Assembly (NCBI GenBank): GCA_027315205.1
Contig: DAHUYM010000006.1
Span: 1-64,000, forward strand
DNA length: 64,000 nt
Direction: 5' to 3'
Origin: Leptospirillum sp.
GTDB taxonomy: Bacteria; Nitrospirota; Leptospirillia; Leptospirillales; Leptospirillaceae
In this document: positions 1 through 64,000 of the stretch, piece by piece
Numbering within the stretch: the stretch's first letter is position 1
How the letters are laid out: every line of letters starts with the position of its first letter
Notes under the pieces: generated by a model
The model's input: only the letters and a program-made list of their open reading frames with translations
Databases searched by the model: none
What the model was told of the DNA's origin: nothing
Position numbers and translations under genes: made by a program

Positions 1-210
1 ATGGGGCATCTGGCGGCACCCTTGTCGACCCGGCATCTGAAGAACTGGGCCCGGGCGATCGCGCGGGGGGCGGATCCTGTCAGCTCGGCCCGGAGCCTCT
101 GGGTCGACCGCCTGATCGCCCACGACCGCCACGGCTATCCCGACACCGACCAGGTCCAGGCCATCCTCGAGATCCTGGGTTTGAATTTCCTCCCGTTCAC
201 TCGGAAATAA
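1..210 (+). CDS. C-terminal end of a protein cut by the window edge; possibly a MoxR/CobS-type AAA+ ATPase
   Basis: The reading frame is open at base 1 and stops with TAA at 208-210, so the gene probably starts upstream and the ATG at base 1 is likely an internal Met. The 69 visible residues include PLSTRHLKNWARAIA. This resembles the sensor-2 helix found near the end of MoxR/CobS/CbbQ-like AAA+ ATPases, where an S-T-R motif precedes a helical lid. That assignment is a weak motif impression; no Walker motif is visible because the N-terminal part is missing. The base composition is GC-rich like real genes here, in contrast to the AT-rich sequence that follows. A hairpin downstream could end the transcript. 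Confidence 0.45.
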   Translation: MGHLAAPLSTRHLKNWARAIARGADPVSSARSLWVDRLIAHDRHGYPDTDQVQAILEILGLNFLPFTRK

Positions 211-262
211 CAGGAAAGATTGTGGAAAATTTTGACATGAGATCAAGTCCGTAATGTAAATT

Positions 263-295
263 CAATGGTCAGATCTTGAAAAGACCATTGTCTTT
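263..295 (+). terminator. Possible rho-independent terminator after the first gene
   Basis: An 8-bp perfect stem, CAATGGTC (263-270) and GACCATTG (283-290), encloses a 12-base loop and is followed by TCTTT. It lies about 50 bases after the stop of the first gene, in AT-rich DNA. The T-run is short, so it may be weak, or it may only be an inverted repeat. Confidence 0.45.
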
Positions 296-740
296 AAAAA
301 GAATGGGCGTTGCCCAAACAACCTGTTCTCAACGGGGAGTGTTTGCCATTAAATCTATCGACCGATGACGGGACGGTCTCAAGAAAGCTGGGGAAACGAC
401 GTCCTGCACCAGATTCTGGATTCCCAGACGATGGAACATCCGGGCGTGGATCGTACGAACGCTTCGACGATCTGGATGGGTAAGGAACGGATCCCACGAA
501 CGTCAGCTGTCCACACGTCTGTTTCAAGGAGAGCCGCGTTACTGGGGAGGGTCCGGCTTTATCCGTCCTGTACGCCTTTCAGAAAATTGTCAGCGGGCAA
601 TGCCGGAGGCAAGGATACTCCCAGCTCCGGAGTCGATGGAATTGTGTCGGAAAGCGAAGTGCAATCCCGGGAGGACCCGGACGACCAGAGGGGAAAGCGA
701 AGGGACATGCGCGAGGAAACGGCGTCAAGGGGGAGGAAGA
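296..740. other. Gene-poor interval
   Basis: No open frame here has a credible start, ribosome binding site and protein-like composition. The long frames on both strands are rich in Arg, Ser, Pro and Gly and look like antisense shadow. A short GGGC/GCCC hairpin occurs near 305-315. The interval separates a plus-strand gene from the end of the minus-strand isocitrate dehydrogenase operon. Confidence 0.4.
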
Positions 741-775
741 CAAAAAAACAGGGAAGGGGATGTACCCTTCCCTGT
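741..775 (-). terminator. Rho-independent terminator of the isocitrate dehydrogenase operon
   Basis: Read on the minus strand, ACAGGGAAGGG pairs with CCCTTCCCTGT (748-775) around a loop of 5-6 bases, and is followed at once by seven T residues (742-748). It lies just after the stop of the small downstream gene (788). This is a textbook intrinsic terminator and the clearest in the window. Confidence 0.85.
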
Positions 776-787
776 GAGCCGCAGCGA

Positions 788-1138
788 CTAGTAGGCTTTG
801 CTGTATCCCGCTTCGTCGCCGTAGTTCCAAAGTTTCTGTGCAGCGGACCATTTCCACTTCTTTGTCAGTGCGGAAAGAAAACCGTCCACTTCCGCGTCGG
901 TCACTGTACGGGTGGCCATGAAACGGCAACGGTACCAGTTCACCAGCATCAGGTCGGGGCTGACGTATCCCGGCCAAACCTTTGTTCCGCGGTTGGAAAC
1001 AAATTCGATTTTGAACGCGCCGTACTCGTCGAAAGCCGGAATTCCGTCTTCGGTGATGATATAGACATCGACTCCTACTAGAGTGGCGGTTTTGACCTGC
1101 CTCTTTGCCCGGCCGGTAGTAGCTTGTGAAAGCGTCAT
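788..1138 (-). CDS. Stand-alone C-terminal domain of Thermus-type isocitrate dehydrogenase
   Basis: The 116 residues match the C-terminal extension (roughly the last 110-140 residues) of long isocitrate dehydrogenases such as that of Thermus thermophilus. Shared blocks, recalled from the family, are VGVDVYI, SNRGTKVWP, YRCRF and a final W-x2-x2-KL...G-x-x-K region. In the long enzymes this domain is fused to the catalytic core and helps the dimers assemble. Here it is a separate gene 25 bases after the stop of the core gene, with its own ATG, followed by a strong terminator. It therefore most likely encodes an accessory subunit of the same enzyme. It has no catalytic residues. A frameshift artefact is possible but unlikely, because both parts have proper ends and starts. 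Confidence 0.8.
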   Translation of the reverse strand: MTLSQATTGRAKRQVKTATLVGVDVYIITEDGIPAFDEYGAFKIEFVSNRGTKVWPGYVSPDLMLVNWYRCRFMATRTVTDAEVDGFLSALTKKWKWSAAQKLWNYGDEAGYSKAY

Positions 1139-1163
1139 CGAAGATCTCCTTGTCCTTTTTGTG

Positions 1164-2174
1164 TCAAACGGTCTCCATGGCCCGAACGATTGCTGCGGCG
1201 AACTCGTCAGTCGAAGCGGTTCCGCCGGCGTCGTAGGTCAGATGCTTGCCTTCTGCCAACACCTTGTCGAATCCCTTCTGGATACGGTCTGCCGCGGCTT
1301 TTTCGTTCAGCCAGCGAAGCATCATCACACCCGAGAGAAGGACAGCGGAAGGGTTCACTTTTTTCATGCCCGCATATTTCGGGGCGGATCCGTGAACGGC
1401 TTCGAAGATGGAACAGTTATCGCCGATGTTGGCGCCGGGAGCAAAGCCGAGACCGCCTACCAGTCCCGCGCAAAGGTCGGACAGGATATCACCGTAGAGA
1501 TTGGGGAGAACGAGACAGTCGAACTGGCCGGGATTCCGGACGAGTTGCATAGAACAGTTATCCACGATGATGTCGCCGGTTTCTATGTCCGGGTTTTTCT
1601 TAGCCACTTCGCGGAAGGCTTCAAGGAAAAGACCGTCGGTCATTTTCATGATATTGGCCTTGTGCACGCATTGGATCTTCTTCCGGTTGTTGGCACGGGC
1701 CCACTTGAAAGCGAATTCGGCAATGCGGACCGACCCTGGCCAGGTGATAACCTTCAGACACTGGGCCACTTCGTCGGAGACCATGTGCTCGATGGCGGCA
1801 TAGGAGTCTTCAGTGTTTTCCCGGAAGCTCAGGATGTCGATCTTGTCCCAAGGGCGCTTCAGGACCGGTATAAGCTTCACCGGACGGACATTGGCGTAGA
1901 GGTCGAACATCTTCCGAAGCGTCACGTTGGCGCTCTTGTGTCCAGTTCCCACCGGTGTCGTCGTCGGTCCCTTGATAGCGATCTTGTTCTTGGCGATGGA
2001 CTTGATGGTCTTCTCCGGCAGGAGAGTTCCATGTTCCTTCAGGCAATCGAGTCCGATTTCCTCGTACTCCCAGACAATGTCCACTCCGCTGTGGTCGATG
2101 ACGGACCTGACGGCTTCGCAGATTTCCGGTCCGGTTCCCTCTCCAGGGAGCATCGTGATAACGTGTTTTCCCAT
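1164..2174 (-). CDS. icd: Isocitrate dehydrogenase, catalytic core (probably NADP-dependent)
   Basis: This enzyme interconverts isocitrate and 2-oxoglutarate plus CO2 in the oxidative or reductive TCA cycle, in the cytoplasm. The protein has about 336 residues. Visible family residues are the S-x-N-x3-R substrate motif (81-87), Arg in SFREN (118), Tyr125, Lys172 in HKANIMK, and the metal aspartates in YGDILSD (228-233). The HGSAPKYAG loop (261-269) carries the Lys-Tyr pair typical of NADP-linked enzymes. Overall it resembles the Thermus enzyme more than isopropylmalate dehydrogenase. The core stops where Thermus IDH continues into its C-terminal domain, which is encoded by the next gene. The start chosen is ATG 2174, 11 bases after a GGAGG; ATG 2192 and ATG 2255 are alternatives. 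Confidence 0.85.
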   Translation of the reverse strand: MGKHVITMLPGEGTGPEICEAVRSVIDHSGVDIVWEYEEIGLDCLKEHGTLLPEKTIKSIAKNKIAIKGPTTTPVGTGHKSANVTLRKMFDLYANVRPVKLIPVLKRPWDKIDILSFRENTEDSYAAIEHMVSDEVAQCLKVITWPGSVRIAEFAFKWARANNRKKIQCVHKANIMKMTDGLFLEAFREVAKKNPDIETGDIIVDNCSMQLVRNPGQFDCLVLPNLYGDILSDLCAGLVGGLGFAPGANIGDNCSIFEAVHGSAPKYAGMKKVNPSAVLLSGVMMLRWLNEKAAADRIQKGFDKVLAEGKHLTYDAGGTASTDEFAAAIVRAMETV

Positions 2175-2268
2175 CTTGATGAAGTCCTCCATAAGATTTC
2201 CGATTGATCTCTTCCTCTTCCCCATTGAAGAGAAAGATGTTTCTCCTGAAAGCAATCCTCATATCCGA

Positions 2269-2296
2269 ACTATAATGCTTCAGGAAAACGTCTAAA
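2269..2296 (-). promoter_or_regulatory. Putative sigma70-type promoter of icd
   Basis: On the minus strand a TTTAGA -35 box (2291-2296) and a TATAGT -10 box (2269-2274) are separated by 16 bases. The predicted start lies about 85-90 bases before the chosen icd start. The boxes match 4 of 6 and 5 of 6 consensus positions. Confidence 0.5.
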
Positions 2297-2787
2297 ATGA
2301 GCATTCCTCTAAGGTTAACAAAAAAAAATTCCTTTGGAAAGCCTTGAACCGCACCTGGAAAGGCACTCCGGCACAAAAGGCGGACCAAGAATATGTCTTT
2401 TTGCCAGTCTGGACACCTCCCCCCGTGCGAGTAAGAAGAATCCCCAGAATGATGTCTGCCGGGAAAGCCCACGAGAATCCCAACGGCGACGAGGGTGAAG
2501 ACCGAGCTCCGGAAAGCGGTATCCTTACTTTCCGCGGAGGATCCCAAAGGGCATACACACAGGCTCACGTGGGGGACAAGCTTCCGTGTCATAGCCGGAT
2601 CGATATTGCGACGATGCAAGAATACCCGGACACAAGACTCTGGCGATGACCGCAAGAGACCGTCGTCGGTCATCAGGACATCTGAAACAAGCCATCAATC
2701 GGATCGCTTCGGAGAAAAACAGAAACCGACATCCACCAGAGATTTTTCAACAAAACGGGAAAACGCGGAAACCCTTGATGGGATTGG
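2297..2787. other. Intergenic stretch between icd and tRNA-Gly
   Basis: About 490 bases without a supportable gene. On the minus strand, two overlapping frames together could read as a short hydrophobic stretch (around 2440-2520, with F-T-L-V-A-V-G-I-L in one frame and A-D-I-I-L-G-I-L-L in another). That would need a frameshift, and neither frame has a convincing start. It could be a decayed small membrane protein or chance. Confidence 0.3.
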
Positions 2788-2859
2788 AGCGGGATACGGG
2801 ATTCGAACCCGCGACTTTCAGCTTGGGAAGCTGACACTCTACCGCTGAGTTAATCCCGC
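2788..2859 (-). tRNA. tRNA-Gly (anticodon CCC)
   Basis: The minus strand folds as a cloverleaf. The acceptor stem is GCGGGAT (2859-2853) with ATCCCGC (2795-2789). The D arm contains AGCGGTAGAGT. The anticodon stem TCAGC/GCTGA has the loop TTCCCAA, giving anticodon CCC, and the T arm contains GGTTCGAATCC. The discriminator base is U, as in bacterial glycine tRNAs. CCA is not encoded. The anticodon reads GGG codons. Confidence 0.95.
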
Positions 2860-2876
2860 CCGGTCAGAGGAGAATG

Positions 2877-2905
2877 AGAATATCACAGCGCCTTTTACCG
2901 GACAA
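2877..2905 (-). promoter_or_regulatory. Putative promoter of tRNA-Gly
   Basis: On the minus strand a TTGTCC -35 box (2900-2905) and a TATTCT -10 box (2877-2882) are spaced by exactly 17 bases. The -10 is preceded by TGA, an extended -10 element. The start would fall about 10 bases before the mature tRNA 5' end. Confidence 0.6.
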
Positions 2906-2983
2906 GAGTCTTTTCCCGATCTTGGGAAGAAGAAACATTCGAAGAGAACGCACCCGATTTTGTGGACCTTGTAACGTCAATCA

Positions 2984-3376
2984 CTAGAGCATTTCCTTCA
3001 AACCATTCCATGACCAGTGTATCACCACCATCATACGGTCAGTGCCGAAAGCCTCCAAGAAAACAACAACCCCGGCAATCGGAACTGTTTCCAAATGATC
3101 CTGAGCAGCCAGAACCCGGTCGAATGGATCCCGATGGCCTAGATCCCATAAAAGATGCGCCTCTCCCGTATGATTTGCCCCGCCTCCGACGAACCCGATC
3201 ACCTCCATCTGATCACCTTCTTTGAGACGCTGCCCTTCCCAACGCTCTTTAGACACGATTTCGAGATTCAACTCCACGACTACGGGCTTTTCAAGGAGGC
3301 CCATATGGTCCAATACATCCCGGATCGAACTGCCTTCGGCAAACGACCTGGACTCTCCGTTAATATTTATATTCAT
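2984..3376 (-). CDS. ThiS-like sulfur carrier fused in frame to a PIN-domain C-terminal remnant
   Basis: Residues 1-66 look like a whole ThiS protein: a short beta-grasp fold beginning MNININGE and reaching the family's normal end at VIGFVGGG. A working ThiS must end in Gly-Gly, whose carboxylate is adenylated and thiocarboxylated to deliver sulfur for the thiazole of thiamine. Here the frame continues for 64 more residues. That tail contains HRDPFDRVLAAQ and a later EAFGTD, which resemble the last third of PIN/VapC toxin nucleases (DPFDR-x-L-x-AQ). The first part of a PIN domain, with its first acidic residues, is absent. No thiG or other thiamine gene is adjacent. The start ATG 3376 follows GGGAGG. 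The carrier may be dead, or may need cleavage after the glycines. Confidence 0.7.
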   Translation of the reverse strand: MNININGESRSFAEGSSIRDVLDHMGLLEKPVVVELNLEIVSKERWEGQRLKEGDQMEVIGFVGGGANHTGEAHLLWDLGHRDPFDRVLAAQDHLETVPIAGVVVFLEAFGTDRMMVVIHWSWNGLKEML

Positions 3377-3401
3377 TGATATTTCCAGAACCTCCCTTTA
3401 C

Positions 3402-3415
3402 GTGACTCAAATCAC
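3402..3415. promoter_or_regulatory. Crp/Fnr-family-like operator ahead of the gsp operon
   Basis: A perfect GTGA-N6-TCAC palindrome, the core shape recognised by Crp-like regulators, is centred at 3408.5. Relative to the TATAAT at 3439-3444 the centre falls near -42, the class II activator position. It lies between divergent thiS-like and gspC genes. Which regulator would bind is unknown. Confidence 0.45.
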
Positions 3416-3419
3416 TCCC

Positions 3420-3444
3420 TTGAGTTTTTCATTTCAGGTATAAT
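3420..3444 (+). promoter_or_regulatory. Putative promoter of the gsp (type II secretion) operon
   Basis: A consensus TATAAT -10 box lies at 3439-3444, about 65 bases before the gspC start. A TTGAGT at 3420-3425 is only 13 bases upstream, too close for a normal -35. Together with the palindrome just upstream this suggests an activator-dependent promoter with no proper -35. TTGAGT also pairs with ACTCAA at 3405-3410. Confidence 0.5.
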
Positions 3445-3508
3445 GGACAGCGGTGCGCGTCTCGAAATCTTTCGCGGCGTGTCTGACGAAAAGGCAACAC
3501 CTTCATGA

Positions 3509-4492
3509 ATGACGGGTCTGTTTGAACAGATGATAGTCAATCCTATTGTGCGTTCATTCTATGTGGCCCACCTGGTCCTGATCACCGGGCTGGCCTATGT
3601 CGCGGCCGACATTGCGGACGAATCCATCAAAAATCGGCTCGCAGGCACGCCAAAATCTCCCCGGACCGGCATCAGCATCATCCATGGATCAGCGGGACTT
3701 CCCACCGAAGAAGACCTTCGCGCGATCGCCTCCCGGAATCCCTTCAGCCCCGAAGACCGGGGAACGGGCTTCCTGGAAGCATCCCTGAATCTGGACGACT
3801 CCTCTTCCCCATCCGATGAAGCGGGAGCCGTCGTTCCCGTTGGCGACTGGACCCGCCAGAAGCACCTCGCCGTCCTGAAGCCCGAAACAATCAAACTTCG
3901 TCTCGTGGGGACCCTTCTCGCGGCGGGTACTGTCTCGGGGGCCGTGATCCAGAGCATCGGCAAGGAAGACCAGAAATTCTACCATATCAACCAGGATATC
4001 GTGCCCGGTCGGATCACTCTCATGTTCGTGCGCAAAAATTCGGTGATCCTGCGCGTGGGAAACGACTTCGGGATTCTGAAAGCCCGTTACGACAAAGGAG
4101 ATGACTCCGGACAGCTCCTGAACCAGCCCAATGCCGGAGGATCCACCCCGCACGGGGTACGGAAGCTCGACGACCATCATTGGCTGATCGAATCCCGGGC
4201 GATCCAGTTTGCAATGAAAAATTTGAACAGCTTGATGATGCAGGCGCGGGCCATCCCGAACTTCAACAGCGGTCACGTGGACGGCTTCAAGCTCGTGGCG
4301 ATCCAGCCCGGGAGCCTCTACCAGGAGGTAGGGCTTGCCCCGGGCGACATCATCCGCTCGATCAACGGCATGTCCATGAGCGACCCGCAGAACTTCGTCA
4401 AGGCCATATCCACACTGGGAGCCTCCGCCCAGGTCCAGGTCGATCTGATCCGGAACGGGACCCCACAAACCTTCGACTACCAGATAAGATGA
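3509..4492 (+). CDS. gspC: Type II secretion inner-membrane protein GspC
   Basis: GspC links the inner-membrane platform to the outer-membrane secretin and takes part in substrate recruitment. The 327-residue protein has one membrane segment near residues 16-35, then a periplasmic region with a homology-region-like part around 125-180. It ends in a PDZ domain from about residue 245 (the AIQPGSLYQEVGLAPGDII segment is the typical carboxylate-loop region). It is the first gene of the cluster and overlaps gspD by ATGA. ATG 3505 lies in another frame and stops after six codons, so 3509 is the start. The identification rests on the PDZ domain, topology and position. Confidence 0.85.
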   Translation: MTGLFEQMIVNPIVRSFYVAHLVLITGLAYVAADIADESIKNRLAGTPKSPRTGISIIHGSAGLPTEEDLRAIASRNPFSPEDRGTGFLEASLNLDDSSSPSDEAGAVVPVGDWTRQKHLAVLKPETIKLRLVGTLLAAGTVSGAVIQSIGKEDQKFYHINQDIVPGRITLMFVRKNSVILRVGNDFGILKARYDKGDDSGQLLNQPNAGGSTPHGVRKLDDHHWLIESRAIQFAMKNLNSLMMQARAIPNFNSGHVDGFKLVAIQPGSLYQEVGLAPGDIIRSINGMSMSDPQNFVKAISTLGASAQVQVDLIRNGTPQTFDYQIR

Positions 4493-6126
4493 GGGACAAA
4501 AACGACGTGAACCCGAACCTATTCAAACGCTTGACCAGGATTACGAAGGTTGTGTTGTCCCTTATGCTCCTCTTGGTCTTTCTTCCCGCATACGCCAATG
4601 CCGCCGATACCTTGCCCATGCCTTTGTCCGTTCCGAACCCATCCCCCCAGATATCCCTGAACTTCCGGAACGTGGACATCTCCGTCATGGTGAAGTTCAT
4701 GAGCGATCTCCTGAACAAGAACATCGTAATGGACGAAAGGGTCAAGGGAAAGGTCACGATCCTTTCTCCCCAGAAGGTCTCGGTTTCCCGCGCATTCAGG
4801 ATTTTCGAGCAGGCGCTCAGGATGAAAGGGTTCGAGGCGGTGGAGAAAAAAGGGATGATCTTCATCGTCCCGGCGACCCAGGCTCCCCAGGACCGGGAAC
4901 TCTATCTCTACACCCTTGAGAACACCAGCGCCAAGTCCGTCGCCAAGACGATCAACAGCATCCTGTCGAAGGGGTTCACGCCGACCCCGATCGGCGCTCT
5001 CCGGAAAGGTGGCCTTTCGAACCCGGTCCAGATTGTTCCGGACAAAGCGTCGAACAGCTTGATCGTCTCATCGACGCCCCAGGACTATGCCATCGTCAAA
5101 TCGGTTCTCAGGGATCTCGACCGGCAGCCGGGAGAGGTATACGTCAAGGCATCCCTGATCGAGATCTCAACGGACAAGCTGAACAACATCCAGGTGAACC
5201 TCCTTGGTGCCGCGACTTACGGAAGCAATGGTGCCGGCGTCCTGGGCGGCACGAACTACGGACTGTTGGGCGGCGTGGTAAACGGTGCAGTCGGAAACAC
5301 CACGACCTCGACGACGGGGACGACATTGAGCGGCGCGGCGGGCGCGGCGTCCTATCTTTCCGGCCTTTCAGGCCTTACCGTTGGTCTTCTGACGGGGGGG
5401 ACTTTCAACTACAATGGTGTTACCTATCCGGATATCGGATCTCTTCTGAACGCGCTCCAGACCGACTCTGACATCCGGACCCTTTCCACTCCCGAAGTCC
5501 TCGCGACCGACTCTCAAAAGGCCAAGATCACGGTAGGGGAAGATGTTCCGTTTATCACGGGGCAGAGCCAGACCGTCGGCGGCAATGTGATGACCATGAT
5601 CCAGCGGGAAAACGTGGGCATCTCACTTGAACTGACTCCGCATATCCTTGCACACGACATGGTACGCCTCGACATGAAGCAGGAAGTATCAGCCCTCACC
5701 AACGCCTCCCAGTTAATCGGGACCATCGCCGTTGGCCCGACCACGACAAAACGGTCGACCAAAACCATTCTCACGGTCCAATCCGGCCAAACCGTCGTGA
5801 TCGGGGGACTCATCAGCTCGACGAAATCCATTACAAAGTCGACAATTCCTTTCTTGGGCGAAATTCCCATACTGGGATATCTTTTCTCCAATTCGACAGA
5901 CGAAATGGAAAGAGACGACCTCCTGATCTTCCTCACCCCCTATATCATCAAATCGTCCTACTCATATGCCCAGATCAAGCACGACGCCCCGGCCATGCTC
6001 AAGGAATACGCCCGTAAGAACGACCTTCTCCAGACACTGATCCTCCAGAAGAAAACGAACACCCACGAATCCGATTTCTACCTCGGAACGACCAATCCCC
6101 CGGGCGATCTCGGAGCTCCCCATTAG
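4489..6126 (+). CDS. gspD: Type II secretion outer-membrane secretin GspD (short form)
   Basis: GspD forms the outer-membrane channel through which folded proteins leave the cell. The 545 residues begin with a signal peptide (about 1-37, ending ...AYANAA). An N0 domain follows (about 48-120), then one N1/N3-type domain (YTLENTSAKSVAKTINSIL onward), a Gly/Thr/Ala-rich insertion (about 245-305), and the secretin barrel with TVQSGQTVVIGGL and PILGYLF. Typical GspD has three N1-like repeats and about 650 residues; only one is evident here. The ATG at 4489 overlaps the gspC stop. GTG 4507 is an alternative start. Confidence 0.92.
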   Translation: MRDKNDVNPNLFKRLTRITKVVLSLMLLLVFLPAYANAADTLPMPLSVPNPSPQISLNFRNVDISVMVKFMSDLLNKNIVMDERVKGKVTILSPQKVSVSRAFRIFEQALRMKGFEAVEKKGMIFIVPATQAPQDRELYLYTLENTSAKSVAKTINSILSKGFTPTPIGALRKGGLSNPVQIVPDKASNSLIVSSTPQDYAIVKSVLRDLDRQPGEVYVKASLIEISTDKLNNIQVNLLGAATYGSNGAGVLGGTNYGLLGGVVNGAVGNTTTSTTGTTLSGAAGAASYLSGLSGLTVGLLTGGTFNYNGVTYPDIGSLLNALQTDSDIRTLSTPEVLATDSQKAKITVGEDVPFITGQSQTVGGNVMTMIQRENVGISLELTPHILAHDMVRLDMKQEVSALTNASQLIGTIAVGPTTTKRSTKTILTVQSGQTVVIGGLISSTKSITKSTIPFLGEIPILGYLFSNSTDEMERDDLLIFLTPYIIKSSYSYAQIKHDAPAMLKEYARKNDLLQTLILQKKTNTHESDFYLGTTNPPGDLGAPH

Positions 6127-6138
6127 GATACGCCCTCG

Positions 6139-7869
6139 ATGAACGCCCTTTTCCGAGTGGCGCGGGCCTTGAACCCGCTCCAGACCCCCGATTCGGGGGC
6201 CACCGATCTTTCCGGAAGACTTGAGGCGATCCGGCAGGAATCCCCCGACCTTCTCTGGAAAAAATGGGCCAGTGCCCGTCACATTCCCTTTCTCTCGGAC
6301 TTTTCCCTCGACGGCTTCGATTCGGGGCTTCTGAGTTCCGTTCCCATCGGTTTCGCCAAAACCCATCTCGTGCTCCCCGCCGCATGGGAAGATTCCGGCA
6401 CCCAGGATAAGGGTCTTGTGGTCCTTGTCGGTCATCCACGGAGCTTCTGGGCTCTTCCCTCCCTGGCTGCGCTTCTTTTTACCGAGGGGATCCTCCAGAT
6501 ACCGTCCGACTCGGTTTTTCGTCTTCGCATGGTTCCGACGACGACCCTCCTGACCCTCATTAACCAGGCCTACGAAAAACACACACAGCACCGTACGACA
6601 GATGTCTTGTCGCGCATGGACGGGGGGGTGGAAGAATCGGTCGATCTTCTCTCCCTCCAGGAGTCCGTGGATCTTCTGGACGCCCGGGACGAAGCCCCGA
6701 TGATACGCCTCGCGAACTCGGTCCTTGCCCAGGCGATACGCCAGAAGGCCTCCGACATCCATGTCGAGCCCTTTGAAAAAGAACTCATGGTCCGGTACCG
6801 GGTCGATGGAGTCCTGTTCAATGTCCTTTCGATCCCGACACGCCTCCAGTCCGGGCTCGTTTCCCGCTTCAAGCTCATGGCCAACCTGAACATCGCGGAA
6901 AAAAGGCTTCCCCAGGACGGCCGGATCCGGATCCGGACCGCCGGGCGCGACGTCGACATCCGGGTATCGACGATTCCCATCCGTCACGGGGAACGGGTCG
7001 TCCTCCGGATCCTCGAGCAGGGAACCCTCCTTCTCCCCCTTTCGGAGATCGGGTTCGACGCGACCGACCTCCACACACTTCAGGGGCTGATCCGGTTGAC
7101 CAACGGAATCGTCCTGGTTACCGGGCCAACCGGGGCTGGTAAAACGACGACCCTTTACGCGATCCTGAACACGATCAACAGTCCCGACAAAAACATCATC
7201 ACGATCGAGGATCCCGTTGAATATCAGCTCAAAGGGATCGGACAGATCCAGGTCAACCCGAAAATCGAACTGACCTTTGCATCAGGGCTGCGTTCGATCC
7301 TCAGGCAGGACCCGGATGTCATCCTTATCGGGGAAATCCGGGACCTCGAGACCGCAGAGATCGCGATCCAGGCCTCTCTCACCGGCCACCTCGTTTTTTC
7401 GACCCTCCATACAAACGATGCGCCTTCGGCGATCACACGCCTCGTGGACATGGGGATCGAACCGTTCCTGATCTCGACAAGCCTGAAAGGCATCCTGGCA
7501 CAGAGGCTGGTCCGGAAGATCTGTCCTTCCTGCCGGGAATCCTACATCCCCGACGAGAACGAGCTCGCCCGGATGGGACTGGCTTTGACAAATCTTCCGG
7601 GCGGCACTCTTTCCAGAGGCAAAGGATGCGCGGCCTGTCTGAACACAGGATACAAGGGACGGCAGGGCATCTATGAACTTCTCATCATCGACGATGCGAT
7701 CGGCCACATGATCAACGAACGGGCCCGTGCCGCCGACATACGACAGTCGGCCCGCGCCAAGGGCTTGAACACTCTTCTCGAAGACGGGATGCGCAAGGTC
7801 CTGGCCGGCATCACGACCACGGAGGAAGTCCTGAGAGTCGCCCTCTCCGAAGTCGCGCCCGAGATCTAG
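6139..7869 (+). CDS. gspE: Type II secretion ATPase GspE
   Basis: This is the cytoplasmic ATPase that powers pseudopilus assembly. The 576-residue protein has an N-terminal N1E-like region and then the catalytic core. Walker A is GPTGAGKTTT near residue 330, the Asp box is ITIEDPVEYQ, Walker B is ILIGEIRD near 395, and the His box includes STLHTND. A tetracysteine zinc element (CPSC near 461, CAAC near 498) is of the type found in GspE and PilB. It sits 12 bases after gspD. All key catalytic motifs are intact. Confidence 0.95.
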   Translation: MNALFRVARALNPLQTPDSGATDLSGRLEAIRQESPDLLWKKWASARHIPFLSDFSLDGFDSGLLSSVPIGFAKTHLVLPAAWEDSGTQDKGLVVLVGHPRSFWALPSLAALLFTEGILQIPSDSVFRLRMVPTTTLLTLINQAYEKHTQHRTTDVLSRMDGGVEESVDLLSLQESVDLLDARDEAPMIRLANSVLAQAIRQKASDIHVEPFEKELMVRYRVDGVLFNVLSIPTRLQSGLVSRFKLMANLNIAEKRLPQDGRIRIRTAGRDVDIRVSTIPIRHGERVVLRILEQGTLLLPLSEIGFDATDLHTLQGLIRLTNGIVLVTGPTGAGKTTTLYAILNTINSPDKNIITIEDPVEYQLKGIGQIQVNPKIELTFASGLRSILRQDPDVILIGEIRDLETAEIAIQASLTGHLVFSTLHTNDAPSAITRLVDMGIEPFLISTSLKGILAQRLVRKICPSCRESYIPDENELARMGLALTNLPGGTLSRGKGCAACLNTGYKGRQGIYELLIIDDAIGHMINERARAADIRQSARAKGLNTLLEDGMRKVLAGITTTEEVLRVALSEVAPEI

Positions 7870-7880
7870 CCAGGCCCTCC

Positions 7881-9083
7881 ATGCCGGTCTATGCCTACGA
7901 AGGCGTACAGAACAACGGTTCCAGGGTCAGCGGCCTCGTCGACGCGGACAGCCCGAGAAACGCCCGCCAGAAACTCAAATCCCAGGGCATCGTTCCCATC
8001 ACCCTTTCCCCCCGGGAAGATTCGCTCTCCAGACCAGTATTCTCCAAGGGGAAAAAGGCCGGGGCGCGCGAAATGTCGGTATTCACACGGCAGCTCGCCA
8101 TTTTGGTGGGCGCAAAAATCCCGGTCGTCGACTCCCTGGGAGCGATCCTCGACCAGGGGCTCCCGGATCCGCTTGGAGGGGTCGTGGCCGCAGTCAGGGA
8201 AGACGTGAAGGAAGGCCAATCCCTGAACCGGGCCCTTTCGCTGCATCCCCGCATCTTTTCCGATCTTTTTGTCAATATGGTCCGGGCCGGGGAAGAGTCC
8301 GGCACCCTTGAAACGATGCTCGACAGGCTGGCGGATTTCCTGGAAAACCACCTCCAGACCCGAAGGAAGATCCTGGGAAGCCTTTTTTACCCGATCATCC
8401 TCCTGGGCGTGGGCATCCTGATGATCATCTTCCTCCTTGCCGTCGTCATGCCCCGGATCACCGCGATCTTCCAGGGGCTGAAAGCGACCCTTCCTCTTCC
8501 GACGCGACTACTCATGGGGATGTCCGACTGGATCACACACGAAACTCTTTACCTGGTCGGTGGGACCGCCCTGCTCTTTGTCCTAGCGGTCCGGGCCTTC
8601 AGAAATCACCGGACCCGGATCGATGCTCTGGCCCTCAAGATCCCCCGGATCGGATCCCTGATCGCGGCGGACCAGATCTCCCGCTTCGCCCGAACCCTTT
8701 CGGTCCTCCTGAAAGGGGGCGTACCCCTCCAACGGGCCCTTGAGATCGGGGCATCTGTCCTTTCGAACCGGATCCTTCGATCCGCCGTCGTTGAAAGCCG
8801 GGAAGCAGTACGAAACGGAGAATCGCTCGGAAACGCCCTAAAAAGGCATCCGGAAATGCCCCGGCTCGCGATCCACATGATCCAGACGGGAGAGCGTTCC
8901 GGCATGCTCGAGGAACTACTCCGAAAAATGGCCGAGGGGTACGAGGCGGAGGTGTCGCAAACCGTGTCAGCCCTCACTTCAATCATCGAGCCGGTTATGA
9001 TATTGTTTATCGGGGCCATTGTCCTCTTCATGGTCCTGGCCATCCTGTTACCGATCTTCGAGATGAGCCAGGCCGTCCAGTAA
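7881..9083 (+). CDS. gspF: Type II secretion inner-membrane platform protein GspF
   Basis: The 400-residue protein has the two tandem T2SSF domains of the family. The first (about 70-195) contains FTRQLAILVGAKIPVVDSL and GEESGTLETMLDRLA. The second (about 270-395) contains FARTLSVLLKGGVPL and TGERSGMLEELL. Three membrane segments are visible, near 170-192, 215-235 and 372-395. GspF is the platform on which GspE acts to assemble pseudopilin. It follows gspE by 11 bases. Confidence 0.95.
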   Translation: MPVYAYEGVQNNGSRVSGLVDADSPRNARQKLKSQGIVPITLSPREDSLSRPVFSKGKKAGAREMSVFTRQLAILVGAKIPVVDSLGAILDQGLPDPLGGVVAAVREDVKEGQSLNRALSLHPRIFSDLFVNMVRAGEESGTLETMLDRLADFLENHLQTRRKILGSLFYPIILLGVGILMIIFLLAVVMPRITAIFQGLKATLPLPTRLLMGMSDWITHETLYLVGGTALLFVLAVRAFRNHRTRIDALALKIPRIGSLIAADQISRFARTLSVLLKGGVPLQRALEIGASVLSNRILRSAVVESREAVRNGESLGNALKRHPEMPRLAIHMIQTGERSGMLEELLRKMAEGYEAEVSQTVSALTSIIEPVMILFIGAIVLFMVLAILLPIFEMSQAVQ

Positions 9084-9119
9084 CCCGTCTCCGGAATTCC
9101 CGTACGAAGAAGGAGCGAA

Positions 9120-9590
9120 GTGTTGGTGCTTTTTCAAAAGTCCCTTTTGCGGACCAGGCCGAGATGGAACGATCGCGGATTCACCCTGATCGAGATCATG
9201 GTCGTCATCTTCATCATCGCTCTTCTGGCCGCCCTCGTCGTTCCGAAGATCATCGGGAGAACAGAGGAAGCCAAGCGTGTCGCGGCGAAAGCGCAGATCC
9301 GGGAAATCGAAAACGCACTGAACCTTTACCACCTGGACAACGGAACCTATCCGACAACGGAGCAGACTCTCGACGCGCTCATCAAGAAACCCACCGCCCC
9401 TCCGGTTCCCAACAACTACAAGGCGGACGGATACATCTCCAAGATCCCTAAAGATCCTTGGGGCCGACCTTACCTTTATCTCTCTCCCGGCAACCACGGG
9501 GAGTTCGACATCATTTCGCTCGGCGCGGATGGAGTCCGGGGGGGAAAGGGAAACAATGCGGACATCGATTCGTGGGAACTGGATAAATAA
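9120..9590 (+). CDS. gspG: Major pseudopilin GspG
   Basis: GspG is the main subunit of the periplasmic pseudopilus. The 156-residue preprotein has a prepilin peptidase site, RG/FTLIE near residues 20-25, with Glu at position 5 of the mature protein, followed by the hydrophobic helix MVVIFIIALLAALVVPKI. The C-terminal half has the GspG calcium-site pattern (DPWGRPYLY, then LGADG and WELD). The GTG start follows a GAAGGAGC ribosome site. No prepilin peptidase gene is in the cluster. Confidence 0.95.
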   Translation: MLVLFQKSLLRTRPRWNDRGFTLIEIMVVIFIIALLAALVVPKIIGRTEEAKRVAAKAQIREIENALNLYHLDNGTYPTTEQTLDALIKKPTAPPVPNNYKADGYISKIPKDPWGRPYLYLSPGNHGEFDIISLGADGVRGGKGNNADIDSWELDK

Positions 9591-10563
9591 AGCCTTTGCC
9601 CTGGTTCAGCCAGGCCGCCTGAGGGCCTTGCTGGGAAGACGCCATTCGACGACGGCCGGGGTTCCCCTCGATTCCTCTTCCGGCTCCGCCAGAAAAAGAA
9701 AACTCCTGGCGATCGGATCGCTTGGAGCCTGGGGACTGGTCGTGTTTCTGGCATTGTTCGTCCACAATTTCCCGGGCCGGCTATTGGCCGAACACTTTAT
9801 CGAAGCCGTCTCCCAGACGACAGGCATCGGGATTTCGGCCCAGAATGCGAATTTCTCTCTTCCGGCCCGGCTGTCCTACGCAGGTCTCCATCTTGTGACG
9901 ACCTCTCCCGAAGGCCCCCTCGACTGGGAAATCCCCCAGGCAATGGGGACGGTGAGCCTGATCAGCCTCGCGACAGGAAAACCCCGTTACAATTTCGACG
10001 TCAAGGCGTACGGCGGTGAATTCCGCGGCAGGCTCCGGCAGGCCCGGCATGGCACGTGGAACCATCTCAAGGGGAAGACGATCCGGCCGATCGACCTATT
10101 GATGGCAAAGAAACTGATCCGCCAGGATCTTTCGGGACTCCTGAATCTCGAGACCGACTACACCTGGACGAAAGGACTCGAACAACGCGGCCACGGAATG
10201 CTCTCTCTCAGGGTCAGGGACCTGATCATCCGGTCCCTGAATATCAACGGATTCCCCCTCCCCGACCTGACTTTCCAGCACGTCCGGGGACGGGTCTTTC
10301 TGCACGATGGCCAGGGCAGACTCGAAACCCTGACCGCGGACGGACCCCTCGCCCATGTCACAGGCACGGGCACGATCCTTCTCAGGGTTCCTTACAACCA
10401 GAGCCTGATCAACCTGGACCTTCACGCCCGCCTGAGGGGACAGCTCAAATCCCTTCCTCTCCCGTCGGTCGAATCCAACACCGACCATACTCTCCACATC
10501 CATCTCCAGGGCCCTTTGTCCACCCCCACCGTGGCGTTGAACGGTCTGACACTTTCCCGATAG
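9556..10563 (+). CDS. gspN: Type II secretion protein GspN
   Basis: The roughly 335-residue protein has one N-terminal membrane segment (LGAWGLVVFLALFVH, near residues 58-75) and a long beta-rich periplasmic part with repeated short GTGT and HGQGRLE turns. It resembles the GspN form found in Deltaproteobacteria and related phyla. The role of GspN is poorly known; it is thought to sit in the inner membrane complex. The start chosen is ATG 9556 with a GGGGAAAGGG upstream, overlapping the end of gspG by 35 bases. An ATG at 9529 is the alternative. Confidence 0.7.
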   Translation: MRTSIRGNWINKAFALVQPGRLRALLGRRHSTTAGVPLDSSSGSARKRKLLAIGSLGAWGLVVFLALFVHNFPGRLLAEHFIEAVSQTTGIGISAQNANFSLPARLSYAGLHLVTTSPEGPLDWEIPQAMGTVSLISLATGKPRYNFDVKAYGGEFRGRLRQARHGTWNHLKGKTIRPIDLLMAKKLIRQDLSGLLNLETDYTWTKGLEQRGHGMLSLRVRDLIIRSLNINGFPLPDLTFQHVRGRVFLHDGQGRLETLTADGPLAHVTGTGTILLRVPYNQSLINLDLHARLRGQLKSLPLPSVESNTDHTLHIHLQGPLSTPTVALNGLTLSR

Positions 10564-10569
10564 AAACCG

Positions 10570-11928
10570 ATGCCGCCCTCTTACGCCTGGATACTCTCTC
10601 CCCGTCCCGACTCCTTGATGGTGTTCCGGATAAGACGGGTCAAAAAAACCTGGATCCTCGAGCAGAGCTCGTCGATACCCATTTCCCTTTCGGACCTGAT
10701 TTCTGGCCGGGACACGGGATCCGAAGACCTTTCACGATTGGGAATGTCCCGCCCCAATACCGCTGAAGTGGTCCTTCTTTGGCCGGGGGAACTTTCAGGG
10801 GCGGGCTCATTTAGTCTCCCCGGGATTCCGGAAAACGATCTCAAAAAAGTCGTGTCGGGTGAAATCGAATCCGTCATTCCCTGGGACGTCGACACGTGCC
10901 AGATCGCGTTTCACGCCGAACGCAGGGGAACCGGCTGGGAAACGTATGTATGGGCCACGCCCAGAAAACTCGTCGAACGCGCTGTCTCGAAACTCACACG
11001 GACGGGGCTCGAACCCAAGCACGTCATTCCTGAGTCCTTCACCCTCTTTGCCGGCACGGAAACCCGAACTGCCGGGATTTCGGAAACCGAAGCGGTCGTC
11101 GGCCCGATGCCCGGACGGCTCCTCGTACAGGTCCTGAAAGGGGGTTTCCCCCAGCGAGAAACCGTCCTGACATGCCCTCCGGGAACGGATTTCGGAGACA
11201 CCCTCGACCAGCTGCTCGCCGCTTACTACCTGCTCGAACTTCCCGAAACCTGCGAACTTCGCTGGATCGGACCGGAGGCAAGTGATGCGTCCTCCGATCC
11301 CGACCCGGCGGACGGGTGGCACACCGCCGACGAAGAACGGATCCGGCTTGCCGCATCGGGAATCTGGAAGGGCTGGTCCGTCCGCCGGGGCCTTCCAGAT
11401 TTCCGGAGCGGTTCGATGGCGTTTCGGAAAGACCAGGAACACCTTGTTCGGAAGTTCCGGACCCTGGCCGCCATGGGACTCGTACTCCTCCTCCTGGGAG
11501 GCATCGACGCATGGATTCATGTCCATGGGCTCCGGACGCGCGTCGAAAAGACCCGTTCCTTCCTGGACGGCTTGGCGAAACAGAGCCTCTCCCCGGCACC
11601 GGTCATCGAGCCGATCAGCCAGCTTCGACAAAAGAGGAACGCCCTTCTGGATCAGAAGAGGTTCCTGTCCCGCGGCACCGACATGATCGCCATATTGAAG
11701 GACATTGCCACAGAGCCACCGGGAAACATCCCCTTCGAAATGGTCTCCGTTTCCCTTGGAAGTCACCGGTTGAGCCTCTCGGGCAAGACGGACAGCTTTC
11801 AGCACGTCGAGGCCGTCCGGCAGGCCCTCCTGAAATCCCCCCACATTCGGTCTCTGTCGGTCCAGAGCGCCCGGCTCGATATCGACCATAAAACGGTGGC
11901 GTTCCGGATGGGAGGAGTCCATGACTGA
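10570..11928 (+). CDS. gspL: Type II secretion platform protein GspL
   Basis: The 452-residue protein has a cytoplasmic actin-like N-terminal half (about 1-280; EVVLLWPGE and the TFTLFAG region fit the GspL/PilM fold). One membrane segment lies near 298-316 (MGLVLLLLGGIDAW), followed by a coiled region and a C-terminal ferredoxin-like periplasmic domain. GspL recruits GspE to the membrane and partners GspM. It overlaps gspM by 8 bases. Sequence similarity is weak, as usual for GspL; topology and position support the call. Confidence 0.8.
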   Translation: MPPSYAWILSPRPDSLMVFRIRRVKKTWILEQSSSIPISLSDLISGRDTGSEDLSRLGMSRPNTAEVVLLWPGELSGAGSFSLPGIPENDLKKVVSGEIESVIPWDVDTCQIAFHAERRGTGWETYVWATPRKLVERAVSKLTRTGLEPKHVIPESFTLFAGTETRTAGISETEAVVGPMPGRLLVQVLKGGFPQRETVLTCPPGTDFGDTLDQLLAAYYLLELPETCELRWIGPEASDASSDPDPADGWHTADEERIRLAASGIWKGWSVRRGLPDFRSGSMAFRKDQEHLVRKFRTLAAMGLVLLLLGGIDAWIHVHGLRTRVEKTRSFLDGLAKQSLSPAPVIEPISQLRQKRNALLDQKRFLSRGTDMIAILKDIATEPPGNIPFEMVSVSLGSHRLSLSGKTDSFQHVEAVRQALLKSPHIRSLSVQSARLDIDHKTVAFRMGGVHD

Positions 11929-12511
11929 CATGACTGCGCGGTTTCCGGACGCATGGAAAAACGGAATACGGGCGATATGGGAGCGCTGGAACCGGCTGAC
12001 CGACCGTGAAAAAAGGCTCCTTTCCGTTCTCGGAACCGTTCTGGCCCTGTATGCAGGCCAAAAAACCGTGGACATCCTTTTTGTGGCACCCTACGAGCGC
12101 TACCATGCCGAAGAAGAATCCCTGAGATCGGATATTCTGCTTGCCCAGACGCTGTCCCAGGAAATCCGGAGGAACCAGGACGAGATCCGGACCCGGACTT
12201 TAAGGCTCGTCCAGGACCGTGCGGGGTTTTCCCTGATCTCATACCTCGAGCAGGAGGCCACCCAGGCGCAAATCCGTTCGAGCATTACCCAGATGACCCC
12301 GCGGACACTGCCACCCGAAGGTGGGTATCATTCCGTCTTGGTGAGCCTCAGGATTGAGAACGTCGACCTTCCTCACGTCCTTTTCTTCCTGGCCCGGATC
12401 GAACGTTCCCCCCATCTGCTCCGGATCACGCGCCTCACGATGGAACGCCGTTTCGACCATCACCGGCTCCTTGACGTACACCTCGATGTGCAAAGCATCC
12501 AGTCTTCCTGA
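11921..12511 (+). CDS. gspM: Type II secretion protein GspM
   Basis: The 196-residue protein has a short cytoplasmic N-terminus, the W-x2-LTDREKRLLSVLG motif that opens GspM/PilO-like proteins, a membrane segment near 33-52, a coiled coil (about 60-105) and a small ferredoxin-like C-terminal domain. It partners GspL in the inner-membrane platform. Its 3' end overlaps the chosen start of gspK. Confidence 0.8.
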   Translation: MTDMTARFPDAWKNGIRAIWERWNRLTDREKRLLSVLGTVLALYAGQKTVDILFVAPYERYHAEEESLRSDILLAQTLSQEIRRNQDEIRTRTLRLVQDRAGFSLISYLEQEATQAQIRSSITQMTPRTLPPEGGYHSVLVSLRIENVDLPHVLFFLARIERSPHLLRITRLTMERRFDHHRLLDVHLDVQSIQSS

Positions 12512-13544
12512 AGAGAGCCCCCCGCCCGATCAGGCCACAAGGGGGGCAATCGACCGCGGAGTCGCGCTCATCCTCGTCTTGTTCATGGTCTCACTCATCA
12601 CGGTCCTCGTTCTCCGCTTCGTGATCCACAGCCGCGAGTTCTTGAAAGAGGCCGAGATCTTCCAGAACGGGACCCAGGCGTATTTCCTGGCACGATCAGC
12701 GATCGAGGCCGGACGCGTGGCCTTGGTGGAGAGCTCCCTTCTCGGCGTCCAGTCCGGACAGAACTACACCTCCCTGAACCAGCCCTGGGCGACCCCCCTC
12801 ATCAATTATCCCGTCGGTCATTCCGGGTTTCTTTCCGGGATCATCGTCGACGAAGCCTCCAAGCTGAACCTGAACCTCCTGGCACAATCCGGGGGCGTCC
12901 CAAACATTCATGTCATGGTCCAGTTCACCCGTCTTTTCTCGCTCCTTGGGGTGAACCCGGGGGTACTTCCCTCCATATCGCAATGGGTTACGCCGGTTCC
13001 TCCGGGAGGCTCAGGCGGAGGCCCCTACGCATCGATGATCCCTTCATACCGGTTGCGCGGGGGACCGATGAGCGTGTTGTCTGAACTCCACCAGATCGCT
13101 GGTATGGACGAAACCGTTTTCCGGGCGATCGAACCATTCGTCACCGTCGCCTCCAACGGACAGGTGAACGTCAATACCGCGTCGACGACCGTTCTCGAAT
13201 CCCTCGATCCCGGGATCACTCCGGAACTGGCATCCAGGATCGTCTCAGGTCGCCCGTATTCTTCTCTTTCCACTCTTTCGAACATCCTCGGTCCGGCAAT
13301 CTTTTCGAACATCCAGGGAGACCTGACGACCCAAAGCTCGATCTTCTCGATTCAGGCGGTCGGAACGGTCGGGAACACCCGTCAGGCCGTGAAGGCCTAC
13401 CTTTCCGTCAACGGTTCCCAGACCCAGATCCTTGCCTTCCGGGTCGGCGGAAACTCCCTTCTCGGACAGATCGAAACACTACTGAAAAACGCGCCGGCAG
13501 AAGGATCAACCTTTTCTCAACCCACGATGACCGGACCGTCCTGA
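12486..13544 (+). CDS. gspK: Minor pseudopilin GspK
   Basis: This is the large tip pseudopilin of the type II system. After about 22 residues comes DRGVALILVLFMVSLITVLVL, the prepilin-like cleavage site and hydrophobic helix. As usual for GspK, Glu is absent at mature position 5. The rest matches the general secretion K fold, with DEASKLNLNLL near the start and helix-hairpin-helix-like VNVNTAST and LASRIVSGRPY elements. The start ATG 12486 lies inside gspM, giving about 352 residues. It is the last gene of the cluster; gspH, gspI and gspJ, its usual tip partners, are not present here. Confidence 0.85.
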   Translation: MCKASSLPEESPPPDQATRGAIDRGVALILVLFMVSLITVLVLRFVIHSREFLKEAEIFQNGTQAYFLARSAIEAGRVALVESSLLGVQSGQNYTSLNQPWATPLINYPVGHSGFLSGIIVDEASKLNLNLLAQSGGVPNIHVMVQFTRLFSLLGVNPGVLPSISQWVTPVPPGGSGGGPYASMIPSYRLRGGPMSVLSELHQIAGMDETVFRAIEPFVTVASNGQVNVNTASTTVLESLDPGITPELASRIVSGRPYSSLSTLSNILGPAIFSNIQGDLTTQSSIFSIQAVGTVGNTRQAVKAYLSVNGSQTQILAFRVGGNSLLGQIETLLKNAPAEGSTFSQPTMTGPS

Positions 13545-13644
13545 AGGATTTCCGGCTCGACCGGACGCGCGGTTTGTGAAAGAATGAAACGGACCTGACA
13601 GATCTCTCTTTTTACCGTTCGGTGATTTCCAGGGAGACATAGTG

Positions 13645-14238
13645 ATGGAACCGGTGGATTTGGATTCGCTGTTTCAGGAAGGTGAGGAACACAGGAGAAA
13701 GGGACGATACCTCGAGGCGATCACCGCCTACAGGCAGGTGCTGATCCGGGCTCCCGAAACGCCCGTCGTTCTCAGACGACTCGGCGACTGCCTCATCAAG
13801 AAAGGTGTTCCCCGGGAAGCGGTCACCTATCTGCACGAAGCCATCCGACTCGATCCGTCCGACCCCGGACAGTTCCATATTCTGGCCATCGCCCAACGGA
13901 AAGTCGGGGATTTGGACCGGGCGCTCATCGCCTACGAACGGGCTTCGAGCCTTTCCCCCGAGTCGGTCACGTACTGGGTGGACCTGGGATGGTGCCTTTC
14001 CGATCTCGGGGTCCTGAAAAAGGACCGGGCTCTGCAGGAGAGAGCGAAAACGGCGTTCGAAAAAGCCAGGGAACTAAAGCCCGGGGACCCCGGGGTCCTG
14101 GAAGGCCTGGCTTCTCTCCACAAGGACCTCGACGAAATTGACCAGGCGCTGGACGCGATCGAACAGGCCCTGGCCATCGATCCGTACGATCTGGACCGGC
14201 TGGAGCTCAAGGAACGCATCCTGCGCCGCAAAAAATAA
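13645..14238 (+). CDS. TPR-repeat protein
   Basis: About 197 residues arranged as five TPR-like helical pairs. Recognisable units include YLEAITAYRQVLIRAPETP, YLHEAIRLDPSDPGQFH, ALIAYERASSLSPES and ALDAIEQALAIDPYD. There is no signal peptide or membrane segment, so it is probably a cytoplasmic protein-protein scaffold. ATG 13645 lies 8 bases after AGGGAG; the GTG at 13642 is in frame just before it. It follows the secretion operon by 100 bases, but a specific link to secretion is only inference. Confidence 0.8.
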   Translation: MEPVDLDSLFQEGEEHRRKGRYLEAITAYRQVLIRAPETPVVLRRLGDCLIKKGVPREAVTYLHEAIRLDPSDPGQFHILAIAQRKVGDLDRALIAYERASSLSPESVTYWVDLGWCLSDLGVLKKDRALQERAKTAFEKARELKPGDPGVLEGLASLHKDLDEIDQALDAIEQALAIDPYDLDRLELKERILRRKK

Positions 14239-14264
14239 ACCTCTTCAGACCTTCTCGGAAGCCC

Positions 14265-15485
14265 TTACCGAACCGAGGCCTTTCCTTTTTTCCTGTGTTC
14301 CTCTTTTACCCGGTACATGGCCGTGTCTGCCTTTGCAATCAGGGTATCCGGGTCCGTTCCGTCCTCTGGAGCGATCGCCCAACCGATGCTGACCCCGACG
14401 TCCGGGACGCCGACTTCAGGGATGAGCGGTGTTTCCGTCAGACGTTCCTCGAGTTTTCGGGCGATTTCCGACACGAGGCCGGGTTTTTCGACGAGATCCA
14501 TGACGATCGAAAACTCATCCCCGCCGATCCGTGAAACGATATCGCCTTTTCGAATAAGGGCCTGGAGCCGTTTCGAGAACTCGACGAGCACCCTGTCCCC
14601 CGCTTCGTGCCCGAAAAGGTCATTGACCTCCTTGAACCGGTCAAGGTCCAGGTACAGGAGGATACAGGAATAGCTTCCGCGCTCAAGCCGCGCCAATGCG
14701 AACCTCAGGGCCTCGTAGAAAAACCTCCGGTTGGGGAGGCCGGTCAACGGATCGTGCGCCGCTTCGTGCTCGAGCTTGAACGACAGAAAATGGATCAGAC
14801 GGTAGGTTTTCCAAAAATAGAGATACCCTCCGATCAGGACCAGGAAAAAGATCGGGACCAGGATCCCCGCGTGACGCTCGGAAGCGTGTTTGCGTGCCTC
14901 CGCCTTGAACCGCATCAATTTGATATCGGCGAGAATCGACCGGTCGATATTCGAAATATGGAACCGGATCAGCCGCATCATGGTGATACCGAAGTTCGAC
15001 CGGACGACGGGGAGTGCCGCCGAGAGTCCTTTTTCGTTACGGAGTCGGATGGTCCTCGCAAGTTCGTCCTTTTTTGCCCTAAGAAGCGAAACGACGACGG
15101 GCATCTCGGACGTGAAAACGGGATCACGGTAGTGCGATTTTCCGATTTCGGACAAATCCTTTTCCAGTGCCGATTGCGCTTCCGTGTAAGGGAGCAGGTA
15201 GTCGGACTGACCGGTCAGAAGATATCCCCGTTGCCCGGTTTCGGCGTTCAGGATGTCGATCAGGAGATGGTTCAGGATTTGATGGACCTTGATAAGGCGG
15301 TCCATCTTGCGGGAGTGCTGCAGGAATACGACACTGTCCTCCAGGGTCAGGACCCCGAAAACCAGCACAAGGATGGCCAAAGATACGATGATCGCAAGAA
15401 GAAATCCCTGGAACCGGCTCCAGGTCGGCATGTCGTCATGGGACCGAAACGAAAACGGTGCCGGTGGGTCGGGGTCACCGGGCAT
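14265..15485 (-). CDS. Membrane diguanylate cyclase with CHASE3 sensor
   Basis: This protein should make c-di-GMP from two GTP in response to an external signal. The 406 residues contain a membrane segment (about 28-50), a CHASE3-like extracytoplasmic domain (about 55-195, with ETGQRGYLLTGQSDYL), a second membrane segment (about 205-225) and a GGDEF domain to the end. The active-site motif RIGGDEF is intact. An RKGD product-inhibition site lies five residues before it, so feedback by c-di-GMP is expected. It is convergent with the upstream TPR gene. A later start at Met19 is possible. Confidence 0.93.
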   Translation of the reverse strand: MPGDPDPPAPFSFRSHDDMPTWSRFQGFLLAIIVSLAILVLVFGVLTLEDSVVFLQHSRKMDRLIKVHQILNHLLIDILNAETGQRGYLLTGQSDYLLPYTEAQSALEKDLSEIGKSHYRDPVFTSEMPVVVSLLRAKKDELARTIRLRNEKGLSAALPVVRSNFGITMMRLIRFHISNIDRSILADIKLMRFKAEARKHASERHAGILVPIFFLVLIGGYLYFWKTYRLIHFLSFKLEHEAAHDPLTGLPNRRFFYEALRFALARLERGSYSCILLYLDLDRFKEVNDLFGHEAGDRVLVEFSKRLQALIRKGDIVSRIGGDEFSIVMDLVEKPGLVSEIARKLEERLTETPLIPEVGVPDVGVSIGWAIAPEDGTDPDTLIAKADTAMYRVKEEHRKKGKASVR

Positions 15486-15573
15486 TCACGATCCCGAACA
15501 AGGTGGTGGATTCCCTAATCAGGAAGGAACCAACATACACGGCATCTCCCATCAGTTGAGCCCTTGACGACGG

Positions 15574-15592
15574 ATGAGTTTCCGTTACTCAT
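15574..15592. repeat. Perfect inverted repeat between divergent genes
   Basis: ATGAGT (15574-15579) and ACTCAT (15587-15592) flank 7 bases in the 234-base gap between the divergent CHASE3-GGDEF and TPR genes. Its location suits an operator. The plus-strand sequence after it is T-rich, so a weak terminator-like hairpin is also possible. Confidence 0.35.
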
Positions 15593-15719
15593 TCTTATTA
15601 TTGCAACAGCGTTACTTTTTGAAAAGTCCCCTCCCACTCCGTTCCTTCATTCCCGGAGAAGCATTGCCTGGTCCGGTCCGATAGCGATACTATGGGTGAG
15701 CGGATCGAAGGGAGGCATC

Positions 15720-16067
15720 ATGGACCGTTCCCGGATCGAACGACTCGAATGGCTGTATTCGCAAAACAAGGGGGATCCCGTTATCGGATTCGGGCTGGGG
15801 GTGGCCCTGGTAGAGAACGGGGAACCGTCCAAAGGCCGGGTCATTCTCGAAAGCGTGACCCGTCTGAAACCGGAATACGCCGCGGCGTGGGAATGGCTCG
15901 GGAAAGCCCTCGAAGAATTGGGAGAGCGGGAAGAGGCCATCAGGGTCTATCAAAAAGGAGTGGAAATCAGCCGCAAGGGAGGATTCCTGGCACCGGAAAA
16001 ACAGATGTCCCGCCGACTAAAACGCCTGGGAGCAGCCCCAGTCCCTTCGAAAAAAACGGACGAATGA
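15720..16067 (+). CDS. Small TPR-like protein
   Basis: The 115 residues contain two or three TPR-like helix pairs (GFGLGVALVENGEPSKGRV, EYAAAWEWLGKALEEL, EEAIRVYQKGVEIS). There is no signal or membrane segment. The ATG at 15720 is preceded by GGGAGG at a good distance; an upstream in-frame ATG lacks this. The gene overlaps the MNIO/DUF692 gene by ATGA, so the two are probably translated together. This suggests a helper or scaffold for that enzyme, which is inference only. Confidence 0.8.
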   Translation: MDRSRIERLEWLYSQNKGDPVIGFGLGVALVENGEPSKGRVILESVTRLKPEYAAAWEWLGKALEELGEREEAIRVYQKGVEISRKGGFLAPEKQMSRRLKRLGAAPVPSKKTDE

Positions 16068-17506
16068 CCGCTCCGGCTTCCCGAAACCCCGGCGTCTCCG
16101 GCGTTCTGGACCGATTGCCCTTCATGGGAATCGGACTTTCGACGGACCTTTACTTCCCCCCTCTCGAACCGATGCTGGACGCTCTCTTTCCCGAATCCCC
16201 ACCCCACTACATTGAAATCTTCCGGGGAAGGGCGTGCGATCTCGAGCGTGCACGAGCCGAGACCGTTCCCCGGACCATCCCGATGACCTACCACGGAGAC
16301 GCCCTCTGGTACACCCAGCCCGATTTTCCCGACAACCCCTCCTACCAGGAGGAAATCCGGCGGGCCAACCGTCACCTCGACACCCTGGAAGCACCCTGGA
16401 TGATCCACGAATGCGCCCAGAAAGCCCTCTTGGGCCGTACGTTCGGAGTCTACCTCCCTCCCGTTCTGTCCGACCGCTCCGCTGAATGGACCCGGCACAA
16501 CGCGCTGAGCCTGGCATCCCGGCTCGAAGGCCGGACCCTCCTGGTGGAAATCCCGCCCTTTCCGCTCTTTTCTGTCGGTGATTTGGGGGTCGGTGCCTTT
16601 TTCCGAGCCGTTGTCGGCGGCACCGATCTCGGACTGGGACTGGATATCGGCCATGCGCTGACAGCCTATAGGCTCCTGAACCCGTCTCCCTCGCCGGAAG
16701 GTCTGGCCAGCTGGCTCGATCGGGAGTTTCCGCTCGAACATGTGGTCGAGATCCACGTAGGGGGGATGGAGACGATCCCGAGCCCGTACGGCGTCTGGTT
16801 CTGGGACGACCATTCCCGGGAAATCCCCCAAATCCTGTGGGACTCCCTGGATGCCGTCCTGAGATACTGTACCCTCCCCGTCCTCAAAGGAGTGGCACTG
16901 GAAGTGGACAACAAGGAGATCCCCTTGGTGGCAAAGGAGTTCCGAACGTTCCGGCGCATTGTAGAACGGCGCTGGACCCGCTCGCCGTCTCCGATCCCCC
17001 TCCTTTCCCTTTCAGACTTCGCTTCCAAACCCTCCGAACCCGAAGACCGGAACGCACTCGAACAGGAATACGCGGATTACCTCGAAACGATTTTTTCAGC
17101 GCACCCGCCGGAGACGGCGAAAACATTGGGGATGCCCGGATTCTTCCGGGACCGCTTTCTTCCGGAAGACGTCTGGAGCTTCGGCGGCCACATCCCGGAT
17201 CTTTTTCCCAAATCGCTCTCCCGGATCGAACGATTCGTTCGCAGGCCGAAAGACGCGTTCGTGTCCTTTTTCCACGGGATTCCTTTGACAGATCTCGTAC
17301 CGTACGATTACCTCCGGACCAAGGTGACCGTTTTCGGCCTCTGGGTCGAAGCCTTGATCCGAAATTGCCAGATTCCTCCCGACACAATCGAAGAGATTCG
17401 CCGGCTGGCCCATCATGAAGGGAGACAGATCCTTGACGACCAGGAACGGATCAACGGGGATCCCCTCGGGGATCGAAACCGCGAGGGATACCTTCTCCAT
17501 GCCTAA
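16064..17506 (+). CDS. MNIO (DUF692) family iron oxidase with C-terminal extension
   Basis: Residues about 15-300 follow the TIM-barrel pattern of DUF692, now called multinuclear non-heme iron-dependent oxidases (MbnB, TglH). Family-like blocks, in order, are GIGLSTD, MTYHGDAL, MIHECAQ, LLVEIPPF, LGLDIGHA, EIHVGGM, WDDHSREI and ALEVDNKEIP. The His, Glu and Asp residues in these blocks are candidates for the iron ligands. Characterised members modify cysteines or other residues of ribosomal peptides. Usual length is about 280 residues; this protein has 480, with about 170 extra residues whose fold I do not recognise. No classical precursor peptide is evident; a Cys-Pro-rich lipoprotein follows with an 8-base overlap. 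Confidence 0.75.
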   Translation: MTAPASRNPGVSGVLDRLPFMGIGLSTDLYFPPLEPMLDALFPESPPHYIEIFRGRACDLERARAETVPRTIPMTYHGDALWYTQPDFPDNPSYQEEIRRANRHLDTLEAPWMIHECAQKALLGRTFGVYLPPVLSDRSAEWTRHNALSLASRLEGRTLLVEIPPFPLFSVGDLGVGAFFRAVVGGTDLGLGLDIGHALTAYRLLNPSPSPEGLASWLDREFPLEHVVEIHVGGMETIPSPYGVWFWDDHSREIPQILWDSLDAVLRYCTLPVLKGVALEVDNKEIPLVAKEFRTFRRIVERRWTRSPSPIPLLSLSDFASKPSEPEDRNALEQEYADYLETIFSAHPPETAKTLGMPGFFRDRFLPEDVWSFGGHIPDLFPKSLSRIERFVRRPKDAFVSFFHGIPLTDLVPYDYLRTKVTVFGLWVEALIRNCQIPPDTIEEIRRLAHHEGRQILDDQERINGDPLGDRNREGYLLHA

Positions 17507-18260
17507 ACACTCGACATTGAGAAGACTGGCGATCGCATTCATGTTCCTGCTCTCCCTTGGAGCGTGCCAGACCCCCCGAATGGCGTCCGCAGTTGACGAA
17601 GACGTGACCGTGAAGGGTCGCGTTTTGGTAGACCACCGGGTTCCGGGACGTGTAAGACTCTTTTTTTCCGCCCAAAAAACGGGGAAACCATCGAAGGAAA
17701 TCCCGACGAATGCCTCCGGGGAGTTCAAAACGACTCTTCCCCCGGGAATTTATCGGATACGGGCCTCTCCGACCTCGGCGTGCCCCGTCCGGAATACCCT
17801 GGTCATTCCTCCGTCCCAGAAGGGAGAACTTTCGATCCTCCTGAAGACGACACCGCTTGGCTTCATGCATTGCACCCCATCGCACATCGCCCTTTTATCG
17901 GCAACCGGCATGGAGTCGTCGACCCTAAAGAGCCCGCCCTTAAACAATGTCGGAGGATTCTGGACACCCGCTCCAGGAGTGCCCGCAACCCTTTTCCTTG
18001 AGGACGACCCCGGGAATGGGTCCCTTCGGCAAATCCCCGTCGGTCCGAAAGGCCATTTCCCTATCAAGGGCATTTCTCCGGGGGCCTATAAGCTCGTGGC
18101 GCTGGTTGCGGGTTTCTGCCCGGTATCGGTGCGTTTTTCGGTCCTTCCGGCGACGCGGTATCTGGTCCTCAAGGTACCCCGCTTCCATCCAGGTTCTCCT
18201 TGTCCCGGAGCGAGTGCCGCTCTTCACGACCGGGCCTTTGCCCTTCCCGAGGGAGAATAA
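17499..18260 (+). CDS. Lipoprotein with repeated Cys-Pro motifs, unknown function
   Basis: The chosen start ATG 17499 gives a 253-residue protein with a basic N-terminus, a hydrophobic stretch and a lipobox LGAC (Cys near residue 26), so it should be a lipidated envelope protein. Two carboxypeptidase-regulatory-like beta-sandwich segments can be suggested (SGEFKTTLPPGIYRIRASP and KGHFPIKGISPGAYKLVAL). The mature part has four further cysteines, three in Cys-Pro pairs (ACPV, FCPV, PCPG). It overlaps the end of the MNIO gene, so co-expression is likely. It could be a partner or substrate, but there is no direct evidence. Confidence 0.75.
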   Translation: MPKHSTLRRLAIAFMFLLSLGACQTPRMASAVDEDVTVKGRVLVDHRVPGRVRLFFSAQKTGKPSKEIPTNASGEFKTTLPPGIYRIRASPTSACPVRNTLVIPPSQKGELSILLKTTPLGFMHCTPSHIALLSATGMESSTLKSPPLNNVGGFWTPAPGVPATLFLEDDPGNGSLRQIPVGPKGHFPIKGISPGAYKLVALVAGFCPVSVRFSVLPATRYLVLKVPRFHPGSPCPGASAALHDRAFALPEGE

Positions 18261-18357
18261 CGGGCAGAGACACCGTAAAAATCTTTTCTTTTAAGGAAAT
18301 CTGGTCTAACATGTGACCTGTGAACCGACCTTTTTATCTGCCCTAGAAGGAGATAAC

Positions 18358-19407
18358 GTGCAGGTTCTGTCCTTTCCGGTCCAGGAAAATTCCCTCTTCG
18401 GCATCCGCATGAACGACGTGTTCAAGATCCTCGGGTCATCCTCCCTCAAGCCCAATACCGACAAGACATCGGACATCGTCGGAACCGTCCGGGAAGGCGA
18501 CAGGGAAATCCCGGTCCATACCCCCTATCGATGGATTTCTTCGGGCACTCAAAATTCGGATCCGCTCACCAGAATCCTTGTCGTTTCGGCGGAAAACGGC
18601 GGGCGTTTCGGCATAGGAATCTCGAAAATGGGCAAGGTTCTCCGGGTTCAAGGCACTAAAACTTCGCGTCCCGGGACATCGCATGCCTTCCTTCTCGAGG
18701 CGAAAACCTTCGACGGGTCGCCGATCCTGATTGTCGATCCCGACCTTTTCCTCTCCGGCAAGACCGGCGATGCCTCCGGCCCGACCTCCTCCCATTCCGG
18801 AAAAACCAGGCAACCGGAAAATCCGGGCCCCCCTGGAGCGACGGACGACCTGATCTCCCAAATCGGAAAAACTGCGCGGGAGATCCAGAAAATCCTCTCC
18901 CTTTCCGATACGATGATTGATGCGATGAAACTGATGGAGAACAATCTTCCCAAGACCTCGGACGCCCTGGAAGCCGTGTCGAAGATGACCGAAGAGGCGG
19001 CGCACAAGATCCTGGGTGTCCTGGAATCGGCCGTAACCACAAATCAGGAGGTCAGAAACCGTCTTTCTTCCCTGAAAGAACACCCCGAAACCCTGGATCA
19101 GACCTTGAATTCGGTCCATGCCCTTCTCGAAGAGGAGGAAGGCCGGATCATGCAGGGATTCGAAGCCATGGTCTTCCAGGATCTGGTCGGGCAGAACATC
19201 CGACAGATGACGCGAACGCTCAACGAACTCGAAAAAAAGCTTCTCGAGATTCTGATCGAGTTCTCCCCGTCCGCTTCCAAGGAGGAAAAAGAGCCGGAGA
19301 AGGCAACGGACTCTCCCATTCCCGGTCTCGACCTGAAAGGCGTCCCCGGGCAGTCGGCCATCTCGCAGGATTCAGTCGACAAGCTCCTGTCCGAATTCGG
19401 ATTCTGA
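18358..19407 (+). CDS. CheW-CheZ fusion chemotaxis protein
   Basis: Residues about 3-130 look like a CheW domain (FPVQENSLFGIRMNDVFKIL, GRFGIGISKMGKVLRV), the adaptor that couples receptors to CheA. After a Ser/Pro-rich linker (about 135-165), the remainder matches CheZ, the phosphatase that removes phosphate from CheY. It has the long helical hairpin, the active-site motif FQDLVGQ with the catalytic Asp and Gln, and the C-terminal CheY-binding tail SQDSVDKLLSEFGF. The GTG start at 18358 follows AAGGAGATAA. Fusing adaptor and phosphatase would place CheY-P removal at the receptor array. No other che gene is in the window. Confidence 0.85.
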   Translation: MQVLSFPVQENSLFGIRMNDVFKILGSSSLKPNTDKTSDIVGTVREGDREIPVHTPYRWISSGTQNSDPLTRILVVSAENGGRFGIGISKMGKVLRVQGTKTSRPGTSHAFLLEAKTFDGSPILIVDPDLFLSGKTGDASGPTSSHSGKTRQPENPGPPGATDDLISQIGKTAREIQKILSLSDTMIDAMKLMENNLPKTSDALEAVSKMTEEAAHKILGVLESAVTTNQEVRNRLSSLKEHPETLDQTLNSVHALLEEEEGRIMQGFEAMVFQDLVGQNIRQMTRTLNELEKKLLEILIEFSPSASKEEKEPEKATDSPIPGLDLKGVPGQSAISQDSVDKLLSEFGF

Positions 19408-19474
19408 ACCCGCCTTCATTCGGAGCCCTCCCGGACCGCTTGCCTTTACGTTTTTTCGAAGGAGCGAATACGGC

Positions 19475-19558
19475 ATGGATGACTGCTTTCGCCTTCCGGG
19501 CGACCCTTCCTTCCGATTCCAGTCGTCGGGCGCCTCCCCGGGGCCTGTTACCCGATGA
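19475..19558 (+). CDS. 27-codon leader ORF translationally coupled to the GGDEF-EAL gene
   Basis: An ATG at 19475 lies 10 bases after AAGGAG and opens a frame of 27 codons (MDDCFRLPGDP...). Its TGA overlaps the ATG of the large c-di-GMP gene as ATGA. The large gene has no good ribosome binding site of its own. The arrangement suggests that translation of the leader delivers ribosomes to the downstream gene. The peptide itself has no recognisable domain. It could still be a chance frame. Confidence 0.5.
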   Translation: MDDCFRLPGDPSFRFQSSGASPGPVTR

Positions 19559-22500
19559 AAAAGACCCTCTCCTATCGCCGTCTCATCAGGCTCTATGCCA
19601 CCCTGAGCCAGGTCAACCAGGCAATTCTCCGGGCTTCATCACCCGATTCCTTCATGGAAGAGATCTGCCAGATCGCCGTCCATTTCGGAAAATTCAAGTT
19701 CGTCTGGATCGGACTGGTCGACAAGGACTCCAAAAGGGTTCTTCCGGTCGCGCATGCCGGTGACTCCAACGGATATCTAAACTCCATCTCGATCTCGGTC
19801 GATCCGGACCGCCAGGACAGCCACGGCCCCACGGGAAGAGCGATCCTCACCGGCAAATCCCAAGTCGTCCAAGACTTCGAACACGACAAAAGGACGGTGT
19901 TCTGGCAAAAGGAAGCGCGGAAACGGGGTTTTCGCTCCTCGATGGCGGTACCCATTTCCCGGCACGGGGAAAGGATCGGAGCCCTCATGCTGTATGCGGG
20001 GGAAAAGCGTTTCTTCGAATCCCCTGAAAAAAAGCTCATCGCGGAAATCGCCAAGGACATCTCTTTCGCCCTGACCCATATGGATTCCGAAGCCCGCCGC
20101 AAGGCGGCAGAAAGAGAGATCCATGAAAACCAGCGGCGCCTCTCCATCCTTCTAGAAACCAGCCTGACCGTCAACAGGATCTTCGATACCCCTTCCCTCA
20201 TGAAACAGCTGATCCTCATGGGGATCGAGCTTACGGACGCGACGAAAGGAGGATATTCCCTCAGGCGCGAGTCCAAGATCGTATGCGAAACCTTTTTCGA
20301 TGGAGAGGACTGGATTCCCTATCGCGCCGAATTCGCTATCGGCGATGGGGTGCACGGATGGGTCTGGAACCACAGGGCTCCCTATGTCACGAACGATCCA
20401 GGGAACGATCCCGTCCTCTCGGAACGCGAGAGATCGATGATCAAACCCCGGAATCTGATCATCGTGCCGATCCTGTCTGCCACTGGAGATTTTTTGGGCG
20501 CAATCAAGCTGATCGACAAAAAAAACCACGAATCCTTCGGTCCCCCCGAGATCAAGATCCTTGAAAGTCTTGCAGCACAAGCCGCGGTGGCCCTCGAAAA
20601 CGCCTACCTCGTTCAGGATATTTCCCGTTCGGAATCCGATCTCAGGCTCTACAAGCGAGCGATCGAGAGCTCGATCCTCGCATTGACCATTGCAGACGCC
20701 AGAATGCCGGATTTTCCGCTCATCTACGTCAATCCGCGGTTTTGCGCACTGACCGGATATGCCGCAGAGGAAGTGCTCGGAAGGAATTGCCGTTTCCTCC
20801 AGGGCGACGACCGGGACCAGGAAGGTCTTGCCGGATTGCGAAGGGCCTTGGAAAACGGGGATACGTTTGAAACCGTCCTCAAAAACTATAGAAAAGACGG
20901 GACGCCTTTCATGAACCGGATTTCCATTTTTCCCGTTCACGACAAGGAAGGCCGGGTCACTCACGTAGTCGGGATCCAGAACGACATCTCCGAAACGCTC
21001 GACCTGCAGAAAGGCAAGGACCTTTCCGCACGCGTATTCGAAATGGCCAGCGACGGGATCATGATCACCGATCGCGACAACCGGATCGTCCAGGTGAACC
21101 GGGCTTTTTCAGAGCTCACCGGTTATCCCTCCGACGAAATACTCCACAAGGATCCCAAGATTCTTGCGTCCGGACGCCACAACGCGTCTTTTTACCAGTC
21201 GATGTGGCAGGACATACAGATGCTCGATCATTGGCAGGGAGAAATCTGGAACCGCCGGAAAACCGGAGAGATCTTCCCGGAATGGCTTTCAGTGAGCGTC
21301 ATCCGGAACACCGACGGAAACGTCGAGAATTTTATCGGAATCTTCCACGATCTGACGGGACTCAAGGCGTCCGAAGAACGGATCGCCTTCCTGGCCTACC
21401 ACGATCCCCTGACGGGGCTCCCCAACAGGGTCCTTCTCCGGGACCGGCTCGAGCACGCTCTCACACAGGCCCGCCGAAACCAGAAAGAACTCGGGATCGT
21501 CCTCATCGACCTCGACGGCTTCAAGGACATCAACGACCTCATGGGCCATCATGCCGGCGACCGTCTGTTGGTCGAGATGGCCGCCCGGATGACCTCCACG
21601 GTACGGGCCTCCGACACGGTCTGCCGGCTGGGGGGGGACGAATTTCTCCTCGTCCTTCCCGATCTCGCCGACGTCGCCGAACTCTCCCGCCTGGTCGAAC
21701 GCATTTTCAGCGAAATCCGGGAGCCTGTCGAAATCGGAGGGAAATCCATCTCGGTGACGGCAAGCGGAGGAATAACTCTTTACCCCATCGACTCGTCCGA
21801 CATCGACGACCTGATGCGACACGCGGATATCGCGATGTACAACGCGAAAAACGGGGGACGGAACAGGGTCCGATACTACGAGCGGGACATGGAAGGGGAA
21901 CTGAGAAAGAAGGAACAGCTCCGCACGGATATCCGGAACGCAATGCTGGAAAATCAGTTCTTTCTCGTCTATCAACCCCAGGTCAACCTTCTGACGGGAG
22001 AGGTGTTCGGCGTCGAAGCCCTCATCCGATGGCGTACGGCTGACGGAACCATCCGATACCCCGGAGAGTTCCTCCCCGCGATCGAGGAAGAGGAAATATC
22101 GGTCGAAATCGGCAGATGGGTTCTCAGGGAGGCGTTCCTGCAGGCGAAAGACTGGAAAAACCACGGCATCATTCTTCGTGTCGGGGTCAACGTCTCCCCC
22201 CGCCATTTCGTTTCGGGTTCCCTGGAAAACGACCTCAGAAACCTTACGGGGGAAATCGGAATCGTCGAAGGCATGATCGAACTCGAAATCACGGAAAACA
22301 CGATGATACGGGACATCCGGGAAGCGCAGCGCATCGTCCGGGCCTGCCGGCATTACGGAATGCGGTTTGCACTCGACGATTTCGGGACCGGATTCACTTC
22401 GCTTACGACGATCAAGACCCTCCTGCCCGACACTCTCAAGGTCGACCAGACCTTCCTCAGGGAAATGAGCGTCGGGAAAACCAACCGGGCGATCCTGGAA

Positions 22501-22698
22501 AGCATCATGATGATCGGGAAAAGTTTTAGGGAAACCGTTGTCCAGGAGGGGATCGAAACACCGGACGAAGCCCGTGTCCTTCTCGAAATGGGGTGCCACT
22601 TCGGGCAGGGGTATCTGATCGCGAAACCCATGAATGTCTCGGACATCCCGGGATTTCTGCAGGTCTGGAAACAGGAAAAGCGCTGGACGGAATTCTGA
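19555..22698 (+). CDS. c-di-GMP signalling protein, GAF-GAF-PAS-PAS-GGDEF-EAL
   Basis: The 1047-residue soluble protein has two GAF domains (about 25-180 and 195-350) and two PAS domains (about 365-485, with the LOV-like GRNCRFLQGDD motif, and 490-610). A GGDEF domain follows (about 615-785) and an EAL domain (about 795-1045). GGDEF is intact at about 694, with an RASD inhibition site five residues before it. EAL is intact (VEALIRW), with DDFGTG, KVDQTF and EGIET present, so both synthesis and hydrolysis of c-di-GMP look possible. The NCRFLQ motif carries the Cys that binds flavin in LOV sensors, raising the possibility of blue-light or redox sensing. It follows the CheW-CheZ gene and a coupled leader ORF. 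Confidence 0.93.
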   Translation: MKKTLSYRRLIRLYATLSQVNQAILRASSPDSFMEEICQIAVHFGKFKFVWIGLVDKDSKRVLPVAHAGDSNGYLNSISISVDPDRQDSHGPTGRAILTGKSQVVQDFEHDKRTVFWQKEARKRGFRSSMAVPISRHGERIGALMLYAGEKRFFESPEKKLIAEIAKDISFALTHMDSEARRKAAEREIHENQRRLSILLETSLTVNRIFDTPSLMKQLILMGIELTDATKGGYSLRRESKIVCETFFDGEDWIPYRAEFAIGDGVHGWVWNHRAPYVTNDPGNDPVLSERERSMIKPRNLIIVPILSATGDFLGAIKLIDKKNHESFGPPEIKILESLAAQAAVALENAYLVQDISRSESDLRLYKRAIESSILALTIADARMPDFPLIYVNPRFCALTGYAAEEVLGRNCRFLQGDDRDQEGLAGLRRALENGDTFETVLKNYRKDGTPFMNRISIFPVHDKEGRVTHVVGIQNDISETLDLQKGKDLSARVFEMASDGIMITDRDNRIVQVNRAFSELTGYPSDEILHKDPKILASGRHNASFYQSMWQDIQMLDHWQGEIWNRRKTGEIFPEWLSVSVIRNTDGNVENFIGIFHDLTGLKASEERIAFLAYHDPLTGLPNRVLLRDRLEHALTQARRNQKELGIVLIDLDGFKDINDLMGHHAGDRLLVEMAARMTSTVRASDTVCRLGGDEFLLVLPDLADVAELSRLVERIFSEIREPVEIGGKSISVTASGGITLYPIDSSDIDDLMRHADIAMYNAKNGGRNRVRYYERDMEGELRKKEQLRTDIRNAMLENQFFLVYQPQVNLLTGEVFGVEALIRWRTADGTIRYPGEFLPAIEEEEISVEIGRWVLREAFLQAKDWKNHGIILRVGVNVSPRHFVSGSLENDLRNLTGEIGIVEGMIELEITENTMIRDIREAQRIVRACRHYGMRFALDDFGTGFTSLTTIKTLLPDTLKVDQTFLREMSVGKTNRAILESIMMIGKSFRETVVQEGIETPDEARVLLEMGCHFGQGYLIAKPMNVSDIPGFLQVWKQEKRWTEF

Positions 22699-22720
22699 CG
22701 CGTTCTTACACCCGGGCCAC

Positions 22721-22749
22721 TTGTCCCGGGTATGGACGTATGGTATTTT
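22721..22749 (+). promoter_or_regulatory. Putative promoter of the YggX-like gene
   Basis: TTGTCC (22721-22726) and TATTTT (22744-22749) are spaced by 17 bases, and TGG directly before the -10 gives an extended -10. The -35 overlaps one arm of the inverted repeat ACCCGGG/CCCGGGT (22710-22716 and 22725-22731), which could act as an operator or end the upstream transcript. Confidence 0.45.
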
Positions 22750-22853
22750 GAACGTTCACAAAAGCCCACAACGGGTGCCGGATCCTTCCGGTGTCCATTT
22801 TCGAATATGGCATTCCCGATTCGGGAAACGCGGATATCACAAAGGAGTGCCTG

Positions 22854-23096
22854 ATGGCGATCGTTCATTGCAGCCGTTGCGGCGCGGACGCGGAGGGTCT
22901 GGAAGCACCGCCTTTCCCGTCGGCCTTCGGCAAGGAAGTTCAGGATTCGGTATGCAAGATTTGCTGGACAGCATGGGAAGACATGCGGGTCAAGGTCATT
23001 AACGAATACCGCTTGAATCTGGGCCTTCCAGAACACAGGACGATGCTTGTCAACATCACCCGTGAGTTTTTCAACCTCAAGAAACCCGAGGCCTGA
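22854..23096 (+). CDS. YggX-like Fe(II)-trafficking protein with two CxxC pairs
   Basis: The 80-residue protein aligns by eye with the YggX family, small proteins linked to protection of iron-sulfur clusters and to iron handling. Shared features are the DAEGLEAPP region, FGKEVQDSVCKICWTAWEDM, INEYRLN and EHR-x-x-L. Unlike enteric YggX, it has Cys pairs CSRC near residue 6 and CKIC near residue 36, forming a potential metal-binding site. The ATG follows AAAGGAG at a good distance. It stands alone behind its own promoter and converges with the proline dehydrogenase gene. Confidence 0.75.
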   Translation: MAIVHCSRCGADAEGLEAPPFPSAFGKEVQDSVCKICWTAWEDMRVKVINEYRLNLGLPEHRTMLVNITREFFNLKKPEA

Positions 23097-23103
23097 GTCG
23101 ACC

Positions 23104-23131
23104 GCCGCCTGCCCGGAAGCGGTCGGGCGGC
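23104..23131. terminator. Hairpin between convergent genes, possible bidirectional terminator
   Basis: GCCGCC (23104-23109) and GGCGGC (23126-23131), with further partial pairing inside, form a GC-rich stem in the 66-base gap between convergent genes. There is no clean T-run on either side, so termination may be inefficient or Rho-assisted. Confidence 0.4.
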
Positions 23132-23162
23132 AATCGCCGGGATTTCTCTTCTTTCCCTTCTC

Positions 23163-23957
23163 TCACAAGGCACTTACCCTTTCAATATATGATTCCGGAT
23201 TCGAACCGTAGGGAAGATAGAGTGTGACTGGAAATCCCCCTTCGTAAAGAAGGGTCCGGATTCTGTCCTCCCTTACACCCATGTACATCTGGAACTCCAT
23301 CATCCTCGGATGGGTCGACTGGAGTTTTGCCGCCGCCTGGAGAATGGCCTCATCGTGAGTGGCGATCGCGAACATCGCCCCTTCCGAGAAAAGAAGCTCC
23401 ATGTCCCTCAGGTACCGGCGACGGATCTCATCCGTGTCCTGGGCCCCCGTCTCCCGGGAGCCCGGGGGATGGTGCCCCTTGACGAGCCGGATGCGTCCCC
23501 GGGCGGTGATGACGCGCTTGAGATCGGAAGAGGTCCGGTCCAGGCTCGACTGGAGAGTGATGGAAAGATGAGGAAACGATTTCCTGAGTTTGAAATAGGC
23601 CTCGAGGATCGGGTCCACCCACTCCCCTTCTTCCATTTCGATCCAGCAGGCAAGCGCGAATTCTTCACCTGCCCGGATCACCCCGGATACGGCATCGAGC
23701 GCTCCTGCCGGGGATTCCCGGAAACCCAGATCGGACAATTTGAGCGAAATCCCGCCGCGAATCATCCTCATCCCCATCTGGCGGGCAAGTTCCTTCAGGG
23801 AGTCGACCCTGGAAGACAAGGTCTCTCCCTGGGAAGCGTCAATCCCCAGCGGGGCCAGCAGTGTTCCGATTCCTTCCTTGTTCAGGTGACGTGCCTTTTC
23901 CAGCGCTTCCTGACAGGAGGGTCCGGCAATATAGCGATCGATCAGGTTTTGGTCCAC
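23163..23957 (-). CDS. Proline dehydrogenase
   Basis: This flavoenzyme oxidises proline to pyrroline-5-carboxylate and passes electrons to quinone. The 264-residue protein is a short PRODH barrel. Recognisable blocks are ISLKLSDLGF near the start, LVKGHH (the Lys strand), AIATHDEAILQAA, and the C-terminal FQMYMGVREDRIRTLLYEGG...YLPYG, the family signature. The usual R-R-x-x-N of the last helix is not clear; the protein ends shortly after PESYIERVSAL. Monofunctional enzymes usually have about 300 residues. No pyrroline-carboxylate dehydrogenase gene is nearby. It follows the SNF2 gene by 25 bases on the same strand. Confidence 0.8.
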   Translation of the reverse strand: MDQNLIDRYIAGPSCQEALEKARHLNKEGIGTLLAPLGIDASQGETLSSRVDSLKELARQMGMRMIRGGISLKLSDLGFRESPAGALDAVSGVIRAGEEFALACWIEMEEGEWVDPILEAYFKLRKSFPHLSITLQSSLDRTSSDLKRVITARGRIRLVKGHHPPGSRETGAQDTDEIRRRYLRDMELLFSEGAMFAIATHDEAILQAAAKLQSTHPRMMEFQMYMGVREDRIRTLLYEGGFPVTLYLPYGSNPESYIERVSAL

Positions 23958-23982
23958 GCAACCTCCCAGTAACGGTACTTGC

Positions 23983-26900
23983 CTACGGATCGGTATCCAG
24001 AAGCCGTTCCAGCTGTTCCAACATCCACGGGGCGCCGGAAGCTCCGTCCCCTTCCTTATTGTCCATCATACGTTCAAACAGGGCGATTTTCTCCTGCTTG
24101 AGCGCCATCACTTTTTCTTCGACCGTCCCCCGTGTAACGAACCGGTACACCATGACCGGCTTATCCTGGCCCATTCGATGAGCGCGGTCGGTCGCCTGAT
24201 TTTCAACCTGGGGATTCCACCATGGATCATAGTGGAATACGAAATCGGCACTCGTCAAGGTGAGCCCTACTCCGCCGGCCTTGAGGCTTGAGAGGAAGAC
24301 CGGCGGCCGACCCGGGTCTTCGCTCTGAAACCATTCCACTCGCCGTTTCCGTTCCGGCAACGGTGTCTGACCGTCCAGTCGCAGGTAGGGTATCCTTTCC
24401 GTTTCCAGACGGTCTCCGATAATGTCCAGCATCCCCACGAACTGACTGAAGAGCAGGATCCGGTGGTCTTCGGACAGGGCTTCACGGATTTTCTCGAGAA
24501 CGGCATGAAACTTCGCCGGCTGCAACACTTTCTTTTGTTCCGCTCCGAGGACCAGGGCGGGATGGCAGCAAAAGAGCCGTAGCTTGAGAAGAAGAGCCAG
24601 GATATTCATACGAAGGCCAGGAGGGTCCTCTTTCCTCGCTCGCCTCAGCCCCTCCTTTCCCATTTCGAGGAAAGACCTGTACTGGAGACGTTCCTCCTCG
24701 GTCGGTACGATCCAGTGATCGACATGCTGCTTCGGGGGAAGATCCTTGAGGACCGCCTCTTTGGTACGCCGGAGAATCAAGGGGGAGACGAACGCCTTGA
24801 GCATGGATAGACGGCGCTCTGACCAACCCCCTGTTCCTTTCCCCTGGACATATCTTTCTTCGAAAAATCGCCGTGAACCAAGAAGACCCGGTATCAGAAA
24901 ATGAAAAAGGCTCCACAGGTCTCCCAGACGATTCTCGATCGGTGTTCCCGTCATAACCAGGCGAAAGGCACAATCGAGATCGCTGACCGCGCGGAAAAGC
25001 CCGGAATCCGGATTTTTTATCGCCTGGGCCTCGTCGAGAACGATGATGGAAAATCGCCTCTCCTTCAAAAGCTCCCGGTCGTTCCTGACCGTTCCGTATG
25101 TCGTGATCCAGAGATCCGCGGCCTCGGAGGAGCCCTCCTCCTTCCGGCCCGGGCCGTGGTAGATCCGGTAGCTCAAGTCCGGAAGGAAACGGAGGATCTC
25201 ACGTTCCCAGTTGTAGACGAGCGAAGCGGGAAGAACGACCAGTCCCGGAGGATCTGTCGGAGCGGAGGCTCGTCTCAAGGCGAGAAAGCACAGGACGACG
25301 ATCGTCTTCCCGAGTCCCATTTCATCCGCGAGGACTCCCGGGAGCCCATGGCGGTGAAGGGATTCGAGCCAGGCGATTCCCTCTTTCTGATAGGTGCGCA
25401 GTTCTCCCTTGAACCGGTCCGCCAGGAATCTTTCCGAAGACTCCGCGAGGGGTTCGGGACGGAACGGCCGCAAACGCGATTTGAGCCCGGAATCGATTTC
25501 GATCGGGAGGTCCGGGCGATGAATCGTGATCAGGGTGGCGGCATACGCTCCGATCGTGCCCTCTCCATTCTTGTCGAGCTGAAAGAGCCCCCGAAGCGTA
25601 TCGAGGACTTCCAGAGCCTGGCTGTCCTGAAACGTCCGGTTATGTTCGTCCAGGCGCATCAGAAGGTCCGGGGGTTCGCCTTCGATCATGGGAAGGGGAA
25701 AGGTTCGTCCCGAAACGGTCGCCGATCCCTCAGCTTTCACAGACCCATCTTCGGACAGCGAGAGGAGAAGCCGGAAGCGGGTCGGCCCGGGGAGAATCTC
25801 CCCGTCTTCGGAAGAGATCTCCCCTCTTTCGAATCCGGATCGTTCGAGTTCCGGCCAAAGCGTTGCCCAAAATTTACGGGTCTCTTCGGGGGGAAGCAAG
25901 ACCCATGCTTCGGTGGATCCGCGTTTCAGGATGCGCTCTATGGCATTTCGCATCTGAAGCTCCTTCTGCCGATCCCTCCGGAAGAGAACCACCCTGTCAC
26001 CGTCCGGCTCGATCCCCGTATCGGGGATCAGGTTCCGGTCCGGACCGAAGAGAGGAATCCGAGTCGACCCTGCCGTGAGATGCGGGAAAAGCCGGATGCC
26101 GCGAGTTTCGGATTGCCGGACATCGGTCCGTGCATCCCATCGATCCCATACCCGGATACGCTCGGCGACCGGAAACCCTTCGACGGTCAATCGGATCCCG
26201 GGAGACACGATTGAAGATGCAAAGAGGAATTCGTCGATCCAGCCCCCCAGAGAACGGGTCTTTTCGGAAGCTGTCTTTTCCAGAAAAGACCTGAATCCGG
26301 CGGGCACCGGACGAAAACGGCCGAGTCCGAAGACGTCCGTATCCGTCGCCAGGATGCGGATCCCTTTCTTTTCAAGGTATTCGGCGTTATCCCCGGGAAT
26401 CACCCGGTTTCCTTCCCGCCAGCGGGAATCAAACGTTTTTTCCTCTCCGTTCCCGTTCCAATCCCCTTCGTATCTCCAGTGGTATCGAGAAGGATGGAAA
26501 GAGACAGGTTCTTCCTTACCCGGACGGTAGACCCGGAGAGCTCCCTCCGAGACAAATGCCTCCCAGGAACTCCCCTCCTTCGGGAAAAAGACGGGGAAAC
26601 GGCCATTCGGGGTCTCCCAGACACGTTCCATTTCAAAATGTGCGTGAAAAGGTTGCAGAATCCTGGACTCGGGACGGGAGGTTCCCCCCGGCAACCGTAG
26701 TCGGCTCGTCAACGCTTGGTAGAGCGGCTCTGTCAACCCGGAACGCGTTCCCGTCCTCAAGAGGAATCCCCAGTCCGATCCCGAGACGACCAGAAACAAT
26801 CCCGAAATCTTCACAGCGGAACGTCCCAGGGCGGGAGGTTTTGCATCGGGAAGGGCCAGCGTCAAGTACGGAGTTCGCTCAGGTGTGACCGACACGTCCC

Positions 26901-27273
26901 AGCGGCCGCTGTTCAAAAGATGGGTCATGCCCGCCAAGGCGTGCACACAAGCAGAAGAAAGCGGCACATCCTGTCCTGGATGGCATTCTCCACAACGGCT
27001 GGTGACCTGACCACCGTCCTTCAGGTAGACGAGGGTGTACCGTTCGTGGGTTTCTCCGGAAAGTTCCGCCAAAAATCGTTTCGGGGGGGATCCGTCGGTC
27101 GAAATGGACGTGAGGCGTGTCCGGGTCGAAAGCCGGTCGGCCAGGGAACGCGTCAGTGGAGCGAGGGACGCCCAAAGGGAACGAAATTCTTCGGGCCAAG
27201 GCGCCCCAAGGTCAGATCCCGTCGTGTCCCTCGTCTCCGATTCGGATTCCATCACCCAGATTCCTGCAAACAA
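23983..27273 (-). CDS. SNF2-family helicase with N-terminal SWIM-like zinc finger
   Basis: This is a DNA-dependent ATPase of the bacterial SNF2 type, with a presumed role in DNA repair or transcription complex remodelling. The 1096 residues begin with a SWIM-like Cys-rich element (SRCGECHPG ... SACVHALAG, about 90-120), followed by a long middle region. The SNF2 ATPase comes next, with LADEMGLGKTI near 653 and DEAQAIKN near 746, followed by RRTKEAVLKDLPPK. The C-terminal helicase half contains LLFSQF, LSSLKAGGVGLTLTSAD and DRAHRMGQ. All motifs needed for ATP hydrolysis are intact. It lies between amt and the proline dehydrogenase gene on the same strand. Confidence 0.93.
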   Translation of the reverse strand: MFAGIWVMESESETRDTTGSDLGAPWPEEFRSLWASLAPLTRSLADRLSTRTRLTSISTDGSPPKRFLAELSGETHERYTLVYLKDGGQVTSRCGECHPGQDVPLSSACVHALAGMTHLLNSGRWDVSVTPERTPYLTLALPDAKPPALGRSAVKISGLFLVVSGSDWGFLLRTGTRSGLTEPLYQALTSRLRLPGGTSRPESRILQPFHAHFEMERVWETPNGRFPVFFPKEGSSWEAFVSEGALRVYRPGKEEPVSFHPSRYHWRYEGDWNGNGEEKTFDSRWREGNRVIPGDNAEYLEKKGIRILATDTDVFGLGRFRPVPAGFRSFLEKTASEKTRSLGGWIDEFLFASSIVSPGIRLTVEGFPVAERIRVWDRWDARTDVRQSETRGIRLFPHLTAGSTRIPLFGPDRNLIPDTGIEPDGDRVVLFRRDRQKELQMRNAIERILKRGSTEAWVLLPPEETRKFWATLWPELERSGFERGEISSEDGEILPGPTRFRLLLSLSEDGSVKAEGSATVSGRTFPLPMIEGEPPDLLMRLDEHNRTFQDSQALEVLDTLRGLFQLDKNGEGTIGAYAATLITIHRPDLPIEIDSGLKSRLRPFRPEPLAESSERFLADRFKGELRTYQKEGIAWLESLHRHGLPGVLADEMGLGKTIVVLCFLALRRASAPTDPPGLVVLPASLVYNWEREILRFLPDLSYRIYHGPGRKEEGSSEAADLWITTYGTVRNDRELLKERRFSIIVLDEAQAIKNPDSGLFRAVSDLDCAFRLVMTGTPIENRLGDLWSLFHFLIPGLLGSRRFFEERYVQGKGTGGWSERRLSMLKAFVSPLILRRTKEAVLKDLPPKQHVDHWIVPTEEERLQYRSFLEMGKEGLRRARKEDPPGLRMNILALLLKLRLFCCHPALVLGAEQKKVLQPAKFHAVLEKIREALSEDHRILLFSQFVGMLDIIGDRLETERIPYLRLDGQTPLPERKRRVEWFQSEDPGRPPVFLSSLKAGGVGLTLTSADFVFHYDPWWNPQVENQATDRAHRMGQDKPVMVYRFVTRGTVEEKVMALKQEKIALFERMMDNKEGDGASGAPWMLEQLERLLDTDP

Positions 27274-27333
27274 CGATCTTGATGCGGTCGGTCACGGGAA
27301 TTCGCGCGACCCTTCGGGGTAGAGAGGCTTCTT

Positions 27334-28854
27334 TCAGACTTCCATTCCGGGAGACGGTCGGGAACGATCCAAATCCGGTGGTGCGGGCGCATGACCGACC
27401 TCCCGGAGCGCATCTTTGCGCCTCCATGCCCTGTGCTCGAATACGTCGAATCCCGAATCTTCCTCTTCGGGGGAAATCCGGAGACCGACGGTCCTTCTGA
27501 GGACATAGAACGTACACCATGACGCTAAAAGAACATAAAGAGAAACGGCCAGGATTCCCAGTGCCTGAATGAAAAGTTGGTGGAAGCCTCCTCCATAGAA
27601 GAGGCCGGGCCGACCGACTCCCAACAGCTTAACCCGTTCAGGGGATGCGAACAACCCGGTCGAAAGCGTTCCCCAGATTCCCGCCATGCCATGCACCGAT
27701 ACAGCCCCGACCGGATCGTCGATCCCGATCCGGTCGATCCATAGGACGCCGAGGACGGCGATAAGGCCCGCAATAAGTCCGATGATGACGGAACACACGG
27801 GATCGACGAACGCGCAGGACGCGGTTATGGCGACAAGAGCCGCCAAGGCGCCATTGGCCATCATGGACATATCCGGAGATTTCAGGATCACCCAAGATGC
27901 CGCGGTCGCCATGATCAGTCCCGCAGCCGCGGCCAGGTTCGTCGTCATCGCCACATATGAAAAATAACCGGGGGTCGGCAGATTCACGCCCAGCGTGCTA
28001 CCGGGATTGAACCCGAACCACCCGAGCCAGAGGATCGTCGTTCCCAGGACCACGAAAGGGATGTTGTGTCCCGGGATCGGAAGGGGCGTGCCCGACTGAG
28101 TGTACTTGCCCAGCCTGGGTCCGAGAAGGACCGCACCCGCAAGAGCGGACAAAGCTCCCTGGAGATGGACGACCGTCGATCCGGCGAAGTCCTGCATCCC
28201 GAGAGAGGAAAGCCATCCGTTTCCCCAGATCCAATGCCCGACAATCGGATAAATGAGCCCCGAAAAGACGATTCCGAACAGAATATAGACCGGGGGACGG
28301 ACCCGTTCGGCCATGGCACCCCATACGATCGCCAGGGAAACGGCACAGAACGCGGTTTCAAAGAGGATCTTGGAAGACAGTGATGCATTGGAAAAAGAGA
28401 GCGAATGAAAAAAGGATTTTTCGGCCGCATTGAAAGGATCGATGAAAAAACCGTGATATCCGACGAACGCGTTTCCATCCGAAAAGGAGACCCCAAAGCC
28501 GATGGCCCAAAAAGTCAGGGCACTCACAGAAAGAAGTATCAGGTTCTTTGCGGACAGATGACCGGCATTTTTCCCTCTCGAAAGCCCGGCCTCAAGGAAG
28601 GCAAATCCGGCTTGCATGAAAAGGACCAGGATCGCCGAGACGACCACCCAGATCGTATCGAGACCCGCCAGGGCTTCCCCGTCGGATAGAGCCGTACTGG
28701 CATGGGCCGTATCGCGCATCAGGAAAAACATGGAAAACACAAGGATGCCCGGAAATACAAAACCTTTCAGGCGCGGTACACGTCTCACAGACGTGTCTCC
28801 CCTCCTTCCGGAATCGTCGCTTTTAAAGATGGGGTGAGGTGGAATGGGGGTCAC
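27334..28854 (-). CDS. amt: Ammonium transporter
   Basis: Amt forms a trimeric channel for ammonium in the inner membrane. The 506-residue protein has an N-terminal signal-like segment (about 28-50, ending AHAS) and about eleven membrane helices. The pore twin histidines are visible in FAGSTVVHLQGA and VSVHGMAGIWG. The hydrophilic C-terminal tail, used for PII (GlnK) control, is present, but no glnK gene is adjacent. The ATG at 28854 overlaps the stop of the upstream membrane-protein gene, which supports this start and co-translation. Confidence 0.95.
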   Translation of the reverse strand: MTPIPPHPIFKSDDSGRRGDTSVRRVPRLKGFVFPGILVFSMFFLMRDTAHASTALSDGEALAGLDTIWVVVSAILVLFMQAGFAFLEAGLSRGKNAGHLSAKNLILLSVSALTFWAIGFGVSFSDGNAFVGYHGFFIDPFNAAEKSFFHSLSFSNASLSSKILFETAFCAVSLAIVWGAMAERVRPPVYILFGIVFSGLIYPIVGHWIWGNGWLSSLGMQDFAGSTVVHLQGALSALAGAVLLGPRLGKYTQSGTPLPIPGHNIPFVVLGTTILWLGWFGFNPGSTLGVNLPTPGYFSYVAMTTNLAAAAGLIMATAASWVILKSPDMSMMANGALAALVAITASCAFVDPVCSVIIGLIAGLIAVLGVLWIDRIGIDDPVGAVSVHGMAGIWGTLSTGLFASPERVKLLGVGRPGLFYGGGFHQLFIQALGILAVSLYVLLASWCTFYVLRRTVGLRISPEEEDSGFDVFEHRAWRRKDALREVGHAPAPPDLDRSRPSPGMEV

Positions 28855-29342
28855 TGAATCGAACGGTTCAATTCTTCGATCAGCAGGAGGGCAGCAAAAA
28901 AGGCGCCGACAACGAACGAACCCCCGGCGATCAGGAGAGCTCTCCGCCGATCCTTCGTGTGGTCGGATTCGGACACCCGGACTTCATGTCCCGTTATGAA
29001 CGTTCGTCCCAGAAAACCGTCGAACACGCAGAACGCAAGCATGCTCTGGACGAAGGAAAGAGTCGTCCCGAATGCCAGGGTGATCAAGCCTAAGGTGTAA
29101 AGGACCGGGTGTACAAGAACCAGTTCCCATTTTTCGTTGTAAATGATGATAAGGACAAATCCCGCCAGAGCCCCCATGGCACGGATCATCCGACCTTTCA
29201 TGTTGATGTTGCAGACTCCCGGAACATACGTTCCCGGAGGTGGGGAAGCCTCTGGTCCGGGGATCCCGTCATACGTTTCCCGTTTCTGTGGTCTTTCGTC
29301 CGGAACAGGATCCTTACGTCCGGCTGTTTCGTCGTCGTTCAT
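28851..29342 (-). CDS. Small membrane protein of unknown function
   Basis: The 163 residues have a polar, Pro-rich N-terminus (about 1-45) and then three or four hydrophobic segments (about 53-68, 78-100 and 135-158). The opening CNINMKGRMIRAMGALAGFVLI is loosely like DUF2892-type inner-membrane domains, but this is weak. The gene overlaps both neighbours by ATGA (lexA upstream, amt downstream), so it is part of the same operon. A role in ammonium transport cannot be inferred beyond proximity. Confidence 0.7.
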   Translation of the reverse strand: MNDDETAGRKDPVPDERPQKRETYDGIPGPEASPPPGTYVPGVCNINMKGRMIRAMGALAGFVLIIIYNEKWELVLVHPVLYTLGLITLAFGTTLSFVQSMLAFCVFDGFLGRTFITGHEVRVSESDHTKDRRRALLIAGGSFVVGAFFAALLLIEELNRSIQ

Positions 29343-30025
29343 GACGCCCCTTCCCTGGATTGGCGGTTCATGCCACGGTACAGTCCGACCATGCGTCCCT
29401 GAATGAGCCCGCTTTCGTCTTCGTGGGGGACGATCCTGTCCGGGTAGCGTGGATTTGCGGCTTTCAGGACAATCCGGTTTTTCTGGACTACGAGATGTTT
29501 CAGGGTCATCTCTCCCTGGATTTGGGCCACGACAATATCCCCGTTTCGCACTTCCTGCGTTTTCTTCACAAACACCCAGTCTCCTTCTAGAATTCCCGAA
29601 CCGGTCATGCTGTCTCCCTGAATTCTGAGGACAAAATCCGGTTTTTCCGAAAAGAGCGTCCTGGGGACCGACAACGTTCCCTCCCGATGTGAATCGGCAC
29701 CCGTGGGAACGCCTGCCCGAACCCGCCCCAGAATCGGCAACGAGAGCATATCGTCCGAAAGGCTCTCTTCATGGAGGGATTGACCGAGAGGCGTGAGCTG
29801 AATACCGCGGGCCTTGCCCGAGAGGCGTATGATGAAACCTTTTTTTTCCAGGGCATTGAGGTGGGCTACGGCACTTTTTGGGTAGGGAACCCCCAGAAAC
29901 TGGGCGACCTCCGAGAGTGTGGGGGGAAAGCGTGTTTCCCGGATCCACTGTACGATGAAATCGAAGACCTCTCGCTGTCTCGGAGTCAGCGGTTTGGTTT
30001 TTTTCTCAGGGGTCCTTTTTTCCAC
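29339..30025 (-). CDS. lexA: LexA-type SOS repressor
   Basis: LexA represses DNA-damage genes and cuts itself when stimulated by RecA. The 228-residue protein has a winged-helix DNA-binding domain (about 12-75) and a peptidase S24 domain. The cleavage site Ala104-Gly105 (VRAGVP), nucleophile Ser139 (QGDSM) and Lys176 (MTLKHL) are all present, so autocleavage should work. The start is GTG 30025 after AGGGGG; that ribosome site overlaps the nuoN stop. No separate promoter or SOS box is apparent in the 9-base gap, so it would be transcribed with the complex I operon unless a promoter lies inside nuoN. Confidence 0.9.
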   Translation of the reverse strand: MEKRTPEKKTKPLTPRQREVFDFIVQWIRETRFPPTLSEVAQFLGVPYPKSAVAHLNALEKKGFIIRLSGKARGIQLTPLGQSLHEESLSDDMLSLPILGRVRAGVPTGADSHREGTLSVPRTLFSEKPDFVLRIQGDSMTGSGILEGDWVFVKKTQEVRNGDIVVAQIQGEMTLKHLVVQKNRIVLKAANPRYPDRIVPHEDESGLIQGRMVGLYRGMNRQSREGAS

Positions 30026-30034
30026 GGGCGCCCC

Positions 30035-31480
30035 CTAGGGGACAAAAAGAGCCAGGGACGACTTGATATATTCGACGAACGGAGCCGGGTAGATTCCCAG
30101 AATAAGGGTTGTCCCCGCTGTGAGCGCCAGTCCGATCTTTCCCATTGGCGTCATATGCACCTCGACGGACTCTTCCGGTTCACGCATATACATCGCCATG
30201 ACGACCTTCAGGTAATAATATGCCCCTATCGCGGCAAAAATGATACCGACCACGGCAAGCCAGACATATCCCGCATGAACGACAGCATAGAAGATGTAGA
30301 ACTTGGCAAGAAATCCTCCGAACGGCGGAATGCCGGCCAGGGAAAACATAAAGATCAGCATCATGAAAGCAGCCAGGGGATGTCGTTTGTGAAGACCTAC
30401 GAAATCGGAGATTTCTTCCCCTTCGACCCCTTTCTTCCGCATCATGAGAACGATCCCGAACGCCCCGAGTGTCATGAACATGTATGCAAATACATAGAAG
30501 AGCAGGGCAAAAAGGCTTTCCCTGTTTGGAAGAAGAAGTGCCATGAGTGCGTAGCCGGCGTGACCGATGGAAGAATAGGCCAGCATTCTCTTGATGTTGG
30601 TCTGGAGCAGGGCCACGACATTCCCGACGGCCATGGAAAGGATCGAGATCAGGACGATGAGGATGTCCCATTCGTGGCGATTCCCCGAGAACGCGACCCA
30701 GAACACTCTCAGGAAGACGGCGAACGCCGCGATCTTGGATGCCGCAGCCATGAATCCTGTCACGACGGTCGGAGCACCTTCATAGACATCGGGAGTCCAC
30801 ATGTGAAAAGGAACGGCCGATACCTTGAACGTAAAACCCACGAGCGTCAGAATCATTCCGGCGATGACGATGGGTTTGAGAGAACCGGGATTGCTGATAA
30901 ACGCCGCCAGTCCGCTGATCGTCTCGGTTCCGGATGCCCCGTAAAGGAACGAGATGCCGAACAGAAAAATAGCAGCCGAGAAAGCGCCCAGAAGAAAATA
31001 CTTGAACGATGCCTCGACCGCACGGTGCGATTCACGCTTTAGGCCCACCAACACGTAAAAACAAAGCGACATCAATTCGATCCCCAGAAAGAGGGTGATC
31101 AGGTCTCCCGCCGAAACCATCACCATCATCCCGACGACGGAAAAGAGGATGAACGCGTAATATTCCCCGTGATGGATGTCCTCTTGCTCAAGATACGGCA
31201 GGGAAAACAGCACGGTGATGATTGCACCGACATAGATCGTGATCTTAAAGAAATTCGAGAAAGGATCGATGATGTAGAGCCCAGAATAAAGGGGCAATCC
31301 CTTCCCGTTCAGGCCGATCGAGGCGATCATCGCGAACACGAGGGCCAGGATGGTGAAGTACCCCAGCCAGGACCGCTTTTCCTTGGGAACGATGGTTTCC
31401 AGGATCAGGAGAACACATCCGAAGAACGTCAGATAGATTTCCGGCATTGTACCCAGAATATTGACAGCTGAAAAACTCAT
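30035..31480 (-). CDS. nuoN: Complex I subunit NuoN
   Basis: NuoN is one of three antiporter-like proton-pumping subunits of NADH:quinone oxidoreductase. The protein has about 481 residues and some fourteen membrane helices. Family marks include the GIELMSLCFYVLVGL segment with the key Glu, the KYFLLGAFSAAI region with its Lys, and LLQTNIKRMLAYSSIGHAGY. ATG 31480 is chosen for the GAGGG 7 bases upstream; an in-frame ATG at 31513 would add 11 residues. It is the last nuo gene and is followed after 9 bases by lexA. Confidence 0.95.
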   Translation of the reverse strand: MSFSAVNILGTMPEIYLTFFGCVLLILETIVPKEKRSWLGYFTILALVFAMIASIGLNGKGLPLYSGLYIIDPFSNFFKITIYVGAIITVLFSLPYLEQEDIHHGEYYAFILFSVVGMMVMVSAGDLITLFLGIELMSLCFYVLVGLKRESHRAVEASFKYFLLGAFSAAIFLFGISFLYGASGTETISGLAAFISNPGSLKPIVIAGMILTLVGFTFKVSAVPFHMWTPDVYEGAPTVVTGFMAAASKIAAFAVFLRVFWVAFSGNRHEWDILIVLISILSMAVGNVVALLQTNIKRMLAYSSIGHAGYALMALLLPNRESLFALLFYVFAYMFMTLGAFGIVLMMRKKGVEGEEISDFVGLHKRHPLAAFMMLIFMFSLAGIPPFGGFLAKFYIFYAVVHAGYVWLAVVGIIFAAIGAYYYLKVVMAMYMREPEESVEVHMTPMGKIGLALTAGTTLILGIYPAPFVEYIKSSLALFVP

Positions 31481-31519
31481 TCGAAAACCCTCATCCTTTC
31501 CTTTTCGGGCCACGCATCC

Positions 31520-33022
31520 TTATCGAATGGAAGCGATGGGAACACTCCCCTGAACCTGCCCGATGAGATGGGTGACACTGGCATGCAACAGCGATAGAAG
31601 CGGGTTCGGCTGAACCCCGATCCAGACGACGAGTACCAGAAGGGGAAGAAGCGCTGCCCATTCGTAACGGTTCATGTCGGGAAGGGCCCAACTCTTGGGG
31701 GTATAGACTCCCCAGACGACACGCGAAAGCATATAGAGCATGTAGAGAGCGGCGAGGACCACTCCTGTCGCGGCTATTACAGCCAAGGCCGTATGAGTCC
31801 GGAAGGTTCCCAAAAGGACCAGAAACTCTCCTACGAAGGAATTGAGTCCCGGGAGCCCAAGGGAAGACAGGGAGAAAATCACCAGCATCGTGGAAAAAAC
31901 CGGCATGGCTTTCGCAATGCCGCCGTAATCGCCAAGCTGGCGGGTATGGGTCCTGTCGTACAGAACACCCACGCACAGGAAAAGGGCTCCCGTCGTCACT
32001 CCGTGGTTCACCATCTGGAGCAGCGCACCTTCAATGCCCTGACTGTTGAAAACAAAGATCCCGAGGGTGACGAACCCCATATGACTGACGGAGGAATAGG
32101 CAATCAGCTTCTTCAAGTCCTCCTGGGCCAGGGCCATCAGGGCACCCCAAACGATCCCGATCAGCGAAAGGGTAAAGATGAACGTCGTGAAATACTGGCT
32201 GGCCTGGGGAAGCATCGGAAGGGAAAACCTGAGGAAACCGTAGGCTCCCATTTTCAGCATGATCGAGGCCAGGATGACCGAACCTGCCGTAGGGGCTTCG
32301 ACATGGGCATCCGGAAGCCATGTGTGGAACGGAAACATCGGAACCTTGACCGCGAATGCGAGGAATAACGCGACGAATGCCAGATTCTGGAAAGTCTTTC
32401 CGTAATGTTGTCCCATGAGCTGGACAATGTTGAACGTGTGTCCGCCTTCAAAGTAAAGCGCGATGATGGCGATGAGCAGAAACAGGGATCCCGCGAGCGT
32501 ATACAGGAAAAACTTCATCGTCGCGTAAAGGCGGTTGGGGCCTCCCCAAACTCCGATGATGAGGTACATCGGGATCAGCATGGCCTCCCAGAACACATAA
32601 AACAGGATAAAGTCCATCGCGGAGAAAACTCCCACCATGGCTCCCTCGAGAACGAGCATCGTGATCATGAACTCCGCGACGCGGCTCTTGATCCCGTGCC
32701 AGGAGGTCAGTACGCACATGGGCATGAGGAGGGTCGTCATGATGATAAGGACGATACTGATTCCGTCGACTCCCAGGGAATAGCGGATGTTCGCGAACGG
32801 GATCCACGCATGATCCTCGCTGAACTGCATCCCGGACATCCCCTGATGCATCCCCAAGAGGAGATCCAGGGAAACGAGAAATTCCACGGTCGTGATGGCC
32901 AGCGCAAGCCATCTCACCGTTTTCTCGGAACCGGGCATCTTCATGAACGGAAACAGGATCGCAGTTCCCAATATGGGGAAAAAGATCAGGAAGGTAAGTA
33001 TCGGTACGGATAAAAACGTCAT
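31520..33022 (-). CDS. nuoM: Complex I subunit NuoM
   Basis: NuoM is an antiporter-like membrane subunit that helps move protons. The 500-residue protein shows the standard markers: FYVFWEAMLIPMYLIIGVWGG with the conserved Glu, KFFLYTLAGSLFLL with the conserved Lys, FPFHTWLPDAHVEAPT, and LKKLIAYSSVSHMGFV. The gene lies between nuoL and nuoN in standard order. Confidence 0.97.
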   Translation of the reverse strand: MTFLSVPILTFLIFFPILGTAILFPFMKMPGSEKTVRWLALAITTVEFLVSLDLLLGMHQGMSGMQFSEDHAWIPFANIRYSLGVDGISIVLIIMTTLLMPMCVLTSWHGIKSRVAEFMITMLVLEGAMVGVFSAMDFILFYVFWEAMLIPMYLIIGVWGGPNRLYATMKFFLYTLAGSLFLLIAIIALYFEGGHTFNIVQLMGQHYGKTFQNLAFVALFLAFAVKVPMFPFHTWLPDAHVEAPTAGSVILASIMLKMGAYGFLRFSLPMLPQASQYFTTFIFTLSLIGIVWGALMALAQEDLKKLIAYSSVSHMGFVTLGIFVFNSQGIEGALLQMVNHGVTTGALFLCVGVLYDRTHTRQLGDYGGIAKAMPVFSTMLVIFSLSSLGLPGLNSFVGEFLVLLGTFRTHTALAVIAATGVVLAALYMLYMLSRVVWGVYTPKSWALPDMNRYEWAALLPLLVLVVWIGVQPNPLLSLLHASVTHLIGQVQGSVPIASIR

Positions 33023-33044
33023 TGCACTCCCCGGTTATCCTGGC

Positions 33045-34967
33045 TCACTTAATGAGCAGGTAAAGGCTCACCATGCCGAACAGGCCCAACGCCATTACCA
33101 AAGCATAGTTCTGGATCTGTCCCGTCTGGATCCTACGCATCGCCGCACCACCGAACCGGCAGAAGGAAGCGACTCCGTTAACGGCCGTGTCGATCACTCC
33201 CTTGTCGACTTCTACCCAGAGGAGACGGGAGAGAAAAATCGTTGGCCTGACAAAGACAAGATCGTAGAGTTCATCAAAATACCATTTGTTTTGGGAAAAC
33301 CTGAAGAGGGGCTGAAACATCCGGGCCAGGATCTGCGGGAGTTCCGAAGGTCTCCCGTACATGACGAAGGCGATGAGAATTCCGACGACGCCTGCCATGA
33401 CCGATATCGTCTTGAGGGCGGACTCCGAAAGTTCGGGCTTGCCCACGGCGTGAGGTATGGTCATGTCCTGTGCCAGATAGCCGATGATGTCGTACCGTTC
33501 TCCCAGCCAACCCGCTACGACCGCTAAGGCGGCGAGGCACAGAAGAGGAATCGTGATCACAACAGGGCTTTCATGCGGCGCATGTCCATGATGCCCGTCA
33601 TGCGAAAACCGTTCCTTGCCGGAAAACACCATGAAGATAAGGCGAAAAGAATAAAAGGCCGTCATCAAGGCGGTCGCAACGCCAATGACCCAGAACACAT
33701 GACCGATCATGCCGTCCTGAAAAGCCATGGAAAGGATCAGGTCCTTGGAATAGAAACCCGCAAAGGGAGGAATTCCTGACAAGGCCAGGGACCCGATCAG
33801 CATGGTTGGGAAAGTGATTTTCATTATCTTTCCGAGCCCGCCCATCCGGAAAACGTCCTGCTCACCTGCCAATGCATGAATGACCGAACCTGCAGCCAGA
33901 AAAAGGAGCCCTTTGAAGAATCCATGGGTCAAAAGGTGAAAGATTCCCGCTCCGTAGGCCCCGATCCCGCAAGCCATGACCATATAACCCAACTGGCTCA
34001 TCGTCGAATAGGCAACGATTTTTTTGATATCCCGTTGTGTAAGGGCAATCGTCGCGGCGACAAACGCGGTGAGGGCACCGGTCCACGCTACCACGGAAAG
34101 TGCCGTCGGTGATGCATTGTAAATGGGCGAGAGCCGGGCAATCATGAAAATACCTGCAGTCACCATTGTGGCCGCATGGATCAGGGCTGAAATCGGGGTG
34201 GGACCTTCCATCGCGTCCGGCAGCCAGGGGTGAAGAGGTATCTGGGCCGATTTTCCAACAGCTCCCACGAACAGGAGAAGGGCGATAACGGTGATCACGG
34301 ACGACGCGTGAAGTCCGTTGAAGGCCCCGAGAACACGTATCGTATCATGGAGGTGCTGCGGCAATTTTGCGAAGATCTCCGAGTAGGTCAATGTCCCGAA
34401 CGTGGTATACGTAAGCAAGATCCCCAGGAGAAATCCGAAGTCCCCGACCCGGTTCATGATAAAGGCCTTGTTCGCCGCAACCCACGAGGGCTTTCGTTCA
34501 TACCAGTGGGCGATCAGGACATAAGAGCAGAAACCGACGGCTTCCCAGAAGATGAACAGCTCAAGGAGGTTGTCGGACATCAGAAGCATGATCATGGAAA
34601 AGGTGAACAGCGAGATATACGCGAAAAATCGGTCGTATCCCGAGTCATCCTTCATGTATCCCACCGTATAGAGATGGGTAAGGGCGGAGACGGCCGTCAC
34701 CATGACGAGCATGATCGCCGTCAGGTGGTCGATCAAGATCGAAATCGAGACATCGAAATGACCCGAGTGAATCCAGTCGTACAGGACAAAATGGAGTGAC
34801 GGACCGTTCAGTGTGTCGAAAAAGGCCTTGAGGGACAGAAAGAACGAGGCAAAAATGAGGGGCACGGCGATCCAGTGCCCCTTACCTCGAAAATAGGGCC
34901 AGAACATACCCACAACCAGGAAACCGACAAAAGGCAGTACCGGGATCAGGAGATAAGGCAACATCAA
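33045..34967 (-). CDS. nuoL: Complex I subunit NuoL
   Basis: NuoL is the distal antiporter-like subunit, carrying the long lateral helix along the membrane arm. The 640-residue protein has FIFWEAVGFCSYVLIAHW with the conserved Glu, NKAFIMNRVGDFGF, IPLHPWLPDAMEGPTPISALIHAATMV (its Lys is replaced in this segment, as usual) and KKIVAYSTMSQLGYM. The C-terminal region with the amphipathic helix is present. It sits 15 bases after nuoK. Confidence 0.97.
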   Translation of the reverse strand: MMLPYLLIPVLPFVGFLVVGMFWPYFRGKGHWIAVPLIFASFFLSLKAFFDTLNGPSLHFVLYDWIHSGHFDVSISILIDHLTAIMLVMVTAVSALTHLYTVGYMKDDSGYDRFFAYISLFTFSMIMLLMSDNLLELFIFWEAVGFCSYVLIAHWYERKPSWVAANKAFIMNRVGDFGFLLGILLTYTTFGTLTYSEIFAKLPQHLHDTIRVLGAFNGLHASSVITVIALLLFVGAVGKSAQIPLHPWLPDAMEGPTPISALIHAATMVTAGIFMIARLSPIYNASPTALSVVAWTGALTAFVAATIALTQRDIKKIVAYSTMSQLGYMVMACGIGAYGAGIFHLLTHGFFKGLLFLAAGSVIHALAGEQDVFRMGGLGKIMKITFPTMLIGSLALSGIPPFAGFYSKDLILSMAFQDGMIGHVFWVIGVATALMTAFYSFRLIFMVFSGKERFSHDGHHGHAPHESPVVITIPLLCLAALAVVAGWLGERYDIIGYLAQDMTIPHAVGKPELSESALKTISVMAGVVGILIAFVMYGRPSELPQILARMFQPLFRFSQNKWYFDELYDLVFVRPTIFLSRLLWVEVDKGVIDTAVNGVASFCRFGGAAMRRIQTGQIQNYALVMALGLFGMVSLYLLIK

Positions 34968-34982
34968 GGTTCCCCTTCGAAA

Positions 34983-35285
34983 CTACAGTTTGAGGATATT
35001 GAACTCGTCGATATTGATGGTCTCTTTGAGCCGGAACAGTGCAATGATGATTCCGAGTCCGATAGCCACTTCCGCTGCCGCGACCGTGATCACAAAAAAG
35101 ACGAAGATCTGGGCATCGATGACATGTTGGTACTTGCTAAACGCCACAAAATTGATATTCACCGCATTCAACATGATTTCGATGCAAAGGAGCACGATGA
35201 CAATATTCCTTCGGATCAGGACCCCGACGAGCCCGATCAGGAACAGCAGGGAACTCAAAGCGACATACCACGACAAGGGCACCAT
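34983..35285 (-). CDS. nuoK: Complex I subunit NuoK
   Basis: This small membrane subunit sits near the quinone module. It has 100 residues and three membrane helices, with the two conserved buried glutamates in [14 protein letters not shown] and [11 protein letters not shown]. The length is typical. A gap of about 70 bases separates it from nuoJ; no promoter is obvious there. Confidence 0.96.
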
Positions 35286-35356
35286 TTGGGCCGTCTCCTT
35301 GTTAACTCAGCGAGATTCTGCTTTCCCGCGTAATGGAAAACCATGCCTGGGCAAGA

Positions 35357-35866
35357 TCAGCGGAATTTCAACTTTCCTTTAGCAAGAACGATGGCTCCGA
35401 CCAGTGCGATCAATAGTACCAGCGAAGCGATTTCGAAGGGGAAGAGATACTGCGTATAGAGAACCATGCCAATGGTTTCGGTGTTTCCAAGAGTCTCAAC
35501 CCCGGGATGGGGTATGGGGGGAAGTTCGGGATAAAAACGTGTTCTGAGGATAAGCAAGGAAATTTCGACGACCGCGAGAATTCCGACCCCCACGACAATG
35601 GGAGTCTGTCTCTGGATAAAGCGACCTCTGCTCTCGACGTTCAGGAGCATGACGACAAAGAGGTAGAGGACAAGGATGGCTCCTGCATAAACCAATAACT
35701 GGACCCCCGCAAGGAATTCGGCTTCCAGGATGACATAGAGCCCGGCAATATGCATGAACATTGCAAGAAGGGACATGGCCGAATAAATCGGATTCCGGAA
35801 ATAGAGGACGAATAGGGCCGAAATGAGAATGGCGCTACCGAAATAGGAAAACATTGCCAATTGCAT
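35357..35866 (-). CDS. nuoJ: Complex I subunit NuoJ
   Basis: The 169-residue membrane subunit has five helices. The family segment GVQLLVYAGAILVLYLFVVMLLN, containing the pi-bulge helix TM3, is clear. It lies 8 bases after nuoI. Confidence 0.95.
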   Translation of the reverse strand: MQLAMFSYFGSAILISALFVLYFRNPIYSAMSLLAMFMHIAGLYVILEAEFLAGVQLLVYAGAILVLYLFVVMLLNVESRGRFIQRQTPIVVGVGILAVVEISLLILRTRFYPELPPIPHPGVETLGNTETIGMVLYTQYLFPFEIASLVLLIALVGAIVLAKGKLKFR

Positions 35867-35874
35867 AAGGCGAA

Positions 35875-36435
35875 TTATCCTCCGGCGTTAATGGTTGGGA
35901 TCGGCGGAAAATGGTAGCGGCCTTCTTCTTTTCCCGAATCCTCCGCACCCCACATGTTCCTCACTTTCAGGTACGCAATGGACTCAGATTCACACTTGTC
36001 CCCGAGCGCCAGCAATTGGTCCTTGGAATAGATCAAGCCTTCCCGCGTAAAGGAGGAATGAGCGAACTCCTTCGTCATTGCCAAGGCATTGACAGGGCAC
36101 GCCACAATGCAAAATCCGCAGAAGATGCAACGGGTGAAATCGAGCGTATATTCCTTGGCATAGCGGCGTTCAGGGAATTCGGGGTGGATGTCTCCCACGA
36201 CACGAATGGCCTTGGCGGGACAAATGGCTTCGCACAGATCGCAACCGACACATCGTTCCTGTTCGTTTTCATAGCGTCTGTGAACAATAAACCCGCGATA
36301 CCCGTCGGCCAGTGTCAGCTTCTCATGCGGATACTGAACGGTAATTTTTTTCTTGAACATATGCTTGAGGGTCAATTTCAGACCCTGGGCAATCTCCGTG
36401 AACAATATGTTGTTCAGCAAAGTTTTCAGCGTCAT
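35875..36435 (-). CDS. nuoI: Complex I subunit NuoI
   Basis: This peripheral-arm subunit carries two 4Fe-4S clusters that pass electrons toward quinone. The two ferredoxin motifs are CVGCDLCEAICP and CIFCGFCIVACP. The chosen start MTLKTLLNNILF (ATG 36435, with AAAGGGAG upstream) gives 186 residues and the usual amphipathic N-terminal helix. A longer in-frame extension upstream overlaps nuoH and has no family match. Confidence 0.95.
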   Translation of the reverse strand: MTLKTLLNNILFTEIAQGLKLTLKHMFKKKITVQYPHEKLTLADGYRGFIVHRRYENEQERCVGCDLCEAICPAKAIRVVGDIHPEFPERRYAKEYTLDFTRCIFCGFCIVACPVNALAMTKEFAHSSFTREGLIYSKDQLLALGDKCESESIAYLKVRNMWGAEDSGKEEGRYHFPPIPTINAGG

Positions 36436-36464
36436 GGAGTCTCCCTTTGCCGTAGCCTGGCTAA

Positions 36465-37478
36465 CTAACGACGAACCATATAGATGACAAGCGCCGTTAC
36501 AATGACATTTGCGAACGAAAGCGGAAGCATGACTTTCCAACCGAATTTCATGAGCTGATCGTATCGGAGTCGAGGAAGCGTGGCCCGGATCCAAAAAAAG
36601 AAGAACAGGAAGAAGTAGACCTTCAACATGAACCAGATAAAGGGCGGTACAAAACCAAGGGACGGAAGCGGCGGGTTCCATCCACCCAAGAACAGGATCG
36701 TCGCTATCGAAGAAACGATGATCATGTTCATGTATTCAGCGAGGTAATACAAGGAAAACCGCATCCCGGAATATTCGGTAAAAAATCCTGCCACAAGTTC
36801 CGATTCCGCTTCGGGAAGGTCGAACGGGGTCCGGTTGGTTTCCGCGATTCCCGAAATCAGATAAAGAACAAAGGCGACGATCTGGGGAAAGATATACCAG
36901 TGCCAGAACCCGCCGGATTGAGCCGCCTCTATCTTCACGAGTGACAGGGAACCCGCAAGGAGGAGGACTCCGATGATCGCCATACCCGCGTTCAGTTCGT
37001 AGCTGATCACCTGGGCAGCGGACCTGAGCGCCCCCAGGAGGGAGTACTTGCTGTTCGACGCCCATCCGCCCAATAAGATTCCGTAGGCACCCACCGAAGA
37101 CAGTGCCAGAACATAAAGGATACCGATATTGATATCCGTTATATAGGGGTGGGTCGTGATCCCCATGAAATGGAACGAGTTTTTGCCGAAAGGGATGACT
37201 GCGAAGGAAATGAGGGCCGGAACCAGTGAAATCACCGGGGCTATCCGGAAAATCGCCTTATTCGCCTCCGACGGGATGATGTCTTCCTTCGAGATCAGCT
37301 TGATTCCGTCCGCAAGAGGCTGTAGTAATCCCCATGGTCCCACTTCCATCGGTCCGAGACGATCCTGCATGAAGCCCAAAACCTTCCGTTCAAGGTACGT
37401 CAGGTAAGCCACCGTGGTCAGAACCACGAACAAAAGACCTGCTATGACGATCAAGACACCGATAAGATCATTCAGCAC
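36465..37478 (-). CDS. nuoH: Complex I subunit NuoH
   Basis: NuoH is the membrane subunit that forms the quinone chamber with NuoB and NuoD. The 337-residue protein has about eight helices. Conserved motifs include [32 protein letters not shown] (split here between the first helix and loop), the loop [23 protein letters not shown], and the C-terminal [13 protein letters not shown]. The conserved acidic residues of the E-channel are present. Confidence 0.96.
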
Positions 37479-37556
37479 GAAATCGGATCCTTTCTTCTGA
37501 CCCCGAACAGCAAGGTTTTCCTTCGGTTGCCGGTCAAATCGGTTTTTCTTCCTTAA

Positions 37557-40199
37557 CTAAGCTGGATTCTGCGTTTCCAGGAAAACGCGAACGCGATGTT
37601 GTACGGGAACACCTGTTTCCCGATCGAATGCCAGGTCCGGCGGAAAGAGACCCAAGACCACTTCGTTCGCAAAATGGGATGGGAAAAGGACTTCAAATTC
37701 GGCAACAGAAGAAGACGGCTCCGCAATCATGGAGCAGGATCCGAATGAGCTACGAACCGTGACCCTCTCGCCTTTCTTGATCTTTCTCTTCCGGGCGACC
37801 TGACGGTTAATGCGGATTTTTCCTTCGGACTGGATCTCCATAAGGTTCGGGTCCATCAGTGTCATTTTGCCGGAATGGAAGAGAGACTTCGTGAGCGCCA
37901 AGATGAAATCACCTTCACCAAGAATGGGATGAACCTCTCCATTTGCCGAAACGGTACCGCTCTGCCATTGGGCATATTTTACCGAGACGCTTTCTCGATC
38001 GGCCTTGTGAGGAGGGGTTTTGGACATTACCGGTACAGTGATTTCGCCGGTAGGACCCTGATAATGGGCTCCATTTCGGCTCGAAGGGACCAGATCCGGG
38101 AGGAACCGAAGAATCTCGGCGGTGATGGATTCAAGGGACTCAAACCCCAACGATTCCCCCATCCCATGTGCGATTTTGGAAAGAATTTCCCAATCGGGGA
38201 GACTTTCTCCCCAATGTGCCATCGTCGCCTTGATCGGTTGGACAAAACCTTCCGCACTGACGAAATGTCCTCCGCGTTCGAACGAGCTGGAGACGGGAAG
38301 TACAAAATGCGCCATATCTGAGAGTTCGTTCTGGAAAAGATCGAGGACAACGAGAAGATCAAGTTTGGCAAGGGTTTCCCTGACTTTCGAACCGGACGGG
38401 AAATGGGAAAGCGGATTTTCGCCAAGTGAAATCAACGCATTGATCTGTCCCGCTTCGATTCCTTTCAAGATGTCCCCGAGGGACCCGCCGTTTCCGTATG
38501 AAAGTCGTCTGCCCCAGGCGGATTCCCATCGTGATTTCGAAGAGGGATCCGTCGCATTAATGAGTCCGGGAAGCCATTCATGCGTCCCGCCCATCATGAG
38601 CACACCGAGATCGTTGGCATTTTCCGGAAGAAGGAAAAGACCGGAACCGACCTTCCCGGCCCAGCCCAAGGAACCGATCAACCGAACTATGGAATTCATG
38701 ATGGAAGACCCGTTCTCGTTTCGATACGCCTTCCGCCCGGTCACGATGATACCCGTCTCAGTCGACGTCAGGTCGTTCACCAAACGCTGGTAAGCCCCGG
38801 GATCGACATTCCAGTTTTTGAACAGCTCTTCCTTCCGGGCGGTCCAGTCCGGAGACAATGCCCCATTCCGGGCGATTTCTTCGTTCAGGACCGAGACAAA
38901 CAGTTTTTCTCCGCCGGGAAGAAGCCGGATATGGTCCTTGGCCCGGGTCGAGAGAGTGATCGCTTCCGAATCCACGACATAAAGCTTCGCCCGCTCTTTC
39001 CGCGCAGCACGCTTCAGGAAAAGTCCGGAGATGTTCGATTCCGCCACGGGATCCGTACCGATCACCAGGATGACCTTCGCCTTCAGGATATCCTCATGAT
39101 CCACGAGCGGTCGCAAGGTACCCGTTGCGGATACCAGGGGAAGCGCTGCATTCATAAATCCGAACCTCGCCCCAGAATCGATCATGTTTGAACGCAGGAC
39201 TTTCCTGAAAAAAGACTGAAAGACATATGCGTCTTCCATCGGGACTCGGGTGGAGATCAGTCCGGCAACGCGGTCAGTCCCCTTCTTGCGGATGAGATCG
39301 AGGCGGGCGGTAATTTCCGGAAGCACATCTTCCCATGTCGCAGGAACCAGACGATGGAGAGATCGCATGTAGGGGGTATCGAACCGCTCCGGAATCTGGA
39401 CATGATTAAAACCAAACCTCCCGACAGCGCAGATGGAACCTTCATTAGGCCCAACGCCTTCACGGGACGTCACCCGAACGATGGCCTCGTTTTCAGTTTC
39501 GACAAAGATCTGGCAACCTGACGCACAGTACGCACACGTCGTCTGTTGTTTCTCGAGTTGCCAGGGACGGTATTTGTAACGGGTAAACTGATCGGTGATC
39601 GCTCCCGTGGGACAGACTTCATAGCAATCCCCGCAAAACTCGCAATCGAGCTTTTTCCCGAGAGGCGGTCCAATGATCGTATCGAAACCGCGATTGATAA
39701 AACCAATGGCGTGAACATCCTGGATTTCGTCGCAGATCCGGACGCACTTTCCGCAAAGGATGCACCGGTTCGCATTGAAAACGAGAACATCGCTCTTGAT
39801 GTCTTCCGGCTCGTCATTTCGGTGGGATTCGAACCGGGTTTCTGTCGCGCCATATGCGAACGACATGTTCTGAAGGGGGCATTCGCCCCCGCAATCGCAT
39901 ACAGGACAGTCGAGGGGATGATGCAGGAGAAGAAGCTCCAGATTGGTTTTCCTTGCATCGTGAATCTTCGGCGACTCCGTCAAAACACGCATCCCGTCAG
40001 CCACCGGTGTAACGCATGACATCACGACCCTTTTCGAATCTTCCAGCTCGACCGCACAGATCCGGCAGGATCCGGCAGGGTCCATACGCGGGTGGTAGCA
40101 GAACGTGGGAATGACGATTCCCAGTTTTTCCGCGGCTTTCAAAACCGTCATCGAAGAATCGACTTCCACCTCGATGCCGTTAATTGTAACTTTCGCCAT
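37557..40199 (-). CDS. nuoG: Complex I subunit NuoG
   Basis: NuoG is the large iron-sulfur subunit of the NADH-dehydrogenase module. The 880 residues include an N-terminal 2Fe-2S ferredoxin domain (CYHPRMDPAGSCRICAVE and later CVTP). A His/Cys cluster motif follows (HHPLDCPVCDCGGECPLQ), then two 4Fe-4S motifs (CILCGKCVRICDE and CEFCGDCYEVCPTGA). A further C-x2-C-x3-C motif (CAYCASGC) begins the molybdopterin-oxidoreductase-like domain, which has no molybdenum role in complex I. The start follows AAGGAG. Confidence 0.95.
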   Translation of the reverse strand: MAKVTINGIEVEVDSSMTVLKAAEKLGIVIPTFCYHPRMDPAGSCRICAVELEDSKRVVMSCVTPVADGMRVLTESPKIHDARKTNLELLLLHHPLDCPVCDCGGECPLQNMSFAYGATETRFESHRNDEPEDIKSDVLVFNANRCILCGKCVRICDEIQDVHAIGFINRGFDTIIGPPLGKKLDCEFCGDCYEVCPTGAITDQFTRYKYRPWQLEKQQTTCAYCASGCQIFVETENEAIVRVTSREGVGPNEGSICAVGRFGFNHVQIPERFDTPYMRSLHRLVPATWEDVLPEITARLDLIRKKGTDRVAGLISTRVPMEDAYVFQSFFRKVLRSNMIDSGARFGFMNAALPLVSATGTLRPLVDHEDILKAKVILVIGTDPVAESNISGLFLKRAARKERAKLYVVDSEAITLSTRAKDHIRLLPGGEKLFVSVLNEEIARNGALSPDWTARKEELFKNWNVDPGAYQRLVNDLTSTETGIIVTGRKAYRNENGSSIMNSIVRLIGSLGWAGKVGSGLFLLPENANDLGVLMMGGTHEWLPGLINATDPSSKSRWESAWGRRLSYGNGGSLGDILKGIEAGQINALISLGENPLSHFPSGSKVRETLAKLDLLVVLDLFQNELSDMAHFVLPVSSSFERGGHFVSAEGFVQPIKATMAHWGESLPDWEILSKIAHGMGESLGFESLESITAEILRFLPDLVPSSRNGAHYQGPTGEITVPVMSKTPPHKADRESVSVKYAQWQSGTVSANGEVHPILGEGDFILALTKSLFHSGKMTLMDPNLMEIQSEGKIRINRQVARKRKIKKGERVTVRSSFGSCSMIAEPSSSVAEFEVLFPSHFANEVVLGLFPPDLAFDRETGVPVQHRVRVFLETQNPA

Positions 40200-40220
40200 C
40201 CCCCAGCTCTCCTTGATGGA

Positions 40221-42074
40221 TCAGATGATCGCCCGGAATTTGCACGCATCGACGCAGGCCTTGCAACGAATGCACGTCGTGAGATCGATATGCGCAACCT
40301 CACCCTTCTCCCACGTCACCGAACCGGTGGGACACACCGGCTCGCAAAGGCCGCAGGTCGTGCAATCCTCCTCGATCACCACATATTTGATCAGTTCGTT
40401 ACAAACAGTACCGGGACAGCGCTTGTCTCGAATATGGGCTTCGTACTCTTCGCGGAAATAGCGGATGGTCGACAGAACGGGATTCGGAGCCGCTCCACCC
40501 AAACCGCACAGGGAGTTCGACTTCACGTACATCGACAGGCGAACCAATTCATCCAGATCGCCCTCCTGGCCCTTCCCTTCGGTGATCCGGGTGAGGATGT
40601 CCAGCATGATCTTTGAACCTACCCGACAGGGAGTGCATTCCCCACAAGACTCATCCTGGGTGAATTTCAGGAAGAACTTTGCGGTATCCACAATGCAGGC
40701 CGACTCGTCCATGATGACGATCCCACCGGATCCCATGATCGCTCCCGCCGCAACCACGTTTTCAAAATCCACCGGCGTATCGAGACCGTCAACCGGGATA
40801 CACCCTCCAGACGGACCACCAAGTTGCGCGGCCTTGAAGGGGATCTTCTTCTCGACCATTCCACCGCCGATACTGAAGATGATTTCCCGAAGCGGAGTAC
40901 CCGCAGGAACCTCGATCAGGCCGGAGTTCTTGACGGATCCCGTCAGGGCGAACGTTTTCGTACCCTTTGTCTTTTCGCTGCCGTACGAGGCGTACCACTC
41001 GCCTCCTCCCAATATGATGTGGCCGATATTGGCCAGCGTCTCGACGTTGTTGATGACACTGGGCTTTCCCCATACACCTTTCTGGGCCGGGAAAGGAGGC
41101 TTTGGCCAAGGCATGCCGCGTTCGCCCATAATCGACGCAAGCAGGGCCGTCTCCTCTCCGCACACATAAGCACCGGCACCTTCTTTGATTTCAATGTCGA
41201 AGGACATCCCGGTGCCAAGAATGTTTTCTCCGAGAAAATTCCGCGCTTTGGCGTCGCTGATCGCCTTCCTGAGGTGCTTGATCGCGAGAGGATATTCCGC
41301 ACGGCAATAGAGATAGCCCTTGACAGCGTTGCCGACGGCATAGGCCGCAATAAGCATCCCTTCGATCACCGCATGGGGATCTCCTTCCAGAACGGAGCGG
41401 TCCATGAACGCACCCGGATCACCCTCGTCGGCATTACAAACCACGTACTTTTCCGTTCCGGGGGACTTACGGGTCAGGCTCCATTTCATGCCGGTGGGGA
41501 ATCCTCCGCCGCCACGGCCCCTGAGTCCAGACTTGACCACTTCCTGGACAACTTCGTCCGGGGTCATTTTCGTCATGACCTTTTCGAGTGCCTTATAGCC
41601 GTCCATCCCCATATAGTCTTCGATCGACAGGGGATCGATGATTCCGCACCTCTTCGAGACGATCTTGACCTGTCCCTTGAAGAAGGGCATCTCAGCCATC
41701 ATGATCAGACCTTCGTAAGGCACGGATCCTTCGACCGGAATCTGGCACGTCGCGTATTTTTTCGCGAATTCGTTTTTCTGAAAGTGGGAATCGAGAATCT
41801 GGGACAGCGTATTGGGTTTCACATTCCTGTAGGAGACCCTATAGCGCCCCGGTATCGTCACATCGACAAGCGGTTCGTTGTGGCACATTCCGATACAACC
41901 GGTCGGGACAATCTTCACGTCCAGATTGCGCTTGGCCACTTCCTTCCTGAGAACTTCAAGCAATGGCCTGGCTCCCGAAGCAAGCCCACAGGTGGCCATC
42001 CCGATATGTATCACAGGAAGTCCGGTCGCCATGCGAGAACTTGAGGAAACCTCTTCCATCGTTTCGGTCAGCAT
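40221..42074 (-). CDS. nuoF: Complex I NADH-binding subunit NuoF, HndC-like extended form
   Basis: NuoF binds NADH and FMN and carries one 4Fe-4S cluster. The 617-residue protein is longer than the usual 430. An N-terminal thioredoxin-fold 2Fe-2S domain (about 15-110, CGLASGA and GCIGMC) comes first. The NuoF core follows, with RGRGGGGFPTGMKW and NADEGDPGAFMDR for FMN/NADH, and ESCGECTPCRVG for the cluster. A C-terminal double 4Fe-4S ferredoxin (CTTCGLCEPVCP and CIRCKACVDAC) completes the protein. This layout is that of HndC and bifurcating dehydrogenases, so an extra electron entry or exit site is possible. Confidence 0.93.
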   Translation of the reverse strand: MLTETMEEVSSSSRMATGLPVIHIGMATCGLASGARPLLEVLRKEVAKRNLDVKIVPTGCIGMCHNEPLVDVTIPGRYRVSYRNVKPNTLSQILDSHFQKNEFAKKYATCQIPVEGSVPYEGLIMMAEMPFFKGQVKIVSKRCGIIDPLSIEDYMGMDGYKALEKVMTKMTPDEVVQEVVKSGLRGRGGGGFPTGMKWSLTRKSPGTEKYVVCNADEGDPGAFMDRSVLEGDPHAVIEGMLIAAYAVGNAVKGYLYCRAEYPLAIKHLRKAISDAKARNFLGENILGTGMSFDIEIKEGAGAYVCGEETALLASIMGERGMPWPKPPFPAQKGVWGKPSVINNVETLANIGHIILGGGEWYASYGSEKTKGTKTFALTGSVKNSGLIEVPAGTPLREIIFSIGGGMVEKKIPFKAAQLGGPSGGCIPVDGLDTPVDFENVVAAGAIMGSGGIVIMDESACIVDTAKFFLKFTQDESCGECTPCRVGSKIMLDILTRITEGKGQEGDLDELVRLSMYVKSNSLCGLGGAAPNPVLSTIRYFREEYEAHIRDKRCPGTVCNELIKYVVIEEDCTTCGLCEPVCPTGSVTWEKGEVAHIDLTTCIRCKACVDACKFRAII

Positions 42075-42165
42075 GATACACCGCCCCTTTTCCCTGCACC
42101 GCGTGCAAGGAAGTTATATAGACTCATCCGTTTACATTTTGTTGGCATTTTGTCAGCACTCAACT

Positions 42166-42681
42166 TCAGACGGTCTCTTTCTCCTGCTCCTGAGCCGCTT
42201 CTTCTACCTCGAGCTGCTTGATGAGAGAAGCCATCCTGTCCGGCGAAAGCTTCCCATAGGCCGTACCGCTCACCATCGCCATGGGCGCCAGAGCGCACGA
42301 TCCAAGACAGGCCACAGGCTCGAGAGTGAACAGCATGTCTTCGGTATTCTCTCCGGGATTGATGTGGAGCTCTTCCTTCACCTTGTCCACCAGCATTCCG
42401 GCACCACGGACATGGCACGCCGTCCCCACGCAAACCCTGAGGATGAATTTACCCCTCGGCTCCTGGTAGAACTGGGAATAGAACGTCAATACCCCGTACA
42501 TCTTGCTCTTGGGGATACCCAGAACATCTCCGACCAATTCCAGGGCCTCCGCCGGAACGAATCCGTATTTTTCCTGGATCCGCTGAAGGATCTGAACCGC
42601 AGAGCCTTCCCTTTTTTCAAAACCCTCACAGATTTCTTCAATATCATCGAGATCCACTTCAACAGGCTTCGTCTCGTTCAT
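42166..42681 (-). CDS. nuoE: Complex I subunit NuoE
   Basis: NuoE is the 2Fe-2S thioredoxin-fold partner of NuoF. Of the 171 residues, the four ligand cysteines are in CVGTACHVRG and CLGSCALAP. There is an acidic N-terminus and a short Glu-rich C-terminal tail. A gap of about 150 bases separates it from nuoD; it contains only a small CCGTC/GACGG hairpin near 42786-42800. Confidence 0.95.
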   Translation of the reverse strand: MNETKPVEVDLDDIEEICEGFEKREGSAVQILQRIQEKYGFVPAEALELVGDVLGIPKSKMYGVLTFYSQFYQEPRGKFILRVCVGTACHVRGAGMLVDKVKEELHINPGENTEDMLFTLEPVACLGSCALAPMAMVSGTAYGKLSPDRMASLIKQLEVEEAAQEQEKETV

Positions 42682-42833
42682 CGCTCAACCCCTCAACTAG
42701 CTGGCGCTATCACTCGCATATTCATGTGGACCGGAAAGCCAACCGTATCCTTTCCGCCACGATCTAGGATCTAGCAGTCATTTCCCGTCCTGAAGACGGC
42801 CTAACGGGGCCAGAGAGCACCCCAAACGGCGAC

Positions 42834-44105
42834 CTAGCGGTCGCACTCTCCCATCACGATATCGTAAGTTCCAAATATCGTGATGATGTCCGCGATCATG
42901 TATCCTTTCGCCATATGGTCGAAAGCCCCCATATGCACGAAAGACGGAGCGCGGATCTTCATCCGGTAGGGTTTTCCGGAACCATCGCTCACGATATAGA
43001 AACCCAATTCTCCTTTCGGGGTTTCCGTACCGCAATACGTGTCCCCGGGAGGAACCTTGAAGCCCTGGACAACCAGAAGAAAATGGTGAATCAGGGCTTC
43101 CATATTGTGCATGACCGTTCCTTTTTCGGGGAACGAGACCTTGTGGTCGTCGGTCAGGAAACGCCCCTTCGGCAACTTGTCGAGACATTGCCGTATGATA
43201 CTGGCGCTTTGACGCAATTCCTCGATTCGGATCCAGTACCGGTCGTAAATGTCCCCGTTCTGACCGACCGGAACATCAAAATCAACCTGATCATAGACCG
43301 CATAGGGCTCGATCTTGCGAAGATCGTAGGGTATTCCCGAACCCCTGAGGGTCGGACCCGACAACCCGAAATTCACCGCGTCCTCTGCTGTAACGACGGC
43401 AATATTCTTGGTGCGGGCGAGCCAAATCCGGTTGTGTTCGAGAAGGGTGTTGTATTCCTTAATGTTCCCGTCGAACGCGTCGACAAACCGGTAAAGGGTA
43501 TCAACCACGCTCTGAGGCATGTCCGAATCAACCCCGCCCACCCGGTAGTAATTGGTCGTCAATCGGGCTCCGCACAGAACTTCGAAAAGGTCGAGAAGAA
43601 CCTCCCTCTCGCGAAACGTGTAGAAGAAGACGCTCATGGCACCGATATCGAGCGCTTGCGTCCCCAGCCAGAACAGATGATTCACGATTCTCTGCATTTC
43701 GGCCACAATAGTGCGTATAAATTCGGCCCTCTCGGGGACCTTCAGCTGAAGGAGCTTTTCAACCGTTCGGACGAAGGCATAATTGTTGGCCATGGCCGAA
43801 ACATAATCGAGCCGGTCGGTAAGGGGAATAATCTGGTTGTACGTCCGATATTCGGCGATCTTTTCGGTACCGCGGTGCAGATAACCCAAATCCGGGACCG
43901 ATCGCTTGATCCTTTCCCCATCCAGGTCCAGCAGGACGCGCAGCACCCCATGTGTGCTGGGATGCTGGGGGCCCATGTTCAGAAGAAACTGGTCGGTCTG
44001 GATCGAGGAATCCAGATTTTGGAGAACCGCCTGTCGCAAGTTGCTCAGGACAATTTCTTTTCTCTGGATATCTTCGGTGACACCTGTCCTATTTTCCGTT
44101 TCCAA
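42834..44105 (-). CDS. nuoD: Complex I subunit NuoD
   Basis: This 49-kDa subunit forms the quinone-binding site with NuoB. The 423-residue protein carries the conserved MGPQHPSTHGVLR segment with its quinone-site His, followed by YLHRGTEKIAE and LDYVSAM, and ends with the IFGTYDIVMGECDR C-terminus typical of the family. It is separate from nuoC, not fused. Confidence 0.97.
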   Translation of the reverse strand: METENRTGVTEDIQRKEIVLSNLRQAVLQNLDSSIQTDQFLLNMGPQHPSTHGVLRVLLDLDGERIKRSVPDLGYLHRGTEKIAEYRTYNQIIPLTDRLDYVSAMANNYAFVRTVEKLLQLKVPERAEFIRTIVAEMQRIVNHLFWLGTQALDIGAMSVFFYTFREREVLLDLFEVLCGARLTTNYYRVGGVDSDMPQSVVDTLYRFVDAFDGNIKEYNTLLEHNRIWLARTKNIAVVTAEDAVNFGLSGPTLRGSGIPYDLRKIEPYAVYDQVDFDVPVGQNGDIYDRYWIRIEELRQSASIIRQCLDKLPKGRFLTDDHKVSFPEKGTVMHNMEALIHHFLLVVQGFKVPPGDTYCGTETPKGELGFYIVSDGSGKPYRMKIRAPSFVHMGAFDHMAKGYMIADIITIFGTYDIVMGECDR

Positions 44106-44164
44106 AATCGTCTACTCCCCGATCGAAATAAGATCCGACAATACGAAATCAGAACCTAGAAAAC

Positions 44165-44713
44165 TCAGGCTGGCAATGATGGTCCGGGACCGGCCATGCC
44201 CTCCAATGAACCGGATCCCCCCTGAAACTTGGGAACGAAGGAAAAGTTATCCCTCCATCCCTTGCCGATCAGCGGAAAATCTTTCCTCAAGGGGAATCCC
44301 TCGTCGTAATCGTCCGGCATCAGAATCCGGCGGAGATCGGGGTGTCCACGGAACTGGATCCCCATCATGTCATAGACTTCTCTCTCCATGAATTCCGCCC
44401 CCCGCCAGATCGAAACAACCGAATCGACGACAGGACTGTCTTCCGTCACGCGGATCTTGACCATAATCCGGTGCCGTCTGGGAATCGAATAGAAGATGTA
44501 CACCACCTCAAAGCGTTCAGGTTCGGCAGGGTAGTCAACTGAAGTCACATCGACGATGTAATCGTAATCAAATTCGGGATCATCATGAAGAGCCCGAAAC
44601 ACATCGAGCGCACCGTCGGCCTTGAGATACACGGACAGATCGCCCAAAGCCTCACGTGACCCGAGGATCGTCTGGGGGAAACGGCTTTCAAGGGATTCAA
44701 CGGTAGGATGCAT
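44165..44713 (-). CDS. nuoC: Complex I subunit NuoC
   Basis: This 30-kDa subunit has 182 residues and the family signature ERE-x-YDMMGIQFRGHPDLRRILMPDD, followed by GFPLRKDFPL. It stabilises the NuoB-NuoD region of the peripheral arm. The gene lies 5 bases after nuoB. Confidence 0.96.
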   Translation of the reverse strand: MHPTVESLESRFPQTILGSREALGDLSVYLKADGALDVFRALHDDPEFDYDYIVDVTSVDYPAEPERFEVVYIFYSIPRRHRIMVKIRVTEDSPVVDSVVSIWRGAEFMEREVYDMMGIQFRGHPDLRRILMPDDYDEGFPLRKDFPLIGKGWRDNFSFVPKFQGGSGSLEGMAGPGPSLPA

Positions 44714-44718
44714 GGCCC

Positions 44719-45255
44719 CTAGCTCCCCTTCGTCGTCTGCACAGAGCCCACAGGAAAGCTCCCCGGGAAAATGGGGCGATCCTGCATGATCTTTTCCTGA
44801 AGCTTCATAAGACCATCCAAAAGAGCTTCAGGCCGCGGCGGACATCCAGGCACATACACATCGACGGGGATGAGTCGATCGACACCCTGCACAACGCTGT
44901 AGCTATCGTAAATATTTCCTGACGTCGCACAGGAGCCCATGGCGATTACATAACGGGGTTCCGGCATCTGGTCGTATATTTTCCTGACAACCGGAGCCAT
45001 CTTCCGCGTGAGCGTTCCCGCGACGATCATGAGATCCGACTGCCGGGGCGAAGCTCGAAAGACACCGGCACCGAACCGGTCGATGTCGAAACGGGATGCC
45101 ACTGCGCCCATCATTTCTATCGCACAGCAGGCAAGCCCGAACGTCATCGGCCAGAGCGCCGATTTCCTGGACCAGTTGATCAGTTCATTGACGGCATCCT
45201 GGAGCCGCATGGTTACGACGGAAAGCTCACCGTCCTTCTGGTGCATCAATCCCAT
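44719..45255 (-). CDS. nuoB: Complex I subunit NuoB
   Basis: NuoB carries cluster N2, the last 4Fe-4S centre before quinone. All ligands are visible: the adjacent cysteines in [11 protein letters not shown], one in MGSCATSG and one in [12 protein letters not shown] 45255 (GLMHQKDG start) is chosen because AAGGAGG lies 7 bases upstream; it overlaps the nuoA stop. ATG 45276 and ATG 45246 are alternatives. The protein has about 178 residues. Confidence 0.96.
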
Positions 45256-45617
45256 TCCAGGGCCTCCTTCTTCCATGCATACACATATCCGACCAGAAGA
45301 ATGAAAATGAATATCATCATCTCCACGAATCCGAACAGACCAAGTCGCTCAAAATTAACGGCCCACGGGTACAGGAAGACCACCTCCACGTCAAAAACCA
45401 GAAAAAGCATTGCGATGACATAGTAGCGGATCGAAAAGCGTTCCCGGGCATCGTTGATGGGAGGAACCCCGCATTCGTAGGGGGCGTTCTTGTCCTTATA
45501 GGGATTTCTCGGTCGGATCAGCTTTCCGACGGAAAGGGTAATCCCTCCGAAGCCGATGGCGACCAGGAGAAAAATAAGGATAGGGAGATAGTGTTCAGGA
45601 TGGGACAGTGAAAACAT
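45246..45617 (-). CDS. nuoA: Complex I subunit NuoA
   Basis: This small membrane subunit has three helices, 123 residues and the conserved loop YECGVPP followed by [30 protein letters not shown] 45617 is chosen because GGAGG lies 7 bases upstream; ATG 45644 has no ribosome site. It is the first gene of the nuo operon. Confidence 0.95.
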
Positions 45618-45681
45618 CCTTAGGCCTCCAAAGGCATTTTTCACAGAGTATCTTCGCCCATTATGAAATGAAGTGTTCTAC

Positions 45682-45710
45682 ATTGTATGAAGGGAAGGCC
45701 TGATTGTCAA
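45682..45710 (-). promoter_or_regulatory. Strong sigma70-type promoter of the nuo operon
   Basis: On the minus strand a perfect TTGACA (45705-45710) and TACAAT (45682-45687) are spaced by 17 bases. Transcription would start near 45675, about 58 bases before nuoA. This is the best consensus promoter in the window and suggests high basal expression of complex I and the genes behind it. Confidence 0.8.
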
Positions 45711-45768
45711 TAAGAAATGCCTCTAAATCGGGGAGGATTTGGACGGGAATTGTTCGTTTTAGATACCG

Positions 45769-45804
45769 AAAAAAAAGACTCCCTGTCAGATATTTTGTCC
45801 AGGG
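45769..45804 (-). terminator. Probable terminator of secA
   Basis: On the minus strand, right after the secA stop, CCCTG and CAGGG (45781-45804) can pair around a 14-base loop and are followed after AGTC by eight T residues. The loop is large, so the hairpin is weaker than usual, but the position suits the end of the rny-secA gene group. Confidence 0.5.
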
Positions 45805-48531
45805 TCACACGCCGTGACATTTTTTGTATTTTTTTCCGCTTCCACAAGGACATGGGTCGTTCCTCCCTGGCTTTTTCTGGACATGAACCGGCTGGATCGA
45901 CAAAGCGTCATCATTCAGGTTCACCGGAAAACCGCCGGGCAGTCCCTGGGAAGTAACCGGACCGAACAGTTCCGCATCTCCAGGACCGGAAAACAACATC
46001 TCCGCCGGATGCAAGTAGTTCAGCGCTCCAAGGTCGGGCTCCTCGGGTAAACCCACCTGTTCTTCCACTTCCCGTGCATTCCCGACAAGCAGAACCACAT
46101 TTTCACGGACCTGCCAGATGAATTGCTCGAACAGCTGGAACCCTTCCCTCCGATATTCGACCAGTGGATCTTTCTGCCCGTATCCCCTAAGGCCAATCCC
46201 TTCCTTAAGATGGTCCATGTTCAGAAGATGTTCCTTCCACTGGTTGTCCAGATTCTGCAGAATCAGGAAACGGACAATGGCCCAGAAGGTTTCCTTGCCG
46301 AAGTCGTTTTCACGCTGCCCGAGAAAAACCAAGTAAGCATCGTATACGGATTCCTTGAGAGCCAATATTCCCATGTCTTTCAAGTTTTCGGGATCCAACG
46401 GGAATCCGACCTTTTCGCTTACCCCGGCAACCAGGCCTTCGATGTCCCATGTTTCCGGATATTGGTCCTCCGGGGCGAACTCCATCACGAGGGTGTTCAG
46501 AACATCCTGGCCCCATTCGGTCAAAAGTTCCGGAAGCTCTTCATTTTTCAGAACCCTCCGGCGAAGCTCGTAAAAAATCAGCCTTTGCTGATTCATGACG
46601 TCGTCATATTCCAGAAGCTGTTTCCGTACGTCGAAGTGATAAGCCTCGACTTTTTTCTGGGCGTTTTCAATCGCCTTTGTGACGAATCCGTGCTCGATCG
46701 GAACCCCTTCTTCGACTCCAAGGCGATCCATGAGGCCTTTGATCCTGTCCGCGCCGAAGATACGGAGAAGGTCATCCTCCAGAGACAGGTAGAACCTCGA
46801 AGACCCCGGATCGCCCTGACGACCCGACCGTCCACGAAGCTGGTTATCGATACGGCGGCTTTCATGCCGCTCCGTTCCAATGATATGGAGCCCGCCCCTC
46901 TGGACGACTTCATTTCTCTCGGTGACCAGCGTATGGTCAAGATCCTGCCGGATCATCGGAATTTCCTCTTGGGAAGGGATTTCGTTCCGGTTTGCCCGTT
47001 CCTGGAGAAGCGCCTTCATCAAAAAGTCCGCGTTTCCTCCAAGCACGATGTCGGTTCCCCTTCCGGCCATGTTCGTTGCGATCGTGACCATTCCCCTGCG
47101 TCCGGCCTGAGCGACGATCTCGGCTTCCAACTCGTGGAATTTGGCATTGAGAACCTTATGGGGGATTCCCGACGCCTTGAGGAGCGAGGAGAGGTACTCC
47201 GACTTCTCGATCGATACGGTTCCCACAAGAACTGGTTGATCCTTCTGGTGCCTATCCCGGATGTCATCGACAATCGCATGGAATTTCTCTTTATGGGTCC
47301 GATAAATCTGGTCGGGAAGGTCTTCTCGGATCATGTTCCTATGCGTTGGAACAACAATGACATCGAGATTGTAAATCTTGTGGAACTCCTGAGCCTCGGT
47401 ATCCGCGGTTCCGGTCATGCCGGAAAGCTTCGAATACATCCGGAAATAGTTCTGGAATGTGATTGTCGCCAGAGTTTGATTTTCCATCTCGATCTTGACT
47501 TTTTCCTTGGCCTCGACGGCTTGGTGAAGCCCTTCTCCCCATCTGCGGCCCGGCATCAGACGTCCGGTGAATTCGTCCACGATGAGAACCTCACCATTCT
47601 TGACCACATAATCGACATCCCGGCGATAGATGTGATGCGCCTTGAGAGCCTGCAAGATATGGTGGAACCAACTGATATTGGCGACATCATAGAGGTTTCC
47701 GACCCCAAGCAACTCTTCGACGACATTATTCCCATCTTCGGTCAGGGCCACCGTTTTCAACTTCTCGTCGATCTTGAAATGAACGTCCCGGAAGAGGTTT
47801 GGCATGATACGGTCGACCCGGTAATAGAGATCGGTCGATTCTTCCGAAGGACCAGAAATAATGAGAGGTGTGCGGGCTTCGTCGATCAGGATGCTGTCGA
47901 CTTCGTCGACAATCGCGAAATTGAGATCCCTCTGGACGAACTGGTCCGATTCGTATTTCATGTTGTCCCGAAGGTAATCGAACCCGAATTCGTTATTGGT
48001 TCCGTAAGTTATATCCGCGGAATAGGCCTCTTTTCTCTCCATGTCGGGCAGATCATGCTGAATCAGACCCGTTCTGAGACCAAGAAAACCATAAAGCCGA
48101 CCCATCCATTCGGAGTCGCGCCGTGCGAGATAATCGTTTACCGTCACGACATGGACTCCCTTTCCTTCGAGGGCGTTCAGGTAGACCGGAAGCGTTGCGA
48201 CGAGGGTTTTACCTTCCCCCGTCTTCATTTCGGCAATACGACCTTCGTGGAGAACGATCCCGCCAAGCATCTGGACATCGAAATGCCTCATGCCCAAAAC
48301 TCTCCGGCTCGCTTCCCTGGCCACGGCAAAGGCTTCGGGCAGAATCGAATCGAGAGATTCACCCTTGGAAATCCGGGAACGGAACTCTGCCGTCTTCTCC
48401 CTAAGACCTTCGTCGGAAAGGGACGCGGTCTGGGTGTCCAGTCCGTTGATCACGTCGACGACCCCTGCCATGCGTTTCAATTCCCGGGAATTCCGGCTCG
48501 GGAAAAGCGATGAAAACATCTCTTTCAACAT
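45805..48531 (-). CDS. secA: Preprotein translocase ATPase SecA
   Basis: SecA drives export of unfolded proteins through SecYEG. With the chosen start ([16 protein letters not shown] 48531 after AAGGAG) it has 908 residues. Motifs seen are MKTGEGKTL (Walker A), VDEVDSIL (Walker B), the preprotein cross-linking domain, [10 protein letters not shown] and [10 protein letters not shown] in the second ATPase domain. The C-terminal zinc site is [17 protein letters not shown] 28-residue in-frame extension upstream has no family support. The gene follows the M23 peptidase closely. Confidence 0.97.
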
Positions 48532-48556
48532 ACCAATCGGCTCCTTGCCCCTTCTG

Positions 48557-49483
48557 TCATCCTTTTGCTGAACCGGCCCGGTCAACGAACGGACCCGGAT
48601 CGATCGGAAGGCCAAAATAACGGATTTCGAAATGAAGGTGCGGTCCGTTCGTCAATCCCGACATCCCCACCACTCCGAGAGTCGATCCTTTTTCGACACT
48701 ATCCCCGGCGGACACGTTGATCCGACCCAGATGGGCATAAAGGGAGGTGACGCCAAGGCCATGATAAAGAAGAACATAGTTACCGTAGTCCGGGGCGTTT
48801 CCTGTCTTGACGACATATCCCGAAGCCGTAGCCTTTACGGGCATTCCCTCTATCTGAGCGATATCGATGCCGGGATGGAACTCCTCGCCGGCCCCCAAAG
48901 GACTCAAACGGCGACCGAACGGGGAAGTCTCCCACCCAAGAATCGGGGGTTCCCAACGCGTTTCACGCTGAAAAGCATCGCCCAAAAACATTCCGGAACC
49001 CGTTCCTGAAGGTAAGGACGAAGGAGTGACAGAAGGGTCATCCATCGACATTTTCCGGGTCGCATCTGGGGTCGGGGGAACCGGATTCTTCGGGTTCGCC
49101 CCCGGAGAAGGAACAGGAGGAGTGGCCGGGGCAGGAGGGGCTTTCGGTTTTTCGGCCGGAGGACCTTCTTTCCCCGATGTCATCTGTCGGACCTGTCCGT
49201 CCAACAGGTTCACTTCGGACAACTGCGCCTCCAAGCTTTCGAGTTCCTTCCTGTAACGATCCAGATGAACTTTCTGTTCACGGGTCTCCTTGACAAGTTG
49301 GCGGTAGGTCACGAATTTTCGGGCTTCATAGGCATAGAAGAATCCGAGACCGATCCCCCCGATCACACAAAGAGTCCCGATGGCAAAAAAAGCGTGAAAC
49401 AACCAGCGGGGAAGCGTCCATTGCTTCGCTTTTTCCGTCGGCCCCGCCATGAATGTGATCGTAACCGTCTTCTTGAGTCTCAT
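48557..49483 (-). CDS. Membrane-anchored M23 family peptidase
   Basis: This is probably a cell-wall endopeptidase, or a regulator of one. The roughly 308-residue protein has a membrane segment (about 28-50), a coiled coil (about 55-100), a Pro/Ala-rich linker (about 105-165) and a C-terminal peptidase M23 (LytM) domain. The zinc ligands are present: HPGIDIA (His, Asp) and HLHFE (His), plus HLG earlier. It therefore looks active. ATG 49483 follows GGAGG and overlaps the cutA stop by ATGA. A SpoIIQ/NlpD-like role in division or morphogenesis is possible. Confidence 0.88.
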
Positions 49484-49842
49484 CGGTTTTCCTCCGGACC
49501 GGTTCCGGATCGAGGGCGGGAACGGTCTTTCGATGCTGTCATGACAACCCATTCGAGGTAGTCAGGGTTCCCGTCCGACACAGGCCAGATCAAGATTTCC
49601 GGAACGGTGTACGGGTGCCCTTTCCGAATCCGGTCCACAAGGGCCTTCCGATCCCGGTCGGGGGCCTTCAGTATCACATTCACCTCCGCATCGCGAACCG
49701 TTTTTCCCTCCCATGCATACAGTGAGATGCCCGCAGGGAGAATATGACCGCAGGCAACCCATTTTTCTTCAACGAGAGCGAGAACAAGAGATTCGGCTTC
49801 CTCTGGATCGGGGTGGGAGAACAGAACAACGACGACACTCAT
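49480..49842 (-). CDS. cutA: CutA-like divalent cation tolerance protein
   Basis: CutA proteins are small trimers linked to divalent metal tolerance, with an unclear molecular role. The 120-residue protein shows VACGHILPAGISLYAWEGK (the VAACVNI...S.Y.WEGK motif) and HPYTVPEI, the two family signatures. The start at ATG 49842 overlaps the epimerase stop by ATGA; an ATG at 49863 would add seven residues. The C-terminal tail is somewhat longer than usual. Confidence 0.9.
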   Translation of the reverse strand: MSVVVVLFSHPDPEEAESLVLALVEEKWVACGHILPAGISLYAWEGKTVRDAEVNVILKAPDRDRKALVDRIRKGHPYTVPEILIWPVSDGNPDYLEWVVMTASKDRSRPRSGTGPEENR

Positions 49843-50774
49843 CCGACCCATCTCCGAAACCATTCAATGGTTTTCCGAATCCCTTCTTCTATTGGAACTT
49901 CGGGCTCCCACCCGGTCGCATCAGACAATTTCCTGTGGGAGAAAATCCTCTTGTTCGTGTTCGAAAGATAGCGCCCTTCATACAAGTAGTCGCAGGACGA
50001 TCCCATGATGGAACGAAAGATCGTGAATACGTCCCTCTCGCTGACCTCTTTACCCGCACCCATATGGAATAGGCCTTCCAGCTGCATCCGGATCACGCAG
50101 GCGATCCCTTCGACCGCATCGTCCAGATAAAGGAAATCCCTTGTCCGACCCCCGTTTCCTGTCAGCTTGGGCAACGAACGCGAGTCCTTCGAAAGAAAAT
50201 CCCTGGCCCAGGCGGCAAAAATCCCGGCCTCTCCATCCATTCCTTGTCCAGGTCCATAGACAGGAGAGATCCTGAGGATCGAAAATGGCATCCTGAGTTT
50301 TCGGGCGTAAAGAGAAAGATATGATTCCGCAAGAAGATGGGAAGCCCCATAAGGGTTGTCGGGATCCGGCCGGTCCTTTTCTTCAATCGGTTCTTTGGTT
50401 TCTCCGCCAAAAGCCTCCCCCGTCGAAATGAGAACGAAATGTCCCGGGGGCTGAGCCTCTAGGGCGACCAAAGTTTCGAGGATCGTACCTCCGGTCCGGG
50501 AGAGATCGGTTTCCGGATCTTTCCAGCCCAAATCAGGATCGGGCTGCCCCGCTACATAAACGAACACGTCAGGACGGTAGGCCTTTAACGTCTTTTGAAC
50601 AAATCGGCCCGATGAAAGATCGCCTTTCTCGAACGCGAACCGGTCGCTCTTGATCCTCAAGGGGTGCCCGCTCGAGAGGTTGTCGACCGAAGTCACCCAA
50701 AAACCATGTGAAACCAGGCTTGTCGCAAGGGCCGATCCGATAAATCCGCACCCGCCCCCGATCATGACCTTCAA
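49839..50774 (-). CDS. NAD-dependent epimerase/dehydratase family protein (active-site Lys replaced by His)
   Basis: The 311-residue extended short-chain dehydrogenase has the N-terminal nucleotide motif GGGCGFIG and Asp31 for NAD. The usual Y-x3-K catalytic motif reads YGASH (near residue 146), with His in place of Lys. The preceding serine region is STGEAFGG. Substrates of such enzymes are usually nucleotide sugars. The loss of Lys, which normally lowers the Tyr pKa, suggests altered or no redox activity. It overlaps tlyA by ATGA and cutA by ATGA. Confidence 0.85.
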   Translation of the reverse strand: MKVMIGGGCGFIGSALATSLVSHGFWVTSVDNLSSGHPLRIKSDRFAFEKGDLSSGRFVQKTLKAYRPDVFVYVAGQPDPDLGWKDPETDLSRTGGTILETLVALEAQPPGHFVLISTGEAFGGETKEPIEEKDRPDPDNPYGASHLLAESYLSLYARKLRMPFSILRISPVYGPGQGMDGEAGIFAAWARDFLSKDSRSLPKLTGNGGRTRDFLYLDDAVEGIACVIRMQLEGLFHMGAGKEVSERDVFTIFRSIMGSSCDYLYEGRYLSNTNKRIFSHRKLSDATGWEPEVPIEEGIRKTIEWFRRWVG

Positions 50775-51538
50775 AGGATCGTCTCCACGGCTTCCGTTAT
50801 GTCACGACGGGATACCCGGAACCATAGAAAATACTCCTGGTTTCCCCTCCGCCCCGTGATCGGCGAAGGAACGATCCCCCGGATCCGGTTCCCCTTTTCC
50901 GACATATAACGAACATAGTCACCCAGGAGGGTCCGTACAAGGACCGGATCCCTGACCACCCCCCCCTTCCCGACCCGTTTCGGACCCGCTTCGAACTGAG
51001 GCTTGAAAAGCGGCAAAAAAAATCCTCCCCGTTTCAATAGACCCATAACTGTTTCGGTCACTTTCCGGAGCGAAATGAATGAAAGATCCGCCACAACCCC
51101 CGAAATCGGACCGGAAGGCATCCAGTCACCGGGCCACCGGGCATTGACCCCTTCCAGGAGAACAACCCTCGGATCATCCCTCAGACGAGAATCAAGCTGG
51201 GAATGTCCGACATCGACGGCCCACACCTTGTTCGCTCCATGCGACAAGAGACAATGGGTGAAGCCCCCGGTCGAGGCGCCCAAATCGACGATGCCACCGG
51301 ATCCCAAGCTTAGGCGGAAGAAATCCAGGGCACCCTCGAGCTTTTCGCCACCCCTACTGACGTACGCCGGCCGACCCGTATCCGGAACCAGGCCAACCGA
51401 ATCGAAGTCCGCCTGAACTGAAGGCTTTAATCGGGCAATCCCATTGACCAGGACTCTTCCCGCATGGATCAACTCCAGCGCTTTTTCCCGAGATGAGGCC
51501 CATCCCTTCAAGACAACGAGTTGGTCTATCCTTTTCAT
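50771..51538 (-). CDS. tlyA: TlyA-family rRNA 2'-O-methyltransferase (hemolysin A homologue)
   Basis: The 255-residue protein has an N-terminal S4 RNA-binding domain (about 1-60) and an FtsJ-type methyltransferase domain with the SAM motif IVDLGASTGGFTHCLL and the VADLSFISL segment. TlyA proteins methylate cytidines in 16S and sometimes 23S rRNA; a hemolysin role is historical. It lies 22 bases after dxs and overlaps the epimerase gene. Confidence 0.93.
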   Translation of the reverse strand: MKRIDQLVVLKGWASSREKALELIHAGRVLVNGIARLKPSVQADFDSVGLVPDTGRPAYVSRGGEKLEGALDFFRLSLGSGGIVDLGASTGGFTHCLLSHGANKVWAVDVGHSQLDSRLRDDPRVVLLEGVNARWPGDWMPSGPISGVVADLSFISLRKVTETVMGLLKRGGFFLPLFKPQFEAGPKRVGKGGVVRDPVLVRTLLGDYVRYMSEKGNRIRGIVPSPITGRRGNQEYFLWFRVSRRDITEAVETIL

Positions 51539-51560
51539 GGTCCGGATTTTTGGGGGGATA

Positions 51561-53456
51561 TCAAACCGGGGTCGCCTCCAGCCAGGTTCTCAGGGTCTGG
51601 GCGACATCGGGAGGTGTCAGACCGATGGAAGCCTTTAATATCTTCGGGGCTCCATGTTCCACGTAATGATCGGGGATCCCGATCATCCGGCATTGCACTT
51701 TTCGACTCTGTCCGGACGCGGCGAGCCATTCCAGTACCGCCGAGCCGAATCCGCCCATCAGAACCCCCTCTTCCAGGGTCACGATGTGGGTATACCTTTC
51801 GGCTACTGATGACAAAAGGCCCGTATCCAGAGGTTTGGCAAATCGCATATTCACAACTCCGGCAGAAATACCTTCGGCGGAAAGGATCCCGGCGGCTTCT
51901 GTGGCGACCGACACCATCGATCCATACGCCAAGAGGCAGATATCCCTCCCTTCGGCCAAGACTTCCGCCGAACCGATCGGAATCCGGCGAAATTCCGGAT
52001 CGATCGGCACCCCGAGTCCTTCTCCCCTGGGATAACGGACGGCGATCGGACCGTCGTGGGACAAAGCCGTAAAGAGCATGTGACGGAGTTCGTTTTCGTC
52101 TTTTGGAGCCATCACAACCATGTTCGGGATATGACGGAGATAGGCGATATCGAATACTCCATGATGCGTCGGGCCATCTTCGCCGACGAGCCCCCCTCTG
52201 TCGAGCGCAAAGACAACGGGTAGATTCTGGAGACAGATATCGTGTACCAGCTGGTCGTAAGCCCTCTGGAGGAACGTCGAATAGATTGCTGCGACGGGCC
52301 GGATACCCTGGGCCGCCATTCCTCCTGCAAGGGCGACGGCATGCTGTTCGGCGATCCCGACATCGACAAACCTTTCAGGAAAGGTCTTCTGAAACTCGGT
52401 CAAACCGGTCCCCTCAGGCATCGCCGCCGTAATCGCAAAAAGATGGGGAAACCGGCGTCCCAGCTCAACCAAGGCCTGGCCAAAAATCTTCGTATAGGTC
52501 GGCTTTCCACCGGATTTTTTCCGAAACTCACCGGTCTCTACATCAAATGGTGTCACACCGTGAAACACGACGGGATTCTTTTCGGCTGGGGGGTACCCCT
52601 TCCCCTTGACCGTCAGGACATGAAGGAGGATCGGGCCCTTCTGCACTTTAAGATTTGAAAGGGTACTCAACAGCAAAGGAAGGTCATGCCCATCGATGGG
52701 ACCGACATATTGGAAACCCATTTCTTCGAACAGGACGCCCGGCCGAGAAATCATTCCGACCATGGATTCATGCGCCGCCTGGACAATCCTGACCATCGGT
52801 TCGCCGATCACAGGAATTTCGCGCACCAATCCTGCCGTTTTTCGCCTCAAGCCCCTATAACGGGGATCCGAGGTGATCCGCGCAAGATAATCGGACAGCG
52901 CCCCGACATTTTCGGAAATGGACATTTCATTATCGTTCAAGACCACGAGAAGATTTTTCTTACGGGCACCGGCCTGGTTCAATCCTTCCATCGCCATGCC
53001 CGCAGTCAGGGATCCGTCGCCGACAACAGCGACGACCCGATACTCTTCTTCTCTCAGGTCTCTGGCCTCGACCATACCGAGCGCAACCGAAATGGCTGTT
53101 CCGGCATGTCCGGCCGAAAAAGCGTCGTGAAGGCTTTCCTCCCGCTTCGGGAATCCGGCGAGACCCTGCCACTGGCGAATTGTCGAAAGCTTATCGAGGC
53201 GTCCCGTCAACATCTTGTGAGGATAGGCCTGATGGCCCACATCCCAAACGATACGATCACGCGTGGTGTCGTAAAGCCGATGCAAGGCGATCGTCAGTTC
53301 GACAACACCCAGTCCACCGCCGAAATGCCCCCCGACGTCGGAGAGAACCCGGATCATCTCTTCCCGGATTTCTCCGGCGAGGAGGACAAGTTCCCTTTCC
53401 GAAAGTTTCTTCACGTCCTGAGGGCCGGATACGCGGCCCAAAATCTCTCCCATCAA
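51561..53456 (-). CDS. dxs: 1-deoxy-D-xylulose-5-phosphate synthase
   Basis: Dxs condenses pyruvate and glyceraldehyde 3-phosphate in the first step of the MEP isoprenoid pathway. The 631-residue protein has the thiamine diphosphate motif GDGSLTAGMAMEGLNQAG. It also has DNEMSISENVGALSDYL, GPIDGHDLP and the transketolase C-half segments IAEQHAVALAGGMA and DRGGLVGEDGPTHHG. It overlaps ispA by ATGA, linking early isoprenoid supply to prenyl elongation. Confidence 0.97.
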   Translation of the reverse strand: MMGEILGRVSGPQDVKKLSERELVLLAGEIREEMIRVLSDVGGHFGGGLGVVELTIALHRLYDTTRDRIVWDVGHQAYPHKMLTGRLDKLSTIRQWQGLAGFPKREESLHDAFSAGHAGTAISVALGMVEARDLREEEYRVVAVVGDGSLTAGMAMEGLNQAGARKKNLLVVLNDNEMSISENVGALSDYLARITSDPRYRGLRRKTAGLVREIPVIGEPMVRIVQAAHESMVGMISRPGVLFEEMGFQYVGPIDGHDLPLLLSTLSNLKVQKGPILLHVLTVKGKGYPPAEKNPVVFHGVTPFDVETGEFRKKSGGKPTYTKIFGQALVELGRRFPHLFAITAAMPEGTGLTEFQKTFPERFVDVGIAEQHAVALAGGMAAQGIRPVAAIYSTFLQRAYDQLVHDICLQNLPVVFALDRGGLVGEDGPTHHGVFDIAYLRHIPNMVVMAPKDENELRHMLFTALSHDGPIAVRYPRGEGLGVPIDPEFRRIPIGSAEVLAEGRDICLLAYGSMVSVATEAAGILSAEGISAGVVNMRFAKPLDTGLLSSVAERYTHIVTLEEGVLMGGFGSAVLEWLAASGQSRKVQCRMIGIPDHYVEHGAPKILKASIGLTPPDVAQTLRTWLEATPV

Positions 53457-54367
53457 TTCCTTCTTTCTATGATATAGCGGGCAAGATCACGAAGATGGAC
53501 ACCCTGTTCCCCGAATAGCATGAGCGACGACAGGGCATCATCGAGCTTGGCCTTAGCCATGGAACGGGCACCCTCGACTCCGAGCAAACCCGGATATGTA
53601 TTCTTATTTCGGTCTTGATCTTTGTGGGCCGCCTTTCCCAGCATCGCGGCATCCCCTTCGACATCCAGCAGATCGTCCGCGATCTGGAAAGCAATTCCAA
53701 CCGCCGAACCATAGCGGTCGAGGGCGGCGAACGACGTTGGATCGGCATCCCCAAGAAGGCCTCCGATCCGTACGGCAGACCGGATGAGCGCACCTGTTTT
53801 GTGCCGGTGGAGGAATTCCAATCCTTCGAGATTCAATGCCTTTCCCTCAGAGGCGATGTCCAGCTGTTGTCCGCCGACCATCCCGTTCATCCCGGACGCC
53901 GAAGAGAGTTCCCTGACGATCCGGACACGGTTCGCAGGGGACAAGAGGTTATCATAATCGGGAGCCGACAGCAGGGTAAAGGCGTGCGTCAGGAGGGCGT
54001 CTCCGGCAAGGATCGCCGTGGCCTCACCGTAGATGACGTGATTGGTCGGTTTGCCTCTCCTCAAGTCATCGTTATCCATCGACGGAAGATCGTCATGTAT
54101 CAGGGAATATGTATGGACCAACTCGAGCGGGGCAATGAGCGGAACGAAGGGATGAGGGTCCTTCCCCAGTGCCTCCAGCGCAGCCATCGCGAGAATCGGA
54201 CGGACGCGTTTGCCGCCTGCAAGAAGGCTATACCTCATGGACTCTGCCAGGGTTCCGTATGGCTCCCCGGTTTCTTTCTCGAACAAAGATGAGAGGAATC
54301 GGTCGATCGCATCCTTGCACGAACTCAAATAATCGTCGATCGACTCAGGGGTTAGAGACGTGATCAC
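53453..54367 (-). CDS. ispA: Farnesyl/geranyl diphosphate synthase
   Basis: This polyprenyl synthase extends isopentenyl diphosphate to farnesyl or geranylgeranyl diphosphate. The 304-residue protein has the first Asp-rich motif as DDLPSMD with a two-residue insert, typical of bacterial short-chain enzymes, and the second as DDLLD. GGKRVRP near residue 52 binds IPP. It lies between xseB and dxs with ATGA overlaps on both sides. Confidence 0.95.
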   Translation of the reverse strand: MITSLTPESIDDYLSSCKDAIDRFLSSLFEKETGEPYGTLAESMRYSLLAGGKRVRPILAMAALEALGKDPHPFVPLIAPLELVHTYSLIHDDLPSMDNDDLRRGKPTNHVIYGEATAILAGDALLTHAFTLLSAPDYDNLLSPANRVRIVRELSSASGMNGMVGGQQLDIASEGKALNLEGLEFLHRHKTGALIRSAVRIGGLLGDADPTSFAALDRYGSAVGIAFQIADDLLDVEGDAAMLGKAAHKDQDRNKNTYPGLLGVEGARSMAKAKLDDALSSLMLFGEQGVHLRDLARYIIERRN

Positions 54368-54669
54368 TCATCCTCCTCATTGACATTCATCCCAAAACCC
54401 GATTCTGTCGCTTCGATCTTCGGATCAAACACCACTTCACCCTCCTGCCCTTTCAAAAGAAGAGTAATCTTCCGTTCCGTATTCTCCAGAACCGCACGGC
54501 ACTCGTTCGAAAGTTTGACCCCCTCTTCAAAGAGGGACATGGACTCTTCGAGCGGTTTATCGCCCTGTTCGAGGAGACGAACGATCTCCTCCAGACGCTC
54601 CATTTTCTTTTCGAACGTCACGGCGGAATGTGGTTCCGTCGAAGAGACACGTTCCGATTTCCTAGCCAT
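54364..54669 (-). CDS. xseB: Exodeoxyribonuclease VII small subunit
   Basis: The 101-residue protein has the helical core FEKKMERLEEIVRLLEQGDKPLEESMSLFEEGVKL of the XseB family, with an acidic C-terminal tail. It partners XseA in single-strand DNA exonuclease activity. It overlaps xseA by 8 bases and ispA by 4, an arrangement common in many bacteria. Confidence 0.95.
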   Translation of the reverse strand: MARKSERVSSTEPHSAVTFEKKMERLEEIVRLLEQGDKPLEESMSLFEEGVKLSNECRAVLENTERKITLLLKGQEGEVVFDPKIEATESGFGMNVNEEDE

Positions 54670-56173
54670 CGGCCTCTCCTTTTTGCCGGATTTCGACGAC
54701 GTCGAGTTCGAATTCGTATCCGGGTATCCGTCCGATCAGCCTCTCTCCCGAGAGCGGCGGAGAGGAGGGAGTGACAAGCCTACGGGTCCCCGAATGAAAA
54801 AGAATGGCAAACCCCCTGTCCAGGACGGAAAAGGGGGTCGCCCTCGAAAGGCGCCCGTTCCATTCGTCGAAAGACAGGAAAGCACGGGATCTTAGGGCTT
54901 GAATACCCTTGTCCAGCCGATTACAGGCCGAATCGAGAACCCCTTTATTTCCCGCAATGAAGGAAGGAACGACCATCCGCAGATGTCTCGACGTGTCCTC
55001 CCATCGCCGGAAACGGCTTCGAAAAACGCCATAGGGGTTTCTGAGGGCACGAACCAGGTCTCCCAAGCGTCGCTCAACTTTTCCCAAACCCTCAAAAGGG
55101 AAGCGGACCAGACGGGCCTTCAGGCGCTCTTGCCTCAGAAGTTCCGATCCCGTTTTTTTCTGAACGCCCACGAAAAGCTCCAACTGGATACGGTCGAGGT
55201 CCTGAATTCGTCTTTCAAGTCTTCCGGGCCACACCGAGATCCTGCTTGAAGCAAATTCGATCTCCCGATGCCGGTCGCGAACGCCTTTGTCCATGGAACT
55301 CAGGAGGGATCTGCGCCCGTTACGGATCAGGGCATTGAGCTCGGACGCGTCGGGGAAAATCCGCTCTGCCGCCTCGGAGGGTGTTGCGACGCGCAAATCG
55401 GATACCAGATCCGCAATCGTCGTATTCGTCTCATGTCCGATCGCCGAAATAACGGGCACTGGACATTCGAGTATCGCCCTCGCAAGACGTTCGTCGTTGA
55501 AAGACCAAAGATCTTCCACGGATCCGCCGCCCCGGGCCAGAACGATCCCGTCGAGATCCGGAATACGGGAAACTCTCCGGAGCGCCCCGGCAATCTCTTC
55601 AGGGACCGAATTTCCCTGGACACGGACAGGGATGATGACGATCGGAATCGCCGGAGCCCTCTGTCCCGAAATCCGGAGAAAATCCCAGACGACAGCTCCC
55701 GAGAGCGATGTCAGCAGGGCCACTTTGCGAGGGTACCGGGGGAGCTTTCGCTTCCGTGAGGGGTCCAGCAACCCTTCGGCCTCAAGCCTTTGTCGGACTC
55801 TTCGGTATTCGAGAAAAAACTTTCCCAATCCCGCAGGTTCGAGAGAGTGGACGACAAGCTGAACCTCCCCGCGTGCCGGATACACACCCATCCGCCCCAT
55901 CGCCAAGACCTTGGTCCCGTTTTCCGGGAGGAAACGGTCGGTCCGTCGATGTCCGCGAAAATAGACGGCCCGGATCTGGGCGGAATCGTCCTTCAACGTA
56001 AAATAGACATGGCCCGAGGGGTGGGCTTCACGGATATTGGATACCTCCCCTTCAACGTAAATGAACGCGGGGAACGAAGACTCCAGGGCCAGGCGAACGC
56101 CTTCTGTCAGTTCCGTGACCGTAAAGACAGGATTTGTTTCCGTGAAGGAAAAAGTCGGCGGGTCAGTTCGCAT
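54662..56173 (-). CDS. xseA: Exodeoxyribonuclease VII large subunit
   Basis: XseA is the catalytic subunit that degrades single-stranded DNA to oligonucleotides. The 503-residue protein has an N-terminal OB fold (FTVTELTEGV, YFTLKDDSAQIRAVYFRG) and the catalytic region with TSLSGAVVWDFL, RGGGSVEDLWSFNDERLARAI and GHETNTTIADLVSDLRVATPSEAAE. A long coiled coil follows and the RGFA C-terminal strand is present. It overlaps the upstream ymdB-like gene. Confidence 0.97.
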   Translation of the reverse strand: MRTDPPTFSFTETNPVFTVTELTEGVRLALESSFPAFIYVEGEVSNIREAHPSGHVYFTLKDDSAQIRAVYFRGHRRTDRFLPENGTKVLAMGRMGVYPARGEVQLVVHSLEPAGLGKFFLEYRRVRQRLEAEGLLDPSRKRKLPRYPRKVALLTSLSGAVVWDFLRISGQRAPAIPIVIIPVRVQGNSVPEEIAGALRRVSRIPDLDGIVLARGGGSVEDLWSFNDERLARAILECPVPVISAIGHETNTTIADLVSDLRVATPSEAAERIFPDASELNALIRNGRRSLLSSMDKGVRDRHREIEFASSRISVWPGRLERRIQDLDRIQLELFVGVQKKTGSELLRQERLKARLVRFPFEGLGKVERRLGDLVRALRNPYGVFRSRFRRWEDTSRHLRMVVPSFIAGNKGVLDSACNRLDKGIQALRSRAFLSFDEWNGRLSRATPFSVLDRGFAILFHSGTRRLVTPSSPPLSGERLIGRIPGYEFELDVVEIRQKGEADG

Positions 56174-57008
56174 CCGGCAAATCCCCTTCCCGGACCAAAA
56201 TGGCTTTCCCTAGTGACGGCTTTCCTTTCTCTCGGGTCCGGAGTTCGACCAGTAGACCGCAAAAGAGGAGTTCACCCGTTCCGACTTCGAAAGGCGCCGG
56301 GACATGGGTCCGGTATTTCTGGAGGGCTCCTTCCGGAGACACTCCGATTATGGACCAGCGGGGCCCGGTAAGTCCGATATCCGTGAGGAAGAGGGTCCCC
56401 TTCGGGAGACGCTCAAGATCGTTCGTCTGGACATGGGTATGCGTACCGTACACGACGTCGACCCGTCCATCCAGGTGGAATCCCATCGCCCTCTTTTCCC
56501 CCGTCGCCTCGCCGTGGAAATCGACCGCCACGAAATCAGGACGGTCCCCCGAGGAATCCCATTCCTTTAAAATCCGGTCTGCCGTGTGGAAGGGGCAATC
56601 CGAGGGAGCCATGAAAACGCGTCCGATCAAATTGATGATCCCGAGCGTCCTGCCGTCGGGAAGCGTGTAGATGGAAGCTCCCCTGCCGGGACACTCGGAC
56701 GAGTAATTCGCAGGCCTTAGGACGCGGGGATCGCTTTCGATGAGGGAAACAACATTCTTCTGATCGAAGAGATGGTTCCCAGTAGTGATCGCAGTCACTC
56801 CCATGCGAAAACACTCTTCGGAGGTTTTCGGGTTCAGCCCCTTGCCGCCAGCAAGGTTTTCCCCGTTGATGACCACCGCGGCAATCTTCCGGTCAAGGGA
56901 AAGGCGACCAATCCCTCTCTCCAGGGCCTGCCGTCCGGGTCTTCCAAAAACGTCCCCAACAAAAAGAATCCAGGAATCCCCTTCCGGGGATGGCAAATCA
57001 CCGGGCAT
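56163..57008 (-). CDS. ymdB: YmdB-family metallophosphoesterase
   Basis: The 281-residue protein belongs to the TIGR00282-type phosphodiesterases that hydrolyse cyclic nucleotides in vitro and are often paired with rny. Metal-binding motifs visible are GDVFGRPGR, VINGENLAGGKG, GNHLFDQ, VDFHGEATGEK and YGTHTHVQTND. It overlaps rny by 11 bases, so the two are translated in tandem, as in many bacteria. Confidence 0.93.
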   Translation of the reverse strand: MPGDLPSPEGDSWILFVGDVFGRPGRQALERGIGRLSLDRKIAAVVINGENLAGGKGLNPKTSEECFRMGVTAITTGNHLFDQKNVVSLIESDPRVLRPANYSSECPGRGASIYTLPDGRTLGIINLIGRVFMAPSDCPFHTADRILKEWDSSGDRPDFVAVDFHGEATGEKRAMGFHLDGRVDVVYGTHTHVQTNDLERLPKGTLFLTDIGLTGPRWSIIGVSPEGALQKYRTHVPAPFEVGTGELLFCGLLVELRTREKGKPSLGKAILVREGDLPDAN

Positions 57009-58563
57009 ATTCGACGATCCGATTCTCCCGGATGACTGTGACCTTGATCTGGCCAGGGTACTTCAATTCCGCTTCGATCTTCCGGGCAATATCCCTGGAA
57101 ACCACGAGAAGATCCTCGTCGCTGACCTCATCTTGCCTGACGATGATCCGTATCTCTCTCCCAGCCTGAATGGCATAAGACTTCTCGACTCCCTTGAACG
57201 AGTTTGCAATGCTTTCCAATTTCTCGAGCCGCTTGATATACGCATCCATACTTTCACGCCTGGCTCCCGGACGCGCGGCGGATATCGCATCCGATGCTGC
57301 TACGAGAACCGATTCAAGGCAGATGGGCTCCACATCTCCATGATGAGACTGGATCGCGTTCACAACTTCGGGGACTTCCCCGTATTTTCGGGCGGCTTCC
57401 GCACCGAGAAGCGGATGCGACCCCTCCCCTTCATGCGTCAATGACTTCCCGATGTCATGAAGAAACGCGGCGCGACGCGCGAGCTTCGGATTCAGTCCGA
57501 GTTCGGACGCCATCATGGAACAGAGATACGCGACTTCCTTGGCGTGAAGAAGATTGTTCTGTCCGTAACTGGTCCGGAACTTCAAGCGTCCGACCAGCTT
57601 CAGGATTTCCGGATGGATATCGGTAATACCAAGTTCGAAGGCCGCTTTTTCGGCTTCTTCATAGAGGGTGTGATCCAGATCCTTCCGTACTTTTTCGACC
57701 ACTTCCTCGATCCGGGCCGGATGGACGCGTCCGTCCAGAAGAAGTTTTTCCAGTGCGAGACGCGCAACTTCCCTGCGAAGAGGGTCGAAACCCGAAACGA
57801 CAATGGCGTCGGGAGTATCGTCGATGATAAGGTCGACACCGGTCGCCTGTTGAAACGCGCGGATATTTCTTCCTTCCCGGCCGATAATACGTCCCTTGAC
57901 GTCCTCGGACTGGATCGGAACGACCGAAATGCTCGTTTCGGCAACGTGTTCGTTCGCATAACGCTGGATGGCCATCGTCATGATTTCACGCGCCTTCTTG
58001 ATCGCGCTTTCGCGGAATTCCCGCTCGATTTTCTGTCCTGCCCTCGCCGCTTCGGTACGGACGACCTCTTCGGCTTCCTTGAGAAGTCGTTCTTTCGCAG
58101 TATCCAGGGAAAGTCCCGAGATCTCCTCGAGTTTTCGATGTTCCAGTACCAGGGTTTCGCTCAGTTCCTTTTCCTTCTGGTCAAACATTTTTTCCCGAGA
58201 ACGGATATCATGGGAACCTTTCTGGAGATCCTGCTTCAGCTGCTCCAGGCGACGCCTTTCCTGCTCCAGATCGTTGAGGCGGCTCTGGATTTCCTGTTCC
58301 TTCTGAAGGTTTTCCTGTTTCTTCCGTGCGGATTCTTCCTCGGCCTGAACCCGAATCCGGAAGGAAGACTCTTTGGCCTCAAGCTCGGCTTCCTTCAGCA
58401 GGGATTCCTTCCGACGATTCGCATCCTCTACAATTCCAGTGGCAAGCTTTCGTTTTTCACGTATTTGACCATTTGCCCGGGAGTTCGCCAGTAAATTGCC
58501 GAACCAGGCTCCCGCCAAAACAGCAAACAGGGCGACACCAGCCACCAAGACGGCTGTCACCAT
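56998..58563 (-). CDS. rny: Ribonuclease Y
   Basis: RNase Y is a membrane-anchored endonuclease that starts mRNA decay. The 521-residue protein has an N-terminal membrane segment (about 3-25), a long coiled coil (about 30-190), a KH domain (about 210-275, IIGREGRNIRAFQ) and an HD domain (about 335-430, FLHDIGKS with the His-Asp pair). All catalytic motifs are present. It is the first gene of the rny-to-secA group and has its own promoter upstream. Confidence 0.97.
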   Translation of the reverse strand: MVTAVLVAGVALFAVLAGAWFGNLLANSRANGQIREKRKLATGIVEDANRRKESLLKEAELEAKESSFRIRVQAEEESARKKQENLQKEQEIQSRLNDLEQERRRLEQLKQDLQKGSHDIRSREKMFDQKEKELSETLVLEHRKLEEISGLSLDTAKERLLKEAEEVVRTEAARAGQKIEREFRESAIKKAREIMTMAIQRYANEHVAETSISVVPIQSEDVKGRIIGREGRNIRAFQQATGVDLIIDDTPDAIVVSGFDPLRREVARLALEKLLLDGRVHPARIEEVVEKVRKDLDHTLYEEAEKAAFELGITDIHPEILKLVGRLKFRTSYGQNNLLHAKEVAYLCSMMASELGLNPKLARRAAFLHDIGKSLTHEGEGSHPLLGAEAARKYGEVPEVVNAIQSHHGDVEPICLESVLVAASDAISAARPGARRESMDAYIKRLEKLESIANSFKGVEKSYAIQAGREIRIIVRQDEVSDEDLLVVSRDIARKIEAELKYPGQIKVTVIRENRIVEYAR

Positions 58564-58637
58564 ATCATCGACCTCTCCAATGGGAATTCATCTGGCAACG
58601 TTTATTTCTCCGAAATCATAGAACTCAAATTCTTTTC

Positions 58638-58666
58638 ATCATACCAAAGACAGGATGGCCTGAAAA
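58638..58666 (-). promoter_or_regulatory. Putative promoter of the rny-secA gene group
   Basis: On the minus strand TTTTCA (58661-58666) and TATGAT (58638-58643) are spaced by 17 bases in the 137-base gap between rarA and rny. The -10 matches 5 of 6 and the -35 matches 4 of 6 consensus positions. The start would be about 68 bases before rny. Confidence 0.6.
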
Positions 58667-58700
58667 CCGCCTCCGTATCGAAGGATCCCGTACACATCCT

Positions 58701-60071
58701 TCAATTCCCCTTCTTTTTTCTGGAGGAACCGCCCCAATGTTCCGTCCACGTCTCCCTATTTCCCCATTCTTTCAGACGTTCCCACTCTTTCTGCCTTTCC
58801 ACCATCTCTTCCTCATCACCCTTTTGGGATGTGGGCGGCTCGTAGAACCTGGGATTTCCCGCAACGTATTCCCGTCTGTCCACTCCGTTTTTCTGATCAT
58901 GCGGATAGAGGTACCCCGAGGTGTCGCGATCTTCCTCCCACAAGGACTCTGAGCGGAGATGAACGTTCTTCAGGAATTCCGGAACCGGAGGCAGAAATCC
59001 GCCCCTTACGGCCTTGACCGCTTTTCCGATGGCCTTGTAGGCCGAATTGCTTTTTGGGGAAAGCGTAAGATATATCGTCGTTTCGGCAAGGGGGATGCGG
59101 GCTTCGGGCAACCCGATCGAACGCACCGCATCGAGACAGGCCGCAGCGAGCGTCAAAGCGCCGGGATTTGCGAGTCCGATATCTTCAGAAGCCAGTATCA
59201 CGAGCCGGCGGGCGATATACAGAGGGTCCTCTCCTGTTTCGATCATGCGTGCCATATAATGGAGTGCCGCGTCCGGGTCGTGGTTTCGGACGCTTTTGAT
59301 AAATGCAGAAATAAAATCATAGTGGGACTCCCCATCGCGCATGAGACCTCCCGAAAGCCCCGCGAACCGCTCGACTTCGTCGCGACCGATCCGGAGAGTT
59401 CCGGATTTCCCTCCGTGCGCGATTACAAGAGCTTCCAGCGCCAGGAGTAGTTTGCGACCGTCCCCTCCCGCACGCCGGATCAAAAGATCCATCCCTTCCC
59501 TTTCGATCCGGACCGGGGCCGCCCGATCCTTCTCGAGTTGCATTCTCCCTCTTTCAGCCAATCTCGCCAGATCGGGCGGTTCGAGGGGATAAAAGGGAAA
59601 AAGAAGAATCCTGGAAACCAATGTGGGAAGGAGAGCCCGGATGGGGTTGTCGAAGGAAAGTCCCAGAAGGATGACTTCTCCCCGCTCAAGGTACGGGACG
59701 AGAATGTCTTGCTGGGATCGCGAAAACCGGTCGATCTCTTCGATGACCACGACGGTTTGCTGCCCCGCCTCCCGATAGCTTTTTCCGACTTCGAGAGATT
59801 TTCTCAGATCCGGAAGACCGTCTTCGGCACCCCTGACCGTTTCGAAATGGAAGGAAAGCTTCGAACGGACGAGGCGGACGAATGACGTCTTTCCGCAACC
59901 CGGCGGCCCGTACAAGACCATCGACCGGAGTGTTCCCGCTTCGAGAAATCCGGATAAAGGCCCCCCCGGTCCCATAAGATGGGGCTGACCGAGGAAATCC
60001 TCTTTTCTGTCGGGAAGCAAACGGTTTGTCAACAAGGAGTCAACGGAAGGATCGAAAAGGGATTTCTTCAT
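58701..60071 (-). CDS. rarA: Replication-associated recombination protein RarA (MgsA)
   Basis: RarA is a clamp-loader-like AAA+ ATPase that acts at stalled replication forks. Using ATG 60071 it has about 456 residues. Walker A is GPPGCGKTS; the following helix region and the sensor segment NPIRALLPTLVSR are family-like. The C-terminal MgsA domain has KSVRNHDPDAALHYMARMIETGEDPLYIARRLV and ASEDIGLANP. Walker B reads VVVIEEIDRFSRSQQD, with Glu where most RarA proteins have Asp. An ATG at 60110 would add 13 residues. Confidence 0.93.
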   Translation of the reverse strand: MKKSLFDPSVDSLLTNRLLPDRKEDFLGQPHLMGPGGPLSGFLEAGTLRSMVLYGPPGCGKTSFVRLVRSKLSFHFETVRGAEDGLPDLRKSLEVGKSYREAGQQTVVVIEEIDRFSRSQQDILVPYLERGEVILLGLSFDNPIRALLPTLVSRILLFPFYPLEPPDLARLAERGRMQLEKDRAAPVRIEREGMDLLIRRAGGDGRKLLLALEALVIAHGGKSGTLRIGRDEVERFAGLSGGLMRDGESHYDFISAFIKSVRNHDPDAALHYMARMIETGEDPLYIARRLVILASEDIGLANPGALTLAAACLDAVRSIGLPEARIPLAETTIYLTLSPKSNSAYKAIGKAVKAVRGGFLPPVPEFLKNVHLRSESLWEEDRDTSGYLYPHDQKNGVDRREYVAGNPRFYEPPTSQKGDEEEMVERQKEWERLKEWGNRETWTEHWGGSSRKKKGN

Positions 60072-60121
60072 GGAAAGACCCTTTCCGATCCCATCTTGAA
60101 AGGGCGGCAAGACACAATAAA

Positions 60122-60290
60122 CCCCGCATCTGCCGTTACGGTTTCATTTGAGATACCTTCCTTACCAGGTTTTGGCACTATAGGCGGCTTTAGGCTTCCC
60201 GGAAACCGGGCCTGCACACTGCACACACTGACGTGCCGGTACTCAAATAATGTAGGTAACAAACTCAACCGCGCCTCGAACAGTGCAGGG
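60122..60290 (-). ncRNA. ssrS: Candidate 6S RNA
   Basis: 6S RNA binds sigma70 RNA polymerase and mimics an open promoter. The minus strand here folds into a long rod. The closing stem pairs 60281-60290 with 60122-60132 (one bulge). Inner stems pair 60267-60271 with 60139-60143, 60255-60263 with 60147-60157 (with a gap), and 60238-60241 plus 60233-60237 with 60163-60166 plus 60174-60178. An asymmetric bubble follows, then the apical hairpin GGC-CCGG-TTT-CCGG-GAA-GCC (60193-60212). The apical GAAGCC and the later ACCTGGTA resemble the 6S consensus. The gene lies directly behind zapA, as in many proteobacteria. Ends are approximate; no covariance search was run. Confidence 0.72.
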
Positions 60291-60310
60291 TCTGAAGGAA
60301 TTCTACCGGT

Positions 60311-60652
60311 TCATCCCCTTCCGTGCAAGAGCTTTTCCGCATTCTGCTCCAGATCCGCGAATGCCGTATCGAGCTGACCTATGAAACGATCCCAGCGCAA
60401 TACGGTTGCCTCAAGTTCCTTGATCTTCTTCGACAGCTCCATATTTTCGTAGGTCTTCTCGAGAGCCACCAGCAATGCGACAGACTGGAGCGACTGGGGA
60501 TTCTCCGGATCACCGCCGCCCTTGCCGTCCAGGGTGCGCCCGAGAAGGCGGGAAGCTTCCTGCATCCGCTCGGGATCGAAATGCCCCTTGACGCTCAGAG
60601 TGAATCGGTTGACCCGAACCTGAATCTGTTCAGGCTTCTTTTTTGCCGACAC
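60311..60652 (-). CDS. zapA: ZapA-like cell division protein
   Basis: ZapA binds and cross-links FtsZ filaments. The 113-residue protein has the small N-terminal beta unit (QVRVNRFTLSVKGHFDPERMQEASRLL) and the ALLVALEKTYENMEL helix, followed by a coiled coil to the end. It overlaps the upstream ZapB-like gene by 23 bases. The 6S RNA candidate follows about 20 bases after its stop. The identity is from pattern and neighbourhood; ZapA proteins diverge strongly. Confidence 0.72.
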   Translation of the reverse strand: MSAKKKPEQIQVRVNRFTLSVKGHFDPERMQEASRLLGRTLDGKGGGDPENPQSLQSVALLVALEKTYENMELSKKIKELEATVLRWDRFIGQLDTAFADLEQNAEKLLHGRG

Positions 60653-60905
60653 GGCCGCTCCTTTTCGTTGTCGTCTCCACCAGTCGCTTCTCCATATGCA
60701 CGAGAAGCTCTCTCACCTTTTCCCTTTCGCGCCTGAAAAGGACCAACCCTCTCAGAAGTTTTTGATTTTCCTTTTTCAATTCCCGATTTTCCTGAACCAC
60801 ATGATCTATGGCCTCGCGATGCTTCACGAGAAGCGATTCCAACTGCTTCAACCGCTCCTTGAAACGCCACTCGCGCTCCCATTCTTCGGGACTTCCGGGA
60901 AACAT
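60630..60905 (-). CDS. Short coiled-coil protein, ZapB-like
   Basis: Using ATG 60905 the protein has about 91 residues and is almost entirely charged coiled coil (RLKQLESLLVKHREAIDHVVQENRELKKENQKLL), with no membrane segment. Its size and its place directly before zapA suggest a ZapB-like division factor; coiled coils give little specific signal. The start lies just after the transglycosylase stop; ATG 60962 would overlap that gene. Confidence 0.65.
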   Translation of the reverse strand: MFPGSPEEWEREWRFKERLKQLESLLVKHREAIDHVVQENRELKKENQKLLRGLVLFRREREKVRELLVHMEKRLVETTTKRSGRVGKKEA

Positions 60906-60913
60906 CCTGCCCC

Positions 60914-62956
60914 CTAACCGCCAAGACCCCGGTGACGGGCGTGAATATACATGTAGTTCCAAAGGACTTCGCGGTCATACCGTCTGGTTTCCTTGAAAGG
61001 GATGCCTTCGACGAAGAAATCCCAGTCTTCGGAGGCCAGTCTTTTCCATCGTACCACCGTGTGCATCCCCGCATTGTACGACGCCACCGCCCGTTCCGGA
61101 TTGTGGGGATAAACCTTCATCAGGCGGCTAAGATACCGGCTTCCGAGATAACTGTTGATGAGTGGGTCCCGTATATTGCCGAGATTTTTTTCAAGGAGTC
61201 GATATCGTCCTGCGGGATCAACCTTTGCCGTCGCAACAGCCGTATGGGGCATCAATTGCATGACTCCGATGGCCCCATCGATGGAAAGGGCTTCGGCATC
61301 GAACCGGCTTTCCTGCCGGGCGATCGAAAGAGCCCAACTCCTATCGACTCCGGATTGGCTGATCCCTTCTAGGATCCGGGGATGGACTGTTTCGCCTTCG
61401 GCGATCCGTATTCCCCCGTTGTCTCCTCCCGATAGGGCCCGGACCAGCTTGAGTTTCATCTCGGGCGTGACCGAGAAATCGAAATCCCCGTACCGGAGCA
61501 TTCGCACGCCGATCCGGGAGGTGTCTTGAGAAACGAGATAGAGTCCCCAAGCAGGCCCCCACAATCCCATCTGTACCAGCCGCAAGAGTCTCGAACGGGT
61601 CGACCGGGATATCTTGGGATCGGACCGGCCCGTCCAGTGGAGACTGAGTCGGGCAGGACGGCAGTTTCCTCCACAGGACAGACCGGCCCAGACAGCGTAG
61701 ACGGAATCCGGCGCATCCGAAATAGCCTGCCGGTACCAAGCCTTGGCAGCCTTGTCGTCTCCGAGTAACCCGTTCATGCGGCCCAGAAAATAGTCGACCC
61801 TTCCGATGCGCATGCCCGAAGGATCTCCCGATTCCTGGTAAAAGTCCGCCAGCCGTTTCCAGCGTTCAAGCGCTTTCGATTTATCTCCGCGGAAATAAGC
61901 GTCAAGACCGTATAGCCAAAGACTGTCCTGTCCTTCGGAAAGCCAGAGAAGGTCATCTGGCGTTTTCCACAGGGGATCCGGCGAAGGGGCCGGGTTCAAT
62001 ATATCGTCCCGCAAGGCCAGTATGGACAGCTTTCTACCGGCCACCGACCGGGGGTACTTTTCCAGGAAATGATGGATGCAGGCAAATTCGTGGCGGGGAC
62101 GGGTCATGAGAAGACACCGCCCGGCCTCGAGAGACGCGGAAAGTTTGATCCCTTTTTCCGAGAGCGCGTTTTCGATAACCGATTTTGCTTCGTCCGTCTT
62201 CCCCTCTCTCCCGAGTTCACGGGCCCGGAGGAGCGTCGCCTCATCCTTGTATGGGAACGGCTGGGAAGCGGTGAGATAGGATTTAATTTCCCTCACGATC
62301 TGGGCACCCATCCCCATGGACGAAAGAATGTTCCATCTTGGTACCAGGAGATCTCCGCCCAGATTCTCCGGCGACAACCGCAGAACGGCAAGCCCCGATT
62401 CCGGGGAAAGGGGATGCTGGGCCACAAGGGTCTGCCACTCTGACCGGGCCTGGTCCATATTTCCCTGCGATGCCTCCGCCAGGGACTTTTCCCATAATGC
62501 CCTCGCCGATTTATCCCCCTTCCTGCCGACTCCGTGATAGAGGGGAGATTTGGGATACATCGCCGCAAATTTTCGGCGAAGCCCCGAGATCTTGGATGAC
62601 GAAAAGTGTCCCCGCACCATCCCTTTCCAGAAAAGAAGGTCGCCCAGATTCCCGGAGAAACGGTTGACCTTCCGGAGCGCCTTTCCGGAAAACGTTTTTG
62701 GGGGAGAAAGCCAAGCCTCCAGGTACAGTATCCGATTCCGGTAGAGATCGGGCAGGCGCCGGATCTTGCCTGGATCGGCGTTTTCCAGGTATTGTTTCGC
62801 TTCTTTCACGTGTCCGCCGTCCACCAGGGCGACAATCTCTGCATACAGGTCCCATCCGCTCAGGGGTCTCGATGGATTGGCGGCTCCTGCCGGATCCGAG
62901 AGGCCAAAACACAGGAAGAAAAACGCGATACCAGCCCAGGCCCTACTGAAGGACAT
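60914..62956 (-). CDS. Soluble lytic murein transglycosylase (SLT)
   Basis: This periplasmic enzyme cleaves peptidoglycan to anhydro-muropeptides. The 680-residue protein starts with a signal peptide (about 1-25). A long helical solenoid of Slt70 type follows (about 30-520). The catalytic SLT domain begins near 540 with LSIARQESRFDAEALS, whose Glu is catalytic, then GAIGVMQLMP and AVASYNAGMHTVVRW. Start ATG 62956 follows GGGGGA and overlaps the tonB-like stop. Confidence 0.93.
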   Translation of the reverse strand: MSFSRAWAGIAFFFLCFGLSDPAGAANPSRPLSGWDLYAEIVALVDGGHVKEAKQYLENADPGKIRRLPDLYRNRILYLEAWLSPPKTFSGKALRKVNRFSGNLGDLLFWKGMVRGHFSSSKISGLRRKFAAMYPKSPLYHGVGRKGDKSARALWEKSLAEASQGNMDQARSEWQTLVAQHPLSPESGLAVLRLSPENLGGDLLVPRWNILSSMGMGAQIVREIKSYLTASQPFPYKDEATLLRARELGREGKTDEAKSVIENALSEKGIKLSASLEAGRCLLMTRPRHEFACIHHFLEKYPRSVAGRKLSILALRDDILNPAPSPDPLWKTPDDLLWLSEGQDSLWLYGLDAYFRGDKSKALERWKRLADFYQESGDPSGMRIGRVDYFLGRMNGLLGDDKAAKAWYRQAISDAPDSVYAVWAGLSCGGNCRPARLSLHWTGRSDPKISRSTRSRLLRLVQMGLWGPAWGLYLVSQDTSRIGVRMLRYGDFDFSVTPEMKLKLVRALSGGDNGGIRIAEGETVHPRILEGISQSGVDRSWALSIARQESRFDAEALSIDGAIGVMQLMPHTAVATAKVDPAGRYRLLEKNLGNIRDPLINSYLGSRYLSRLMKVYPHNPERAVASYNAGMHTVVRWKRLASEDWDFFVEGIPFKETRRYDREVLWNYMYIHARHRGLGG

Positions 62957-64000
62957 GAAATCCCCCGTTATAGAAAATAAACGCCCAAGTCAGTGTCAGC
63001 CTTTTCTTGTGGAAAGATTTCGGAAGGGCGATATACGGCGCCGCGACCCGCACGATCCTGAGGGACTCCTCGTCGAGTACTCTCGAACCGGAGCTTTGTG
63101 AAAGACGGGCCATTGCCAGTGTTCCGTCTTCGTTTATAGTGAAAGTTACCAGGGATTGCCCTGTGACCCCCCTCTGGGCCGCGTCCTGAGGATACTCCCC
63201 GATCGTCTCGAAGCGTTCCTGGATTCTCTTGATATAACTCGAGTAGGTCTCGTCCTCGAGATTGGCCGCGATCCTGTTCAAATCGTCGGACCGGTCCGAA
63301 TACGCGGGTGAAAGGTCCTGTGCCAGATTCATGTGGTGGGTGAACGGGGTGCCGAGGGATGCCTCTGAAAGGATCTTTTGCATCTGACTATGCGAAATCG
63401 TGGTCTGAACCGGCGGTGTGGGAGGAAGCTTCTCCGGGTTGGGATTCGTCTTTTCCAGCTTCTCCTGATGTTCCAGCTTCTTCCGCATGACTTTCTCGGC
63501 CCTTTGGACCGAACGGGTGGCTTTCTGGGACGCATGACTGGGACTGACTTTGTGAAAGGCCGGGATTTTGGAAGGTTGTGCCGATTCGGTACGCTTATGC
63601 TGAACGCGGGCTTCATTCCGGGCCTCTTCCATCTTCCTGATGACAGGGTGAGAAGGTCTGGACGGAGGAGGGGAAACGGTTTTTCTCGTCATCCGGTCAT
63701 GGGAATGGAGCTTACCGGACAGGGAGTACCCTTTTGGGAGCGGCGGAGCGACCGACTGGTCCGCCAGGGGAACCTTGGAGGGATCCAAAATATCGATGAA
63801 AACCGGTTTTCGTTCCTCGGCTTTCTTTTGCAACTGCGCCACCGTCAGCGGTTTCTTCTGGCTCTGGATCATCTCTTCCAGTGCCCTCCGAACGGAAGGG
63901 TTCTTGATGAACAGAAGCAAAACACCGAGGTGGACAAGGAACGACACAAGAACAAACCAACGAAATGCCCATTTGAGATCGGAGTCGTCCCCATCGGTAT
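62943..64000 (-). CDS. TonB-like energy-transducing protein, 5' end beyond the window
   Basis: The frame is open to base 64000. A GTG at 63947 would start inside the hydrophobic segment (codons upstream read ...LKWAFRWFVLV before SFLVHLGVLLLF), so the true start is probably outside the window. The visible part has the membrane anchor, a Pro/Lys/Ser-rich periplasmic spacer with a coiled coil, and a C-terminal TonB domain (YPQDAAQRGVTGQSLVTFTINEDG...SGSRVLDEESLRIV). TonB transmits proton-motive force to outer-membrane receptors, for example for iron or metals. No exbB or exbD is visible. Confidence 0.85.
   Translation of the reverse strand, partial: TDGDDSDLKWAFRWFVLVSFLVHLGVLLLFIKNPSVRRALEEMIQSQKKPLTVAQLQKKAEERKPVFIDILDPSKVPLADQSVAPPLPKGYSLSGKLHSHDRMTRKTVSPPPSRPSHPVIRKMEEARNEARVQHKRTESAQPSKIPAFHKVSPSHASQKATRSVQRAEKVMRKKLEHQEKLEKTNPNPEKLPPTPPVQTTISHSQMQKILSEASLGTPFTHHMNLAQDLSPAYSDRSDDLNRIAANLEDETYSSYIKRIQERFETIGEYPQDAAQRGVTGQSLVTFTINEDGTLAMARLSQSSGSRVLDEESLRIVRVAAPYIALPKSFHKKRLTLTWAFIFYNGGFHVLQ

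Follow-up and report, generated by a model that had tools for sequence, protein, structure and literature searches.

The locus considered here raises the question of whether two adjacent genes, one for an isocitrate dehydrogenase (IDH) core and one for a protein of 116 residues, encode the two parts of a single enzyme. It lies near the start of the window, the whole stretch of 64,000 nucleotides analysed from a Leptospirillum sp. contig (DAHUYM010000006.1, positions 1 to 64,000). Its features, in the direction of transcription, are as follows.

2269..2296, minus strand: promoter-like match 5' of the core gene (one found against 1.2 expected, no more than chance)
1164..2174, minus strand: IDH core gene, 336 aa, ATG start, TGA stop at 1164-1166 (from the ORF, Pfam, and PDB alignment)
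1746..1790, minus strand: codons of the clasp beta-hairpin, core residues 129-143, EHMVSDEVAQCLKVI, the predicted docking site of the small subunit
1368..1394, minus strand: codons of the cofactor motif HGSAPKYAG, core residues 261-269, with Lys-Tyr as in the Thermus NADP-IDH
1139..1163, minus strand: intergenic gap of 25 nt (from the sequence)
1146..1151, minus strand: Shine-Dalgarno-like AAGGAG 5' of the small-gene ATG (read from the sequence)
788..1138, minus strand: small-subunit gene, 116 aa, a stand-alone C-terminal domain of subfamily IV IDH
920..997, minus strand: most conserved stretch of the small subunit, residues 48-73, SNRGTKVWPG ... NWYRCRF (from alignments)
748..775, minus strand: intrinsic-terminator hairpin of 11 bp with 7 GC pairs, then a T run, just 3' of the small gene

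An IDH core and its C-terminal domain in separate genes

The core matches the Iso_dh family (PF00180) with 334 bits (E 1.3e-99) in a Pfam profile search and contains all of the active-site motifs of that family (SxNVxxRK, RENxEDxY, HKANIxK, and DILSDL). Its best match in the PDB is the Thermus IDH 2d1c, of which it spans residues 18-353 (E 6.9e-103); this match and the trees described below place it among the subfamily III/IV-type Iso_dh proteins. Its scores do not reach the NCBIfam equivalog cut-offs (398.5 of 509 bits for PRK09222; 326.7 of 561 bits for TIGR02924).

For the small protein the Pfam match is PF18324, 'Bacterial isocitrate dehydrogenase, C-terminal domain'; it extends across 97 of the 116 residues and scores 48.1 bits against a curated cut-off of 25 (E 1.4e-12). 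The small protein also aligns with 2d1c residues 387-492 (E 1.9e-08); against PRK09222 and TIGR02924 it scores 43.9 and 28.4 bits, under the curated cut-offs of 509 and 561. The AlphaFold model of the small protein alone has a mean pLDDT of 86.7, and 2d1c_A is the sole PDB match to this model below E 0.001 (Foldseek E 7.2e-5, prob 1.00, TM 0.60). A plasmid search with the small protein gave no match. The first-pass annotation had taken the core for a Thermus-type enzyme and the ATG-started gene 25 bases downstream for its C-terminal domain, and had proposed a profile search of the small protein as a possible refutation; both identifications are borne out by these matches. Since the core corresponds to 2d1c residues 18-353 and the small protein to residues 387-492, the break falls within the Thermus linker (approximately residues 354-386), and the linker itself is absent.

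The genes are separate translation units. The two ORFs lie in different frames, each with its own start, so that the covalent attachment of core and domain in a chain of 480-500 residues, a criterion of subfamily IV, is not found here; GGAG-type sites stand before the small-gene ATG of relatives at the same place as the AAGGAG in the window. The terminator scan reported no terminator between core and small gene, and the strong terminator that had been noted after the small gene holds up, its hairpin folding at -23.8 kcal/mol (z = -4.7 against shuffles). At unsaturated synonymous sites the small gene has a dN/dS of about 0.04-0.09 and the core one of 0.03-0.05, and these low values mean that both genes are under purifying selection; a pseudogene reading was dropped on the strength of dN/dS and conservation.

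A tRNA-Gly (ccc) gene lies upstream of the putative IDH operon at 2785-2859 on the minus strand, and at 2984-3376 on the same strand is an ORF for a ThiS-family sulfur carrier (PF02597, residues 3-66), the frame of which continues for approximately 60 residues beyond the Gly-Gly-Gly motif that normally ends the protein; processing may be needed, or a frame error may be present. A type II secretion cluster occupies 3509-12511 on the plus strand and encodes a GspC-like protein, the secretin GspD, the ATPase GspE, GspF, the pseudopilin GspG, and a GspM-like protein, together with two unassigned ORFs.

Distribution, gene order, and co-occurrence

The small gene is found in 17 of 21 genomes of its own family, with the core directly upstream of it at every locus where both are complete. 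A search across the phylum found PF18324 in 52 of 396 genomes, which belong to this family, to the large Nitrospira family and, with one genome each, to another family and to a case with a fused protein. In a cross-species scan with one genome per species, the best 80 of at least 588 candidate stretches comprise 51 split loci with the core first, one split locus with the small gene first, and 28 fused loci; the core-first loci among these best 80 come from Leptospirillum-like MAGs, Nitrospira, and five Bacillota MAGs, and an Armatimonadetes MAG supplied the small-first locus. In N. moscoviensis two core-small pairs lie approximately 300 kb apart in the complete genome (NZ_CP011801.1, loci L070 and L089). 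Between the two genes there are 7 to 68 nt in the family and in Nitrospira, and each of the three frames is represented; among the Bacillota, one MAG shows a 16-nt overlap of core and small gene and others have larger gaps.

Of 251 Armatimonadota genomes, 90 have PF18324; most of these carry it in a fused protein, and approximately two dozen have it as a short frame of its own. When 22 further split loci were fetched, the small gene proved to lie directly upstream of the core in all 23, counting the first; six genomes among the 22 also have a fused copy. There are thus two split clades with opposite gene orders, order A (core first) and order B (small gene first), and in every full-length locus checked, in both orders, the core and small gene are adjacent and on the same strand. 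Whether the two genes stay adjacent and separate in relatives was a check proposed in the first-pass annotation. They do so at each full-length locus that was checked, be it from the family, from Nitrospira, or from a few Bacillota MAGs; recurrence of the split in dozens of independent assemblies takes the place of resequencing.

Several single observations accompany this survey. One Nitrospira-family genome has an in-frame TAG within the small gene (G176:C13:135217-135447), reflecting decay or sequencing error. Two public records titled 'Nitrosospira' (L077 and L086) sit among Nitrospira sequences and are probably mislabelled. PF18324 is absent from all 14 control genomes, including Thermus composti, which may lack this type of IDH; Thermus-type fused proteins elsewhere score more than 100 bits. 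A third fused type (L137, L138, and L223-L227) combines a compact C-terminal domain with DI in the cofactor motif, and some of its genomes also carry a Thermus-type fused IDH.

Core and small gene are also missing together. Four genomes of the family without the small gene (64-88% complete) lack this core as well, their best matches being isopropylmalate-dehydrogenase-like; two of the four carry an IDH-like protein of 418 aa with only approximately 46% partial identity, and from its length, that of E. coli-type IDH, it may belong to that type. This core is also missing from four near-complete Nitrospira-family genomes that do not have the small gene. These have a monomeric IDH, as do two Nitrospira-family genomes with the split pair.

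The genome from which the window comes (2.0 Mb, 42 contigs, 99.9% complete) has just one other Iso_dh gene, which groups with isopropylmalate dehydrogenases, and no monomeric IDH was found in it. The split enzyme is therefore the only IDH found in this genome and must carry the isocitrate/2-oxoglutarate step. The same genome encodes a citrate-binding domain of the ATP-citrate-lyase/citryl-CoA-synthetase type and two POR/OGOR-type alpha subunits, which agrees with the description of a reductive TCA cycle in L. ferriphilum (PMC2607301).

The small protein as a probable second subunit

The Lys-Tyr pair of the cofactor motif (HGSAP-KY-AG) occurs in all 111 order-A split loci (many of them redundant), in 21 of 24 order-B loci (the other three being without it), and in 11 of 14 Thermus-type fused loci; the compact fused forms have DI. 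Because these determinants are common to the NADP-dependent Thermus enzyme, NADP use is predicted for the split IDH, which on the basis of its sequence is probably NADP-dependent.

In the Thermus enzyme the C-terminal region forms a domain lying over the clasp, TtIDH residues 148-160 (Vinekar et al. 2012, PMC3521221), and these residues align with core residues 129-141. A scan in 13-residue windows for core positions that distinguish domain-associated IDHs (split and fused) from stand-alone IDHs places core residues 131-143 at the top of 324 windows. When the ten clades compared are divided five and five, the true division gives the strongest clasp signal of the 126 divisions, in absolute terms as well as against the remainder of the protein; this is a coarse control, made up only of other divisions of the same ten clades. 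The signature is present in both split clades. It is what docking in trans would predict and supports it indirectly, and it could stem partly from shared ancestry if all domain-bearing IDHs form one clade, a grouping that is not rejected (p-AU 0.30). The core and small protein were also modelled as one chain, joined by readthrough of a relative's stop codon; in this monomer with its short, artificial linker (pTM 0.69, linker pLDDT below 50) the domain is placed unlike that of 2d1c (TM 0.71, rmsd 14.2 Å, 479 columns), a construct of this kind being no fair test of docking.

From these observations it is probable that the two products form one heteromeric enzyme, an obligate two-subunit IDH, and the small gene very probably encodes its overlooked second subunit. 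The core and small gene would constitute a bicistronic operon for this enzyme. The core would bear the active site and dimerise through its clasp hairpins; the small protein, as the detached C-terminal domain of subfamily IV, would pack in trans over the clasp and complete a layer that is formed in cis in the fused enzyme. The stoichiometry would most likely be core2-small2, and the direction is presumably reductive in this autotroph.

Other readings of the locus are less probable. That a sequencing error hides one fused protein, or that a programmed frameshift or stop-codon readthrough produces it, might be suggested by some relatives whose core and small ORF share a frame (gap of 24 nt), but gaps of 7, 13, 23, 24, 25, 27, 28, 31, 35, and 40 nt, among others, cover all three frames, the arrangement recurs at more than 100 loci from many independent assemblies, and a ribosome-binding site precedes the small ATG; such an artefact or recoding is next to impossible, and frameshift and readthrough in particular are ruled out by the gaps in all three frames together with the reversed gene order in Armatimonadota. 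It is very improbable, too, that the small protein works independently in some other process and is a mere genomic neighbour of the core. Its confident fold when modelled alone would suit such a protein, but it adjoins this core in every full-length locus of either order, is missing together with it, has no other significant fold match, and is accompanied by the clasp signature in the core.

Another reading, with which adjacency and co-occurrence would also agree, is that of a dissociable regulator, which binds the clasp conditionally and alters either how active the enzyme is or how far it favours oxidation over reductive carboxylation. Separate genes would allow the two proteins to be made in unequal amounts, the reductive TCA cycle has been described in relatives, genes of that type are present in the window's genome, and Foldseek finds a very weak resemblance of the small-protein model to PII/CutA-type plaits (prob 0.2-0.5, E > 0.1). 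Those matches are not significant, however, and a PII/CutA-like fold was dropped as a clue to regulation; no ligand motif was seen, and near-constant adjacency with a shared terminator points to matched production of the two proteins. We consider such a regulator unlikely. A possible part of the split in controlling the direction of the TCA cycle, raised in the first-pass annotation, is backed here by no more than the reductive-TCA-type genes of the host, and the split is found in Armatimonadota too. Decidedly improbable is the combined proposal that the free C-terminal domain serves as a titratable subunit for direction, which favours reductive carboxylation of 2-oxoglutarate when bound to the clasp, and that the two-gene form is ancestral to the fused Thermus and Rickettsia enzymes.

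Origin of the split and relation to known enzymes

How the two-gene form arose is a separate matter, compatible with a heteromer in either case: a fused ancestor may have undergone fission, with one later reversal of gene order, or an ancestral two-gene enzyme may have been fused later. In the core tree order-A split, order-B split, and each of three fused types form one clade with support of 100/99 or better. It also groups the two split clades, with support of 75/58 under one sampling and 90/73 under another; the C-domain tree unites them at 97/95. The first rooted version of the core tree has the fused clades branching off outside the split ones, as fission would have it, but with wider sampling the deep forks collapse and fused forms group at only 35/78. 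One-clade tests for order-A split with Thermus-type fused forms, for order-A split with compact fused forms, and for all domain-bearing forms reject none of these groupings (p-AU 0.22-0.30); the last of them, a single gain of the domain, has a p-AU of 0.30. Opposite gene orders would not be expected from one simple fission: the order in Armatimonadota means that simple in-place fission cannot explain both split clades, and the pair must have been rearranged at least once or else assembled independently. Fission with a later reversal is a tentative account, to which we give slightly less than an even chance.

The split enzyme resembles the subfamily IV IDH of Thermus thermophilus (TtIDH, 2d1c; PMC3521221) in its core, PF18324 domain of approximately 100 residues, Lys-Tyr motif, and clasp region; TtIDH differs in being one chain of 496 aa, whereas the split IDH has two genes, no linker, and a more compact domain. 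The long IDHs of Rickettsia and alphaproteobacteria (TIGR02924, PRK09222) likewise combine the core with a PF18324 domain, but these are fused, have mostly Asp-Ile or another cofactor motif, and form a separate clade. Subfamily III IDHs (the human and yeast NAD-IDH; stand-alone forms in Xanthomonas and Methylococcus) likewise have a core of 330-340 aa to which no C-terminal domain is attached, and they differ in the clasp signature. The eukaryotic members are heteromeric, as is proposed here, but their hetero-subunits are paralogues of the core and not a separate domain; we know of no PF18324 partner for this subfamily. The Hydrogenobacter system, IDH with 2-oxoglutarate carboxylase (cited in PMC2607301), is similar in offering a multi-component route to reductive carboxylation. 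Its second component is a carboxylase, which is not known to be related to PF18324.

For L. ferriphilum, the IDH of the reductive TCA cycle was called similar to that of E. coli and how it works was left open (PMC2607301). An 'NAD+-dependent' IDH gene, which may be the core described here, was the most induced in planktonic cells of L. ferrooxidans, with no second subunit mentioned in the passage concerned (PMC2996932). In N. moscoviensis IDH is among the most abundant TCA-cycle proteins, a second subunit again going unmentioned in the passages concerned (PMC8407350). A search of open papers found no published description of a separate gene for the IDH C-terminal domain.

The two-gene form of subfamily IV IDH is real, conserved, and overlooked. 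IDH is a textbook enzyme of central metabolism, and Nitrospira are important nitrite oxidisers. If the small gene encodes a subunit, studies that express the core alone would be studies of an incomplete enzyme. Two split clades of opposite gene order, together with fused and domain-less relatives, provide a natural experiment on the role of the C-terminal domain. For Leptospirillum-like iron oxidisers the split form is the IDH predicted, and many Nitrospira have it beside a second IDH type.

What the first reader, a model, noticed from the sequence alone, without database searches (positions are those of the whole stretch)
2984..3376. ThiS-like carrier whose Gly-Gly end is buried by an in-frame PIN-like tail
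ThiS works only with a free C-terminal Gly-Gly. Here GGG falls at the normal end, but 64 more residues follow, and these resemble the C-terminal third of a PIN/VapC toxin (DPFDR...AQ). Either proteolysis frees the carrier, or it is inactivated, or the carrier has been domesticated with a nuclease fragment.
Basis: partly seen in the sequence, partly recalled or inferred. Interest (0 to 1): 0.7.

Follow-up and report, generated by a model that had tools for sequence, protein, structure and literature searches.

The report
Thiamine sulfur carrier with toxin-scrap tail
This gene makes the small protein that carries sulfur for vitamin B1 synthesis, and its working end is followed by 64 extra residues that look like the scrap end of a toxin gene; related genomes show that extra residues after the working end are common, so the cell probably trims them off.

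Summary
The ORF is real: minus strand, 3376 to 2984, 130 aa. Residues 1-66 are ThiS (TIGR01683, 69.3 bits, cut-off 37.45). The encoded Gly-Gly-Gly is followed by 64 in-frame residues. The tail does resemble a VapC/PIN C-terminus (HRDPFDRVLAAQ...), but only the DPFDR subfamily, over about 40 residues. Two-thirds of the PIN fold is missing, so it is a scrap that cannot be a nuclease.

Burial of the glycines is not special. The same thiS, just upstream of tRNA-Gly(CCC), was read in 18 relatives, and in 14 of them it also runs 7-30 residues past GGG. In 95 further genomes of the phylum, 64 encode residues after the glycines (63 of 92 beside thiG); one is a ThiS-ThiG fusion. The first extra residue is mostly Ala, Ser, Thr or Cys. 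Tails drift faster than the body.

Best reading: ThiS here is a proprotein trimmed after the glycines, perhaps by the JAMM peptidase present in all 21 genomes of the family. About 220 bp carrying a vapC 3' scrap landed between thiS and its tRNA and was tolerated. Cleavage and the protease are inferred, not shown. The tail is extreme in length, not in kind.

The parts
3179..3376 (-). ThiS domain, residues 1-66, ending in Gly-Gly-Gly (codons at 3179-3187)
   Evidence: Pfam PF02597 and TIGR01683; alignment with 18 syntenic orthologues, GFVGGG invariant
2987..3178 (-). 64-residue tail after GGG, in frame
3026..3157 (-). VapC/PIN-like stretch, residues 74-117 (HRDPFDRVLAAQ at residues 81-92)
   Evidence: not recognised by Pfam or a broad PIN model
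2984..2986 (-). TAG stop codon, followed at once by a TGA
2785..2859 (-). tRNA-Gly (CCC), conserved downstream neighbour of thiS in the 18 relatives read
2860..3178 (-). GGG-to-tRNA interval: tRNA starts 320 bases after GGG here, against 67-106 in 17 of 18 relatives (410 in one); about 220 extra bases
   Evidence: no DNA copy elsewhere in the genome or the family
3509..4492 (+). gspC-like gene, divergent neighbour of thiS; the order gspF-E-D-C / thiS / tRNA-Gly is kept in relatives
   Evidence: ORF maps; the gsp names are my reading of the sequences, not tested with a profile

Best explanation
The gene is the thiamine (thiazole) sulfur carrier ThiS, made as a proprotein. A stretch of about 220 bases holding the 3' scrap of a vapC toxin gene lies between thiS and tRNA-Gly, so translation runs 64 residues past Gly-Gly-Gly. 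The carrier still works because a peptidase, most likely the JAMM enzyme encoded with the other sulfur carriers of this genome, cuts after the glycines and frees the carboxylate that ThiF must adenylate. In this phylum the residues after the glycines are thus under little constraint, and tails of any length can build up. Shown: the ORF, the ThiS identity, the synteny, the tail similarity to VapC C-termini, the widespread tails, their faster drift, and the presence of JAMM. Inferred: expression, cleavage, its site, and which protease does it.
For: TIGR01683 match well over its cut-off. Own genome: the only other ThiS-type carrier, at C39:95866-96063, sits with metK, sahH, cysM-like, moeB and JAMM genes and groups with a Campylobacteraceae carrier that ends GGGA (bootstrap 88/86), not with P0001; so P0001 is the likely partner of the single ThiG at C22:15053-15790, which has no thiS beside it. 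Tails after GGG in 14 of 18 syntenic orthologues and 64 of 95 further genomes, 63 of 92 beside thiG. First residue after the glycines A, S, T or C in 48 of those 64, and S, C or A in 13 of 14 in the family. Tails drift faster than bodies: G018/G020 body 98% identical, tail 7 of 10; G010/G011 88% and 3 of 7. P0001 has no lengthened branch in the tree of bodies, so no sign of decay. A Prok-JAB gene in 21 of 21 genomes of the family; the own copy matches PF14464 at 90 bits and reads HSH-x7-S-x2-D. Precedents: MoaX of M. tuberculosis is inactive until cut between Gly82 and Ser83 (PMC4326299); a JAMM enzyme of Deinococcus cuts a MoaD-MoaE fusion (PMC8832034); Iyer et al. proposed that JAB enzymes free ThiS or MoaD from fusions (PMC1779556).
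Against: No cleavage has been measured. The link between JAMM and tails is weak: 28 tailed and 7 untailed with JAMM, 1 and 3 without (Fisher p 0.045), the untailed JAMM-free genomes all come from one taxonomic family, and some tailed carriers counted are not beside thiG. One tailed genome (G037) has only a weak JAB match. No expression data. AlphaFold gave a useless model (mean pLDDT 43.5).
Confidence: 0.6

Rival explanations
1. This copy has been inactivated by the insertion and thiamine is made with the second ThiS-type carrier (C39:95866-96063, ending GGGG), or taken up.
For: The second carrier also passes TIGR01683 (62.6 bits) and has only an extra Gly at its end. The tail is present in one genome only, so the event may be recent and decay not yet visible.
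Against: The body is intact with all invariant residues and shows no lengthened branch. Orthologues with their own tails keep well-conserved bodies, so a tail alone does not mark a dead gene. The second carrier groups with HcyS-type carriers beside sulfur amino acid genes.
Confidence: 0.2
2. The tail has been kept for a function, for example binding RNA, ThiF or ThiG, so the fusion is a domesticated two-part protein.
For: The frame is open for 64 codons. Fusions of ubiquitin-like domains with PIN-related Mut7-C RNases exist (PMC1779556).
Against: The tail holds only the last third of a PIN fold, without the N-terminal catalytic acids. No relative shares it, and tails in relatives differ in length, frame and sequence, two of them running into the tRNA gene. 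No Mut7-C or Ub-Mut7C match.
Confidence: 0.08
3. Sequencing or assembly error removed a stop after GGG, or joined unrelated pieces.
For: Draft genome of 42 contigs; only one genome of this genus is held.
Against: The locus lies in the middle of conserved synteny on a 156-kb contig, with thiS upstream and tRNA-Gly downstream as in relatives, in a genome rated 99.9% complete. The insertion is about 220 bases, not one base. Tails without a stop after GGG are the rule in relatives.
Confidence: 0.04
4. The tail is not VapC-derived; its resemblance is a short chance motif in ordinary intergenic DNA.
For: No Pfam hit; a broad PIN model puts the tail no higher than its shuffles; the strongest match covers about 22 residues.
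Against: Seven of 11 non-self hits in the family coincide with Pfam PIN domains; plasmid hits are VapC C-termini, aligned to within a few residues of the VapC stop, against none for a scrambled control.
Confidence: 0.08

Closest known systems
ThiS, sulfur carrier of thiazole synthesis (TIGR01683, PF02597)
   Same: Beta-grasp domain, conserved GFVGGG end, ThiF-type and ThiG enzymes elsewhere in the genome
   Different: 64 residues encoded after the glycines; gene apart from thiG, between a secretion operon and tRNA-Gly
MoaX of M. tuberculosis and the MoaD-MoaE fusion of Deinococcus (cut after Gly-Gly; the latter by DRJAMM)
   Same: Sulfur carrier whose Gly-Gly is buried by an in-frame extension; Ser or another small residue often follows the glycines in the tailed ThiS set
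   Different: There the extension is a partner enzyme used in the pathway; here it is a scrap. Cleavage not shown here
JAMM-matured pro-carriers QbsE and HcyS-Ala (from general knowledge; papers not in the library)
   Same: A few residues after Gly-Gly removed by a JAMM enzyme; carrier L034 of a Campylobacteraceae genome ends GGGA
   Different: Extensions there are one or two residues, in pathways other than thiamine
Ub-like domain fused to Mut7-C PIN-related RNase (Iyer et al. 2006, PMC1779556)
   Same: Beta-grasp domain followed by PIN-related sequence
   Different: Complete, conserved nuclease domain with zinc ribbon; here only a third of a VapC-type PIN, in one genome
VapC toxins of the DPFDR subfamily (e.g. 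Granulicella WP_013573158.1)
   Same: C-terminal stretch HRDPFDR-x-L-x-AQ and the following strand
   Different: N-terminal two-thirds with the catalytic acids absent; no vapB next to it

Membership tests
ThiS | Match to the curated ThiS equivalog model over its cut-off | tested here: met
   TIGR01683, 69.3 bits against 37.45
ThiS | C-terminal Gly-Gly | tested here: not met
   As encoded, 64 residues follow GGG. Also not met by 14 of 18 orthologues and 63 of 92 thiG-linked thiS genes of the phylum, so the encoded form is a poor criterion; the mature end could not be tested
ThiS | Linkage to thiamine genes (thiG) | tested here: inconclusive
   Not linked in this family, but P0001's nearest carriers elsewhere in the phylum are thiG neighbours
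PIN/VapC toxin | Complete PIN fold with the N-terminal catalytic acids | tested here: not met
   Only a C-terminal third is present; no Pfam PIN match
PIN/VapC toxin | Sequence similarity to VapC C-termini | tested here: met
   broad PIN model negative
PIN/VapC toxin | Adjacent antitoxin gene | tested here: not met
   ThiS codons directly precede the fragment; no vapB-like ORF between thiS and tRNA
Ub-Mut7C fusion | Ub-Mut7C and Mut7-C domains | tested here: not met
   Only PF02597 found in the 130 aa
JAMM-matured pro-carrier | Residues encoded after Gly-Gly | tested here: met
JAMM-matured pro-carrier | JAMM peptidase encoded in the genome | tested here: met
   PF14464 at G000:C39:91038-91370, and in 21 of 21 genomes of the family
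JAMM-matured pro-carrier | Cleavage after Gly-Gly by that peptidase | not testable with these tools
   Needs protein work

The most novel reading that the evidence does not exclude
Across a whole bacterial phylum the thiamine carrier ThiS is a proprotein that must be cut after its glycines, by a JAMM peptidase shared with other sulfur carriers. Maturation has freed the 3' end of thiS from constraint, so it drifts, runs into the next gene, fuses to ThiG, and here has swallowed a toxin-gene scrap.
Probability: 0.45. Interest if true: 0.65.

Novelty: new variant of a known kind. Interest (0 to 1): 0.45.

Why it matters
ThiS is the textbook case of a sulfur carrier born with a free Gly-Gly end, in contrast to ubiquitin and SUMO, which are made as precursors. 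If two-thirds of the thiS genes of a phylum encode residues after the glycines, precursor processing is a routine step of thiamine synthesis there. That would give the many uncharacterised bacterial JAMM enzymes a plain housekeeping substrate and bring bacterial carriers closer to eukaryotic ubiquitin-like proteins. The window's gene is a natural experiment: a long, unrelated tail that the maturation step would have to tolerate.

Tried and rejected
Pfam, NCBIfam, PADLOC and PDB sequence searches of the tail alone: nothing. A broad PIN HMM without motif choice: tail ranks among its shuffles; so the claim is limited to the DPFDR subfamily, and the HMM, whose members were chosen by that motif, is supporting evidence only. 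DNA search for a parent copy of the insert in own genome, family and plasmids: none. None of the PIN loci of the own genome that were read has the DPFDR motif. The search for related loci in genome contigs gave two carriers, viral contigs none. A tRNA-integration origin: integrase genes do lie beyond tRNA-Gly in three relatives, but the insert here is on the 5' side of the tRNA, so this is not supported. Repeats, terminators and Rfam around the gene: only the tRNA. Testing the JAMM-tail link in another phylum failed because the genome search takes only its own genome handles as centre.

Full report
What is there. The ORF lies on the minus strand, 3376 to 2984, 130 residues. Residues 1-66 match ThiS: PF02597 at E 1.9e-13 and TIGR01683 at 69.3 bits with a cut-off of 37.45. 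The domain ends ...EVIGFVGGG, as in all 18 orthologues aligned. Sixty-four residues follow before TAG. The other two minus-strand frames carry several stops over the same stretch.

Is the tail PIN-like? Curated libraries see nothing in the tail. Three less direct tests are positive. First, the tail was searched against 21 genomes of its taxonomic family: 7 of 11 non-self rows fall on stretches that Pfam's PIN model finds independently. Second, against 72,556 plasmids the tail hits 101 records. Of the 14 annotated rows among the 20 listed, 12 are VapC toxins, matched at the extreme C-terminus and next to an antitoxin gene in the four that I opened. A scrambled tail hits 4 unrelated records. Individual E-values are poor, 0.02 at best. 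Third, an HMM from six VapC proteins of the DPFDR subfamily gives 21.0 bits against at most 8.9 for 2000 shuffles; those proteins were chosen by motif, so this counts as support only. A PIN model from 18 proteins without motif choice does not recognise the tail. I conclude that residues 74-117 derive from the C-terminal third of a DPFDR-type vapC. The two N-terminal thirds, with the catalytic acids, are absent.

Where it sits. In 18 relatives of the family the order is the same: gspF-E-D-C pointing away, thiS, then tRNA-Gly(CCC) (the gsp names are my reading). From the end of GGG to the tRNA there are 67-106 bases in 17 of them, 410 in G006 and 320 here. So about 220 extra bases lie here. They have no DNA copy in the genome, the family or plasmids, and none of the own-genome PIN loci read has the DPFDR motif. 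The source was probably a mobile vapC since lost; that is inference.

The glycines are commonly buried. In 14 of the 18 orthologues the frame also runs past GGG, by 7 to 30 residues, and in two it runs into the tRNA gene. Only four, G006, G008, G015 and G016, have a stop directly after GGG. The residue after the glycines is Ser, Cys or Ala in 13 of 14, with serine written both TCN and AGC. Bodies are well kept while tails drift: G018 and G020 share 98% of the body but 7 of 10 tail residues, G010 and G011 88% and 3 of 7. I then read the best carrier in 95 further genomes of the phylum. Ninety-two lie beside thiG, so they are the thiamine carrier, and 63 of those encode residues after the glycines, 1 to 46 of them, plus one ThiS-ThiG single chain counted among the tailed. 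The first extra residue is Ala, Ser, Thr or Cys in 48 of the 64 tailed cases. Some of these tails overlap the start of thiG, so translational coupling may favour them. The window's 64 residues are the longest apart from the ThiS-ThiG fusion.

Which carrier is it? The genome holds three carriers. The second, at C39:95866-96063, ends GGGG and lies with metK, sahH, cysM-like and moeB genes; the third, ending AGGSR, lies with moeB and a JAMM gene. The second groups with a Campylobacteraceae carrier that ends GGGA (88/86), while P0001 does not. ThiG is single, at C22:15053, with no thiS beside it. P0001 is therefore the likely thiamine carrier, though the second carrier could in principle serve. 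P0001 shows no lengthened branch.

How it probably works. From established biochemistry, ThiF adenylates the free carboxylate of the last glycine, so a tail must be removed first. A JAMM peptidase gene is present in all 21 genomes of the family; the own copy matches PF14464 at 90 bits and has the HSH-x7-S-x2-D motif. JAMM trimming of carriers is known: a JAMM enzyme cuts the MoaD-MoaE fusion of Deinococcus (PMC8832034). MoaX is inactive until cut between Gly82 and Ser83, by a protease then unknown (PMC4326299). Iyer et al. proposed this role for JAB enzymes with fused ThiS or MoaD (PMC1779556). Among 39 genomes scored for both, those with JAMM are tailed in 28 of 35 and those without in 1 of 4 (Fisher p 0.045). 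The JAMM-free untailed genomes are one taxonomic family and some carriers counted are not beside thiG, so this is suggestive only.

Novelty. Buried-glycine carriers matured by proteolysis are known. A phylum-wide habit for ThiS, with a toxin scrap as the extreme case, I did not find described in the open library searched, which lacks most subscription papers. I therefore rate it a new variant of a known kind.

Noticed in passing
window 788-1138 (-) and 1164-2174 (-): Isocitrate dehydrogenase is encoded as two genes: a 336-aa catalytic chain (PF00180) and a separate 116-aa ORF in another frame holding the bacterial IDH C-terminal domain (PF18324). G002 (L071) shows the same split, so it is probably natural rather than a frameshift error.
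   Followed up: partly
L197 (G093): ThiS and ThiG are one continuous ORF, ThiS-GGG-ThiG, in a complete-looking genome of the same phylum.
   Followed up: no
L069 (G007) and L073 (G017): The thiS frame runs into the tRNA-Gly gene by 9 and 20 bases beyond its start, so the two genes overlap on one strand.
   Followed up: no
L068, L070, L075: Phage-type integrase genes lie just beyond the tRNA-Gly in three relatives, so this tRNA is probably an integration site in the family.
   Followed up: partly
L004 (G000:C39:88000-100500): One cluster holds two further ubiquitin-like carriers (ends GGGG and AGGSR), two MoeB/ThiF enzymes and a JAMM peptidase among metK, sahH, cysM-like and threonine synthase-like genes.
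   Followed up: partly

Follow-up and report, generated by a model that had tools for sequence, protein, structure and literature searches.

The window analyzed here is a 64,000-nucleotide stretch of Leptospirillum sp. DNA (GenBank assembly GCA_027315205.1, contig DAHUYM010000006.1, positions 1 to 64,000 of the forward strand). It contains a gene for a single polypeptide in which a CheW-fold domain precedes a CheZ phosphatase. The gene starts with GTG at position 18358 behind a good ribosome-binding site and stops at 19405-19407, and one open frame holds both domains. Its layout, together with separate genes referred to below, is summarized in the table.

Features of the CheW-CheZ fusion gene and of selected separate genes (window positions unless a locus is given)
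Feature	Position	Strand	Detail or basis
CheW-CheZ fusion gene	18358..19407	+	349 aa plus stop; Pfam and same-length orthologues in 19/20 family genomes
Ribosome-binding site AGAAGGAG	18345..18352	+	5 bases 5' of the GTG start; read directly from the sequence
CheW-fold domain, divergent	18361..18753	+	residues 2-132; Pfam 29.3 bits, predicted fold, alignment
Flexible linker	18754..18840	+	residues 133-161; pLDDT below 50 at 137-160
CheZ helical hairpin	18841..19260	+	residues 162-301; Pfam CheZ; two long helices (162-241 and 243-301) in the AlphaFold2 model
CheZ active-site motif FQDLVGQ	19174..19194	+	Asp275, Gln279; alignment to 1kmi
C-terminal CheY-binding peptide SQDSVDKLLSEFGF	19363..19404	+	residues 336-349; alignment to 1kmi
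CHASE3-GGDEF protein gene	14265-15485		
GAF/PAS/GGDEF/EAL protein gene	19555-22698		
CheV, separate gene	L040:5664-6647		

Both halves were recognized by more than one approach. The original prediction of a complete CheZ with the Asp/Gln motif and a CheY-binding tail was borne out by a Pfam CheZ match (PF04344, 78.6 bits, E 7.5e-22, in two stretches; cut-off 30.7 bits) and by a phmmer alignment of the C-terminal part with E. coli CheZ (PDB 1kmi) that includes FQDLxGQ and the terminal peptide. In this alignment Asp275 and Gln279 correspond to E. coli CheZ Asp143 and Gln147, leaving the DxxxQ motif intact. The FQDLVGQ motif is invariant across relatives (A1 and A2), and the CheY-binding peptide is conserved in all of them. 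The predicted N-terminal CheW-like adaptor domain would have been refuted by a failure to match CheW in profile or structure searches; the region matched in both. Residues 2-132 scored 29.3 bits (E 7.3e-7) against Pfam CheW (PF01584, cut-off 23.5 bits), and AlphaFold2 modeled residues 1-134 as mostly beta structure, with pLDDT mostly 84-96 and two weaker loops; beyond it the model shows disorder in the linker (137-160), then two long helices and finally a short helix at the C-terminus. In a structure search with this model, all 16 PDB matches at E<=0.001 were CheW or CheA-P5 (for 2ch4_Y, E 1.1e-8 and TM 0.69 by target length), placing the predicted N-terminal domain in the CheW double beta-barrel fold. 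Furthermore, a fusion-family profile matched solved CheZ and CheW structures over separate halves. No Response_reg match was found in the protein with Pfam, so it was not assigned to CheV, which has a C-terminal receiver.

The join of CheW and CheZ in one polypeptide is real. A chance overlap or misread frame was ruled out, since a single frame holds both domains at scores above cut-off and its orthologues are conserved over the whole length. An assembly artefact was likewise ruled out by the occurrence of the fusion protein in 19 of 20 same-family genomes, including the single-contig genome G003; the exception is a genome that is only 70% complete.

The genome that holds the window (2.0 Mb, 99.9% complete) also carries chemotaxis genes elsewhere. 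A che cluster on contig 22 runs in the order CheR, receiver, CheA, CheB, MCP, and CheW, where CheB was assigned from gene order, sequence start, and a receiver match, and the receiver (C22:140087-140425) was taken as CheY. CheW domains occur in the CheA and CheW of this cluster, in CheV (contig 40), and in the fusion protein, and FliM adjoins an MCP on contig 11. The fusion is the only CheZ found in this genome, in which neither CheC nor CheX was found, and for these reasons the genome probably has no other dedicated CheY-P phosphatase.

The fusion gene itself is an orphan here, with the che cluster on a different contig. It lies, as the original prediction had noted, among c-di-GMP genes, and its neighbors encode an MbnB/TglH/ChrH-family protein, a CarboxypepD_reg protein, and a GGDEF-EAL protein. 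Gene order around the fusion is conserved in the nearest relatives. The functional link to c-di-GMP that this location implied did not hold up, since the GGDEF-EAL gene adjoins the fusion only in the three closest relatives (L044-L046) and not in L047-L061. The c-di-GMP neighborhood is incidental, because many sister lineages have the fusion within a core che cluster of CheR, CheY, CheA, and CheB genes. Elsewhere around the locus, a conserved upstream neighbor across the family (15692-17506) is a 604-aa protein with a domain of the RiPP-modifying MbnB/TglH/ChrH enzyme family, and genes at 11921-13544 resemble type II secretion M (below cut-off) and K proteins.

A survey of the architecture across genomes, which the original prediction had called for, showed that it is widespread in Nitrospirota and not private to this genome. 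Eighteen of the 80 loci found in species genomes belong to the window's family; of the other loci, 21 also encode CheW and CheZ within a single frame. In the phylum sample, CheZ was detected in 177 of 296 genomes; among 30 fetched loci, CheW was present in all 23 frames of 400-525 aa and in none of the 7 frames of 221-275 aa, and family f10 has a short standalone CheZ. Outside Nitrospirota, where phylum names were inferred from record titles, the phylum to which L068 belongs (record title Deltaproteobacteria) yielded 3 fusions among 30 fetched loci. For the phylum that includes L094 (titled Gammaproteobacteria), most strong CheZ matches were in frames of 200-300 aa, and no CheW was seen in those that were fetched. 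Several Desulfobacterota-titled CheZ proteins (L084:5185-6588, L107:5146-6591, L097:3287-4876, and similar ones) have an N-terminal region of about 230-300 aa with no Pfam match, a second and unexplained kind of CheZ N-terminal extension.

Gene context differs between the window's family and its sister lineages. In L064 the order is CheR, two receivers, fusion, CheA, and CheB, and in L116 it is CheR, receivers, CheA, fusion, and CheB; L062, L067, L068, L070, and L095 look alike, as judged from order and sequence starts and not from a domain scan. The fusions of L074 and L085 lie outside such clusters. Because the fusion sits inside the che cluster there, the architecture is part of core chemotaxis in many sister lineages, whereas the gene of the window's family is separate from the che genes. 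All ten fusion-bearing genomes searched have other CheW-domain proteins as well, and the fusion was thus not seen as the only CheW of any of these ten.

In phylogenetic analysis the Leptospirillum-family fusions formed one clade (support 100/100). Forcing all fusions into a single clade cost 107 log-likelihood units and was rejected (AU test, p-AU 6.8e-5), so CheW and CheZ were joined, or the join was lost, on more than one occasion. A clade of the window's family with the fusions of family f9 was not rejected (AU test, p 0.11), and neither deep placement nor the nearest relatives of the family came out clearly in the tree. In one of the comparisons behind this placement, L196 (genome G003) was classed as DHP by its length although it belongs to the window's family, so the LEP and DHP change counts there are too high. 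As a separate observation, f9 proteins (L029, L030, L031, and L038) have a HAMP-like segment between CheW and CheZ, and Pfam HAMP matches three members of A1.

The Leptospirillum-family proteins have lost two residues that define coupling in CheW. In E. coli CheW, a Glu38-Arg62 salt bridge keeps the receptor and kinase sites aligned, and the pair has been described as invariant in class F7 (PMC3828127). The alignment places Lys (VFKI) at the Glu38 equivalent and Gly (VREGD) at the Arg62 equivalent in the window protein. All 40 nonredundant canonical fusions from sister lineages retain the motif, and it is absent from all 18 Leptospirillum-family loci, of which 17 are informative because L045 ends before the region at a contig end; Glu38 has changed mostly to Lys or Arg. 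The N-terminal domain of the window protein has the CheW fold, and because the pair is absent we do not claim functional CheW membership for it.

Could the CheW half be a decaying, functionless remnant, leaving a protein that is simply CheZ? Its Pfam score is weak (29.3 bits), key residues are lost, and in some pairs its dN/dS exceeds that of the CheZ half (0.31 and 0.13, respectively, for the window versus L044). Divergence goes further in genus g3 of the family, where the CheW half is shorter, further reduced, and below Pfam detection; the CheW profile matched only 12 of 23 members of A1. The domain is nevertheless present in every full-length family member, the fold of the window protein is predicted confidently, and even a g3 member yielded a model that, at lower confidence, is still CheW/CheA-P5-like. 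Across pairs, dN/dS was 0.06-0.40 for the CheW half and 0.07-0.16 for the CheZ half, values that are rough for the most distant pairs, in which synonymous sites are near saturation. These ratios lie well below 1, and in one g3 branch the two halves are equal (0.06-0.17). They indicate that the CheW half is kept by purifying selection, and we regard a functionless remnant as very improbable.

With moderate confidence, we propose that the gene product is CheZ, the CheY-phosphate phosphatase of the cell, equipped with an N-terminal CheW-fold docking module of its own, which would anchor the enzyme to the array without coupling. The CheZ half would dimerize, the C-terminal tail would recruit CheY-P, and Asp275 and Gln279 would speed its dephosphorylation. 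The CheW domain would tether the enzyme to the chemoreceptor-CheA-CheW array, a role played for E. coli CheZ by CheA-short. The Leptospirillum-family module most likely docks without a kinase-coupling adaptor role, given the loss of the Glu38-Arg62 pair, and separate CheW and CheV proteins would couple. Docking without coupling is possible in principle, since E. coli CheW R62A still binds both partners and does not support chemotaxis (PMC3828127). The presence of separate CheW, CheV, and CheA proteins, the status of the fusion as the only CheZ, its intact motifs, and the che-cluster location of sister fusions are all consistent with this proposal, whereas the lack of linkage to che genes here and the further reduction of the half in g3 speak against it. 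Moreover, E. coli CheW binds the receptor less well when Glu38 is mutated (PMC3828127), and thus loss of this residue could mean no docking at all.

Alternatively, the CheW fold may have been repurposed to bind a partner outside the array, such as the motor, a landmark at the cell pole, or some other protein, which would give CheZ a different cellular location. Loss of array-related residues together with purifying selection would fit this explanation, as would the separation of the gene from che genes, and Azorhizobium CheZ goes to the poles independently of che proteins (PMC7750401). The CheW folds among the PDB matches, however, act in CheA/receptor complexes, and we consider repurposing unlikely. 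Another possibility is that the N-terminal domain is still a true CheW, that is, a further coupling adaptor that is integrated into the array and carries CheZ as cargo, similar to CheV with a phosphatase replacing the receiver. The window protein does keep the CheW fold, sister lineages keep all key residues, and the gene there lies between CheA and CheB or before CheA, in the adaptor's place. Against this, the Leptospirillum family has lost the Glu38 and Arg62 equivalents, with Glu38 replaced mostly by Lys or Arg, and the genome has a separate CheW and CheV; overall, we judge a true CheW decidedly unlikely. For the canonical sister-lineage fusions, it is as good an explanation as a docking module.

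The claim that the fusion fixes dephosphorylation at the array therefore fared differently in the two groups. It is reasonable and gains good support from context in sister lineages, where the gene lies inside the che cluster and Glu38/Arg62 is retained in all 40 fusions, and it is weaker for the window protein, whose family has lost the pair and whose genome has a separate CheW, CheV, and CheA. The case for array anchoring is accordingly stronger for the canonical fusions than for the window protein. A bolder proposal is that fusions place kinase and phosphatase in one array, so that receptor state could gate phosphatase activity, and that the Leptospirillum-family CheW fold is a pure non-coupling anchor, an adaptor-derived docking domain not described before; this combined proposal we consider doubtful.

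Compared with known systems, the protein shares the helical hairpin, DxxxQ active site, and C-terminal CheY-binding peptide of E. coli-type CheZ (PF04344; PDB 1kmi). In E. coli, CheA-short provides a non-covalent tether for CheZ (PMC7750401), whereas the fusion has an N-terminal CheW-fold domain instead. That domain has the fold and size of the CheW adaptor (PF01584; PDB 2ch4, 2qdl, 2ho9) but lacks the Glu38 and Arg62 equivalents and is joined to CheZ. CheV, which the genome also encodes, likewise joins a CheW domain to another chemotaxis domain, although its partner is a phospho-accepting receiver and not a phosphatase. Further parallels are the proteins of Candidatus Magnetobacterium casense (L064), L116 (titled Nitrospira japonica), and L074 (titled Thermodesulfovibrio sp.), with the same domain order, active site, and tail. 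Their CheW halves are canonical, in contrast to that of the window protein, and L064 and L116 lie in che clusters whereas L074 does not; the CheZ parts of the window protein and L064 are 30% identical. No description of a CheW-CheZ protein was found in the literature searched, a search that had subscription papers and the architecture lists of domain databases outside its range. CheZ, CheW, and CheV are already known, and CheW-CheZ appears to be an undescribed variant; we do not call it a new kind, given that these are public sequences whose architecture may be listed in a domain database.

These results bear on how bacteria other than enterics keep CheZ in position. Alpha- and delta-Proteobacteria reportedly lack the CheA-short-binding sequences (PMC7750401), and the position of CheZ is reported to be able to alter the chemotactic dose response markedly (PMC2673030). 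A natural and widespread covalent link between adaptor and phosphatase makes it possible to compare phosphatase bound to the array directly with the free enzyme, and the Leptospirillum family provides a natural experiment in which a CheW fold is kept by selection after losing its coupling-defining residues. Within this family, genus g3 also has a second, standalone CheZ-like gene (L194:2860-3507 and L195:2966-3652, in genomes G002 and G006), with the active site FQDLVQQN and the ending VVDEILREYGV.
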